Assembly: GCA_963920765.1 (NCBI GenBank)
Contig: OY987242.1
Span: forward strand, 21,290,002-21,354,001
Source of the DNA: Ulota crispa
Taxonomy: Eukaryota > Streptophyta > Bryopsida > Orthotrichales > Orthotrichaceae
Reading direction: 5' to 3'
DNA: 64,000 bases
Shown: positions 1 through 64,000 of the stretch, one piece after another
Layout: each line of letters starts with the position of its first letter
Numbering within the stretch: position 1 is the stretch's first letter
Notes under the pieces: model-generated
The model's input: only the letters and a program-made list of their open reading frames with translations
Databases searched by the model: none
What the model was told of the DNA's origin: nothing
Program-made: the position numbers and the translations under genes

Positions 1-169
1 AAAAGATTCTAGAAAGATTTCAAAAACAAACCTAAACTATTGTAATAGTTTTTTTATTAAAAATATTTTAAAGTATTTTGATGAATTACAAAAAGATTCC
101 TAAAGGACTCTAATTCAGTCTAAGAGATTCTATTTCTATAAATATTTTGAAATACTTTAACAAGTTCCA

Positions 170-615
170 TAAAGATTTTAAAAAGATTCTCAAAGATTCT
201 AAGAAGATTCTCAAAGATTCTAAAAAGATTCTCAAAGATTTTCAAAGATTCTCAAACATTCTCAAAGATTCCAAAAAAACTTGAAAAGATTTTCAAAGAT
301 TTCCAAAGATTCTCAAAGATTCCTAAAAGATTCTCAAAGATTTTCAAAGATTCTCAATTGTCCTCAAACATTCTCAAAGATTCTAGAAAAACTTGAAAAG
401 ATTCACAAAGATTTCCAAAGATTCTCAAAGATTCCTAAAAGATTCTCAAAGATTCTAAATTCTTGAAAATATTCTTAAATATTCTTAAAAATCCTAAAAA
501 GATTCTTAAATATTCTTAAAAATCCTAAAAAGATTCTCAATGATTTCCAAAAGGTTCTTAAAGATTCTTAAAAATTTCCAAAAGATTTCCAAAAGATTCT
601 CAAAGATTCCAAAAT
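170..615. repeat. Degenerate short tandem repeat, AAAGATTCTC-like unit
   Basis: The words AAAGATTCTC, AAAGATTCC and AAAGATTTC recur at about 10-12 bp spacing across this stretch, with frequent small length changes. Similar but sparser words occur from position 1. The long lysine- and serine-rich reading frame here is a by-product of the repeat and is not called as a gene. Confidence 0.85.
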
Positions 616-759
616 TTCTGTTGATTTAGATAGTGGTGTCCAAATCAACAGAACATATTTAGTTTTTTACAGAATTCTGTTAAATTAATCAATTAGCATG
701 GGCAAGTGCCCAAAACAACAAGAAACTGTTGGTTTTCTGTTGTTTTGGACGGAGTTTTC

Positions 760-1650
760 TACTAGTGACCCTATGGAGCGGTATATGAAGACTTTGAAGG
801 AGTATGTATAAACATACGCACATCCTGAAGCGAGTATGGCAGAAGGTTATTTGATGTGTGAAACTCTAGGTTATTGCACAAAGTATTTGCAAAGGTTTGA
901 GGGAACAACACGTCGAGTATGGGATGAGAAAGAAGGGCAACATATGAACAATGTGGTACCAAAGAGTAATGGCTGACCAAGGCGGATGTCGGTGGGGTTC
1001 GTCCAGTGGGCACACAATTTTGTTGTGGCTAATTCCTCAGACTTGCAACCCTGGAGAGAGTGAGTTGATTTCAATCTCTTAGACTGTATTGTTTACAGCC
1101 TTTTTTTGAGAACCACGTCTTTCTCTTTGGAATACTATATATCTTGATTAGTGTCGCCTCAGTGTATGTACAGAGTTGTAGATGTCCATGTACATATAAG
1201 AAGAGGTCTACATAGAATACAAACTTATGTTTGTCATAGTATTGAAAGAGTGTATTCTGTAATATTTGAAATCCTCCGTATGTTCGATGGAAGGGAAGAG
1301 TAAATGTAAAAAGAACACATGTGGAGATATAGAAGCACATGTCACCAAAAGTTTATATATCTATGAAGTGATGTTGTAGGAAGGAAGTGACTAAAATTGT
1401 TTACGGATATTTGCAGAAAGTACGAACGTGCATATCATAACAGGGCTACACAGCAACATGAATTTGCCCGTCTATTCAAAGCCAAGAATGGAAAAAATTG
1501 GCTATTGACTTATCCATAAGAGAGTAGAGTCCTCCCTGACTTCTTGGATTGGGTTTGTGGTGAAGTTACAGAGGAAGTAGCAAAAGGTATTACTGTATCA
1601 AAGGACTTCATTCAAGCAGTTGAATATCCCTAGATGGTGGCCACAGCATA
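760..1650 (+). pseudogene. CACTA (En/Spm) transposase C-terminal relic, DUF4218-like
   Basis: Reading the plus strand gives PMERYMKTLKEYV, then HPEASMAEGYLMCETLGYC and TKYLQRFEG near 770-900. This is the pattern of the DUF4218 region of plant CACTA transposases (P-x-ERY-x-x-LK-x-Y, followed by RPEGS-x-AEGY and a Cys-containing helix). A further match-like stretch near 1410-1600 reads YERAYHNRATQQHEFARLF and FLDWVCGEVTEEVAKG, in the position of the C-terminal segment of those proteins. Stops interrupt the frame (for example just after LKEYV at 819-821 and in the stretch after NGKNW), so this is a dead copy. No CACTA terminal repeats were found, so the ends are only rough. It is a plain DNA transposon fragment, probably old. 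Confidence 0.7.
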
Positions 1651-1744
1651 TCAAACAATATGTACTCATGGCATGCGCATGCGCATCCAATCTGCCAAAG
1701 ATGATAAAGTGACCACAAACAATGGTGTGGCTGCATCAACACAG

Positions 1745-2005
1745 CGCTGGAGAACAGGAAGACAAGGTGAATCATTTTGCAGTCTCTGGTCGCCCGCCGG
1801 TCCGGGTTCGAATCCCATCGGACTCGTCGAGCGGTGATAGCGGCTCACGGCTTGGCAGCTAGTGAGGCAGGAAATTGGCCCAGCCAACCCGCTACCTATC
1901 CCCCTGAGCTCTGCATGTGACAAGACGGAGCAGCGCACTGGAATCTATGGCCGCTGCGCTGTCACCAAACCGTGGTCCTCACCACGACCACCCCTTTTGC
2001 CTCAA
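1745..2005 (+). repeat. tRNA-derived SINE-like element
   Basis: Positions 1805-1815 read GGTTCGAATCC, a perfect RNA polymerase III B box (tRNA T-loop consensus), flanked by short arms CCGG and ATCGG that could pair as a T stem. The body that follows is GC-rich (cggctcacggcttggcag, then ccacgaccacccc) and unlike the AT-rich surroundings, as expected for a SINE body. No convincing A box or full cloverleaf is visible upstream, so it is not a tRNA gene. The element may be 5'-truncated or may have inserted into the CACTA relic next to it. End points are approximate. Confidence 0.5.
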
Positions 2006-3233
2006 CTGTTGATTTATTGAAATCAACACAAACATAAATATATAACAAGTATCTACATGATGGAGATATCTCCATCAGGACACCGCAATCATTGGCCTGC
2101 ATATGAGGTTCCTCACAGCCTTGTGCGTGCTCATGAGCAAGGTCGTAATGTTCCTATGCTATACTTATGCAAGTTGGAGCTCAAAAGAGATTCACTAACA
2201 CTTATATCTTGAATGTGATGAAATAAAAGTTTAAAAATCATTGTTTGATTTGTCAACGAGTTGTTACTTGAGTCCAAAAGAGACTACAGTTCCAATAACT
2301 TTAGCTTAAGATTTTTTTCAATAGAGATAGGAAGGTCTTGAACATGATGTGCTCTTGCTTGATGTAGAGGCACTATTGGTGAGTCATCTTGAACTTGGTC
2401 ACTTTCTTCATAATTGGTAGTATGCTAAAAATCTTGTTGAATAAAAGTTGGATCTCTAGTATCTTTAGTATTCCATTTTCAATGGAGAGTACTCAATGAA
2501 GCCCGTGCTTGCCTTTCAAAATTGTTCTGTATATAAAGACTAATGGAGCGTCAAGTCATGACATCATTTTTTCCTAAGCATTGACTACAAGAACAAGTTT
2601 CTAAAGGCTCACTAGTTGAAGCAATTTGTTGCTTCTTCTCTCCCTTGGCATCATGGTTAGCATGCCTCTTCCTAATCTTTGGATGCACTAATTGAAATCT
2701 ACTTTCATTGTCCTTACAAGAACAATTACAACAACAAGGAACTTGAAGCGGTGTCTTGCAATATAAGTGATGAATGTAAGCCTTGTATGTATCAAAACAT
2801 GGTAGATGATGAAATGCAAAAAATTCAATAATTTAGTGTTTAGGAAAAAATGAGAATGTCACAAAAAACATACCTTGAATTTTCAAATGTTGTAGCCATG
2901 GACTAGTCAATGCAAGCAAAATAGTGTATGTCTTAGCACCATGAGATGTACTATAAATTATTGTAAATTACATGCATGTAGCATGAATTTGAAATGAAGT
3001 TATTGTAGCATGAATTTAATAAAGAATGCTTTTTCCTAACAATGTAATGATATTGGTTAAATCATATTAGCCTTTTAATTTAAAGCTTTCATTTTAACCC
3101 AATATTTATAGCCTTTTTATTTCAGCAATTTAATTTTAGCCTATTAAATTTAATCTTTAGTTTTTAATCTTCTAGTTGTAGTGTTCTATTGGTAACCTTC
3201 TATTCTTAGTTATTTTCTAATAGAAATCTTCTA
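2006..3233 (-). other. Mostly non-coding; Cys-rich coding-like relic on minus strand near 2565-2822
   Basis: On the minus strand from about 2822 down to 2565 a frame stays open and reads FHHLPCFDTYKAYIHHLYC, then PCCCNCSCKDNESRF and LETCSCSQCLGKNDVMT. The paired cysteines resemble the N-terminal zinc-binding part of CACTA-type transposases, but the match is weak and no start or end can be set. The rest of the interval is AT-rich with no gene visible; 3000-3230 is especially T-rich. Confidence 0.3.
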
Positions 3234-3897
3234 TCTATATTTATAAAAGAATCTCATGGGCTGTTTTGGACGAAAAGTAAAGAGTTTGAGTGCAACTATG
3301 AGTTGCATTCCACGCATGTAAATTACGCCTTTTACATTTCCTTTATTTAATAAGCTGCACCTTTTATATTTTCTATTGTTGCACCTTTTACATCTATATT
3401 AATAAATGAATAGCAGTCAGTCAATTAGTGCCTATCATGTAACAGCATTTTATCAATTAGGGTCAAACATAAGTTAGGTTTTGGGCATGACTAGAATCAA
3501 AAAGGGATACATGAATAAAATAAAATCACCTACAACTCTTTTATTTGCTTCATTAGGCGTTAACAACAAGTCACTGGCAGTTGCATTGTCACTAGCAATT
3601 GCACCACAACTTTCTCTTAGCCAAAAGAGGGAGCGGGAATAAGGGGGCACGAGAATAAGGGGGCACGAGGATAAGGATGCACGGGGATAAGGGGGCACAA
3701 AGATATGGGGACACGGGGATAGAAGACAAGGGGATAAAGGGGCACAGGGATAAAGGGGCACGGGGATAAAGGGGCACGGAGATAAGGGGGCACAAGGATA
3801 GATAGAGGGCACGAGGACATGGGGGCACAAAGATCAAGGAGCACGGGGATAGGGAGTGGGAGGCATAAACCCGTTGATACGACGGGTAGTATACTAG
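3234..3897 (+). mobile_element. Non-autonomous Helitron (copy 1)
   Basis: The left end reads TCTATATTTATAAAAGAATC directly after an A. The right end is a 6-bp stem hairpin (ACCCGT, 7-nt loop, ACGGGT, at 3869-3887) followed by AGTATA and then CTAG at 3894-3897, with a T outside. These are the three hallmarks of plant Helitrons: 5' TC, a subterminal 3' hairpin with CTRR, and insertion between A and T. At 664 bp it encodes no Rep/helicase. It carries an 18-bp G-rich minisatellite near its right end. Confidence 0.75.
3630..3862 (+). repeat. 18-bp G-rich minisatellite within Helitron copy 1
   Basis: About 12 imperfect copies of a unit like GATAAGGGGGCACGAGGA occur here. The C-rich opposite strand gives proline/cysteine-rich frames in all phases, which are artefacts of the repeat. 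A related array sits at the same relative place in the Helitron at 4073-4498. Confidence 0.85.
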
Positions 3898-3900
3898 TTT

Positions 3901-4072
3901 TCTATAATGATCAACCCGTGGGTACAACAGGTGAGTAAACTAGTATATATATAAAAGAATCCCAAGCTCCCATTTTGGATGAAAAGGAGAGAGTTTCAGT
4001 GTAACTATGAGTTGCATTCCATGCATGTGGCAATAAACATTAGTTTAACAAGTTGCACCATTTACATTCTCT
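3901..4072 (+). mobile_element. Helitron end cluster: extra 3' end and a truncated 5' end
   Basis: Positions 3914-3943 hold a second hairpin-plus-CTAG terminus (ACCCGT/ACAGGT stem, then GAGTAAACTAG). Directly after it, TATATATATAAAAGAATCCC with CATTTTGGATGAAAAGGA (3944-3990) matches the left end of the neighbouring copies. These look like remains of one or two further Helitrons packed between copies 1 and 2. Confidence 0.55.
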
Positions 4073-4498
4073 TCTATATAGATAAAAGAATATCATTTTG
4101 GATGAAAAGTAAAATAGAGTAGAGCAACAATAAAGTATGACAAATCATTGCAAATTACACCACAACACTCTCTTTTATTCACTTCACCAGATGTTAACAA
4201 GTCATTGATAGTTGCACCACAACTTTCTCATGGCCAAAGGGAGCATGGGGATAGGGGGCTGCAGAGATAGGGGGCATAGAGATAGGGAGCATAGGGATAG
4301 GAGAGCACAAAGATAGGGGGGTACAAGGATAGGGAGGGCACGAGGATAAGGGGCATATGGATAGTGCTAGCGGTTTGCAAATAAAACAATTTGAATTTTT
4401 AAAATTGGCACATTTTGTGATAAGTTTGCTATTGTGATAATTTTTTTGTTGCAAGGATGTTTTGTTGCCTCCATTGGTAGAACGGGTACATAAACTAG
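4073..4498 (+). mobile_element. Non-autonomous Helitron (copy 2)
   Basis: The left end reads TCTATATAGATAAAAGAATA followed by CATTTTGGATGAAAAG, as in copy 1. The right end is AACGGGTACATAA followed by CTAG at 4495-4498 and T outside; the left arm of the hairpin is degraded. It is 426 bp long and non-coding. A G-rich array at about 4233-4370 (GGGGATAGGGGGC-like units) is a diverged form of the minisatellite in copy 1, which shows that the repeat belongs to this Helitron lineage. Confidence 0.65.
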
Positions 4499-7400
4499 TA
4501 AGCATATAAAATTATTGCACTACACATTTTAGTTAAAACTTGGAAAAGGCATTGTGACATTGAAATAAAATCCCAAAAATTATATTTCATTTCAAATTAA
4601 TATAGTGTATGCCTAAGAATTTCAAAAATTGGAGCAAATACTAAGTCTTCACAATGGATGCTAAAACCATTTATAATTTATAATTCAAAGTTTAAAATTT
4701 TCAAACAAACAAAATGATATCATTTTTAGTAACACAATCATGCAAGTGCAAAAACCAAAAATTTCAAATGTTTAGAAAGGATTTAGACACATTAGAAATG
4801 CATTAATTTACATTTTCAAAATAGTATGAATACACAATAGCTAAAGCTAAAGAATGTTAGCGAGAAACTTTATTGTAAAAAATTGACTAAAAGAAATGTG
4901 CACTTTAGAGCATGCTCTAATAATTTGACAAGCAAAGCTATTTCAAAGCCCTACTGAGATTATTTTGTCAAACAAAAGAAAAAGTCCTCCTTGGCTAGAA
5001 AAATTCGCATGACAAATTGTGTCCTTAACATATAGCATATTTTGATAGATTTGCTATGTGCAAATAGGGGAGTAGTCAACAAGGACAACTCTAAAACAAT
5101 TGGAGGAGTCCCTTAAGGATAGCAATAAAGGTCAATTGCAAGGTTCTTGTTTTCTATAATGTTTTTGTCTTGCAAGATACAATAAATTGCAAAACAACTT
5201 CACTTTTTAATGGACTCTTAAGTTTTTTTTAGTGGAAAAAACGTTGTATTGTTTTAAAACTTGGAGATGAAATATATTCATGCCATTTGAATGATTTGGT
5301 GACAATACATTCACCCTCAAGTGAAATTGCTTTGTGTATAGTCCAAAATCAATGAAATGGTAAATCCTAACTCTCCTAACAAATCAAGCTCTATATATGT
5401 CCACTAAAAACTCAACCTACACTAGTGACTTTTTGCAAAATATAGTCTCTGTGCTCATTCTCAAACCAAGCAAAGCAAATCCAAATTGAACCCCAAAAAT
5501 ACCCACTGTCCAAGCCCCATTTCAAAGTCACCCTATTTCAAGCTACACTATTATATAAAACATCTATTCAAGGAGCTCTCACAAAAGCTATCCATGCACA
5601 TAGTCATTACCGGGGTTTAGGTGGCAACCCAATTGCGGTGGTGGTCATTTTGGGATTTATCCTCAAAATATGCTAGAATGTTGGAAAGGAATGCTCACTT
5701 TATTTTGCCAGATGGATTGTTGGAGGGTCCCTCTAACCATGGTTGTTTTTGTTGGCAATTGTTTGCCAAAATCTTACTCCAAATGGTCACTAGCTACAAT
5801 AACACTCAAAAAATAAGATCAAAGAATGGATGAAATTGTCAAACCCTAAACCCCAGATTAACACCAAATTTGTCATGTTTTGGATGATGCTTACTAATAT
5901 TAGTGTAGTTAATGGATGAACGTCCACATGTTTGCAATTGTATCCAATTATGTCAAAAAAAAATTCTGTCCTTGCTTGCATTGTTGGATGCGGGTAATTC
6001 TACCCTTGTGAAATGGGAAAAAAAACTTGCCTCCAACATGAACACCTATAATGGCACCAGAAAACCAAGTGTTATTACTTCTTTGCCTTCTACAACTTGC
6101 ACCCCCAAAAAATCCTACTTGTGAATTTTGGTGGAATTGCTGCCATGAATGGTTCTTTGCACAATTTCCATACATGAATGTGGTCCATCCATGAATTTGA
6201 CTGGATTTCATGTTGGGAAATATTGCAAACATGCTACAGACATGTTGCATTTCATTTGTGAAAAATGCAATGAAACAAGTATAGTTTCAACTTATACCGT
6301 TCAAATCATGTGCACCATATTTTTTTGGAATCCAAAGTTCAAGAACTAGACTGTAAAGAAGTCCAACGGAGCAAGCTCGTTGCCATTGAACTGCAGGAAC
6401 TACAAATTCCTACGACAACATTGACAAAGAACAAATGAACAACTAAATCATTTTGATCAAGAAATGCACATAAAAATGTTCAAGTTGAATAACAACAAAG
6501 TTCTGATTTGTATGGACAATAGCAATTTTGTTGCAAGGGGGATAGAAATCCACAACGTCCGGTGCTTTTCAACGGAGGCGCGCATAAACTTGTATTTGTA
6601 GCAATCCACGTTTGTAGAAATTAGTGCAAATGTCACAGCTTTTCCGCTTTGCAAGTATACCAATAAGGTAACCGCACCCACACCTGAGCGTTTTAGGGTT
6701 TAGGGTACTTCAAAGTCCAAAAATTCAAGAATTTTTTGTAGGATTAGCCTTTCAACAAGCTGTCATGGAATGTAAATTTTGTGGAAAAAAATATTGTAGA
6801 TTATTTTATATTAAAGGGCAAAGTGTAGCTCATAGGGTCCTTATTAGCAGCTATAGACTACCCTTGATATTGCTTTGATGTGTTCCTTACATGTGCTTGA
6901 CGGTCCCAATCCCAACCATCTTACATCAACTTAGCAATTGACATGTGGCAAAATTTTCTTGTGCAAGTGAATTCACTGATCCACTTTGGGTTCACAGTGA
7001 ATGGTGAACACCTCAAAAGTAGGGCTCCACTTTAGGGACTGCTCATGTATGGGTGTTGTTACTTTATACTGAAATTGATGTTAACCCAGAGCTCTAAAGT
7101 AGTGCAACTCGTCTATTGCTTCAGACAAGACAACTCAATAGTGGTAGTCACGGTTGATTTGAGATTCAAATTTCCGTGAAGATTGAGAAAAGGTAGAGTG
7201 AAAGTACAAGCCAATACAATAGGAGCAGCAACGCTAGATGAACCCAGAATTACTAAAAGTAAAAGTTCTCTTGCAAAAACTTGAAGGACACCATTTCTCC
7301 AAGCCTAGGTGAGGATAATCAATTTTCACGAAAAACCTCTTGTGCGAGTCGCGGACTGACAACCACGTCCATTTCCGTGAAGATTGAGAATGATAAAAAA

Positions 7401-7651
7401 CAAACCGTAACTACCGCTAGTATCTTGGGGACTTTCACCTCCTTGGTATATGTCCCGGAGTCGTACATGCTTGGCTACTTTTTCTCTTGCGTATTCTGTA
7501 TTTTCTCTAGGTATGAGTGTTTCTCAGGTATTTGCAACAATCAGAAGCATGTGCATGTGAACAGCAACTGACGACGTTCAAGGGAAATAGCAGCGCATGC
7601 ATGCACATGCGATCACCGGGAGATTTGACCCAAAGGTTCAGAAGATGGGCG
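4499..7651. other. Intergenic, no supported gene
   Basis: AT-rich DNA. Short open stretches at 5620-6350 do not match any family I recognise and are not supported by codon use or splice signals. A 20-base word, ATTTCCGTGAAGATTGAGAA, occurs at about 7169 and again near 7371, so 7150-7400 may hold a decayed duplication. GTAACCGCACCCA near 6668 resembles one end of the foldback at 63083-63233. Confidence 0.4.
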
Positions 7652-8890
7652 TGTTGACATAAACAGAGCTACGCATTAGGGTTCCATCCCCTATAATTCA
7701 TTCTGTTCTTCATCCGTCCAATTAGGTCAGAGGCTCAGAGCTCACTTCATATAAGCTTATATATAGTGTCGCGTGTGTCTAAGAAATCTCTCTGGAGTTC
7801 ACAGTCGATGATGTGAGGATTCCATCATCCCAACATGGTATGAGAGAGCCTCTGCATTGATACTACTGTTCCTCCTTTCTCACCCCTTTTGTTAGCAGGC
7901 ACAAATCCAGCAGGGAAGCTCGAAGCTCTCTCACGCAGAGTCGTAGAACTCTCTCAGTCCTAGACAACTCTTCTATCTCTTCTCTCAGATCTGCAACTCA
8001 TGGATCCCGCAGACGTACCGGAGACAATGAAGTTGCTAGGTCCCTCCAACTATGTCATCTGGAGATATAAAGTCATGCTCCTACTAATGCAGGAGAGCCT
8101 CTGGCGCTGCGTCGAAACTCCAGCCCAGTCATCATCCGCGAACAGCTCCACCTTCGGCACATCAGAAGACTCAGAACCTGATGCCCCAGACACAACCGAC
8201 GACCCAAGATCACGTGCAGCACGCCTTATAGTCTCCACGGTAAGTGCCTCGATACGTCCCAGTATTAGTCACCTCACAGACCCTCACCAAATCTGGACAC
8301 ATTTACAGAGCATGTGCAACATCAACAGCCCTTCTAGAAGAGTAGCACTCTAAAAGAAATTCTACTCTCTTCGTTTAGTGGAAGGCAGAAAGGTAGGAGA
8401 TCATCTTGGGGACATAAACATCCTTGTTGCGCAATTGGCGGGCATAGGTATCCATATTTCCGATGAAGATCTTGTGGAGCAAACCCTATTTAGTCTTCCA
8501 AAGAGCTGGTCATCGTTTAAACAATTTCAGATGTATAGAGAGAAAACTCCTACCTTCTTCGAATTAGAATGCTTACTCCTCCAGGAGGAATGGAGCCGCA
8601 CAGAGGACTCCAACTCTCGCGACGCACAAGAGGAGGTACACCACCATGTCCGCGGTGGTGGTTTGGCTCCAAGGTCTCGAGGTCAAGGCAGCTCAAGCCC
8701 TCGCACAGACGCATCACAGCACCAGCACGCACGCAACGACAGCTTCAGGAAGAACAACATCCAATGCCATGAGTGAGGAGAATGGGGGCACTACGCCGGG
8801 AACTGCGAGCAGGCTGCTCTCGAAGACCAAATGGCACTTATGCAAGTAAAACGAGCAATCCTCAAGACCGACAGAGCGCGCAATGTCAAC
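7652..8890 (+). mobile_element. Ty1/copia retrotransposon fossil: 5' LTR, primer-binding site and Gag
   Basis: A candidate 184-bp LTR (7652-7835) begins TGTTG and ends CA, with a TATATATA box near 7757. Directly after it comes TGGTATGAGAGAGCC, a form of the initiator-tRNA-Met primer site used by plant Copia elements. Gag follows from 8000 to about 8830: a start resembling LLGPSNYVIWRYKVMLL (DUF4219/UBN2 type), a segment with VGDHLGDINILVAQL, and a CCHC zinc-knuckle region near 8755-8815. No protease, integrase or reverse transcriptase follows and no second LTR was seen. The element is broken, with a small number of interruptions in Gag and everything downstream missing. The readable Gag suggests moderate age. 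Confidence 0.8.
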
Positions 8891-9795
8891 AAGGCGAGTA
8901 GGGTTTCTGATTGGAGTTGCTGAGGACGAAGCTTTCGCGAGGACCCTTGAGGACGAAGCGTCTCGCTCGCTGTGAGTCGTGAGTGGACAAGGGAAAGCGA
9001 ATCCAACGGAAAAGACGTCGTCGTCCAACGGTTTCGCCATGGTTTCTGATATCTCCAGGCTTCGCATCCGACGGTGCGCAGTCGCGCTGCCTCCTCGTTA
9101 CGTTTCGATCCACAGAGATCAGGTTTCAGTACCTCGCCTCCGCCGGCCGGCTCAACTTACTAACTTACTCTTGGCTGCAGCGCTTGCTATCTGCAACGTC
9201 AGTGAGCGGCGCTTCTAGCTTCCCAATGGCGAAACAATTGTTGTTGAATCCACTCCTTCAAGAAAAAGACTCGGCGATTCCTCGAGATTTTATCTCTCTC
9301 GATCCGTACTGGTGAATTTTTTGTAGTGAACTTTTTTTGTGGTGAATTTTAGCAGAGTTTTGCAGTCAATGCTTGTTCCTCGATCGATGATTGGAATAAA
9401 GGTATTGCTTACTCTTGATCCTTTTTCGCTCTGTAATTGATTGGATCTCGGGAGCTGGATACAGAGCTGGCGTGAGCCGGATCTTCGAAATTCAATGGGA
9501 ATTGCTGCTGCAAGACTGTTGGCGATGAGCATGTTAGGGTTTTCACCGTCTCATTTTAGGTCAAATGATGTTCTGCACCGAGATCCATCTTCTTGCTGTA
9601 ACCGGCATCAATCAATATCGCAATTATGATGAGTTCAGCAATTGTAAATTGAAGTAGTGGGGGAAAATGGCATTTCAGCGAAGAAGGTTTAGCGAGATTC
9701 GCTGATTTGCAATTGGTCCACATGAGCGGCGCGTGTTTTAGCCAGATTGAACCAGTCGCAGCTGGCGCGAGTGTGCACACTCGTCGTGAGAGGAG
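8891..9795 (+). promoter_or_regulatory. GC-richer leader/promoter-like region upstream of the 9796 gene
   Basis: CpG content rises sharply here compared with the flanking AT-rich DNA, and runs such as TATCTCTCTCGATCC look like a plant 5' leader. No long frame with protein-like composition is apparent; overlapping open frames on both strands are shadows of high GC. An in-frame TGA at 9787-9789 precedes the ATG at 9796. A transcription start cannot be placed. Confidence 0.35.
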
Positions 9796-10907
9796 ATGCG
9801 AAGGCGTTCTCCTCAGGTAACCAATCCCCCTTCTGCGCTTAACTACCTGGCAGTTTTTCAATCGAACTCTGGCTGTCGCTCGAGCAATGCCTCTACAACA
9901 TCAAAATCCATGGAGCTTAATCCATTCTGGATTGGACTCCAGTCTCATCACATACATTTCCTTAGCAAGCTGCTGTCCACCACGCAGTATACATGAGCTA
10001 CTTGCAAGGTTTTACATGCAGAGGTGAACTGGATTTCCGAGAGGGAGAATTTAGGTCAAAGATTGGCGGACTTAGTATGTTTATGAAATCCAAAGGTCGA
10101 TGCTCCTGGGGGACATCTTTCGCACGTCTTTGATGCAACCCTAATTTGCTTGGATATGGAATGCTAACACGAACGATTCTGTTCCAGGGCTACAGCGGGA
10201 GAAGAGCATCACAGGATGGGGCAGGAAGATCAGGAGAGACGCAGCAGGGCGAGAATATATGGGAAGTGGTGTCGTCGCTCGCGAATGCGCTGCAGGATGC
10301 ACGAAACCAGCTGCTGAATCTGATGAGCACCTCCCGGGGCAGCCCGCTGCGACTCTCCGGTGGGCGCGCAGCAAGCGAGGCCTGTGAGCCGCGGCTCTCG
10401 CGTACGCCCAATGGCAGTCCCAGTCGCGGGACAAGCAACGTGCATCGCGGGCATGCGCGCGGTCACGTCGCGTTCGGAATGAATTCGGAGTTCCCCCTGC
10501 ACTCGGGGACCACAATGCGAAGGAGGCGTGCTCGATCAAAGAGTGCACAGCGACCTGTATCTGCTGTCTGTTCTCCTCGACGCTGCACTCACCCGTTGCA
10601 TCGAATGGGAGTCGCCGCCAGGAGCCTCACTCCTCGACGAGGAGTGCAGGCGAACAGGCCGTCGTCGCAGGGAGGTGACTGCAGGAAGTCGCGAAGGGAG
10701 GATGTCGGCGGACGAGAGAGGGCTTGCGTGAATATCAGCTCGGTGAAAAACCCAACCAAGCGTGGATGTGAGTCCGATCAAATGCGGCATGGTCACTGTA
10801 TGGGCCCGCAGTTCATCTCTCTCCTGAAACAAGAAGCGCACCAGATTCGAGAGCGTCGCTTGGCGGAGTCTCTCCGCCACCGAAGGCCATCGTGGAGCCG
10901 TTGCTAG
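9796..10907 (+). CDS. Probable two-exon gene for a basic protein of unknown function
   Basis: I do not recognise this protein. Exon 1 is 9796-9816 (MRRRSPQ) and ends CAG|GTAACC. Exon 2 begins at 10188 after ATTCTGTTCCAG, with a strong branch-point word TGCTAAC about 20 bases upstream of the acceptor. The splice joins in frame and gives about 247 residues. An in-frame stop just before the ATG fixes the start. The N-terminal third contains a possible amphipathic helix (ENIWEVVSSLANALQDARNQ). The rest is rich in Arg, Ser and Gly (for example TMRRRRARSKSAQRP) with a basic C-terminus (HQIRERRLAESLRHRRPSW). The composition would suit a nuclear or RNA/microtubule-associated protein, but that is inference. 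The splice signals are the main support; the low-complexity sequence leaves room for a non-coding transcript. Confidence 0.45.
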
Positions 10908-11588
10908 CTAGCATCCGGCACCATTCCTTCGTGTGTTGATCTATCCTCTCTCTCTTGAATTTCGTGTGCATTGGCCTTGGTTGGAGTTGTTCGCTGATTG
11001 CTAACAAGCAATCGATCGTTTCTCCCTGAGACACCTCTGCTGCAAAGATTCCACGACTGACATGGCGCATCGTGCCATTGTCTCTATACAAGAAACCACC
11101 TTTGTATTGTAGTCCTAGCTTCAAGTTCACTAGTATGGGCCTTTGCCAAACTGTAGCATTACTGACGAGGATAGCGTCCAGCGTTGTAGAAAAGTAGGTA
11201 CCCGTGCACATGCGTAGCATCTGAGCATTGGCAATCTGAAGCAATGCACACTGATTTGGAGCGGATATTGAAAAGCCTTTCGCTTTGTAGGAAACATGTA
11301 TGAATAGAGGATTTCTGTAACTGCCTTGGTAGTTTGAAATCATAATCACATTGTGCTGTTTTGCCTGAATCTCATTTGTTCCAGTTTCAATGAGGCAACA
11401 TAGCGCAAAAGTTCGTCAGATGTCGGAAGCCTGGACCATGGACGTCGATTTTGTGGAGTGTTGTCAAAGAACGGGCAACCAGAAATTTGTGGTAGTTCCT
11501 TGCTGTAGGCCTTTATCAAGTCTACAATTTTGTGAAAACCCACCGGTGTAATGAATTTGCCCATTTTCTGAGAAGAAAGATAATTCAT
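10813..11588 (-). pseudogene. Unidentified protein-like open stretches on the minus strand
   Basis: Two adjoining open stretches read right to left. The first (from about 11588) includes MGKFITPVGFHKIVDLIKAY and GCPFFDNTPQNRRPW, and is preceded by TTTCTTCTCAG, a good splice acceptor. The second, open from about 11400 to 10813, includes NVIMISNYQGSYRNPLFIHV, APNQCALLQIANAQMLRMC and GTMRHVSRGIFAAEVSQGE. The composition is balanced and protein-like over more than 190 codons, unlike a chance frame in this AT-rich DNA. The two stretches overlap at their junction in different phases, so the copy may be a broken gene or may be misread. I do not recognise the family. Its tail overlaps the end of the plus-strand gene by about 95 bases. 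Confidence 0.4.
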
Positions 11589-14047
11589 TGCAAGATAAAA
11601 TTACATCCTTTGGAAGCCCTCCCCCCTACGTAAAAATGGAGGTTGTAATTTCCATGTTTGCTCAATTTCATGGCAGAACTCTTGATCATTGAAAATGTTA
11701 TAAGGTGAATTCTCTTTTTTCATTGTTCTTGCTTCTTTTTTGCAAGTATAAGTGAAGGCTGGTCACAACTGGTGACAATGAGAAATATTAAGACTAAGTA
11801 AGTTATACCATTTTCATGGTTGAGGTTAGCCAGCATTAGAGAAAATGTCACTTATAAGTATGACGTTTTCTTAAATGTTTCTTTGTTTGTGGAGTGGTCG
11901 GTGTATGCACAGTTTCTCATGCAAGTACTGTACAGTACTGCTGTGCTTGACCAAGAAACCTCTCCCTAACCCTAAACTTGCATTGGGTTGTACGCTGTAA
12001 CAAACAGTGAGCATACATTGCTAACTTAGTGCCTACTTGTGCCCTGCTGCCCAATTTCTTCCTGGTATAACTAGTCCTTGCTGCCTGTCTGGTTCAGTGT
12101 TTTTGTTTGGGGCGACAAATCGGTAGAAACTGAATTTGTTTGAGGAGCCTGAAATTAGAGCCAGAGCCAATGAAAACACTGAATGTGATTCACCAAAATT
12201 TATCAATGAAGGGACTGTCTTTGCCCTCCTTTTTTCACATGTCACGACACAATCATTGCTTTAGATGTCTTTTTGCACTAAAAAGTTGGAGATTGCTTGT
12301 GGACTACCAAAAAGTAAATGAAAGAAACCAAATTTGCACCCAAAAAAGAGCAATCGTCAAACAAGCACCAAACACAAAATTTCAATTTAAACTCCAATCT
12401 AGTTGAACTGTCGTGATGTTGTCCATTGGAATGGTGGTAATCCTTTCTTATACATATATTATGTTGTTGGACAAAGATTTTTATTTTCAGGCAGCCATAT
12501 CCAAGCAAAAGGAGTTTTGGCATTCAGTGGTGCCTCGACAAGATGAAGGTATCTGGACAGCATTTTCATTTCATGTAAGGAAAGCATTCATTGTAGCCAA
12601 ACACATCTTTTGTAGCTCCCCAACAGCCAGGGATAGTCATTTCCTTCATCTTAGCTAAGCATTTTTTTCTTATAAAGGTTCATCTTAAAGAGGCACTACT
12701 GTATATCGTAAGCCATGTACTGAACTGCATCAATAGACGTAGTCACACCTTCTTCACTCAAAGAATGGGGAAGCGACACTTTCTTCTTGATTTGCAGAGG
12801 CCTCATTTTTTTTTGAAGGTAGAGAAGTTTTTTTTCACCTACGTAAGAAAAGCATGGATGTGAAGAAGCTTTTTCACATGAAATTTGTATCAATGTGTGT
12901 CTCTTTTCATTTTGGTCTTCTTGCTTTCACCCTCCTTATAGTTGGAGACCTTGGTTGAGTGTGTGAATGCAGCTTGCTTTCTTACATCATTTTCTAGGTA
13001 AACTCATTTTCCATTCTCGAGTGCCCACTAAAGGAGAGTCACACCTTCTTCGTGGACAAGTGCTCTCATTGGCTCCTTTTTCCATTTCACAATTTTTCAT
13101 TCTTCAAAGAAGTTTCATTATCTAAGAAGGTATGACTAAGTTACCCATAATTCTGTACCAGCTGCAAAGTTTCAGTTTTATATGCAATCCTCTTGCATTG
13201 ATTGAATGTGCATATGAAGAAATAAGCAACAGTTATTGAGTCTGGGCCAATGGCAATTGAATGTGGAACTTGCAGCAAATGGACTCCTCCCATGCCAAAT
13301 GGAGTCACTTTTTAAACAAATGGGTCCTTTTTGTAAATAGTGCATTTTCCCTTCTATAGACTACTGTTTACAAAGAAGGTATTATGTGATATTTGTGAAA
13401 TATGGACTCCAATATTTTCCTCATGAACAGAAGTTCAAATATTTCATGGAATAAACTGAATTTTGTGTTGTGGGCTTTCAATCAACAAAGTGCATATGCG
13501 GCAAATATATAAATAGTTGGGTAATTTGTTATTAAAAAGGCAAGACTATTTTTATGCTGCTGTAGTCACTTATTGTAGTCACTTGTTGAATTATTGTTGA
13601 ATTTATGGGTCATAACAAGGAAATTTACATAAAACTATCAACAACAACAAAAAAAAAAAACCCCTTCCTTAGATGGGTGGTTGTAAACAATACTATAGAA
13701 GGATTATTTTTAATTTCATTTGAGATATTAATCAAAGAACAAAACCAATATCAGTAACAAAGAAGAATTTTGTACTTTTAGGTTTTATTAGAGTGAACAA
13801 TAATAAATCGAACTTGCTTGAATATACCTTCTCTCAAATTAATCTTCAAGGTGGGATTTACGCATAAAGTTCCAAAACCCTAAAACAAATAATAATCTTT
13901 TACGTTTGAATTTAATGAGGTAGTAAATCTTAAATCAAAAATTCAACAAGCGATCAACTTTAGTATATGCTTGAATACAAAAAACGCATTAGTGGTAGCC
14001 AAAATTTAAGTTTGACCTCAAAAGAGCCAAATAATGGTCTTTAAGCC
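11589..14047. other. Intergenic; possible small inverted-repeat element at 12738-13140
   Basis: AT-rich with no supported gene. TAGTCACACCTTCTT at about 12739 and its near-mirror AAGAAGGTATGACTA ending near 13138 could be the terminal repeats of a ~400-bp MITE. A third copy of the word (GAGTCACACCTTCTTCGTGG) lies inside at about 13036. No target duplication was seen. Confidence 0.3.
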
Positions 14048-14287
14048 TTAACTCTTAAGACCCAGCTACTATAATACATATTATGTACATTATTGTATAA
14101 CTGACATTTGCTACCAATAAAAAGTTTTAATTTGGGATCTTGACTACCTCAATAGAACAACATTGATCTATATTCTAACTTCTTTATTGATCTCAAATGT
14201 AATAAAGTTGTGGATGCACTCCAAATACAAGAAAAATATTCCATATTGTAATGGTAGCAAAGGGTTGCTTGGTCCTTTAAGGGTTAA
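14048..14287. mobile_element. TTAA-bounded MITE, 240 bp (same family as 39054-39375)
   Basis: The left end is TTAACTCTTAAGACCCAGC and the right end is GGTCCTTTAAGGGTTAA. Interior words such as ATTTGCTACCAATAAAAAG and TTTGGGATCTTGACTA also occur, in opposite orientation, in the element at 39054. It is non-coding. Confidence 0.65.
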
Positions 14288-16722
14288 CACTTGAATGTTT
14301 GTTGACATTGATTTTGGAAATTCATTCATAGTTATATTTGTTGTTTTAATATGTTTTGATTCTTCAAAGATGAGTTTATTTTGCAATTCAAAGAATATTG
14401 CTATTTTTTCTTTTAATGCATTACACAATTTTGTAAACAAAAAATGACAAAACAAGGGCCACTTCACAAACTGGTGAGTTCTGCCTTGCATGCATATGGT
14501 TTGTGTGTTTGTTAATAATTTGAGATGTTTTCCACCTTATATTATAAACTTGTTTTAACTATTGATAGGTTTTGAAACTTTCTGTCAAATGAAATTTCTT
14601 CTTTTACTTGTTCTCCATGTAATTATGAAACATTTGTGTAAGAATTGATAGGTAATGGAATTAGAAACCAAAAGAAAATCCAAGTCAAGAAAGAAAGTTC
14701 AAATCAAACGGTTTAAGGCTTTTTAATTCAATAGTGTGTACCAAAAGGGAAATTTTTCATTTTTTTTTAATGTAGAACAAAATCGGGCATATGGATGGTA
14801 TCCAAATCCTTGAAGGTCATGCGACTCATGCCTTGTAGAATTGTATCATTTTAAATCATTTGGGAATTAAAATGTATAAGTTACAGGTACACAGGCTCTC
14901 ACAGTCTCACAATAGCCCTCGCTGCCCCCAGGCATTGAATGTGCAGTCTTTGAGCATAAGTACTCATTCATGGTGTGATGTCCCATTACTCATGCTTCTG
15001 GCCTGCCTGCCTGTCTCTGCCTGTTTCTACTGCAGATGTTGAGTTGATCTCCAGCCAGGACCAGACATCGACCGCTGCTTAATTGATGAGTGATTTGAAG
15101 ATTAATCAGCCATCACCCCATGTTACATGCTCTTGAAGACATGCGCCTCAATTCCATTTCCATTGCAAGGACACTTAGTAACTCTCAGTGTAATATGCAT
15201 TTTGCCCTTTATTAGTGGCCCCCAGTCTATGTGCTTTTCAAAATTTAGCGCTGCTTTCATCGTTTGAGAGCTCAACAAGGTTCTATCCTTGCTTTGGTTG
15301 AGTTTCTGAAATTAGCCCTAAGGCCTTTCTAGATATCTCCTAAAGGATCGAACTGCATTTTTATTTTTTATTTTTTTTAATTAATTTATTTTTTTTGGCA
15401 ATATAGCTATTTTGGGCAAGTAGTACTTATAGAACAATAAATAAATTTTCACAAACTATTTAGAGGATGTGTATTCAAGGAGAACCTTTCTAATGCAACA
15501 ATTTTCAACCATTTTAATTTGTAGAAAAAAGTTTTGATAAAAAATGTAGTTTTGCTTACTCGTAGGACAAGAGTGACATAACTATTTCCAATAGTTGAAA
15601 TTTTGGATCTTGCCCAACAATTGAGGGATAGAGCTATGTCCTTGTCATACCTTGAACCAACCTCCTTCCATGAAGGCAATTGTTTTTGCTTACTTCCCTT
15701 TACAAATTACAATCACCTTTGTTTGAAGCAACCCTATGTTAATCATGTTTGTCAAAGCCACAATTTTTGAACAATTTCCTTCTTTTATTTTCCGCTCCTC
15801 TAAAGCTAGCTAAATTTGAAGTTCCATTGTACACATCTTGAAAAATTATTGTATGTGGAAGCTAGTTTTTTTTTGAAATTACAACCTTGTATGAGAATTT
15901 TCTTGAAGCTAGTTTCTTGTTCTAATTTTTTAGTATGTGTTCCCAAATTAACATGTTATGAAATTTTTCTAGACATATGACCGGCTCTATTAAAAAAACC
16001 ACTTTGAAAAATTCCAAGCAAAAAGTGACACAAGTTGTTGAAAAGGCTCTCCAAATTATAGCTATCTAAAATTGGAATGCCTCCAAAAAAAACTACCTCT
16101 TACTTTAGACTTTATAATCTTAAAATTTGTGATTAAATATCTTTCATCTTTTTTATTATAATATAAAAAAGTGGTTTGGTACTAGGTCCCATGGTAAATT
16201 GCACCAAGATTTCATTTTCAATTTATTTTCCCTTTACTATCACAATTATTTATTTCAAATGTTTTTTGGTAAAACATAGTCAAAGAACTTCAGGCCAAGT
16301 TTTCATGACCTTGACTCCTAGTAAAAAGCGACCCTAACTCAAGTAGGCCCTAACTCAAGTAGGAAAATATAATCTCTGCTTATGATAAAGAAACACAAAA
16401 TTCAAAAGCTGCCTAACACATCACAATAATGTGGCTAAATTAAGCTAAACTTATACCAATTAATTTGTACTGCAGAACAAAGAAGTGGGAGCGCTATAGT
16501 GCTAAATTTGAAATATCACCACATTTACTAACATTTTTAGCCACTTGAGCAAATCATGAACTGAGTTGCCAAGCCAGGGAGAGGGCAAGCAGGTAAGTGA
16601 TTCGTATTTCATACTATCATGTCATGGAGAGGAGTACTTGCAAATCTTTCTGTTTGCTATCAGCAAATATTGCCATTGTACGCATTTGGCTTAACTCATT
16701 ATTATTGCAGTTGGCAACAAGA
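14288..16722. other. Intergenic, no feature supported
   Basis: AT-rich DNA with homopolymer runs. No open stretch stands out above chance, and no terminal repeats were paired. Confidence 0.5.
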
Positions 16723-17130
16723 GGTGATTCACACTATGTCCCACATCCCGGTTCATTACATTTTGCTTATAAGGTAGGAGGCTCATTCAGGCTCTAATTG
16801 CGTTCTGCTTTAGGAATGGCTGAAATTTGAGGTGAAATATTTAGTACTCCGCTTGATGAGTTAGGTAGGCTTACATGGACTGTTTATGAGCCTCTTACCT
16901 TATGGCATCATGTTTTGGAAGTTTTGGGGCTAAAGAAGGTGGACCTTCACTCAAGGTTTGGGGCGTTGTACTAAACCCACCTTTGAACCCAAGTCTCACC
17001 AATATTTTTGCACAAAATGGTCATGAATTTTTTTAATACTCCTCTTTATCCTTAACAACCCAACAAAATTGGGATCTCAAGTTGAGGTTGGACTTGCAAA
17101 GATGAAACATGGGACGTAGTGTGAACCACC
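16723..17130. mobile_element. MITE-like element with ~28-bp inverted ends
   Basis: The left end reads GGTGATTCACACTATGTCCC and the right end read inward is GGTGGTTCACACTACGTCCC. A related end, GGTTCACACTACATCCCA, occurs near 55395 together with the inner word GAGATCCCAACTTTGTTAGG. The target duplication is unclear, so the family cannot be named. The 408-bp body has no gene. Confidence 0.5.
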
Positions 17131-17460
17131 CATTGAATCTACTAGACCAAAGACAAAATCATACAAGCATGAATGGTAAATTGTTTATGTAAAAATTAAA
17201 TTCTATTTTTGAATTAGTATTTGGGGAGATTTTTATCTTCACTTGCTATGGTTTGGTACATCTCATTTTCAACTGGTTTTTGAGGTGCATGCATTTGAGG
17301 TTGCCTACATTTATATTATAATTATTTGTCCAAAGGAAAAATAGCAAGTTTTATTATGTAGATTCCAATTTCAACTTGTTTCTTTGCTCTTTAGCAAGGT
17401 GAGTGAGTTTTTCTTTACTACAAGGTTTGCACCAAGATTTCATTGAATCCTAAGTATTAG
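17131..17460. repeat. Diverged dispersed repeat, copy at 17.1-17.5 kb
   Basis: This stretch and 19205-19520 share an ordered series of words: GAATCTACTAG, GGGGAGATTTT, TCTCATTTTCAAC, GTGCATGCA, and a TATAATTA tract. They are clearly related but heavily diverged. It may be an old element or a local duplication. Confidence 0.5.
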
Positions 17461-19204
17461 AGTTATCCTAAGAGTATCCAAAACTTGGGGTATGTAACCT
17501 CTTATACAAAGGAGAGGATGACTTTCCAAAAGTAAAAAAAAAACTTTTAAGTCTAAATTTATATATGGAACCAAATCCAAAGTACTTCCGAAAGGTGTAT
17601 TGACTCATTTTTTAGGATATAATATTGACACCTCCTTTTTATTATGTTGGTTATTTTGTACTTACTTTTAGTTATCCTAAAAAACAAAATACAAGATGAC
17701 AATGAGTGTCAAACAAGGTTAAAATTTTAAGATAGTTCCATTATCTTTACATTTTCAGAATTGTATTACACTCCAAAAAGAAGAGGCTAGGAAGCCAACT
17801 AAATTTTAAGTACGTCTACTTTTAGATAAGTTGCATATGTTATATTGTATGAACCGTTGTTCTCAAAAACTGCTAACATTTGTGTTGATTTGTTTTTTTA
17901 ATCTGTATTTAGGACGTCACTGTTTCAATATTAGATGCTCAAATGGCTCAATTGAAATTCGAATGAAACACTTGTGAATAGAAGGATCTCTGTAGATTTT
18001 ATGAAGAATTGAGATTCAACTTCTCCATTTTCCAATTTTGTTGCACTTATAGCTCCAAACATTTTTGTGCACCCTGAAGACAACCAAACAGTCTAATCTA
18101 TCAAAGCAATATCTCATTATCACTTACATGCATAAATTGTAGTCTCTTCATGTGATCTATACATACAAAAGGAGACATCTCCACATTCTCTTATAATCAC
18201 ATATGAACAACTCAAATGAGGTTATTGGATAGACATCCTCAAATTTTATTTTTATTCAATGAAAATTTTGGGATAAAATTCTTAAAGATGACCACAGGCA
18301 TGTTTTATTTCTTGATGATGAATTTGGTCTCTAAAATTTATTTTAAAAAATGATATGTTGCAAGCTATGGAATCTCTACAATGTTCACCAAAGCCCTCTT
18401 CCGTGGTTCCATTAAAATCTCCAATTCAATAAATACCTATTTAACTTTGACATGATGTGTGTTGATGTAGAATCAATTAGGGCAAAGTTGTTTAGACAAG
18501 TACCCATAAGAGATGCCAACAATGTTTGATTAAAAAATAAAAAACAAGCATTGATAAAATACATGACTGTCTTTACAAAAAAAAGGTAAAAAATTAATGA
18601 AACTACATTCATGTTCAACTATAACTTTAGATATGTTATGCATAATTACTTTGCAATGAACACTTTACATTGTTTGTACTCCATTTTATGGTTAATTTTT
18701 TGTCAAGGCAATGAACTATAAAGTATAGGCATCCATCTCCAACATTTCCTAAATTTTAATATATAATACATGAGCACAAGTAATCGTAACAAATCCTTGC
18801 AATGAGAGAAGCCATTTGCCTTGTGTCAATGTATGAGTCCATCTTTGAAGAAGTGCCATTGTTGTATTCTTTTTTACATGTTTTGTGCTTAATATACAAA
18901 TGAATCAACTATCAATTGTTGGTAATTTACAAATTTGAAGCAAACATTGACAATGAATGTTTAACCATTTTTGGGCTAAAATTTTATATTCCATTTAAAT
19001 AGGCATTTCTTTTTATTTAGCATACTCATAGGTTTTCTTCACCAAGATTTCAATCAGTTTTTACTTCATTCTTAAAGGCCCTTGAGGTAGTCCAAACTCC
19101 AATCCTCAAAAATCGCAAAAAAGTATTCTAAATTGTTAAGAAAAATAACCTAATTGTAATTTTCAATTTAGAGTTTGTAAAAGAAGACATGTTGGTCATA
19201 TCCA
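17461..19204. other. Intergenic, no feature supported
   Basis: AT-rich DNA between the two diverged repeat copies. No gene, RNA or paired terminal repeats were found. Confidence 0.5.
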
Positions 19205-19520
19205 TATTACTGAATCTACTAGTACACTATCTAGAATTTATCAATCAAGCATGAGAACATAAAATTTCCTCTAAAATTGATTGTAAATTGATTACAAATG
19301 ATTTTTACAAGGTATTTTTTGTTCCAAATCAATGAGTGGGGAGATTTTGAGCTTCTTTGACAAAAATCCTACATTTCTCATTTTCAACCAATTTTTTACA
19401 GTGCATGCACCGGATATTACCTATATAATTACACCATAATTAGTCAATTTTCAAAATTTTAGTTGGTTTCTAGTGGATTGATTTAGATTACAATTAGTTT
19501 TTTTCACATTTCATTTGGCC
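19205..19520. repeat. Diverged dispersed repeat, copy at 19.2-19.5 kb
   Basis: Partner of the copy at 17131-17460, in the same orientation, with the shared words in the same order and about 2.1 kb between them. Confidence 0.5.
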
Positions 19521-20698
19521 TAACTCTAATTTTTTGGGTATCCCCACACATTGTTCCAAATTTGTATGCAAAGTTCCAATCATAATGGGTTCTTAAAGGT
19601 TATGTATAACTTTACTTTATTGTTAAAGTTATACCTAGAACTTGAGTTTTGAATTGATGAAGCTTGTTTTTAAGGTGAAACACGCTTTCCTCTTCAAATT
19701 CTTTATAGTTTGCAAAGGGAGTTTTTAATATTTATGATGTGCAAGTATTATAAAAGTAGCACAAAAAGATATTAATTAAAACTAAATGGATGAAATTGAG
19801 TGTTGTAGAGGAATACAATAGTTTCCACAAGGATGAGAACAACCCAAAATGGGCCTCAAGGAGAACCCTTAATTGCAACAAGAGAAAATCATTCATACTC
19901 ATAAGGTGATAGCACACACAACAAATCTTGCGATTACTATATGATCTAAACTAGTACCATGAATAGTAAAGGGAAGCACAATAAACAATTAGTATTTGTT
20001 GTTTTTTATTTTTGGATGAACCCTCTATTCATTATTTGGTGTTTTTAACTTATTTATTATACACAACAAGATTCTTGAAAGACTTTTGATCTTACCCTCA
20101 AATATATTTTTTGCTAATGTATCCAAACAACAAAAACAACTCAATTTTTCAAATTTTCTCATTGACTCAAGGAGTAAATTATGATACATTGCTCACTTGT
20201 GTCCTTTGGACAAATATTGCACACGCCTTGGTTTTGAAGAGATCCAAATCACAATGAACTAGTCCTCAAAATATATACCTCTCCAATTTCAAACCACAAT
20301 TCTCTACTTCCACTTCAATGTACCTTCCCTTCTATTTGCAGAGAACTACACCTCATTCTTTTGTTCAAGTATTCATTTTTGCTTTTGCTTCAAAAAATGG
20401 CTATTTGCATTGAAGGGCAATTTGCAATATGCGACAATTCTAGTAGTAACTTACTAGTGAATATAATTAAGTGGCAATTATGAAGTACATTAAATTACCA
20501 TTACTGCAAATCTTACCTTAAAGCTGCACAAAGAGCTGCACCAGTGGCCATCTGAAAGTCTCTTGTCAGTTCATGCCCAGTCAATTGCAGTGGGAAGGGC
20601 AATTAAAGCAGAGTTGGGACTAGGACTGCAGCCCATTGTATTAGATAACTTATCATGTTCTCATACATGGAGTCATGGACTCACATCACATGCATAAT

Positions 20699-21605
20699 TT
20701 AACGGACCACGCGACTATATTTTGGTCACTGGGAGTGGTTTTTGGCCTGTAGGTTGAAATCACTTAATAATTTGGAATTTGGTCTTGAAGTATGCATGTG
20801 ATTTTAAGAATTTTGCATCCATTTAAAAGATAACAATGTAATTGGGTATGTGAGTTGATAAATAATGGTGTTTATACAGCATGGCTTCAAAATATGTATC
20901 CATTTTTTGTCAAAGATGGATCAAAGCAACAACACAATACATCAAATATGCAAGAAGAATGTCAAATTGCAATTGCACAATTCTAAAAAATTTCAAATTG
21001 CTTAAGAAATACGCTTGTAGTGTTTTCCTATGTGGAAGTAGTATAATTGTAGTATTTGAAAATCTACTAAAATGTTGTTGTCAGTTTGGCTTTAAAATTT
21101 GTCATCCTACATGTAAGGCCAATTCTTGATTATTTTCACCAACTGGATTTTCTAGAAAAATTATCAAATTTCTTATAGAACCGTTTTAGGGTAGCAAAGA
21201 AAGTGGGTATTTTTACCCTTTTTGTCCACTTAGCTACACCTTGTGATTGCTATTTTTGTCTATTTTGTGTGAAACTAGTCTTGTTGGAAAGGTGGGAAAC
21301 CCTACTTTTTAGAAATGTAAGGCTCTTCTCAATTGAAACTTGCATGAAAGCTTAATATTCAAAACTAAACAAGCATGAAATACAAGAGATTTTCCCCATA
21401 CAACTCACTCAATCATTATAATATTTCACCTCCAACGATAAATCTAACTGAAATTTTGGTGCTTTACAATAAATTAGGTGTACTTCCCATTTATACGGTT
21501 GGATTATTGAAAATGGGTCCATATTTGAGTCAACTCCAAATCTAAACTTACAGCCCCTGTTTTCAGTGGATTCTGTGAAAATGGGTGTGGTCGTTAAAGG
21601 GTTAA
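20699..21605 (+). mobile_element. TTAA-bounded element, ~900-bp family, copy A
   Basis: The left end is TTAACGGACCACGCGACTAT (somewhat degraded) and the right end is GGTGTGGTCGTTAAAGGGTTAA. It matches copy B (57764-58677) along its whole length, and copy C (53510-54413) in reverse, at roughly 80-85% by eye. A short frame at 20881-21129 (MASKYVSIFCQRWIKATTQY...) is also open in copy B (57954-58169). It has no recognised domain and may be a transposase relic or chance. Confidence 0.75.
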
Positions 21606-22825
21606 TTGCACATTCTTCTCTTCACTTTCAAGTACAAAAAGCACTTTGCCACCCAGTGTGCTACTAAATTTGCAATTAAATGGCCAATGACGAGTTTGGG
21701 GTAGTGGCCCTTACCATGGCCTCGAGGGGCCTTAGCATTATCAAATATCAATTATTATAAGTGAATAGCAGCTTAGCCACATCCAGGACTAGAAGAATTC
21801 AATATACTTTCAAAAAACCATGCGGAATTTAGCGAAACTTCTACCAGTTTTCTTCTTAGTATGGCTATTAAAATGTGAGTATGACAATGGTAATTCTGAA
21901 TTTCTGCATATTTGGAAATGTTTTCAAGTACATGATATAATTGTGAAAATCGCTTTTGGAAGTCTTTTCCTGTCTTTGAAGAGACTTCTATTTTCGGGAC
22001 CTCTTTTTCCACCAGTTTCACCACCTATTTTTTGTTTTTGTTTCATTATTATTTTTTTTCAGTAGCAAACTTGCTACTTGCCTGTTGAATTCAATATGCC
22101 AAACTGAACATTTTTATTCGTTGGATGTCCTTGTGTTGCTGTTGGTCTCATATTTATAAAAACAAATGTTGTATGTGACATGTTTGTTGAAAGAACTGGA
22201 CAGGCTTTTAGTTGTGGCTTCTGTGTGTTGGATTTGTCCCTTTTTCCCCTTAACCCCTCAAAGGCTGGAAGCTGAAATTTGGGTAATTTTTGGTGTATTT
22301 GGAGATACCGTAGATGTTGAGGGGTTCCCCTGAAACGTCAAACATCATATTTTTTGTTGAATACACTTAAAATTTAGCCTCTCAGGCTAGATCTAATGGT
22401 GAAGGACCCACCGTTTGCATTTTGAATCATGAACGAATAGACACACGATTTATGAAATTTAGATTTTCTCATCCATAATCCAAGAAGTTAAAGTATGTTT
22501 CACCCTCAGGCCTCAACAACTAAGTGTTTGTTTCAACAATTTGATTCTTTAAAATCGATTTCTAGAGGCAAATAAGTTCTTGTAAAATCACCATAATTGA
22601 ATTGAAAATTATAAAATTAAAGGAAACTTCTTAGGTAGAAACCATTTATCTTATCCTATGATTAAATGTAAGAGGAATTTTGTATTATTTGTTTAAGAAT
22701 TTGTAGACACGTGTTGGAGAGAAAGAACTTATTTTAGTTTTGATTTTAAGCTACCAAAATATTTTCAAAATTGTTACCACTTTGTTTGTTTTGGTATGAT
22801 AATTATGTGTAATATGCATGCTTCC
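21606..22825. other. Intergenic; lone TTAA-type end at 22250
   Basis: TTAACCCCTCAAAGGCTGG at 22250-22268 matches the left-end pattern of the TTAA elements, most like 59720. No matching right end was found within 700 bp; TGAGGGGTT near 22320 is a weak candidate. The rest is featureless AT-rich DNA. Confidence 0.4.
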
Positions 22826-24665
22826 TTAACTCTTGAGCGCCCCAAAGATAATATACTGCATAGTTTGGGGAGAACTGATTTTTAGTTACAAGTTAGTCAA
22901 CCTTTCTTGAGAATTGATAAAATAAAATGAAAGTTGGCGGATTTGCTTCAGACCAAAAAGACATGGTTTCATGAAATCATGTGAGTTACAATTTTATCTT
23001 TAGAAAATCTAGCCAAAACTTGCACATGTAATGAGGAAATGGGTTGAATGAAATTTGAAATTATGGGAAATCAACCTATGAACTTTTCCATGGTAAGGAA
23101 ATTTTTTGACCTTCTACACAAAAATCAAATGTTTTTTAAACGTGCAAAAAGAACATCATCACTTCCCAAATGTCCAAACCATAGTATATTCTATCAAAAT
23201 CATGCCAAACCTAAAATTTACCTCACTCTTGCAAGCACTTACACGATGTCAAAGTTCAAAGAATAAAGAAAAGCAAGAAACAAGCCAGAGGTGGCTAGGT
23301 GGGTGAATGGGAGAGTGGGTGAGTAAGTGGGAGGGAGAGTGGGTGAGTAAGTGGGAGGGAGAGTGGGTGAGTAAGTGGGAGGGAGAGTGGGTGAGTAAGT
23401 GGGAGGGAGAGTGGGTGAGTAAGTGGGAGGGAGAGTGGGTGAGTAAGTGGGAGGGAGAGTGGGTGAGTAAGTGGGAGGGAGAGTGGGTGAGTAAGTGGGA
23501 GGGAGAGTGGGTGAGTAAGTGGGAGGGAGAGTGGGTGAGTAAGTGGGAGGGAGAGTGGGTGAGTAAGTGGGAGGGAGAGTGGGTGAGTAAGTGGGAGGGA
23601 GAGTGGGTGAGTAAGTGGGAGGGAGAGTGGGTGAGTAAGTGGGAGGGAGAGTGGGTGAGTAAGTGGGAGGGAGAGTGGGTGAGTAAGTGGGAGGGAGAGT
23701 GGGTGAGTAAGTGGGAGGGAGAGTGGGTGAGTAAGTGGGAGGGAGAGTGGGTGAGTAAGTGGGAGGGAGAGTGGGTGAGTAAGTGGGAGGGAGAGTGGGT
23801 GAGTAAGTGGGAGGGAGAGTGGGTGAGTAAGTGGGAGGGAGAGTGGGTGAGTAAGTGGGAGGGAGAGTGGGTGAGTAAGTGGGAGGGAGAGTGGGTGAGT
23901 AAGTGGGAGGGAGAGTGGGTGAGTAAGTGGGAGGGAGAGTGGGTGATGATTGACAGGATAAGAGATGCACTTGGTGCACCAATCCTTGGAGGACAAATGG
24001 AGCTCAAGTGTAAACCCTAGTTTTGGAAGCCCAAATCTTGACTCTCAACTCACATACTAACTAAACTCCAAAAAATGTGTGGACTTTCAATTTATAATCC
24101 AAAGTTTGCATTGGTTGGAGCTTGGGGGTAGCTTGATTGTTAAGTTGTTGTTGCCTTGGTCAATGCCTTGTTTTGCTATGTCATGCACATAGTAAGCAAA
24201 TGGTGGATCTTTTTGCAACATTTGTAAGAAGAAAAAAATTCAATATAATACATTGAAACTTGGATTTCAACCACACTAATTTTCTAAACTTAAGAAATCA
24301 ACTGAGTGAAAAAAAACAAAGGTCATTGGCTGACCAAAAAACACATGTCTAGGCTAGCTATGATTGATTTTAAAAAAAACCAAGTGGACCAAAGAAGATT
24401 AGGAAATGTACCAAGTTTTTTAAGAAACCTCCCAAACATTGGTATAATGTCTCTAGGGATTAGAAAATAGGGTCGTGGATTGTGCTAGTACAATGCACTG
24501 TAACTCGGATAGAGTGGTATGAGGGTGGCAAGGAGCCAGGTAATGGGGTTCTTATTGAGCATGATTGGTCTCACATGAGTTATCTTAGTTTTGTAAAAAC
24601 CATAGGCTTGTGAGTGTGAGTAGGTTTGCCTAAACTAGATTTTGAGCTGGACGCTCAAGAGTTAA
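22826..24665. mobile_element. TTAA-bounded element, 1.84 kb, carrying a minisatellite
   Basis: The left end is TTAACTCTTGAGCGCCCC. The right end read inward is TTAACTCTTGAGCGTCCAGC, so about 15 terminal bases match. The ends are close to those of 29718-30487 (TTAACCCCTGAGCGCCCC). The interior holds the 24-bp minisatellite at 23312-23944; without it the element would be about 1.2 kb. No transposase is visible. Confidence 0.65.
23312..23944 (+). repeat. Homogeneous 24-bp minisatellite, about 26 copies
   Basis: The unit GTGGGTGAGTAAGTGGGAGG plus GAGA repeats with no visible difference between copies. Its plus strand has no C at all and has three GGG runs per unit, so it could form G-quadruplexes. 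The period is a multiple of three, so stop-free frames appear in one plus and three minus phases; they encode only the repeat and are not called as genes. The uniformity points to recent expansion or strong homogenisation. Confidence 0.97.
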
Positions 24666-26524
24666 GCTTGAACTTTTACTATGCATGAAAGGAAGCACTA
24701 ACTTTTCATTGGTTGTTCACATAATTATCTTCTTAAAGATTGTTGTAGCACACATTGAGGAACATGGATAAACATTCCAATGTAGTTCCAATAAGATTTT
24801 GAGGGTTGTACATGCATTTTGTACCAACATATAGCTTTGCAAAAAAAAAACAATCATTTTCTTAGATGATTCATTTGGATGGATAGAGATGAGTCAGTTT
24901 GGTGAAATGCATACAAACACATAAAAATACATGTATTGATGGTACTTCGTGTCAAAAAATTCTATGAACAAAGACAATACTATTTTGTGAGCATAAAAGT
25001 ATGAGCCATGAATGGTGAACCAAGATTCTATGAGCAAGAATTGACTATAAACACAAAATCAAAGAAAAAATTAAAAAAGTAGTAAGTTTTTCAAGAGATG
25101 AAAGTTTAAATTGCACAATCATAGGACCTTATGTACTAGCACATTTTTTTCTTGTGGTATATTGTTAGATTGGCAATGTGTATGTGACAGGTTTGTACCA
25201 ATAGTGGCCGATCCTTCCATTTATTACACAATGAACTAGGGACACTAGAAATGTGGCTACAACTACTAACACCAAAAAAGACACTTTGCTATGTACAAGG
25301 TTACAAGTGAAATTTAGTTTTCCCACAAAAAAATCAAAACTCAAGGCTCATGGATCATAGTTCCCCTAATAATATAACATTCCCTAGTGATAATGTTTGA
25401 GAGACAACATACCAACTTTTTTGTGATATTTGATTGTCATGAATGCATGTGATTTGTCTACCTTGTGATGATTTTGGCAAAATATGTTTTTATGTTCTTC
25501 ACATGGTTTAATAAAAGATTATAAGAGTGTGAACTTTTCTAGTACTAATTGAATACATGTAGCATGCTTCTTCAATCATATGCTAACTTGCAATCCGTGT
25601 TTTTATTGAATCACCAATATCGGATATCAAAATCATTGATAAAAATATTTTAAATAGTAATGTACTTTGTAATAAACAACCTATGTTGAAAATTATTAAC
25701 TAGTCTGTAATAGATTAACTTATAAATATGTAAACATTGAATGTAGAGGTTCCTTACACACAAAACTCTTCCCAACGCTTTTATTCGTAAATTTACTCAT
25801 ACATTCATATGCACATGAATATGATAATTAGATAGGATCAACCTCCAATGAAATGCATCAAAATTAGATTTTACTTTTGTGAATTTATAGTGTCTGAGCA
25901 ACTAAAAATATCTCAAATAAGCATCCCATTAATACTTGACCGTGTACTGAAGTTGCTATTGTTTTGAATTGTACCAACATTTTTGTGCAATTTTATAAAA
26001 TGAATATCTATATTATTCTTTATTGCATTCATTTTATTTCCATTTCATTTTTTAAGAAAAAATTGAATTAATTTTTTGTTCAGCATTTGATAACCCCTCA
26101 TTTTCTCTTGGTGAAATTGTTTGAATATAAAACTATAATCATGGTTCGTCCAACTTTGCAGTTAGGTCTACAGTCCCAATTTTGCGAATACAACAAAGTT
26201 CTTGGAGGGGAAGGCATGCCAAGCACGTAGTAAAACAAAGAAGGTCTATTTTTTAGGACCTCCTCTATGTGGAATGTTAAGCCAAGAAAAAAGACAAACC
26301 AATGAGAAAAAAAAAGGAAAAATATGTTTTCCATGATCAGTAAATACAAATGTAAATTTTTGACATTTTAGTCATCTTAAGAAAACATCTATACTTTTTT
26401 ATCATTGCATTTTTTTTAATGAAAAAAATAACTAACCAATAAATTGATATGCATAGAAGGGTAGAATGATCTTCAATTGGTAAAAGTTTAATCCACTTGA
26501 CTTTGCATCAAACTCAGCTATTTG
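24666..26524. other. Intergenic, no feature supported
   Basis: AT-rich DNA with short homopolymers. Neither strand shows a convincing gene or element end. Confidence 0.5.
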
Positions 26525-26725
26525 GTCAAACTACAAGGAAACATGGTCAAATCTACAAAAAAGTTGACAAAAATTATGACCTAATTTACAGTACACTATA
26601 AATTAGGTCACAATTTTTGTCAACTTTTCTGTAAATTTGACCATGGTTTCCTTGTATTGTACACTAGGTCACAAATTTTAACTTTTTTGTAGATTTGACC
26701 ATGTTTCCTTGTAGTAACATCAAAT
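26525..26725. repeat. Imperfect long inverted repeat with partial third copy
   Basis: CAAGGAAACATGGTCAAATC near 26532 is mirrored by GACCATGGTTTCCTTGTA near 26638 and again by GACCATGTTTCCTTGTAG near 26696. The stretch AATTTACAGTACACTATAAATT is at the centre near 26582-26603. The first two arms could fold into a hairpin of about 60 bp, and the third arm looks like a local duplication of the second. Confidence 0.7.
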
Positions 26726-27789
26726 GCAATAATTCGTCTTTTGGGCCTTTGTGCAACTTGAATAAAAGTTTATGCACTTTTAGAACCCAAAAAAGTCTCA
26801 ATTCTAACTTGTCATAGGATTTTAAAATAGCTCCATACTTTTGTACGAGTCAAAACCAAAAATAAATAAAAAATATATCAAAACTTTCAAGAACAAATCT
26901 AGTATTACCACAATTCAAAATGAAAGTAGATTTATTAGCTTGAAAAATTTGTCATGTTACACCTATATGCACATAGATAAACATTTGGAAGAACGTACAC
27001 CTGAGGATGGATGTGAAATTTCACCAACTCTACATGATCTCCTCCATTGTTCCAAATGTAGTTTACATTTGTTGAAGCTTGTAGTTATGACCTCAACTTG
27101 CTAACCTCAAGACTTTTAAACACAAGAAAAAAGGCGTGTATTACTCTTATTTTAAAAAGTGCTTGAGACTGTTCGTGAAGCACTGTGGCACGAAGTTTGG
27201 TTCAAATTACCAGATTGCTACAACCGGGATTCCTTGTAATTAGCAGCCTACAGATACGTGTAAATTGTTAACCCATTGTTAAAATCATCTCTTTTGAACT
27301 AACCTGCTACTAGCAACTGTTACTCTTTCTCTGCTTCTAATGCAAATAGTTGAAATTGGCTGAAACTTAAGCTTATAGCTTTAATTTCTGTATCCACCAC
27401 CCCCTAAAGAGCTGGATTATGGGCAAAATAAAAACACAATCTTACTGCTGACGAGAGAGACATATCCAGAGACATGTCCTCCTCACCAAATACTGTAGGA
27501 AATGAATTCCCCTCCAACACTGTCATGACTTCTATCATCAAAATCAGTCACATCTTTTGAATAATTGTAATTAAACCTATTATATCGAGAGTTGGAGTAG
27601 GGGCAGTCCAGTCCTTCCATTCCATGTACAGAACTGTACAGTAACTCACATTAAGTTACATCCTTCACACAAGACTGTCTCCATCACAGGATGATTTGAT
27701 ATGTACCTCCACGCGCTTAACATGTCAATTTGCTACAATCGTAGGTTGCTTTTTTACATCATAGTTTGTAACAGGGGTTTATGGGAATA
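26726..27789. other. Intergenic, no feature supported
   Basis: AT-rich DNA; the short frame at 26841-27104 shows no recognisable domain. Confidence 0.45.
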
Positions 27790-28000
27790 ATGATCTATCT
27801 CTCCCCAATGCGGCTTTAGCATGATCTCTCCTTCCCTAATGCAGTTTTATTATGATCTATCCCTCCTCAATGCGGCTTTAGCATGATCTCTCCCTCCTCA
27901 ATGCAACTTTAGCATGATCTATCCCTCCCCAATGAGGCTTTAGCATGATCTCTCCCTCCTCAATGCAGCTTTAACATGATCTATCCCTCCCCCCTAGCCT
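27790..28000. repeat. 31-bp tandem repeat, about 6.5 copies
   Basis: The unit is ATGATCTATCCCTCCTCAAT plus GCGGCTTTAGC. Copies alternate between ATGATCTAT and ATGATCTCT starts, which suggests a 62-bp higher-order unit. Copies are contiguous with no spacers, so this is not a CRISPR array. Confidence 0.9.
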
Positions 28001-29717
28001 CATGTTTAGAATTCAAACTCTTAAACACCAAATCCACAAAAAATAAGACAATTATACAAAGAAGGGTTTCAAAAAAATGTTAATGAAGAAAACAAAATCC
28101 ACCTATGTTTTGCAAATATTATAATACACTTTTCTTGTGTACCTTTCTCATTGACAATATTCTTGTCCAAAAAAAGATGTGCTATTAGCAAAAAGTAAAG
28201 AAGAGGCTACCACTTTTTTCCACAACAAATGTTTAGGTTTCATGTTTTGTAGAATGTCATATGTAACAATAACATCATCATACTCAAGATTACCAATTAA
28301 CAAATTTTCCTTGGAGAAGATTGTGAAAAAACTTGATTGATTTTGACATTGATTTTTTGAAATAAGTTTGAGATTACATGCTATTTGAGTATGGTAACCT
28401 AGTTTTTGTATTTTTGCCTTTATGATGGAAAGTCTATAAGGAGTTTTGAGGTTGTCTTCCATGATTTGTTTTGAATTTCAAAACCTAATTTCATGATTGT
28501 TTGATTTTGTTGTTTTGATAGAAAAATTCACTTAATTGCCATGATAGTCAACAAGTTTGATCATCAACAGAAAGTGTAAATTGTGCAAAACATTGTGTAA
28601 TGTTGCTTCAAAGTAAGACTCTTGTGTATATATAGAATGAATAAGCTGAAGATTCAAGAGTACTACTTGTTCCAAGCAAAATTATCTTACTGTAAAACAA
28701 GGTTGAGAGTAGTTAATACTAAAAGGCTTAACATGGATGATTCCAATAATTTGGGACCTTTCTAAGATGTTTAGCTTAGTAATGATACATTCCTTACGTC
28801 AAATCTTTTTTTTAATAAATTAAAATATATAGAAATCACAAACATGCACATCAATTGTTTGGTAAAGCTAACATTCTATGACATTGTTATAAGAACTCAA
28901 GATAAAATTAGGGTGGACAATTGGGATTTGCCTAAGTTTTGAGATCATAATTGGATTTTTCATTAAGATGTTAAATTTCAAGCAATCCAGAAATAATAAA
29001 ATGACAAGCAAGGTTGAAGAATGAAATCTCTAAATTTGAGTTTCATGTCACTTTTGGAGTTTTTTATTACACTAGTTTTGGAAAACAAAACCCTAAGGTT
29101 GTTTGATCATAAACCATATGGAGGATATGGTATAGCTTGCCAAACATTGGTAAGGGATTTGTTTTCCTTGTAGTAAGTTTGAGTTTTCAGTGATTATTTG
29201 CACATTAATCTTATGTGTAAGAGAGTTTCTTCCTTTGACATCAACAACAATATCTAGACAATGTTTGAAACCAATTATTTTATTAGGCATACATTTGTTT
29301 GTTTTGCCATTGCAACATAATCTATGCTATTGATGATTATGAAGAGATGTTATTAGTGTCATCAAAAAACTTTGAATTGCTCATTGAAGTTTTCTATAAC
29401 TATCACTTAAAATGGATTGTATAAATCCCAATGAATTTTTGCCACCATTGTTCACAAAAAAAATGGAATAGGAAGCAACATGGTTTAAGTTCCTATGCAT
29501 ATTCAAAACTTGGAAAGCACTTAGTTTTGCAAGAATTTAATTTCCCCTTAAACAATCAAAAAAATGTAAAGATTTGTAAACATCATTCTCCAACTAACTT
29601 GAAGAACTATTCTAATATATCAAAGGACCTTGTGGATGTGCTTCAAAGGTTTTTTTTAAATTAAATTTTTGAAAGATCTAGATGTTTGGATTGCAAAATT
29701 AAAAACGATTCAATTGC
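28001..29717. other. Intergenic, no supported gene
   Basis: AT-rich DNA. Open frames at 28148-28462 (minus) and 29431-29664 (plus) have skewed, AT-driven composition and no motif I recognise. Confidence 0.4.
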
Positions 29718-30487
29718 TTAACCCCTGAGCGCCCCACATGCAAAAAATGGGGCGCCTAGGATTGAATTATCACCAAGAAAAGGTTGGACTTGGGAGGTAC
29801 CTTCAGAAAAAGGGACAAGGGGCTTAGGGTAGGGGGTAGTGATGCTGGGGAGTGGGTTTGAGGGGGACAATTGCTGTACCACGCTCACTAGGACCAAGGT
29901 GAGTAGCGGAGAATGGTGAAATTCCATGTTCAAGGAGTTTTTCTAAGTGAGGGGACCAAGACCACCGGAAGCAAACGTTGGGAATCCAAGTTGTCATGCC
30001 TTGCTAAGAGAGTACGGTCAAGTTTTGTGAGGGCTGCATGGACTTGTCAAGTCAAGTATGCAAACCTCTCGATCTCTTTCTTGCAAACCGCAACGACCAT
30101 TCTATGGTGAATGGTCTAGGGGAAAATATTGCAGCAGCAAAAAGCCTTGCAAATTTGCTGAGCCTCAGATGTCTCATGGTCCCACGTCCTCAGAAAATCC
30201 TAGTTCCTTCCTTTGTCTTGACCCCCTAGGGTAGCTCAACAAAATGCCCCCCTCCCCATAACACACCCTAATCTGCCATTCAACGGAGTGTTGACCACTA
30301 TAAACTTTCAATCAATGCGGTGGATCACTTTGAAATTTGTTTCATTTGGGGTGCCGTAAACCTCTATCTAGTTTTTAGCAATGGAATTGCACTGATTTGG
30401 CTTGTGAGGAAGCACTGACCCTTGGTCTGGACAGACCCCCTTAGAAGGGTGTAAACCCATGTTTTATCTTGGGCGCTCAAGGGTTAA
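29718..30487. mobile_element. TTAA-bounded element, 770 bp, GAGCGCCCC-type ends
   Basis: The left end is TTAACCCCTGAGCGCCCC and the right end is GGGCGCTCAAGGGTTAA. Just inside the left end, GCGCCCCACATG and ATGGGGCGCC can pair as a hairpin. The interior is less AT-rich than its surroundings and contains overlapping open frames without recognisable domains. Confidence 0.75.
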
Positions 30488-32150
30488 CATGTAGGTTGAG
30501 ATTTATAGCCTCTTCGTTTAAAATTTATTTTTAACATTGCAAACTTCTCCAAATTTTCCAAAAATATGAAGTTAATACCATGGAGGTGCCATTTTGTAAT
30601 ATCCCAAAGTTATGATAGATCAATAGTACATCTCATATCATTACAGGGTACTAGAAATTTGAGCATCTTGTTTTCCAAGTACATACATACATTGATAAGG
30701 TCTATTATATTAATTGCAAAGTGTCACAACCCTCTGTCACAAAATTGGTCACATTTTCATCCAATTATTTCATCTAGTTATCTTCATCCTATTATTCTCA
30801 TCTCTCCCATGTCTTTACTTTGCTTAATTGCAATCTAATTGCACCTAGGAGGTACAGTCCTATGAAGACATGTGTTCAAGGTCAAATTTTCCTATTCAAA
30901 TGGCTAAATCAATGGGCAACTGATAGGTTGGATTTAGTGATTAGGATATTCAATATGAAGCTCAAGAAATTACTTGATCGTCTTTTCAAGAAGTCAATGT
31001 ATGGGGTGGTAATTGGAAATGTTTGAACAATCAAGTTCCACCAATGTGGTTTGTCACATGTGCGCATACTCATTGTGACAGTAAAAGTGATTCTCATTGT
31101 GACAATAAAAGTGATTCTCATTGTGACAGTAAAAGTGATTCTCATTGTGACAGTAGAAGTGGATAAGGAGTTATGATTTGTGTTGATCAAATGATTTGTG
31201 TTGACAATATGATTACGATTTGTATACATCAAGTTTTGCTTAAACATAATCATCATTTTCATTAGATTTGTGTTGCCGTTGCATTGCAACTAGCTCCATT
31301 CTAGTATTACATAGATACACATATTGCCACATGTTTTTATTTTAAAGATTTGGTTAAATAATAATATGACACTCACTCTTTTCCTTCCAAAAATAATGAT
31401 TGTTGCCCAAATTAATATTAACTCTAGTTTGCAATGATATGAAATGTTCAAAATATGTTTCAAAATCAAAAGTGAAGCACATCCATGAATTGGACTATTC
31501 AAGTAATTATGATATACAACTCCTAAGATGCATGTTTTTTTGTTTATTTATTTAGTTATTTTGTATATGTGAGAAAAGAATTTGCAAAATAAGTGCTCAT
31601 TGCTCATATTTTGCACACTTAGTTACTTAGAGGATACAAAGAAGTGACTTGCTCAACAATTGGCTGTATGCAATTTGGACACCAAGCTAGAGTCCAAAGT
31701 GGTCTCATACACTAGGCTTTAGTCCCCTAAATTGATGCTTGAAGACCACCTTTTCCCACTAGTGTTGGGGTTCATGTAAAAAAAAGTCCTATATTCACTA
31801 ATAGTAGAGAGAATAACCAATGAAAAAGCCCATTTGTATCAAGGTGTGATATTTCACATGTTGACTTATTTCACATGGTGTCCAAAGTTTGTAATTGCTA
31901 AAATTCTAACTTTGACAATTGCAAAATATTTACCTTTTTATTTCTTCAAGAATTACCTATATTGAGTAAAGGTTTGAACTTGTGTGAGCACTTTCTATTC
32001 AGTATCACTTTGAGGGGTTTACCATGATAATTGGATTTTGTACAACTCTTGCACAACAACTTTTGAAATGAAAATAAGACATTACTTGGTCACACATTGT
32101 TGCATAGCTAGCCACAAGCAAATGCCTGCTAAACTTAATAAGAGCCAATA
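30488..32150. other. Intergenic with a small 24-bp tandem repeat at 31068-31162
   Basis: ATTCTCATTGTGACAGTAAA plus AGTG is repeated about four times with few changes. The remainder is AT-rich with no supported gene. Confidence 0.6.
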
Positions 32151-32184
32151 AAATGAGAAAGCCGCATATAAAAAGACCCAAAAA

Positions 32185-32210
32185 CTATATATATATATAT
32201 ATATATTCCC
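32185..32210. repeat. (TA)n microsatellite
   Basis: A TATATA run of about 22 bases lies at the edge of the GC-richer VIM upstream region. Confidence 0.8.
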
Positions 32211-32299
32211 TCTTTACTTCACTTTTCTACTACACACCTTCGACGGAACGACTGAAGTCTAAAGGTTTGAAACTTCGTCCGGTGGTAGTCCAGCCTTTC

Positions 32300-32650
32300 G
32301 TCGCTATTCTGTCCAATTTCGAATTACAATCACGAATTTCGGACGGAAACCCCTTCGCGTTCGTTTAATCCCAACGTACTTTCCCTCCGAATGGATGGAA
32401 GTGACGAAGCAATACATCCTATTTCAAATATCAAACCCCAGTCAGCGGAATTCCGACCGAGAACATTTCCTATTCGATCACCTCCACACGAACATTCCCT
32501 CTCACATAGATGAAAGCTTTGGAATGGAAAACATTCATCCATTCGCTTCCAATTTCAAATCCCAGAAGAGAATTCCAGACGAAAACCGTGGCCGTTCATT
32601 CAGCCCATCAATCGTTCCACTCGAGTGGATGAACATGAGTGGATGAAGGG
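32300..32650. repeat. Three diverged ~115-bp tandem repeats upstream of the VIM gene
   Basis: Each unit contains, in order, an ATTTC(A/G)AAT word, then GAATTCC(A/G)(G/A)AC or the related AATTTCGGACGG, then GAAAACC-like and CATTCCCTC/ACTTTCCCTC-like words, and ends near GGATGGAA or ATTCATCC. The units are strongly diverged. Two overlapping frames run through them but read as repeats and not as a known protein. Confidence 0.55.
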
Positions 32651-33665
32651 AAGTAGTAGGGCAATCCGACTTCCCGCCCTCCAGTTCTGTTCAAAAAACG
32701 AGAGCGCGGGTAGCCGAACGCAAAGCCCAGGCAGCGCCAGCGGGGCCTCGAGTGGGGGAACGAAGCAACAGTGCGGTGCCCTATGAGGCTCGGCCGCTGG
32801 GGAGCGTCATCGCTGACGTTGCTGCTGTGCTGCCGAGGCGGAGCCCGCAGTGAGGGGGACGAACAAGGCGACGGCTACGACGACGGCGACAACGACGACG
32901 AAGAGAGGCCGGAATTGAGGGACTTAGTAGTCGGCGAGCGATGCGGAGCCTCGACTGGGGGGCCTCTCCTCTGCCAAGGATCGCTACCCCGTACTCCTCA
33001 CTTGATATGCTCTCCGCTCTTTATGGATGCCAGTCATTTGCTCGGTCCAGGGGTACTAACGGGAGGAATGAGTGAGCGAGTGCTAGTTCAGAGCAATTCT
33101 TCCTTGTAAGTTACAGTGTGCTTCTTGTGTGAGAGACCTTTGAGGTGTCTGGTTGCGTAGGGTTTTGTGGAGAGTGTCTTTTGGTAATAAATTGCTTGGG
33201 AATGCGCTTTCTTAGAATTTCTGGATTCTTTTTCTTGTCAAGCGAGGGGTACGATGAGTCCTAGTGTTTCTGTTTTTTGAATAGTTCGGATTGTCTTTTG
33301 TTGAAGGAGATTTGAAGTTTCCGGTAGGTGAAGAAGTAGCACTAGTGTCTTGGATCTGATTGGGTGTTGCTGGGATAAACCGTACGAGAATGCGAGTTTT
33401 AGAGGTTCAGGAGTGAAGGGAGAGAGTCTTCTTGCTTGTGAAAGGGGGGATTTCTGAGCTTGTAGGTGCATTTGTCGGTGTTTTTATCGATTGGAGAGCT
33501 TGGGATAGCGAACGGAGAGGTGGTTTGGAGTTTGTAGTGTGATTGAAGAGCGCATTGGTTTTAGTCAGAGAGGGAAAAGTGCGCTCACGGAAAAAAGATG
33601 AGTTCGATTGCCATTGTCTGACACGGTAACTAGTGTCAAGAGCTGAAACGGTTGAGTTAGCGACA
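32651..33665 (+). promoter_or_regulatory. CpG-rich promoter / 5' leader of the VIM gene, probable leader intron
   Basis: From 32660 to 33110 the DNA is GC- and CpG-rich, with a GAC/GGC-rich tract near 32860-32900. A strong donor, CTTGTAAGTTA, lies at 33106/33107. It is followed by T-rich DNA up to the start codon, as expected for a first intron in the leader. The 112-codon frame at 32771-33109 ends at that donor and has no recognised domain; it could be an upstream frame. An in-frame TAA at 33627-33629 precedes the VIM start codon. Confidence 0.5.
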
Positions 33666-36600
33666 ATGGGGGACTTACCGTGTGACGCGGATGGGATGTG
33701 CATGGTGTGCAAAATTGTGCCACCCGATAGTGATGTGCTTATGTGCGGTAGTTGTGTTAGTCCCTGGCATATGCGATGTCTAAATCCTCCAATGGAGTCG
33801 GTGCCTCTTGGCGAGTGGGAGTGTCCGGATTGTTGTCTTCCTTTCGCGCCCTCAGTTGATGAGAAGCCCGCTGTACCACCTGTGGAGGACAATCTGATGA
33901 GCAAGATTCGTGCTATTCAAGCGAACAGGTCCTTTAATGAAGACGAGAAAGCGAAAAGACGGCAAGAGCTTATGAGCAAAGGCTTGCATGACGACGCGGC
34001 GGTCGTGAATAACAGCACGAAGTTCGCGGATGGAAAGAAGCGCAATGCGACTTTGGAAATGATGGACCAGAGTCTCAATTGCATTTTCTGTTTGCAGCTC
34101 GCTGAAAGACCGGTGACGGTATGTCTTTGTTTTCGGTTGTTATTGAATCTTTGATACCTTTGTTTGTTGTTTGTGTACAATCAAACGTGTTCCTGATGAA
34201 GTTAGAACTGGGAATGCAGACACCTTGTGGACACAACTTTTGCTTGAAGTGTTTCCAGCGATGGCTTGGGCAAGGTAAAAGAACTTGTGGAAAATGTCGA
34301 GCTTCGATACCTCCGAAGATGGTTACCAATCCTCGTATTAATTCTGCGTTAGTTATGGCGATTCGTATGGCCAGATCAGTTGGTAGTAACACCGGTGGTC
34401 CGCCAAAAGTTCATACTTACAGGGACAACGAAAGCAGACCTGACAAGTGTTTTACGACCAGCCGGGCGGTGAAGACTGGAAAGGCTAACGCCTGCAGCGG
34501 TAAAATATTTGTCACCATTGCACCTGATCACTTTGGCCCCATTGCAGCTGAACATGACCCCACCCGAGGCCAAGGAATTTTGGTGGGAGAGAGTTGGGAG
34601 GATCGCATGGAATGTAGGCAGTGGGGTGCGCATCTACCTCATGTCGCCGGCATTGCAGGGCAGTCGGATTACGGGTCGCAATCTGTTGCACTTTCCGGCG
34701 GTTACGAAGATGATGAGGATCATGGCGAGTGGTTTTTGTACACAGGCAGGTATGGTTTACGTAATCAGATATCTTGGGAATATCTCGGGGGCTCTACTGC
34801 AACTCTTTGTACCTGACTTGTCATTCGTGTTTATGCCCACTAATCGCGATGATACGCTTGCAGCGGCGGAAGGGATTTGAGTGGTAACAAGCGCACCAAC
34901 AAAGAGCAATCTTTTGATCAAAAGTTTGACAAGATGAACGAGGCATTACGTGTTAGTTGCAAACAGGGTTATCCCGTCCGTGTTGTGAGGTATGAGTCGC
35001 GTTTTTCTTACTTCTATCAAAGAACTGTCCTGTATAGATTTTAATCATTATCTCCCAAATTACAGTACATTTCTTTCAGAAAAAGAAGGATATGAGTTTG
35101 TGAGATGGCAGGCAGATAATGCGTTTCTAATGTTTGCACTACAAGCATATAGTGAAAGTCACGTATTGAATGTGAAGACACCATTTTATGTCGACTGCTG
35201 GCTAACTTTGGTCTCGCTCATTGCGCAGGTCACATAAAGAGAAGCGCTCAAGTTATGCTCCAGAAGGAGGTGTACGATACGACGGTGTATACAGGATTGA
35301 GAAGTGTTGGCGCAAGAAGGGGATGCAGGCAAGTTAGACGCCCATTTGTTGACACATTTCTGTTGTCAAGTTTAATTTTAACTTGTACATAATGGGACAA
35401 GCATGAACTGGGTCTGCAGCTGACTCGGATTCTGTTTTTTCCTCATCAATGTGTATTCAGGGCCCTAAAGTCTGCCGTTATCTGTTTATCCGCTGCGACA
35501 ACGAGCCCGCTCCTTGGACAAGGTTCTTGCTGATATATTGTGCATATGTATCTGCAGCTTTAGAAATTTCTTGTATGGACCGGCAGGGTGTCGTTGTGGT
35601 CCTGCCTGTGGTAATTTGTACTTTTATGTTTCGAGTGTTTGATCAGGTTTTTGAGTTCTGAACCGTGTTTGTTTCTAGGACCGGTGCTTGGAGTTCTTAA
35701 TATTGAATTGTCTCTATTGATCCTTACTAATGTGTTGGGTGCAGCTGGTTTATTTGTACGTTGTGTCATTATTAGAGGTTTGAGTACGCTTATCGTAGCT
35801 AGAATGAAAGTGTCTGGTTTTGGTTACAACTTTAATCAAGATAGATTTTGTTCACGAAGCCCTTGAGGTTCTTACCAATATGCTCTGTTTTGTGTTCTAG
35901 TGATGAGCATGGAGACCGTCCAAGACCTCTTCCTGTGGTAGACGAGCTAAAGTCCGCAACGGATGTATTTGAAAGAAAGTTGCCACCTGCCTGGGCGTAC
36001 CAGGTATGCTACTTGACTCTTCATGAAGTCGCAGAATGCTATAAAGTTGAAACGTTTCTAAGTTTAGTTTGTGTCTAATTTGGATTTCAGAAAATTTGTA
36101 ATCTGAAGTTCCAATACACTCATTTCAGTCCATTGTGCATTTGTTTTAGTGAAGTTAGTTTTTCTCTAGCTCTGTTGAACAGCATAGTTTTGCATTTGTG
36201 TGGCACGTATTGATTGTGAGAGCCGTGATTGAGGCACACTTTGTGTCATTATAGGAGGGGGCAGGATGGGGATGGATTCGGCCACCTCCGGTTAGCAGGA
36301 AGACTTCAGGAGGGGGCCCTAGTGAGGCAACACAAAAGCGGAAACAACTTAGTGTTCAGCAACGCCTACTCAAAGGTGGCAATTTTAACCACCCTCTGAT
36401 TTGTCGATCTCATTCGTTGATTATTCAGGCAGCCCATCATGTATGAAGGTTGGTAGAATACTGGTTGCTTTTGAAAGTTTTCATTTAACGCAAATTATAT
36501 GCAATCCGTGTACTCTAGAGGTTTTTGGTGTCGAAGCTGCAGAACTCTAGAGAAATGTTTGAGCTATTCTCTCTGGTTTATCCGTTTTGCTTAGGACCTT

Positions 36601-38580
36601 GCGGAGACCTTCTTAATTACCTCCCTGAGTTTACTATCTGTACCTTGCAGAATTCGGGTGCAATTCCTGCCGCAAAGTACTCAATCAGCCACTGTCCATG
36701 CCTTGTGGCCACAATTTCTGCAAGGGTTGCTTGGATTCTGTGTTTGCTGGTCAGGATTCGTCACGAGAGCGAAAAGGTGTTGCTGGTCGCAGTCTTCGAA
36801 CCCAGAAAGTGATTAAACGCTGCCCGAATTGTAAAGCGGATATCAGTGACTTCCTTGTGTCGCCCCAGGTGCAGACGGCTATAATCTTTGTTTATTTTCA
36901 TTGCCATGTTCTATTGGTGTTTCCCTGTAATGGCAGCATGCGCTTGTCATAAGCTATCTAATTTCATGATGATCCTCATCTAGTGATAATCTCATTCTGA
37001 CCTGTCTCTATTTGTACCAGATCAACAGACAGATGGAGGAGATTATACAAACACTTCAGAATAATGCAATGGATGAGCAGGCAAAGGATTGTATGGAAGA
37101 AGACTATTCAGGAGAGGATTCCAAACCAGGTATACTTAGCTATCGCTGTAAATCCAGCCCGAATACCACCAAGACAGAAATCAATATTAATGTAAATTTC
37201 GCTTCTGTATTTTGTCTAATAAGAGCAACTGTGTGCAGAAGATGATGTTACTGAAGCGGATCTTCAAGCAGAAACGACAACAACCCTCATAGACTCCTGT
37301 GACTTATCGGGTACAATGCCTGCTGTTGCCGATGGTCTTTCTAACGGTCAGACCTACCCCAAGGATGCCACAACTGAAGTTCCTTCAGTTGTAAATACTC
37401 CAAAGACCGATACGCCTCAAAGCAGTGTGGCACCTAAGTCTTCTGCTGATCCTGCTTTCTGGGAAATCTGTCAGACCTTTCCTGAATATTCAGAAGATCT
37501 GCTTCGCAGTATGCTGGTATGTGCCTGCTGTATTTTAAACATTTTCCTCGCGCCAAGATTAAGCATTTCTAATCTCGATTCCTATGCTAAGGTGGTTTTT
37601 ACTCGTCAAGTTCTTCTTGCATTCTGTGTGATAATAACCGCCCGAATGTTAATCCAAAATACATCTTTGGGTCTAAAGAATACAGATAAATCGGGATCCA
37701 AAAACACAGTGCTCTTGAGTAAATTAATTGCAAATTGGGGCAGATTTTGACTTTCTAGAATTAGTCTTTCCATTTAGTTTCTATAGACCTTCAATTTGTC
37801 TGAATGCATTCTTTGTAATGGCGAATTTGACCTCTGAAGCTGGCCGAGATATGAATATACGTGTTTGTGGAAATGCCCCTCTGGGGCATGACAAGGGGAA
37901 CGGCCCTGACCCGCCGTTAGGCGGCTTTTATATAGTGAGGTGTGAGAAGTACATGGGAACAGTACTAACGGCGGTTTTAATGTAGTGAAGTGTGAGAAGC
38001 ACATGATAGTGTAGTTTTATGTACTGTTGCCTGCTTGCTACAATACACATGTTTATGATCGGGGTCTTTTTATGAAACATATGTGCAGGCTGATCAAGAG
38101 GGTGATGTTATGGAGTTGAAATCACTACTCCTTGCGCTGAAAAAGCAACAGAAGCAGTCGCAGTCTCGCGGACGTGGTAGGCCCAAAATAGCTTGTCCAC
38201 CTGGTAGTGATGAGGCAGCGGTCAACGATGTTGGTCATTGTAGCGTAAGTGGGATTAAAGAGGCACGGGCGAATGGGGTTGATCATGGGAGCAATGAACA
38301 CATCCAGAATGTAGTGAGTTCTGGTAATGGTCCCAGTGGAGATTCCACAAAATGTAGCATTGAAGAGAATGTTGTTACTACGATGGAGCCAACTGCAGCG
38401 TCAGAGAAGTCCAAGAAAGTCTCGAAGAGGCAACGCGAAGATGAGGAATGTAAGTCAAATGGCCGCAGGAGAAGTCGTGCTCCTCTAGTTGAGTTGCCAC
38501 CCAGAGTGAGACGGACTCGGGGATGCAAGGAAATCAAGAGCAACCATGTGGAGCTGAGTTCAGACGATGATTTTCAATGA
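33666..38580 (+). CDS. VIM/ORTH-like: VIM/ORTHRUS-like PHD-RING-SRA-RING E3 ubiquitin ligase (UHRF1 homologue)
   Basis: Plant VIM/ORTH proteins bind hemimethylated DNA in the nucleus through the SRA domain, ubiquitinate histones through RING domains, and sustain CG methylation with MET1. Eleven coding exons: 33666-34118, 34220-34749, 34864-34989, 35229-35328, 35461-35522, 35901-36003, 36255-36375, 36651-36868, 37021-37129, 37239-37516, 38089-38580. All join in frame to give 863 residues. Domains: PHD (C12, C15, C27, C30, H35, C38, C53, C56); RING1 (C139, C142, C154, H156, C159, C162, C174, C177); SRA about 245-430 (SGKIFVTIAPDHFGP, ESWEDRMECRQWGAH, DHGEWFLYTGSGGRDLSGNK, KVCRYLFIRCDNEPAPWT); RING2 (C502 to C559). 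The start is set by an in-frame stop upstream. Intron 4 begins with GC (CAG|GCAAGT); other introns are GT-AG. The C-terminus is longer than in Arabidopsis VIM1 (about 645 residues) and carries an AT-hook-like RGRGRPK (727-733) and basic patches. All eight Cys/His ligands of PHD and RING1 are present, so it looks functional. Confidence 0.96.
37915..38010 (+). repeat. ~50-bp tandem duplication inside VIM intron 10
   Basis: GGCGGCTTTTATATAGTGAG with GTGTGAGAAGTACATG is followed by GGCGGTTTTAATGTAGTGAA with GTGTGAGAAGCACATG. The first copy is preceded by an inverted GCC/GGC-rich stretch (GACCCGCCGTTAGGCGGC). The whole lies within intron 37517-38088, the longest of the gene. Confidence 0.7.
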
Positions 38581-39053
38581 AGTGCAGGATTGATAGCCTT
38601 GTTGGTGTAGAGAATCCACACCAGCAATTTGTTCAGTGCTAATTTTAGTGCACGATACCCCGTGATCATTTAGGCCCAGTTCCTTTCATGGTCTTTGTTA
38701 GTGGCATGTGTGCACAGTCAGACATGCCAGCGCTTCGTTCGGTAATTTTGTAATTTCCTAGTTTCAAATCTCAAGGCAGATGGTCTAGTGCAGGCTGACA
38801 CAGTTGAGAGGTGTCTTATTCATGATTGAAATGTTCCTTGACAATTGGATAAAGTTCCAATCTAGGAAAACTACAAGTTTGTGAAAACACGTCTTCAGAT
38901 ACACCTGCTTGTCAAGCTCATTTGGCTTTAATGACGTAAAAGCTTAAGTAATCCCATGCATTGTCTTCTTAATTTTGGCTTTCAGTGTTCTATTTAGAAC
39001 CCAAAACGTCGTCTTGCTTGATCATCTTAACTTCCGATCTAACAACAGTCGGA
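38581..39053 (+). other. VIM 3' flank, probable 3' UTR and intergenic spacer
   Basis: The first ~200 bases after the stop keep moderate GC and are likely 3' UTR. No clear AATAAA signal was found, so the end of the transcript cannot be set. No other gene is visible. Confidence 0.4.
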
Positions 39054-39375
39054 TTAACCCTTAAACGACCAACCGCCCATAGTACCGCAGCCTCCAACGT
39101 AGCTTCGTTCACCTCAGCACATGAACTAGTTGTATAGTGAACAAAGTTACGTTGGAGGCCACTGTACACAATATAATATGATATGTTTTTTTATATTTGG
39201 AATGCATCTATATCTTAACTATATTTGAAATCAACAAAGAAGATAGAAAATAGATCATTGCAGTTCTATAGAGCTAGTCAAGATCCCAAATGAAAACTTT
39301 TTTTTGGTAGCAAATGCCGATTATAGAGCACTATACATATTGTGTATTATGGTCGGTTGGTCGTTTAAGGGTTAA
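39054..39375. mobile_element. TTAA-bounded MITE, 322 bp, perfect 22-bp inverted ends
   Basis: The left end TTAACCCTTAAACGACCAAC (plus CG) is exactly mirrored at the right end, which finishes GTCGTTTAAGGGTTAA at 39375. The TTAA at each end fits a piggyBac/Kolobok-type target duplication. It is non-coding and related to the 240-bp element at 14048. Confidence 0.85.
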
Positions 39376-39721
39376 ATTCAAAAATTATATACAATTGAGG
39401 ATTTTTGCAAACATTGGCACATAATTAGAATATAATCACATAGAGGGGACACACTTAGAATATTTGCTTTGCTCACCTATACTATTGCAAGTCACGTTTT
39501 GATTCCATGCTTTTGGTGGTTTTGACATTCAAGATGAAGAGCTAGTAGCAATTCTTCTAGTTCAAGGAGATTGGTATTTTACATGTAGTACATGCATCAA
39601 ATATAGGTAAATTAATACCTCCTGTGAATGTATTATGGCAAAAAGTTATAAAGAGTTTAAAAACTTACAAATGTTCAAAATCTTTGAACAAATTCACACA
39701 TTTTCTAACTCTTGAATACTG
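39376..39721. other. Intergenic, no feature supported
   Basis: AT-rich spacer between a TTAA element and the pogo-like transposon. Confidence 0.5.
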
Positions 39722-39859
39722 TAGGTTGAGAGCAGATTGGGCATAAAATAATTCCCCAAAAATTAGCCGAATTATTTTGTAAATCATTCTTAAAAAAAGC
39801 CCAATATCAAACAAAAGAAAAAGCTAGAATGCCAAATATAAAGGAAGTCACTAGACTCC

Positions 39860-40080
39860 AAAATAAGTTTAGCTAATTCTAGAAGATTGAAGGGGCTTCC
39901 AGGAGGGTGCAATCCACTACTTGCTTTATACCAAACTTAGCAGATTCTAGAAAGCAGATGGCTCCGCTAGCTTTGTACCAAACTTAGCAAATTCTAGAAA
40001 GAAGGAAGCTTGCCAGCTTTGCACCAAATTTAGCTAATTCCGAAAATAAGAATGCTTGATTTGTTCCAATCTTGGAGTTA
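39860..40080. repeat. Imperfect ~60-bp tandem repeat within the pogo-like element
   Basis: Four diverged units each contain a form of CCAAACTTAGCAAATTCTAG followed by AAAG and a GCTTG/GGCTCC-like spacer. Confidence 0.7.
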
Positions 40081-41612
40081 AGCTTAGCTCCTTTTTATAG
40101 ATCACAGCTGCTTTCAAAAGACCTTCAAGTACTGCTCGTTCGCCACATGGCCAGGCAACCAAGGTGGAAAATCTCAGCACTATTGTACTGCACTGTAGAA
40201 CTCAATAGTTTCCGCGTTGAGCTTTCTCCTTTTGAGTTGTTCTTCTCTACAAAGCTCCTTCTCTTACGCTGACCCCATGCTTGGCGTTGCTTGATATTGA
40301 GAAGCTTGTGCCAAGTTCCTAAATCCAAATCATTCATGTTCAATAAATAATATGCTTCTTGTCATCAGCAAATTCATCCATGTCATAGCAGCATTTTCTT
40401 GTGCATTACGATAATGCACTACTAATCTAAGCCTTCTTTTATGCCAAGCATTGCAATAATTGTGTGGAGTTACTGCAAATAGTATCATCAACTAGAAGCA
40501 CACCGTTGAAAGAATGCTCTTATATGAATCCTAGCTAGTGAGGACATGTTATTCTTTCAGAGCTTGCTCAAACAACCTCACATCAAAGTACAATAAGATG
40601 TTGAGGATGTGTAGAGAAGGTGACTCACCTTGTAGCAGTTCTCATTTGTAGCATGCAAAGAAGTTCAATGGAGACAAAACAACCTTGATTTGAATCAGAG
40701 AGAAGGTATTTTCCATGCCTGCTTTGAGGAGGATCGGTTCTAAGTTTTGACTTAGGAAATGAGCTTCAATATCTGCATAGATTTTACATGCAGTACCTTT
40801 GATGTTTGCAGCTACGGTCTTGATCTAAAGGAAGGATTTTTGATGTTTACAAAGCTTTGATAGTTACAGTTGCTTCAACGCATGCGTTGATGAGTGATGA
40901 GTTTGATTTGAACAAAGAAGTTTGATGTGTGTAGCAGCAGGTTGGATCGAAAGAGTAGACCTTTGTTGTTTGCAATAGTTCTGTGGTCCCGATCTGCAGC
41001 AAATAAATTCAAGAAGGTAAGTGAAGCATCATTTCTAACTTATACTAATTTTGGCACGTAGATGGCTAAGTTTTTGTTTTTGCGATTATTTAACTATCTG
41101 CAATGCATGCAAAAGTACTGATCTTGATCTCAATCTATAGCTAGAAGTGAATAATTGCTAGAAAGACAGAGAATCTTGCAACACGTGAAGTTGCTGTAAG
41201 GATGCAAAGTCCCGGCAATAAGTGGCGTCATTTAAAATAGAGTTTCCATGTGCTTGAGAAGTGAATAAAGTTGGTGCAACCACTCTCAATGCATGAAACA
41301 GCAAGTTCTAAAGTCTTTCACAGGTCTCTGATGAATGCTATACCGAGAGCTCTAATCATTGTTAAGTCTCTATCTACATGAAGATTCCAACAGATTGCTT
41401 ACATTACTTACCTTGTAAACCTCAATTTTCTTTTGGTGCAGAGTTGCATGTGGTTCTTCTTGCCAAGGCACATAGACTAGAGACAATTCCTCTTTCTCTT
41501 GATTTTATGCATAGCAATGCAACACGAGACAAGTTTTGCTCCATAGCATCTTCCACTGAGTCATTTGGATATGAAGTATTGTTGTCACATGTACTTTTAG
41601 GTTCCAGCATGT

Positions 41613-43244
41613 TTAGAGTTGTTGCAACTGACGTTGTTGAAAAAGAGGTGTTATCATGTTGTCTTTCATTGCTTGAATTTGAAAGTCTTTGTCAAATGCA
41701 TCTAACAAGCCTGCTTGCTTCCATCCTTTCAAAATCATATCTTGTTTTTCAAAAACATAAAACCATGCCTTGTGTAACCAACCGCATAGAAGAGGTTTGA
41801 TAGTGGACATTTTGAAGTCCAATGTTGCTTCCTCTCCATTGTCTAATTGCTTGGTGATGCTGGCCATGGTCCATGCTTTGAATTGTAGCATAAAAGCATG
41901 TTTTAAAGGCCTTTGAATGATGATGTCGGCTGGTTGTAAAACACTTGTACAATTTGCTGGAATAAATAGTACCAAAATTTATAGATGCTTTTTCTTGATC
42001 CAAGACAAGAATTCTTCTGATTTGTGTATTGACCAGCAATCTATCAACCATATAAGTGGTTGATTTCTTGGTAAGTCTAACTCCTTAGCCTTTGCAACTC
42101 TGTAAATCTCCAAAATGTTTCTTACAAAATCTTTGCAAGTCTGAAGAGTTGACCAATGATTGCTGCTAGTTGTTAAATCCCATCCAAGACCTTGGCAAAG
42201 TTGACGACCTTCATTTAGCAATGGTAAAGATCAGAAGGTAGTGCTTGTGAAAACAACTTGTAAAGGGAGTAAAATACCTTCTGCTATGGAGGACACAACT
42301 GCTGTAATTTGTCTTTTGTCTTCTTTGCCATGGACAATGACTTGTTTAGATCCTTTCTTCTCCCATGTCCTTGATCCTCCTATTGGCACTAAATGAATAC
42401 CAGTTTGATCTGAATTTACCACAAGGGAAGGAGGGATATCATGTAATTTTGACAGATAAGCAACTCTTTGTGCCATCTTTTTGCCTTGGTCTTCCCAATC
42501 CTTGGGTAGTTTTCTTGCAACTGAAATGGAAGCTTGGTAACTCCAGTTAAGACTTTTTTTGATAAAACTCCTTGTCCACTCAATAGAAACCTTGAATCTT
42601 GTTGTAGAAACAAAATCTAATAAGTGTGGCACTCATTTTTGAATGATAGCCTTTATCAAAGGTTGTATTGTTGTTCCATAGAGTGGTTGTCTAACCTCTC
42701 GTTGTTTTTTTAGGATAGAAACAATCTCACTTTCTACCTCAGGATGTTTAGAGAGAATTGGTAAATGTTGAGAAGCTTTTGTGAAGATTGTTTCATCTTG
42801 CACACAATGTTTGTATTTCTCTCTAAGCATACCAGTAGAGGTGAACCATCCATATAATGTACTCTTTCTCAATCCATCATAAACACTATGGATTTGTCCT
42901 GGCTCTTTATAAGCAGCTCGTAGATAAAGCAAAGCAGCATTATAATTTCTATGATGCTTCATAGTAGCATAAATTGGGTGCCACAAAGAACAAGAGAACC
43001 AATTGGTATAAGAACCTCTGACCTTTGTTGTCTTCATTGACTTCTCCAACTTGGGCTTCAGCAGTTGTAGAATAACTTCACTTTTTGGACGCCCAACCCT
43101 CTTCTTTGATGATGTTACCTTTGGCAATTGTTTCATCTCCACTTCAGCACTGAACACCTTCAACTCGTGGGAAATAGAGACAAACCTCTCATTTTTGCTA
43201 ATAGAGCTAAACAAGTTACTAATCATCAATTGCTTCTTGGCCAT
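41613..43244 (-). pseudogene. DDE_1-type transposase, one reading register with three stops
   Basis: One frame of 543 codons runs from ATG at 43244 to the final stop at 41613, without any frameshift, but is cut by stops at codons 204 (TGA), 338 (TGA) and 422 (TAA). Order of parts: a basic AT-hook-like segment (KKRVGRPKSE), a helix-turn-helix-like region (VYDGLRKSTLYGWF), then the DDE_1 catalytic core. The catalytic aspartates are in VVNSDQTG (residue 279), LIDCWSIHKS (402) and PANCTSVLQPADII (440), a spacing of about 37 residues between the last two. The catalytic motifs are all kept, so inactivation is recent relative to the copy's age. Two stops could arise from CGA by C-to-T change at methylated CpG. 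This is the product that would cut and join the 39724-43575 element. Confidence 0.88.
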
Positions 43245-43577
43245 TTTGCAACCTCACCCCTCAAACACAGTAATCACATATTTTCTAGCTTCTAAAAATT
43301 ACCATTAGCAAAGCAAAAAGAAGAGTACAGTAAAACAACCTCTTCTTGAACTAAACTTAAACTCTTAAGGTTCTTTTAGGGCCAACCGGCATAGTTGGAT
43401 GAATATGAAAAAGGAACTCTCCAAAATCTACTTAAAAAAATTAGTTGGCTGCCGAATAATGACAATTTCTTTTATAGAAAGGTCGAATCTTTATTTTATT
43501 ACTAATTTTAGTGCCGAATCAAATTTTTAGGAAAAAATTTAATTCGGCAGTGAACCGCCGAACCTGCTCTCAACCTA

Positions 43578-44171
43578 TAGCAGAAGTTTAAAGGATTCCA
43601 TGTACTGGATTTAACTCATTGCTTGTGATAATGCAAGGAATTTGGTTTAAATTAATTGCCTTGCATGTGTCCACATGGGCTTGTGGCCAACAATACTTGA
43701 CAATTCATGCATCATTCTTAGCAAGCATGTCCATAGCAATCTAGGATTAACTTAAATTATTTGTCAAACTTGGTTATCTATTTTTTTTCACAAGATCAAA
43801 CATCGTAAAAAATTGTCTTCATGTTATTTGATCCAGATATGATATAAACATTAAAATTTTTGCCCACAACCTCGGGATCACTCTCCAATTTTTAGTAAAC
43901 TACTTGAGATAAAAAATAGGGTCAATTTTATTCATTGAAGATAAAAAAATTATCTTTTTTAGATTTACCATAGCGTTAGAAAAATATGTCTTGCTTTGTT
44001 ATATGAAAAATAGGGTGGTATATAATCCTCCATTTCAAAATATTGTAGAAAAAAAAGGTGGGAATTATAGGATTGTCTTAAAAGAGTTAGTGGGATGAGT
44101 GTAGGGTTTAAGTTCATGAGCAATATGGATGAAAAATGGTTTTTTCTGTCCAAGTTTTGGGTTGTAACGGT
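43578..44171. other. Intergenic, no feature supported
   Basis: AT-rich spacer with no gene or paired ends. Confidence 0.5.
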
Positions 44172-45102
44172 TTAACCCCTAAATCCCTGAGTGTCCCCTC
44201 GAAGGACAAATGGGATTTTGGGCAAGTACATACAGCCTCAATTTTTGTTCTGATTTTTTGAAACTTCTTTTGAAGATAGGACAACACATTAGCTTTTGGG
44301 GAATATAAATCTTATTCCAATCAATGCCCAAAAGCAAAATTTATGCCTAGATAAGCAAAACTTTATGCAAATTGGGCAGCAAAAAAAATTACAATAACCT
44401 GAATTTTTTGATTTTTTTTGTTTTTTTACTCAGGTTTTAGTTTTGTCTACATCTGAAGCTTTGATCCATTCCATTTGGACTAGTATGAGAAAGTTATGGA
44501 CAATCTTGTTTTTTGGGCAGTTCAAGCATCTTCTTGAAAAAATAACTTATAAACTTCATTTTTAAATGCAAGTTTAACATTTTTTCAAAAAAAATTGTTG
44601 GAAAGGGTGAAGTTTGCTTGCTAGAACAATCTCACCATTGGGATTATTGTGTTTCAATTCCATTTCAAGGTTGTTGTCAATTTATGTTTTTGTTCAATTT
44701 TAGACCTTCTTCTACCTAATGTTTTTTTTAAGAATGAAAATTAAGTATTTTTTGTTTTGGTTCTTTTCGAAAGATTCTCAACTCAATTTCCCACCTCAAA
44801 AAAATAAACCTCAAAACTTTGTGGTGCAAAAAATAGAAGTTAAAAAAGTTCAAAGTCAAGTAGTCTAATAATGCAAGGTGCAAAAAAGTTTGTTTTTTAC
44901 ACTTTGAATGCAAATATCTTGCAATCTATGCAATCAAAGTTTTTGAATTTTTGTTTCCACATTTTTATACTAGTCTAGTACAAGATCCTATGGTTAGATA
45001 TGCAAAAGGACCAATTGTCAAAAAAAAACTACTCTTTTCAATAGAAATGGCTTATTTGAGTGTCTTTTGACAAAATAAAGGCCCCAAGGATTTAGGGGTT
45101 AA
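44172..45102 (+). mobile_element. TTAA-bounded element, 931 bp, ~930-bp family
   Basis: The left end is TTAACCCCTAAATCCCTGAG and the right end read inward is TTAACCCCTAAATCCTTGGG. It is the reverse-orientation relative of 61642-62565: both share CTTGTACTAGACTAGTAT and TTTGTCAAAAGACACTC words. It has no gene. Confidence 0.85.
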
Positions 45103-47119
45103 GGTTTAGCAACAGGCTGTAGGGTAATTGAAGAAGGGTCAAGCATGCTGGCAAAGGTTGGTATTGTTGTAGAATCTCAAGAGTAGGGTTTATGCTGGCA
45201 AGCACATTGGATTCTTTACATGCTAGCTTCTTTACACGCTGTTATGCTAAGCTTACCTTTGCTCTTGCTGGCACTCAGGATTCTCAAATTTGAGATTGTT
45301 TTCTTGTTGTTTGCAATTTTTCTCTCCTTGGATTATCTGTGCGTGCTGAAAGTGGCGATGAGGGTGCTGTGCAATTGAAGCTTCTCATCCTCCTTACAAA
45401 AATTTCCTCTCAACGCTGTACTTGCAAGCGCGGAAGTGTAAGCTTAGTAGGGTTTGTGTTTAGAGTTGGATTTGTTTTCTTTGTTGGCATATTTAGGGTT
45501 GGATTTCTTATCTTCTTCTGCCAACGATGATGGTGTTGGCGTTACTGCTTAGTTCTCGATAGTAAGAGCTCGGATTCATGCTCAGACTTACCTGCTATCC
45601 TCTACCCGGTCTTTTTCTTTTCCTATTTTCTTCTCCATTTTAGGGTTCAATGCTTCAAAGCTTGTTGTTTGCCGTTTCATGAGTATGCATGTGATTGAGG
45701 GTAATTTGAATTTTTAGGAATGGGTTAGGGTTTAAGAAAGCTGCTTCATAAGTATGGTTTGAGGGACTTGCTAAGTGTTAAATTCGTACACTATTTCTTG
45801 CGGGCCAAAGTCTTCTATAAACCCATTGTATACACATGATTTTTTCTTATGATAGTTTTGTGTCTGTAAAAAAATAGGGTATGAAAAATTAGGTCATATG
45901 ACCATTTAGAAATAAGCATAGGGTACCCTAAAATACACTAAAGTAGCTTTTTATCTAAAGAAAAGGAAAAAAAATTACATTAAAAAGTCTAAATACCTCC
46001 CATTTAATTACCCCATTATTGCAGGTGGTATTCAATCATAAAGGGGAGTGATTCCCTCAAGCCCACAACACTCCAAATGACCTTGCTAGCAATTTTTTAT
46101 ATTCAACAAACCATATTTTAGAAAACTATATTTAAGTTCCTATGACTAACTTATCCAATTTGCAAGTATATTTGTATTAATGCAATTGAATATAAATAGT
46201 ACTTTACATTTTAGTGGAGCAATTTTTATACACATGTACTTATATTGATTTTGAAATTCACATGACTTTTGTTATTGAATATAGTTCTTAGAATCATATT
46301 AAACAATATTTGAATTCAATGTGAAGCATTTGCGTTTGCACAAAATTGCCTTGCATGATAATACATGATAAGCTAATTTGTCAATTAAGCTGTAGTGTAC
46401 TAAGAGAGCATGATCTTTGCAAATTAGAATAATACAATTTTAATATCATGAATAGAAGTAGTACAAGAAATTTCATCTTCAAACCTTGAAATATCTAATA
46501 ATTGATTATGGTTAGCTGTTGCCATTTATGATTGTTGAACCTCATCTCTTTTCTTAAATGCTTAGCCTTTGGTGTGAATATCTTTTATATCAAAGATTAT
46601 GCAAACTATTGTTCCATCAAATTTATCACTATTGTTTATAACAATGTTGTGTCACAAACAAATCTAACCCATAAACTTTAGGCACATGGTATTTCTATAA
46701 TAGATATTCAAATCTATATTTCATGTTTGGACTCTATAGGAACCTCATGATAGCATACAAATATGCTTAGATTACTCAATGAGATAATCTTACAACAATT
46801 AGAGTCATACACATTTACAAAAATTTGTAGCTAGTGAAATCATAAGTACCAATGTTCTTACATGAATAGTAATATAATCCAAATGTGAATGAATATAGAA
46901 CACTTTCATCCAAAAGGTTGTGAATGCATATGCTAACACCCTCCTTCAAATGCAATCCCTAATTTCAAGATAGCAGTTGTTTCTGTGCTGGAATTTTTGT
47001 GCTATGTCACATATGATGGTGCATTGCATTGTTACTACACAAAGGTGGTGGAAGTGTTTTGTTGTGCAATTTAGGTTGGTGCTTCTTCATAATAGGCCCT
47101 TCAAGTATTTTTTTTATTC
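45103..47119. other. Intergenic; mildly GC-richer 45.1-45.7 kb
   Basis: Positions 45110-45700 have raised GC and pyrimidine-rich runs, like the leader of a lost or distant gene. The 63-codon frame at 45339-45530 is hydrophobic and repetitive and is not convincing. 45750-47119 is AT-rich and featureless. Confidence 0.35.
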
Positions 47120-47855
47120 TTAACCCCTAAATCCCTAAGTGTCCCCTCGGGGGACAATGAGATTTTGGGCAGGTACCTATGACTAAACTACTTTGCGTGA
47201 TCTTTTGAAACTTTTATGGAAGATGGGGAATTTGAAGATCCGTGTGCACATCTAATTTTTTTTTTCATATGGACATTTTTTGAAGAAGTAAAACATGAAT
47301 TTCTGAATTTTTTTGGAGATAGGGCAGTCTGGGCAGCCCAAATTTTTTTTTAAAAAATTACATTTTTTTGAAATAAAAATCTGAAATTGGTTCTTTGAGT
47401 TTACATATACATGGGAAGCTTTGAATCACTCGTTTCTAGTAAATGAAATGAAAGTTATGAGGACTTTTAGTAACCGGTAGATATGAAGCCATATCTACCA
47501 GTTAACTAAAAGTCCTCATAACTTTCATTTCATTTACTAGAAACGAGTGATTCAAAGCTTCCCATGTATATGTAAACTCAAAGAACCAATTTCAGATTTT
47601 TATTTCAAAAAAATGTAATTTTTAAAAAAGTTTTTGGGCTGCCCAGACTGCCCCATGTCCAAAAAAATTTCAGAAATTCATTTTTTACTTCTTCAAAAAA
47701 TGTCCATATGAAAAAAAATTAGATGTGCACACGGATTTTTGAATTCCCCATCTTCTATAAAAGTTTCAAGAAATCACGCAAAGTAGTTTAGTCATATGTA
47801 CCTGCCCAAAATCTCATTTGTCCCCCGAGGAGACACTCAGGGATTTAGGGGTTAA
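47120..47855. mobile_element. TTAA-bounded foldback element with 366-bp arms
   Basis: The arms 47120-47485 and 47490-47855 are mirror images at roughly 95% by eye, separated by a 4-nt loop AAGC (GGTAGATATG-AAGC-CATATCTACC). Both ends read TTAACCCCTAAATCCCT inward. Each arm matches the left ~356 bases of the 48363-49297 element, so the foldback seems to be two inverted half-copies. A transcript through it would form a long double-stranded RNA. Confidence 0.95.
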
Positions 47856-48362
47856 TTTGGATGAGGTCAAGTAGCTCAAGAAAAAAGCAAAGTGCCACAA
47901 TGCATAGAAGCCTGGTAAGTAGTTACTCCTTTTTGTTTGTGTATCTCATTGTTGTGACTTGTAGAAAAGTATTGCTGATTTTGTGTTGATGTTTCAACGT
48001 GAGCTTTGTTGGATTTTAGTGCGGCCATGTTCAAAACTCATTTGTTGCATTTTTACGTTCTTGTCAAAAGTTAGCCCAATTAGGATTAGAGCAACGGTGG
48101 TGTGTCTTTTGATCCTATGAGGTGATAATAAGTAAGATTCAATAACCAAGAAATGTCTTTTTTTTATTATTTGATGTCAATGCTGTTGATATGTTCTGTT
48201 TCTTTAACTGACTATGCTTGTTGTTTTTCTTAATAACACCTAAAGCTTTGTTTACTATTAATGATGCTACCTCAAGCCATGGTGTTGAATTTTATTCATA
48301 TGGGCTATCTTTATTAAAAATAGAAGTTGAGATCCTTTCTTCAGTGACAAGGAATTATGCTA
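47856..48362. other. Spacer between two TTAA elements
   Basis: AT-rich; no feature seen. Confidence 0.5.
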
Positions 48363-49297
48363 TTAACCCCTAAAGGACCATTGTCCCTTTGGGGGATAGG
48401 TTGGGCTTCGGGCATATACCTATGGTTAAACTATTTTGTGTGATTTTTTGAAACTTGTACTGAAGGTGGTTAATTCAAAGATCTACGCGGACATCTAATT
48501 TCTTCTTCATTCCAACATTTGACAAAGAAGTTATGCATGAATTTATGAAAATTTGGGGAGGATTGCCCGTATGGGTAGCCCAAAAACTTCTTTAAAAATT
48601 AATTTTTTAACACAAATTTGAAATTGGTTCTTTAGATTTTTTTGTTCATGAGAAACTTTGAACCATTCACTTTCAATCAATAACATGAAATTTATGAGGA
48701 GTTTTTGTTTGTATACAGTTATGGAATCTCTACTCTAAAATAAACTTTGAAGTCATTTGTTTTACTCAATTTTCAATGTTTTGGAAAAAAAAACTAAAAC
48801 TAAAAGAAGTAGATTGTTTATCACAACATTATCATCGTTGAGATTAGCATTTTTCATTTCCATAATTAAATGCTTAACAATTTAGTGTTTTGGCTCATTC
48901 TCTACTTCTTTTTATTTACTATTTTTTCCCATGTCTTGTAAAGTTCCAATTGATTTGAAAATTCTCCCACACATACCTAACTTGATCTCCTACATGGGAA
49001 AAATAAAGCGCAACTTTGGATAGAGCAATTTTTTTGTTATAAGAGTGGTCAAAAGCTTCTAAATTTTTTGGGCAGCATGAATAAAAGACTTTGTTTTTCA
49101 CTTTAGATGTAAACATCTCACTCCTCTCCATTTGGAATGAGCTGTTTTTCCCACAAGTACCTCTTCCAATCTAGGGCAAGATCATATGGTTGGATTTCCC
49201 AAAAACAAAACATAAAACCCCTTTTTTCTAAACCTCCTAAAAGTGACAATTTTTAATGATTTTAGCAAAAAAAATGGCTTGGTCCTTTAGGGGTTAA
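48363..49297 (+). mobile_element. TTAA-bounded element, 935 bp, ~930-bp family
   Basis: The left end is TTAACCCCTAAAGGACCATT and the right end is GGTCCTTTAGGGGTTAA. Its interior holds the core shared by the family (AATTGGTTCTTTAGATTT, then AAACTTTGAACCATTCA). In reverse orientation it is the closest relative of 60455-61409. Confidence 0.88.
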
Positions 49298-49479
49298 GAA
49301 GGGTTTTTCTAGAAGTTAGTTCTACACTAGGGAAATTTGTGAGTTAGTACTGATGGACTATAGTGGAGCTAAGTTTGCACTGTTTAAGGTTAAAGGTGAT
49401 GCTTTGAGATATCTAGGTTATAATGTATAGAGGTTTTTAGAACTTCAGACATGAAAAATTTGGTAATCCTGAAGCTGCT
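49298..49479. other. Spacer, no feature
   Basis: Short AT-rich spacer between a TTAA element and the Copia fossil. Confidence 0.5.
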
Positions 49480-50140
49480 TTATGCTTCTAAAAAGGGCTT
49501 TTGTTAAAATGTCAAAAAATGCAAATATGTTTAAGTAAAATCTTCTTTGATTTGCCTTCCTAAAGCCTTATCTTGTATAAAGTAGTGTGCTACTTCAATA
49601 TGTTTGGTTCTTGCATGGAAGAGTAAATTTAGTTAATTTAATTGAAGATTGGTTGTCCCAGTTGATGATTAGAAATTCTAAGTGTGGTTGCAAATCAAGG
49701 TGAGCCGCCTAATTACTATGCTAAAGAGGGAGAGTTGCTACACTGGGATTATCCAATTCCATGAATAAACATCTTAACCAAATTGATTCTTGTGCCTCGA
49801 TATATAGTGCTATATATTTTGGTTTTGTTGATTATTTAGAAACATGAGGTTGTTGTTTGCTTTGCCAAGTGATGACAAAATCTAGTATAACCTATGGTAG
49901 AATGTCTGATTTCAGGGAACTATTTTCAATCATCATCAATGCAACCTAGAACTTTAGGCTTGGCGCAATGTTTATAGTACAATCCATAATTAGCCGTTTT
50001 CTTGATATATAGCAAAATATGATTTACAACATTCATATGTGCTTATTGAAAGCAAGACATATAGGGACTGAAATTGTTGATTGAATATGCAATGTTTGGC
50101 CTGGTAATGGTTAAACAAATAAGTTTTCCAAGGATTTATG
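49480..50140 (-). mobile_element. Ty1/copia fossil: end of reverse transcriptase and RNase H
   Basis: Read on the minus strand, scattered blocks match the end of plant Copia Pol. GKLICLTITRPNIAYSINNF fits the RT C-terminus, NHILLYIKKTANYGLYYK the RNase H entry, and further blocks correspond to the DNQSSIKL and DILTKAL motifs. It is a heavily decayed inner fragment with many breaks (about ten) and no LTRs, so it is older than the Gag-bearing fossil at 7652. Confidence 0.8.
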
Positions 50141-52355
50141 ATCACCAATAAGCATCAATAGTACAAGGTCCAATTCCAAAAAAAATGGCCAACTACCAAC
50201 CACAACCCCAAAAGGACCCAGGAGCCCATTTGGGCTTTTTGGATATTTGGGCAAGCATTTTCCATGTAAACAGTTGAGATAAAACTATGAAAATAAGGGT
50301 GTATGTGCTCATATTGAAAAGCTTGCATTCTTTTCAAAAGATATTGGAATTGAAGAATTTTTGAGTGAGATATAGTGTTGTATATGATTTAGTTGTCAAC
50401 ATGGGCATCCCTAAAAAATATCAAAAACAAAGAGATTAGGAAAGATGTTGCCCACAAAGTGTTCAAAAGCACTTTACAATTTACAATGGCTTGGTCAATG
50501 GGCAAAACTCTCAATCAACTCTCCTTGACTACATAACAACTTCTATTTTACTTTATATTTATTAAAAAAAAATCTTTTAGCAAGTCACTCTACATGATGT
50601 TCTAGGTTTACACTCTACAAATTTTGTAATTGAGATTTATGACTACAAGAATCTCTTCAATGAAGTTTTCTTAGTGTAGTGACAATTTCAACGAAGTAGT
50701 TCCCGCTTCTGATTTTTTCCCACTATGTTTCAAGGATTGGATGATCATGAAATTTGTGAGGCATATAGACAACTTCATGCCACGGTTTAATTTTTTATTT
50801 TGTCAAGGTAGAGCGACCCGCACCCCAACTTGCTGACATTTAAGGAAAATTTGGCTAAAATAGGAACAAATGAATGATACACAAAAGTTCATCCAAAAAA
50901 TTACTATTATAAGTTACATTCATCCAAATTTTGGCAAATGGGGATCCTACTCCAAAAAGGATCTGGCATTTTCATCCATTTTTTCACACTAATTTCTTTG
51001 CGTAAAGGTAGCCAGTGTAGTTTCGGGGTAAAGTTTAGGCAAAATTTTGCCAAGAAATTTAACCCTCCTTCATGCTCTACAAGAAATTCAAATTGCACAA
51101 AAAATTCACAAAGTGGAAGATATCATTTTGGATGACCAAAACAAAAATTGACATTTTAGAGAAGCTTTGAAAAAAGTTTTGATCCTACTTTGAGTGTTAT
51201 TATCTACTGAAATATGCCCTTACAAAGTCTAAAATTTTGAGAAGATATACACAAGTAAGGGAAAACTTAGATCTTATAGTGGAATTATTGAAAACATTTC
51301 AAAAATATGATCCACTATCATTTTATTGAAAGAGGTCAGTTTCAAGCCATTTGAGCATGTAAACAAAAAGGAATTTTAGGGGTTAATCATATTTTCTACA
51401 AATTCCAACTTTGGGAAACTAGTCCTTGAGAGATCTTGATTTGCTATAATCTTCCAGTTGTTCATCAATGAGTCAATTTGTCTCCAATTCCATAACAAGT
51501 AGAGATAGAAATAATTACATCACTATCCAAATCTTTATCAACTTGAATTTGAAAACCAACATAAGCAGAGATACATAAACTTCTAAATCAACCACTAAAA
51601 AGACCCACATTACAGTAATGTTATTTTTTCTTTCTCTTACTCCCTAATTATTAACTCATAAACCACAAAACTTTGTTCAATAGTCGATTGAAAGTTTAGG
51701 TAGGTTCCTATAAGGTCAATTCTCAGTGGATGTTTCTGAAATTTGGAGACATGGTACACACAATGAATACCTTTGTGTGAAAAAAAAAACCCCCCAATTA
51801 GATGTTGGAGTAAAATGTTATGATGCCCAAAAGAAGTTAGGCACCTTGGCCAATTTGGACATCTTTAGAGAATCTTATGCTAAAAATCCCATCAATTTTT
51901 GAAACTTGGCATGTATGTAACTAATAAAATATGGTATACAATTGTTAAAAAAGAAGACAAAAATTGAGCTCACAAATCACATTCTAAGAGGAACTAAACT
52001 TTGTTAACTATGTCCTAGCCGTCTCAAGAATAAATAGTTTCTTCTAACTTCATGCCCTATTATCATTCAATTTATAAATCCAAAGCTCTTGAATTTTTGC
52101 ATATTATGAATGTTTTTCTCTAATTTATTTGCCATTCAGATTTCAAATCAAAACCTTCTTTATAGCACAAGAAAGCATGAAAAAACTACTAGTGTATTGT
52201 CAACTTACTTAACCTCCTTGCATTGCAAGGTGATTTAGAATAAGCTAGGTTCTATATTTGCTTCTAACATTTTTCATGAGTGAACCTAACATCATATACT
52301 TGTGAATGGTCTAAAATCTTGTTTTTATTTAGAGATTTTTTTTACTTTAGAAGGG
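50141..52355. other. Intergenic; lone TTAA-type right end at 51370-51386
   Basis: GGAATTTTAGGGGTTAA at 51370-51386 has the form of a right end of the TTAA elements, but no left end was paired. The rest is AT-rich with no supported gene. Confidence 0.4.
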
Positions 52356-52865
52356 CTGTCATGACCCTTGATGAATGAACTAACGCATGACACTTGATGA
52401 ATGAACTAACGCACAGTAAAATGTGAATTAGTGGGCAATGAGAAAAGCCTTAAATGCGGACATCTTTGGATGATGGATTTGTGCATTGGAATTAGACAAC
52501 TCCACTTACATGACAAGGGTAATACAACTTGAAGACAAAGGCATGGATGAACCCTTGATGACAAGTGTATGGAATGCATCTTTGAGGACAAGTGTACTAG
52601 ATGTACAACTTGAAGACAAAGACATGATATGTACACTTGATGATAAGTATCATGATAATTGATGACAAGTGTATGAAATGCACCTTTGAGGACAAGTGTA
52701 CGGGATGTACAACTTGAGGACAAAGGCATGGTATGTACACTTGATGACAAGACAAAGAGTGGAACTTGGAACTAGACAACTCCAAGTAAAAGATGAGATT
52801 TGATAAGACAAGGAGTGGAACTTGGAGCTAGACAACTCCAAGTAAAAAATGAGATTTTATATAAG
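52356..52865. repeat. Compound tandem-repeat block (27-, 104- and 53-bp units)
   Basis: Three adjoining duplications: ACCCTTGATGAATGAACTAA (27 bp, two copies, 52366-52412); a 104-bp unit with GATGACAAGTGTATGGAATG and ACAACTTGAAGACAAAG (about two copies, 52510-52745); and a 53-56-bp unit with AGTGGAACTTGGAACTAGAC (two copies, 52750-52860). Minus-strand frames through it are repeat artefacts. Confidence 0.8.
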
Positions 52866-53509
52866 TTACATTTAGAATCTTTCTAAATGTAACTAAGACT
52901 CTTACCTTAGCAAAGGGTTGGAGATGAATGTTAAAGATAGAAAGATAAAAATAGTTAAAGCAATTCTATTTTTATGAAAAGATTGATAAAATAAGATGGG
53001 ACTCGGAGGGTGAGGAAATTAATTCTTGTTGGGAATTAATCTCTCTCTATGGTCGGGTGGTTGAGCTCCTTCTAGTTTTTATAGTTTATAGTGTATAGAT
53101 TATTATTATTTTATATGAGTGTTTGGATGATTGAAGTTACTGACCGTGGGAGGTACATAACAAGGGCTCAAAGTCTGCCGACCTTGTTTTGCAATAATGA
53201 GAAAAAGTTGTTTTTCTCACTTCAAACATTATAACCTTACAATCTACGTGGTCAAATGGGCTGAATTTTTTTTCACACTTTGCCTTACTTGTATATTACA
53301 CTTCTATAAAATTGAAACTCAAAAAAAAGTTTTCATTTTGAATTTTAAATAAATCATCAAAAATTGACAGGTTTTGGTCTTATTTTTCTTTGCAACACCC
53401 TTTGGGCTTTAGGGATTAAGTCATCTATGGTGTCAAAGTTATAGCCATAAATTTTTCATCTTCATCCTTCAGCATACATTTTTTGACGTTATTTAAACCT
53501 TAACCCTTT
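52866..53509. other. Intergenic, no gene; possible lone element end near 53415
   Basis: GGGCTTTAGGGATTAAG near 53405-53421 resembles a decayed TTAA-element right end with no partner. Otherwise featureless. Confidence 0.35.
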
Positions 53510-54413
53510 AAAGACCATACACATTTTCACAAAATCCATTAGAAACTGGGGTAGTAAACTTGGATGTGTGTTTGAATCAAATATGAACCTAATTTCAATA
53601 ATCCAACCGTGCAAATGGGAACTACACCTTGTTTACTATAAATTATCAGAATTTCAACTAGATCTACCATTGGAGGTGAAATATTATAATGATTGAGTGA
53701 GTTGTAGGTGGAAAATCTCTAGTTTTTGTGCTTGTGTGGTTTTGGATCTTACTACCTCATGCAAGCTTTGTTTGAGAAGAGCCTTATATTTCTAAGAAGC
53801 AAGGTTTCTCAACTTTCCAATGAGACTAGTTTTACACATAATGGATAAAAATAGCAATCACAAGGTATATCTAAGTGGACAAAAAGGGTCAAAAACCCCA
53901 CTTTATTTGCTACCCAAAAATAGTTTTACAAGAAAATTGATAAATGCTATGGAAAATCCAATTGGTGAAAACAATAAAAGATTGGCCTTAAATGTAGGAC
54001 AAATTTTTTTTAATATGAAATGATAGCACCATTTCAATAAATCTTCAAATATTACAATTATACTACTACCCTATAGAGAAACAATACAAGCGTACTTCTT
54101 GAGGAATTTGAAAAAATTTAGGACCGCACAATTGATATTTGACATTCTTCTTGGATGTTTGATGTTTTGTATTGTTGCTTTGATCCATCTTTGACCAAAT
54201 ATGGATACATCTTTTGAGGCCATGCCGTGTAAACATCATTATTTATCAACTCACATGCCTCATTTCATTATTTTTTATTTGGTTGGATGCAAAATTCTTG
54301 TGAGCACAAGCGTTCTTCAAGACTGATTTCCAAATTGTTGAACGATTTTACTCTATAAGCTAAAAACCACTCTCCCAAACCAAAATATGGTTTGGTGGTC
54401 TCTAAAGGGTTAA
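53510..54413 (-). mobile_element. TTAA-bounded element, ~900-bp family, copy C (reverse)
   Basis: The left end is TTAACCCTTTAAAGACCATA and the right end is GGTCTCTAAAGGGTTAA. In reverse complement it aligns along its length with copies A and B, including the TGGTCAAAGATGGATCAAAG region that codes for the short shared frame in A and B. Confidence 0.88.
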
Positions 54414-54838
54414 ACAACAAGCCAATCACCATAGTTGCCTACTATAGTGATGTGGCCAAGTGTCCACAAAAATCAATATTATTGCCAAAGTTGCATAAGT
54501 CAGTATGCAAGTATGCAACGTTGCCCTTGTAGAAATTGCATGCAGGGTAAGGTAGGAGGTTTGGAATTTGTTAGGGCACTAAAATCGCTCACCTCCCTAA
54601 ATGAATTATGTTGGTACGTGTCCTTATTCATAACCTTTCAGAAATGTACAATGGACGTACATTTGAGGAGGTGGTGGTTTTAGAGCCCTATGACCTTGCC
54701 ACATCAAAATTTCATAACTAATTCCAAATTGCTCTAAAAAATAGAAAATAACTTGAGTGAGATGCCAGTTCTTTTTGTTTTTCAAGGAAAATTTACTAGA
54801 AAATATTTCAAGAAGTTTCACCTCCCCAAAATTCAGTT
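54414..54838. other. Spacer between TTAA elements
   Basis: Moderate AT content; no gene or paired repeat seen. Confidence 0.45.
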
Positions 54839-55544
54839 TCAACCCTTAGATGGTTGGTTTATGAGCCTCTTACCTTAGCATGGGCCTAACACTATTTTTG
54901 TGAATCTTCTCACAATTTGAGATACTTATAAATATGAGTACATTTAATTTGGTTGATTTTTACCTTCCATGATGAACCATGTTTCCATGATCACTTTTTA
55001 AAAAATGGATGAAGAAACTGTCTTACATCCAGTGGACTGTATTTTTGACATTCATTGGACAATAAACGTCAATAAATGTCCACATTGGCTTATAAGGCTT
55101 AACCAACATTTATAAACCAAAACCAAATACCAATCCCAACTCCCACTATCAATTTTCATGCTAAACCCAAAATCGTCTACTAATAATCACCTAAACTAAT
55201 CATCTTCAAAAATTGATCAAGAAAAACAAAAACTAAATTACATGTAAAGAGGTCAATGCCATGGTGCAGAGTGACACTATATTATGGAGCCTCCGCTAAA
55301 ATCTTTTTTTCTCTTCTGTACTTAAAATTTGATGTTTGTGATGATTTTTGCAATGATGAATATTGACTGTAAACATCCATGATCTCTAAGGGACGGTTCA
55401 CACTACATCCCACTTCCCATTTCCATGGTTTTATCTTAACGTGAGATCCCAACTTTGTTAGGTTATTAACGCTTCATTGCCTAAGCGGATAAAATTGGGC
55501 CTATTTATTGTGTGCTATGAAATCCGTTAACTATGAGGGGTTAA
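54839..55544. mobile_element. Probable TTAA-type element, 706 bp, containing MITE-like sequence
   Basis: The right end is TATGAGGGGTTAA (55532-55544). The left end is TCAACCCTTAGATGG, with TTAA decayed to TCAA. It shares GTTTATGAGCCTCTTACC and GGTTCACACTACATCCCA words with the 16723-17130 region. It abuts the next element through one shared TTAA. Confidence 0.5.
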
Positions 55545-56456
55545 CCCCTAAAGGACCAAGCTAAGTTTTCATCAAAACTGCTCCAAAAATGCCATATATA
55601 GTATAAGTACCAAATTTTAGAAAGAAAACATTTTTGGACATATACAAATTGGAAGACTTGTTGTACACTAGTTTCAAAAGATTAAAAAAAAATCTCAAAA
55701 TTGTTTGCCATGTAGATTGTAAGATATTTGAGTTTGAATTGACAAAAAGTCATTTTTTGATCCTGCAAAACTTGGGCAGGTGCACTTCACAAGGTCACAT
55801 TTCTGTATGAATTTTTTTCCAAACTGGTTGTAACTCTTTGGATTCATCATTCTTCAAGGCAAGTTGGATACACACTTGAATATTTTCAAACCATTTGGAT
55901 TTGTATAACACAAGGAAAAAAATAGTAACAAAAAAGTAGCAAAAAATGATTCAATTTTTTTTGTTAAGAGTTTAATTATGGAAATGAAAAATGCCAATCC
56001 CAAAAATGATAATTTCCTAATAAACAATCCACATCCTTTGGTTTTATTTTTATTTCAAAATATTGAAAACTGAGAAAAACAAAGGGCTTCAAAATTTATT
56101 AGTAGAGAATCTATAACTACCCGCAAGCAAAAACTCCTCATAAGTCTCATCTCATTGATAAAAATGGAGTAATTTAAAGCTCTCCACATACACATATGTC
56201 TCCTAAACTAATTTCAAGTATTTGTTTCTAAAAAAAGTGATTTTTTCTAATCTACCCAAATTGCATGCCTTGGGAAAGAAACCATACATTTTTACTTATA
56301 GTTCAAAATGTCATGAAATTTAGTGCATATGAAAGACATTCCTTGTCCCCACCTTCTATTACAGTTTTTGCCTAAAATATAGAAATCTCCAATCACAAGT
56401 ACATGCCCAAAATTGCTATGTTGCCCAAAAACATAGCTTGGTCCTGTAAGGATTAA
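55541..56456 (-). mobile_element. TTAA-bounded element, 916 bp, ~930-bp family
   Basis: The left end is TTAACCCCTAAAGGACCAAG and the right end is GGTCCTGTAAGGATTAA. The interior contains the reversed family core (CAAAAACTCCTCATAAG, then AAAGCTCTCCACATA). Confidence 0.82.
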
Positions 56457-57763
56457 ACTAGCCCTTTGGTTGCAAGAATGACTCACTAAATCTCACGTTG
56501 GACTAAATGATTCTAACACCTTGTTTGTCGGGACAAGGTGAAAAAGCTTTACATTTTTACATGCCAAAAGATGTAAGAGCAGCTCCATTGCACACTCAAA
56601 CAAGAACTAATCTGCTACTTTAGTGGCAAGAGTGGGAATTGGATCTTCCACCGCATGCCTGCAACTTGTCTCTAGATATTGTGGACAACCGCTACAAGTG
56701 CTCGTTCATGCTACTCTCAAGGTCTTTGGAGAGCATGCTACAACTCACGAGAGGGCTCAAATCTGTTGACTTTCTAGGTGGTGAGAGAAGAAGGGACGAA
56801 GTAGCGTGAGTGCGCAGTGGAAGTGCTCTAAAAGGGTGGAGCCGGTACATGAAGTGGCCTGCCTTGTGGCCCTCCAAATCTTTGATCACGTTTGTTGTAG
56901 CGGGAAAGGAGTGGAGCTGCTCTAAGAGTTTACAATTTATCACTAGGAAATTGAATTTGGAAATTTTAAATTTACATTAGAATTCACAGACCTCGTATAA
57001 GTAAATCTAGAGAAGAATAAAAATAACCAACTCTAAAATAGGGGCACATTCTTACTTTGTCCCTTTTTCATAAAGTACTGGAGTTATTTTACTTTGGCCC
57101 CACAAACAAAGTGTCAGCCATTAAGGTCAGTGTGAGTTTTAGTGAAATCCGTTGCAATTTTCAATTAAGTCTGGTACTTTTTATAATAAAATATCCATTA
57201 ACTGGGGTGCTTTCAAGCTTTGACAATGGCTTGCTTTACGATTGGATTCACGAAAGGTCCAAGACTCCAAGGCTGCCAAAGTCACAAATATGAAGATCTT
57301 AGATGCTCTCAAAGTATGGGCCACTTGGAGGCACATTTAGTGAACACGATAGATAGTGAAGGTCAACTACACTGAATATTGTATTTAGGTTGCCTTGGCA
57401 ATTAAGCTTAGGTTGCTTTACCCTAGTAAGTTACCTCAGGCCTCATTACTTGACCACTTGGAGGTACATACAACTCACTAAATATTTAGATTTCATATGG
57501 TCTGTGACTTGGAAGTCACTAGTTTGTTTTTTTGTTGCTTCATTGTTGTTGATAAACTATCTAAAAATGGTTTGTTGCATTGATTTTTGATGAAAGATAC
57601 TGTAGTAGCAGCAAATATTTATATAGTGTGAAATGTCAATAAATTAGTGTGGGGCAACCTAAATGCAATATTCAGTGTAGGTTTTCTCTTTTCCGACCCA
57701 TTGTCATACAAACTCCAGTCAAACTGTTGGTGTACTTGAAAGCAAAATTTCTCCATTAACCCA
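56457..57763. other. Intergenic, no supported gene
   Basis: 56570-56930 is slightly GC-richer, but its minus-strand frame has no recognised motif. The rest is AT-rich. Confidence 0.4.
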
Positions 57764-58677
57764 ATAACCCTTTACGGACCATGCAACCATATTTTGATTG
57801 CTGGGAGTAGTTTTTGGCCTATATATCAAAATCGCTCAATAATTTGGAAATTGGTCTTGAAGTAAGCTTGTGATCACAAGAATTTTGCATTCATCTAAAA
57901 AAATAACAATGGAATCAGGTATGTGAGTTGACAAATAATGGTGTTTATACAACATGGCCTCAAAATACGTATCCATTTTTTGTCAAAGATGGATCAAAGC
58001 AACAACACAATACATCAAGTATGCAAGAAGAATGTCAAACTTCAATTGTACAATCTTTAAAAATTTCAAATTGCTTAAGAAATACGCTTGTATTGTTTTC
58101 CTATACGGTAGTAGTATAATTGTAGTGTTTAAAGATCTACTAAAATGGTGTTGTCATTTAATTTATTAAATTTGACATCCTACATAGAAGGCCAATTCTT
58201 GATTGTTTTCACCAATTGGATTTTCCATAACAATTATCAAATTTCCTGGAGAGCATTTTAAGGGTAGTCAAGAAAGTGGGATTGTTGACCCATTTTGTCC
58301 ACTTAGCTACACTTTGTGATTGCTATTTTTATCTATTTTGTGTGAAACCAGCCTTATTGGAAAGGTGGGAACCTTGGCTTTTTAGAAATGTAAGGCTCTT
58401 TTCAATCAAAGCTTGCATGAAGCGTTAACATCCAAAACCACACAAGCACAAAAACTAGAGATTCTCCACATATGACTCACTCAATCATTATAATATTTTA
58501 CCTCCAACTGTAGATCTAGTTGAAATTTTGGTGTGTAACAACAAACAAGGTGTCCTCACCATTTGTATGGTTGGATTGTTCAAATTGGGTCCATATCTAA
58601 TTCAATTGCACATACACATTTGTCATCCTTAGTTTTAGTGAGTTTTCTGAAAATGGGTGTGGTCCTTAAAGGGTTAA
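57764..58677 (+). mobile_element. TTAA-bounded element, ~900-bp family, copy B; first unit of the end-to-end array
   Basis: The left end is ATAACCCTTTACGGACCATG (TTAA decayed to ATAA) and the right end is GGTCCTTAAAGGGTTAA. It aligns with copy A along the whole element. The short frame at 57954-58169 (MASKYVSIFCQRWIKATTQY...) is close to that of copy A. Confidence 0.85.
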
Positions 58678-59062
58678 CCCCTAAATGCCCATGAGGACAA
58701 TTATCGTCCTTTGGCCCTAAAAAAAAATTGTACAACAAAAAAAAGCCATTTTTCATCTGTATTTTTTTCCAAAGTGACCGTAAACACATGATCCATCATA
58801 GAAGACAAAAGACCATTGTATCAAATATGTTCATATTTTTAAGTAACCCAAATTGTGAGAAAATTCAATATCATGGTGTTAGGTCCCAAGGTGCCCTTAT
58901 TGCAATTTTCATGAGGTCGACATGCACTATTGACTTTTGAAACTTTTAAAAGCAATACTATTGGTGCCCATCAACCAAAACATTGTTGGAGCTATAGTAT
59001 AAGTATTGTTGAACCTACAATGTGGGTAGGCCACGGCCACCCAGCGGTCCTTTAAGGGTTAA
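58674..59062. mobile_element. TTAA-bounded element, 389 bp; array unit 2
   Basis: The left end is TTAACCCCTAAATGCCCATG, sharing its TTAA with the right end of copy B. The right end is GCGGTCCTTTAAGGGTTAA. It has no gene. Confidence 0.78.
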
Positions 59063-59716
59063 CCCCTCACCACCCAAGGGGCCCAAATCGGGCCTCTCAA
59101 AATTTCATTTAGAGATACCCGACCTTCTTTTAAGATTTCTTTTAGTGATTATTATTATTATTTTTAATTTTTTATTGAAGTTTAGATGCAACATTAGGAG
59201 TCTGATCTTGAAAATGAATTAAAGTGATTTGTCTATTCAAGATTTTGTGCAAGGGTGTCCATTGCATATCTTCACTTTCTAGTGTTGAAGGCTCTTGGAA
59301 ATGAGCCTCAAGTACACTAGAACTTGGAGAAAAAACCACATTAAAAATTCAATTTAGAAAATTGTAGAATAGATATTGAGAAGCCATAAATTAATTGGAG
59401 TTATGCAAGTTATACTTTACATACTTGTATTTTTTTGGTACCCTCAATTTTAGGTTTGAGATGTAAAAAGAGGATTGAAAGACTTCAAATCACTTTTGCA
59501 GTTTTAGCACCCTCATGATCAAACATTATAATCTTTCAATCCATAAGTGATATTGTTGTGATTTATTTTCCTATGTGACCTACAACATGTCTATTTTGAA
59601 TTTATACAGTTGCGCTTCAGAATAAAATTGATAAGATTGATTAAAGTTTCGGCATTTTGTTCACTTTCAAGCAAATTTTGAGATACTCAAAAGTACCATG
59701 GGCAGTGAGGGGTTAA
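59059..59716. mobile_element. TTAA-bounded element, 658 bp; array unit 3
   Basis: The left end is TTAACCCCTCACCACCCAAG and the right end read inward is TTAACCCCTCACTGCCCATG. The TTAA at 59059-59062 is shared with unit 2. Confidence 0.82.
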
Positions 59717-59719
59717 CCC

Positions 59720-60458
59720 TTAACCCCTCAAGGCCCAAGGAGCCTTTTTTATGTTGTCTAGGGAATTTGGGCAGGTCACTGGAAAAAGTTTTTCATTTTT
59801 TTTTAAACTAAATTTTCATACACAAAGTACCCAAGGAGTAGCTACGAGGCCCAACAATTTTCATGACTTTTGACCTCATGGTTCAAAAGTTATTGCATGA
59901 TATGTTGTTTTCTTTGCTCGACAGGGCAGCTCGGGCAACTCAAAAACTTCTTTAAAAATTACATTTCAAGTTTGGCTTTCTATTAATTGGTTTTTTAGAT
60001 CTATATATACGTAGGAAGCTTTTAATCATTCAATTTCCATTAATGAGATGAAAGTCATGACAAGTTTTAGTTTGCCAATAGACGTGGAGTCTACCTACCG
60101 GCAAACTAAAACTTGTCATGACTTTCATCTCATTAATGGAAATCGAATGATTAAAAGCTTCCTACGTATATATAGATCTAAAGAACCAATTAATAGAAAG
60201 CCAAACTTGAAATGTAATTTTTAAAGAAGTTTTTGAGTTGCCCGAGCTGCCCTGTCGAGCAAAGAAAACAACATATCATGCAATAACTTTTGAACCATGA
60301 GGTCAAAAGTCATGAAAATTGTTGGGCCTCGTAGCTACTCCTTGGGTACTTTGTGTATGAAAATTTAGTTTAAAAAAAAATGCAAAATCTTTTTTGTAGT
60401 GACCTGCCCAAAATCCCTAGGCAATACTAAAATGGCTCCTTGGGCCTTGAGGGGTTAA
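59720..60458. mobile_element. TTAA-bounded foldback element, ~365-bp arms; array unit 4
   Basis: Both ends read TTAACCCCTCAAGGCCCAAG inward. The arms 59720-60083 and 60089-60458 mirror each other almost perfectly around GTGGA. Only CCC separates it from unit 3. Like the 47120 foldback, the arm apex carries the family core (GGAAGCTTTTAATCATTCAA, then GAAAGTCATGACAAG). Confidence 0.93.
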
Positions 60459-61409
60459 CCCTTAAAGAACTAAGCCCTTTTTTCTTTCAAAATCACTAAA
60501 AATTGCCCACTTTTGGGGGAATGAGTAGAAAGGTAGGAAAACAAGTTTTTTTGGAAATCCAATCAAAAGATCTTGCCTTAGACTATGGGAGGTACTTGTG
60601 GGAAAAGAATTTGCTCATTCTAGATGTAGAAGAGTGAGATGTTGACATCTAAAATGAAAAACAAAGTTTTTTTCCCTGCTGCCCAAAAATTTCAGAAGCC
60701 TTTGACGGCTCTTGTATCAAAAAAATTGATGTACGCAAAGTTGAGGTTTACTATTCCCATGTAGAAGACCAAGTTATGTCAGTGTGGAAGAATTTTCAAA
60801 TGAATTGGAGGTGTGAATCATACTTTGTAAAATCTTGCAATGCCGGAAGGCCATGAAATTTGCATGTACACTAGGCAAACTTGGAGGATTTATGTAAGAT
60901 TGAGAGATCTAAATTACTTTGATCCAAATGGTGAAATCCAAGGAATCTTAGTCTACTACAATTGGGAAAAACAAAAAAAGTCAAAAATAAAATACACAAA
61001 GAGCTCAAAAAAGTAAAGTAATAAAGCTTACAAGGGGCAAAAAGAATGGAGGTTTGGGAGTCCCATACCTACCTACAAACTAAAACTTCTCAATTATCAA
61101 TTAGAATTGAATGGTTCAAAGCTTCCCACATATATGTAAATGTAAATAACCAATTTCAGATTTTTATTTGACAAAAAATGCAATTTTAAAGAAGACTTTT
61201 GGACTGCCTGCCCTCCTCTGTTTTCAAAAATTCATACATAACTTCTTCAATAAATCTTGGAATGAAGAAAAAATCAGATGCCCATGTAGATCTTTTAATT
61301 CCCTATCTTCCGTAAAAGTTTCAAATAGTCATACAAAGTAATTAAGCTGTAGATACAAGTCCAAAATCCCATTTGTCCTCCAAAGGGGCAATGGTCCTTT
61401 ATGGATTAA
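60455..61409 (-). mobile_element. TTAA-bounded element, 955 bp, ~930-bp family; array unit 5
   Basis: The left end is TTAACCCTTAAAGAACTAAG and the right end is GGTCCTTTATGGATTAA. In reverse it matches 48363-49297. The TTAA at 60455-60458 is shared with unit 4. Confidence 0.85.
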
Positions 61410-61645
61410 CCCCTGAAGGACCCTCGGGCTCTGAAGATACGGTACCAAATATGGTTGCAATCAATATTCAGAAGTTTGAATCAGCTAGAAATTAAGCGTT
61501 ACAAGCTTACAACCATACATATTGATGGGTTATACGATGGTGGGTGCATAAATTTTTCTGGAAAACCCTCAGAGTATGTCAAATACGTTTGTACATATGA
61601 CCGTACATACGGCCGCAAAGGGCATTTGGGCCGTTCACAGGTCAA
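61406..61645. mobile_element. TTAA-bounded element, 240 bp; array unit 6
   Basis: The left end is TTAACCCCTGAAGGACCC and the right end read inward is TTGACCTGTGAACGGCCC, a decayed mirror. The right TTAA is now TCAA. Confidence 0.65.
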
Positions 61646-62565
61646 CCCCTAAAGGACCATGGCCTTTATTTTTGTCAAAAGACACTCAAAATTGCCACTT
61701 AAATGGCAAAGAGTAAAAAAATTTGAAAATTGGTCTTTTTGCATACTTGACCATAGGATCTTGTACTAGACTAGTATGAGAATGTGTCGTTCAAAACTTA
61801 AAAACTTTGACCACACAGATTGCAAGATATTTGGGTTTAAAGTGTAAAATACAAGCTATCTTGCACCTTGCACAACTAGATTATTTGACTTTGAACTTTT
61901 TTAACTTCAATTTTTTGCACCATGGAGTTTTGAGGTTTAGTTTTTTATGGAGGGGAATTGAGTTGAGAATCTTTGGCAAAAAACCAAAATAAAAAATACC
62001 TAATTTTCATTCTTAAAAAAAACATTAAATAGATAGTCTGAGATTGAACAAAAACTTACATTGTTAATAACCTTGCAATGGAATTGAAACACAATAATCC
62101 CAATGGTGAGATTGTTCTAGGAGGCAGTCTTCACCCTTTCCGATAGTTTTTTTGCTAAAATGTTAAATTTGCATTCAAAAATGAAGTTTATAAGTAATTT
62201 TCAAGAGGATACTTGAGGTGCCTGAAAAACAAGATTGTCCATAACTTTCTCATAACTAGTCCAAATGGAATGAATCAAAGCTTCAGATGTAAATGAAGAT
62301 ATAATCTACAAGGAAAAAAAATATTTAAAAAAAAATCAAACTTTTGTAATTTTTTTTTGCTGCCCGAACCCTCCAAATTTTTGCTTATTTGGACATAACT
62401 TTTGCTACTTGGCATCAATTGGAATAAAATTTATATTCCTCAAAAGCTAATGTGTTTTCCTGTCTTTGAAAAAAAATTCAAAAAATCAATACAAATTTTG
62501 AGACTGTAGATACTTACCCAAAATCTCATTTGTCCCCGCATGGACAATGGTACTTTACGGGTTAA
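61642..62565 (-). mobile_element. TTAA-bounded element, 924 bp, ~930-bp family; array unit 7
   Basis: The left end is TCAACCCCTAAAGGACCATG and the right end is GGTACTTTACGGGTTAA. In reverse it aligns with 44172-45102. It is the last unit of the array; the DNA beyond has no TTAA-type end. Confidence 0.83.
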
Positions 62566-63082
62566 AGTGTACCTACAAACATCGAAAGCCCAACTTTGAC
62601 AAAGCTTGCATCCAGGAAATGCCATAATTTAGCCGGTGAAGCTGGAAATCCTCCTCAAACATTGCCATCGATTACATTTCTAAAGGTGAAGCTACTAATT
62701 ACCCCGGTAAAGTAATTTAGAAAAAAAAAAAAAAAAAAAAACTGCTAGGCCGTTTTCGGGTGCGGTTCATGTACTATATTCATGCAATAATGATTCTTTC
62801 CATTTAGGTAAGGAAAATGAAGAGTCAAAAAGAAAATAGAAAGATTCCTTTGGTACTTCCATCGTGGTGAGCTTCTTTTTGTCACTAAGTTATCAGTTAA
62901 AAATACCGAATTCCTCAAGGAATCTACCCATCTTGGATATCACAATTCACAATCAACACGAATGCCCAAAAGTCGATGATCTTTGTGCAGCCGTGCTTTC
63001 TTGGAAACTCCTTTGCAATGGCCCACTTTAAACATCCCAGATTCCCATTGACTGAGCACCACTGTATAGATTTACTTGTAAC
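62566..63082. other. Intergenic with a poly(A) run at 62721-62741
   Basis: A 20-base A run could be a retroposon tail or a simple slippage tract; no SINE or LINE body was recognised next to it. Confidence 0.4.
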
Positions 63083-63233
63083 GTAACCGCACCCATTCCC
63101 GATCCTTTAACACCCTGTCCCCAATTCCGACCTTATGTACCCGAAGAACATGAAGAGTACATTTCAAAATTAAAATGTACACGCGAAGAACAATAAGGGT
63201 CGGTATTGGGGACAAGGTTGGGAATGGGTACAT
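63083..63233. repeat. Small foldback (~150 bp)
   Basis: ACCCATTCCC, TGTCCCCAATTCCGACCTTA and GAAGAAC on the left are mirrored on the right (TAAGGGTCGGTATTGGGGAC, GGGAATGGGT). The centre is GTACATTTCAAAATTAAAAT plus GTAC. It could be a small MITE. A similar end word, GTAACCGCACCCA, is at about 6668. Confidence 0.75.
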
Positions 63234-63409
63234 CTACCTTAAGGGGGCATTTTGACATTTCTTATGAAGTCACTATGTCTTAAATTCCAATATCATTGAA
63301 TTTTGCAAATCTAATTTTATTGCGAGGTTGAAAATTTGGGACTTGGAGCTTCACATTATGTTACAACTTATATAAGAAACTATAACTCTTGGGAAATAAA
63401 TGTGGTACT

Positions 63410-63443
63410 TCTATCTATCTATATCTATCTATATATCAATATA
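63410..63443. repeat. TATC/TA-rich microsatellite
   Basis: Irregular CTAT/ATAT repeat immediately left of the Helitron end. Confidence 0.7.
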
Positions 63444-63924
63444 TCTATACTACTAAGTGGGAGGATTTCCCTAAGTGCGCCCTTTTCGAGAACATTCTAG
63501 AACTTTTAATATAAGTTGAAGCAACAAAGGACGCCTTATATATAGAACACCAAGTGCCCTCTAACCATGTTCATTTCCAAAATTTTGTTGAACTTTTTGG
63601 TGGAAGTTGAAATAATAAAGGATGCCCCAAATATAAAACACCAAACACCCTCCAACCATGTGCTAGAATTCAATAAAACGCCAAGCGCCTCTTAGCAAAT
63701 ATAAAAGAGTAGCATTGTGATGAAAGCAATTGGTATTGTTGGTCTCAAAAAAGGACCAAAATGATAGTGCATGTGGGTTAGATTCTAAACCAATAGTGAG
63801 ACATTGAATTTTTGTATAGTACATCAAGATTAGATTTTAAACCAATTGATTTATGAGACATCAATTTCAATGTTGCATTAGTCACACATGTCCTACTCAC
63901 GCAAAGCGTGTGCCTTTATACTAG
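63444..63924 (+). mobile_element. Non-autonomous Helitron (copy 3), 481 bp
   Basis: The left end TCTATACTACTAAGTGGGAG follows an A. The right end has a perfect 5-bp hairpin CACGC-AAA-GCGTG (63898-63910), then TGCCTTTATA and CTAG at 63921-63924, with T outside. It encodes no protein. Internal near-duplications such as CCCTCTAACCATGTTC and CCCTCCAACCATGTGC occur. Confidence 0.82.
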
Positions 63925-64000
63925 TCTATAAATATAGGGAATTACTATAGCAACACCCTAAATTGCTAATGGGACACCCCATGTGAGCATGAATTTTGAT

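Follow-up and report, generated by a model that had tools for sequence, protein, structure and literature searches.

Seven abutting piggyBac-like MITEs in the moss Ulota crispa and the probable use of element ends as insertion targets

Introduction

How do seven transposable elements, each bounded by TTAA, come to lie end to end in a plant genome? The question is raised by a window of 64,000 nucleotides (the whole stretch of DNA that was analysed) from the moss Ulota crispa. A preliminary description had seen seven end-to-end TTAA-bounded units in this window, and direct reading of the edges and junctions confirms it. Positions 57764-62565 consist of seven elements with TTAACCC...GGGTTAA ends, abutting in series from a left edge of ATAACCC at 57764 to a right edge of GGGTTAA at 62565.

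The explanation that we regard as probable is that seven independent non-autonomous MITEs of the piggyBac type inserted successively at end or near-end TTAAs, with ends favoured as targets. An attraction of insertions to ends, if real, would let DNA transposons limit and cluster themselves, with old stacks preserving a record of arrival. A preference for ends is also a testable statement on the choice of TTAA by piggyBac enzymes, which are widely used gene-delivery tools. In addition, the array draws attention to a plant genome rich in piggyBac-type elements.

Structure of the array

The units are listed below in window coordinates, with the strand where one was assigned.

57764..58677, plus strand: unit 1, a 914-bp element of the family with the TIR TTAACCCTTTAAGGACC; the window has two further copies, 20699-21605 (84%) and 53500-54412 (81%)
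58666..58669: subterminal site of unit 1, a TTAA 8 bp in from the right end; empty here, filled in many other copies
58674..59062: unit 2, a 389-bp element whose own two ends agree at just 14 of 18 positions; relative at locus L042 (unit positions 1-356, 87%)
59059..59716: unit 3, a 658-bp element; relatives at L032 (full length, 79%) and L031 (positions 1-606, 86%)
59720..60458: unit 4, a 739-bp fold-back, 95% self-complementary; partial relatives only, among them the fold-back at 47120-47855 (71% over 345 bp)
60455..61409, plus strand: unit 5, a 955-bp element; full-length relatives at L033 (82%) and L035 (80%)
61406..61645: unit 6, a 240-bp element; relatives at L045 (full length, 81%) and at L033 and L040 (positions 1-232)
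61642..62565, plus strand: unit 7, a 924-bp element; relative at 44204-45100 (unit positions 3-894, 82%)

The six junctions read as follows.

58671..58680: units 1/2, GGGTTAACCC
59056..59065: units 2/3, GGGTTAACCC
59710..59726: units 3/4, GGGTTAACCCTTAACCC, which is GGGTTAACCC plus an extra TTAACCC
60452..60461: units 4/5, GGGTTAACCC
61403..61412: units 5/6, GGATTAACCC, with one change
61639..61648: units 6/7, AGGTCAACCC, with the TTAA itself mutated

Thus, GGGTTAACCC is present at four of the six junctions (58671, 59056, 59710, 60452), and the other two carry mutated forms. The preliminary description had given one junction as CCC between two TTAAs and the other five as a single shared TTAA. 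The former is the junction at 59710-59726; among the latter, the TTAA at 61639 is mutated and the junction at 61403 has one change. An end-motif score was built from 18 other ends, and under a strict cut three of the four GGGTTAACCC junctions pass on both sides, while the right side fails at 59056. A further GGGTTAACCC lies outside the array at 55538-55547 and is end-like on its right side only.

The ends begin with TTAA followed by CCC, and paired ends agree at 14-18 of 18 positions, with 14 as the threshold of the mechanical end-pair search. This search returned 11 pairs in the window versus 3 in the reversed and 3 in the complemented sequence. The search recovers units 1-4 and pairs the left end of unit 5 with the right end of unit 7; because of this joining, the boundaries of units 5-7 were taken from family copies. 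The single 2.1-kb element spanning units 5-7 that the pair-finder suggested was rejected, as units 5, 6 and 7 each have their own relatives. The window has 34 copies of TTAACCC versus 9.5 expected, and 34 was attained by 0 of 100 dinucleotide shuffles. No ORF of at least 110 aa (start ATG, GTG or TTG) is found in 57764-62565.

The 11-bp TTAACCCTTAA stands on both sides of unit 4 (59713-59723 and 60455-60465), and on both sides of no other unit of the array. This pair may be a long target duplication or a doubled end. The doublet of the odd junction at 59713 is also present at L034, where an ordinary subterminal insertion explains its form. At L033, an extra TTAACCC precedes the relative of unit 5. 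The window holds two long fold-backs, unit 4 itself (59720-60458, 95%) and the one at 47120-47855, which is 93.5% self-complementary. Immediately before unit 1, at 57756-57763, lies TTAACCCA, which includes a TTAACCC 8 bases upstream of the left edge. It is perhaps an 8-bp remnant of the end of another element; no matching remainder was recognised by eye.

Assignment to the piggyBac type

Judged from their sequence, the units look like piggyBac-type MITEs. As given in parts of PMC2872659, such MITEs have a terminal repeat of approximately 12-19 bp that starts with CC[C/T]T. The ends in Ulota start in this way, with a looser fit for those that have CCCC instead of CCCT. The units are short (240-955 bp) and non-coding, and the family of unit 1 is high in copy number, with 2,117-2,412 first-look candidates, of which 40 copies were scored. 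Solitary copies show the TTAA target site duplication: TTAA is found at both ends in 14 of the 16 solitary unit-1 family copies whose flanks are both readable and unfilled. The exceptions are TTAG at one end of L059 and ATAA at both ends of L084 (= L003). The possibility, raised earlier, that single units elsewhere might lack TTAA at their ends is not borne out for this family.

A potential source of transposase is present in the same genome. The piggyBac transposase domain PF13843 matches 120 genome stretches; 110 contain one or more internal stops. Introns were left unmodelled in this count, in which some of the stretches are parts of a single gene. Two transposase loci, L009 and L018, are 90% alike over approximately 4,000 bp, and the likeness ends one base past TTAACCCTTCATTGCC, which resembles the ends of unit 3. 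Another locus, L014, has TTAACCCTTCACCGCC on one side. Overall, a TTAACCC-type end is found in 3 of 20 transposase loci, on one side only, and none in the examined flanks of the other 17. Mobilisation of the MITEs would depend on piggyBac transposases encoded in this genome and acting in trans.

Independence of the units

Relatives of each unit were sought in the remainder of the window and in all retrieved loci except L001. Full or near-full-length relatives exist for units 1, 3, 5 and 6, and relatives cover positions 3-894 of 924 in unit 7 and 1-356 of 389 in unit 2. These six units have relatives elsewhere with identical or near-identical boundaries, and unit 4 has distant or partial relatives only. 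Among the seven, only units 4 and 5 align with each other, over 109 and 90 bp, and therefore at least six families are present, in keeping with the "at least four sub-families" counted earlier. The best relatives of units 2, 3, 5, 6 and 7 and the unit-1 copies within the window are 79-87% identical, so the array units are not recent. Unit-1 copies outside the window reach 95% identity.

In all, 86 loci were compared, a non-random sample in which the majority had been chosen for a link to unit 1, to transposases or to GGGTTAACCC. A stretch of at least 200 bp of some unit is present in 59 of them, and nine have two or more units. The unit order of the window was seen in 0 of the 86. Since six units recur apart and never in this order among these loci, both a composite and a tandem duplication are rejected for this array; the preliminary description had already denied the latter. 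An origin from tandem duplication or one composite element could draw on the same-family tandems at L070 and L078 and on L031 and L033, where relatives of units 5 and 3 adjoin again, in another order or orientation. However, adjacent units in the window are of different families that recur apart, and we consider this origin highly improbable. At L070 and L078, unit-1 family copies lie next to like-oriented ends of their own family and are apparently true tandems. At L035 (1503-2811), a unit-5 family copy is nested in a copy of its own family, approximately 46 bp from its end.

Abutting ends across the genome

Genome-wide, GGGTTAACCC occurs 3,258 times versus 161 in the reversed control, and TTAACCC occurs 94,222 times versus 65,105. 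By a hand estimate from 705 TTAAs in 114 kb (including this window), the genome has approximately 1.7 million TTAAs. With CCC on 2.8% of TTAA sides, a hand calculation gives approximately 1,300 double-sided sites under independence, and the observed count is approximately 2.5 times this. Among the first 15 GGGTTAACCC loci on contig C1, judged at a 99% null cut, 8 are end-like on both sides, 5 on one side and 2 on neither. These junctions on C1 unite different kinds of end, which, together with the recurrence of the units apart, supports the earlier reading of repeated insertion into end TTAAs.

Array length was gauged by a simple model of stacking that allows for regional clustering. Settings that yield 2,484-4,440 junctions give 0-1.25 arrays of seven or more units per genome. 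In terms of this model, the seven-unit array exceeds the prediction, and would be either an extreme case or a sign that the model underrates the heat of some sites. Such arrays had been called unusual. This one is an extreme of a habit of the whole genome; it is a long and rare example of a frequent process and not a unique structure.

Filling of end and interior sites

Three TTAAs of the unit-1 family, one of them interior, were compared by whole-genome exact counts. GGG precedes 70 of 531 terminal TTAAs, 97 of 571 subterminal TTAAs (eight bases inside the end) and 2 of 300 interior TTAAs approximately 320 bases in. The patterns that gave 531 and 571 do not allow G at one flank base, whereas the GGG counts do. 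As a correction, a fifth of flanks was assumed to have G at the excluded base and the end denominators were multiplied by 1/0.8, giving rates of 10.5% (terminal), 13.6% (subterminal) and 0.7% (interior). The GGG rates accordingly range over approximately 10-13% for the terminal and 14-17% for the subterminal site. With corrected denominators, both end sites differ from the interior site (Fisher p 2e-13 and 5e-10). When the same base is excluded from both counts on C1, filling is seen at 16 of 97 subterminal sites.

Among the terminal GGG cases are elements that had themselves inserted next to an older neighbour, as well as some GGGs due to chance. When 67 terminal flanks were read, six had GGG, two of these not end-like; by eye, the same flanks showed seven foreign ends and one same-family end. 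A set of 40 unit-1 copies (the window and 39 loci) was also classed by eye, with some ends not visible; the unclear right ends of L056, L068 and L076 and the same-family tandems L070 and L078 were not scored as filled. Terminal sites were filled in 10 of 80 cases, subterminal sites in 9 of 80 and three interior sites in 3 of 120 (p 0.007 and 0.015), an approximately five-fold contrast between ends and interior. These results support the view that the ends of the unit-1 family are hot and that the hottest site found lies inside the terminal repeat. The earlier proposal that ends are preferred landing sites holds in the counts for this family, but the strongest spot lies eight bases further in.

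Insertions into the subterminal site are nested in at least part of the cases. At L004 and L005, the inserted element is followed by the severed end of the host copy, with both halves present. The outer half of the split site, TTAACCCTTTAACCC, occurs 255 times genome-wide versus 4 in the control. Among the matches listed, it lies 70-1,789 bp away in the right direction for 19 of 42 inner halves (97 inner halves in total), versus 0.2% in a shifted-coordinate control. An exact outer half was not found for the other 23 of the 42, and none was seen in L008; mutation could account for those missing. At least 19 of the 42 subterminal cases checked are therefore nested insertions with both halves. 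The nine subterminal insertions in the 40-copy set have nine different end sequences, which counts against one amplified composite. The preliminary wording "abutting rather than nested" was thus half right, since insertions nested just inside the end are no less common than exact abutments. At L005, the terminal TTAA of the host is followed by CCCC, perhaps another end.

Possible causes of the end preference

Successive insertion, the preferred reading, would proceed as follows. Insertion requires a TTAA, and each inserted element has one per end, with an additional TTAA 7-8 bases inside the end in some families. Later elements enter these end and near-end TTAAs, as the counts show for the unit-1 family. 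As TTAA would be retained after insertion, a stack could grow unit by unit. The terminal repeat, perhaps bound by transposase, would be the favoured target. Ends and near-ends of the unit-1 family are used far more than the one interior TTAA counted, and the heat of the ends may come from transposase bound there, from a wider sequence context or from the persistence of broken copies. A possible, still tentative, extension makes terminal repeats landing pads for their own kind: transposase on a resident end would steer newcomers to the TTAA in or beside it, and families would capture each other, stack linearly and lose mobility, in a self-limiting and clustering mechanism.

Could abutment arise without any preference? 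As elements number in the tens of thousands, their end TTAAs form a sizeable share of all TTAAs, and random insertion with regional clustering would bring ends together. The observed 3,258 junctions are only 2.5 times the approximately 1,300 expected, and simulations without end preference yield 513-1,881. Against this stand the fillings in one family (2 of 300 interior versus 70 of 531 terminal and 97 of 571 subterminal), and no array of five or more appeared in these simulations in four runs per setting. Chance is thus quite unlikely as the explanation. Survival, which we rate as unlikely though a little less so, follows from cut-and-paste mobility. An insertion that breaks the terminal repeat would block excision of the host, so that such copies are kept and intact or internally hit ones are lost. 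This would favour subterminal over interior hits, yet an insertion at the outermost TTAA spares the repeat and terminal sites are over-used too.

A local base preference of the transposase, for C before and G after TTAA, is doubtful as the cause but deserves more weight than the two preceding ideas. The terminal repeat holds a near-ideal target, CCCTTTAAGG. In 107 flanks of solitary insertions, from two sets sharing some copies, C is found at -1 in 46% versus a background of 18%, with weaker enrichment of C at -2 and -3. An additive context score of four bases per side, built on few sites, gives 11 for the subterminal site and a background mean of 1.1. However, the interior control scores 7.4 and is hardly used, whereas the terminal TTAA averages 1.3 and is filled about a tenth of the time. 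As terminal and control sites score in the wrong order, local preference alone, as modelled, is not the explanation, within the limits of this small additive score. The other two interior sites of the 40-copy set score poorly (0.27 and 0.54). In human cells, piggyBac uses TTAA only in particular wider contexts, according to parts of PMC3078864.

Relation to known systems

Clustered and nested plant MITEs of another superfamily were reportedly described by Jiang and Wessler in 2001, with the idea of a "safe haven". Coral CMITEs, as presented in parts of PMC2872659, resemble the Ulota units in their TTAA target duplication, CCC-type terminal repeats, short length and lack of coding sequence, and some are arrayed. 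The coral arrays, however, consist of highly similar elements and are ascribed there to replication slippage, whereas the Ulota array joins different families, mostly by one shared TTAA. The SaTar arrays of non-autonomous MULEs in guayule and rice are closer in layout, with unrelated plant elements joined linearly (sections of PMC5907723), as is also found in Ulota. The SaTars, in the same sections, have 8-11 bp duplications, are microsatellite-linked and are un-nested in more than 300 clusters. In contrast, the Ulota junctions are GGGTTAACCC or mutated forms and not microsatellites, solitary copies of the unit-1 family have the 4-bp TTAA, and nesting occurs just inside the ends. Linear arrays of unrelated elements are thus already known, and the TTAA-sharing form is a variant. 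Carrot DcSto elements, of another superfamily, are MITEs landing in or beside MITEs, and the sections seen of PMC3695323 describe no terminal-repeat hot spot. In the literature searched, no paper combining piggyBac, TTAA, MITE and moss was found, and parts of PMC4744444, PMC10619864 and PMC12550479 contain nothing on piggyBac elements in mosses.

Other features of the window

Three neighbouring ORFs lie on the minus strand at 41613-43244; a weak DDE_1 match, short of the curated cut-off, was obtained for one of them and no match for the other two. The region 23239-24020 is repetitive and several of its reading frames are open; the translations look like those of a minisatellite. At 33633-34816, PHD, RING and SRA domains are encoded, resembling the plant protein ORTHRUS.
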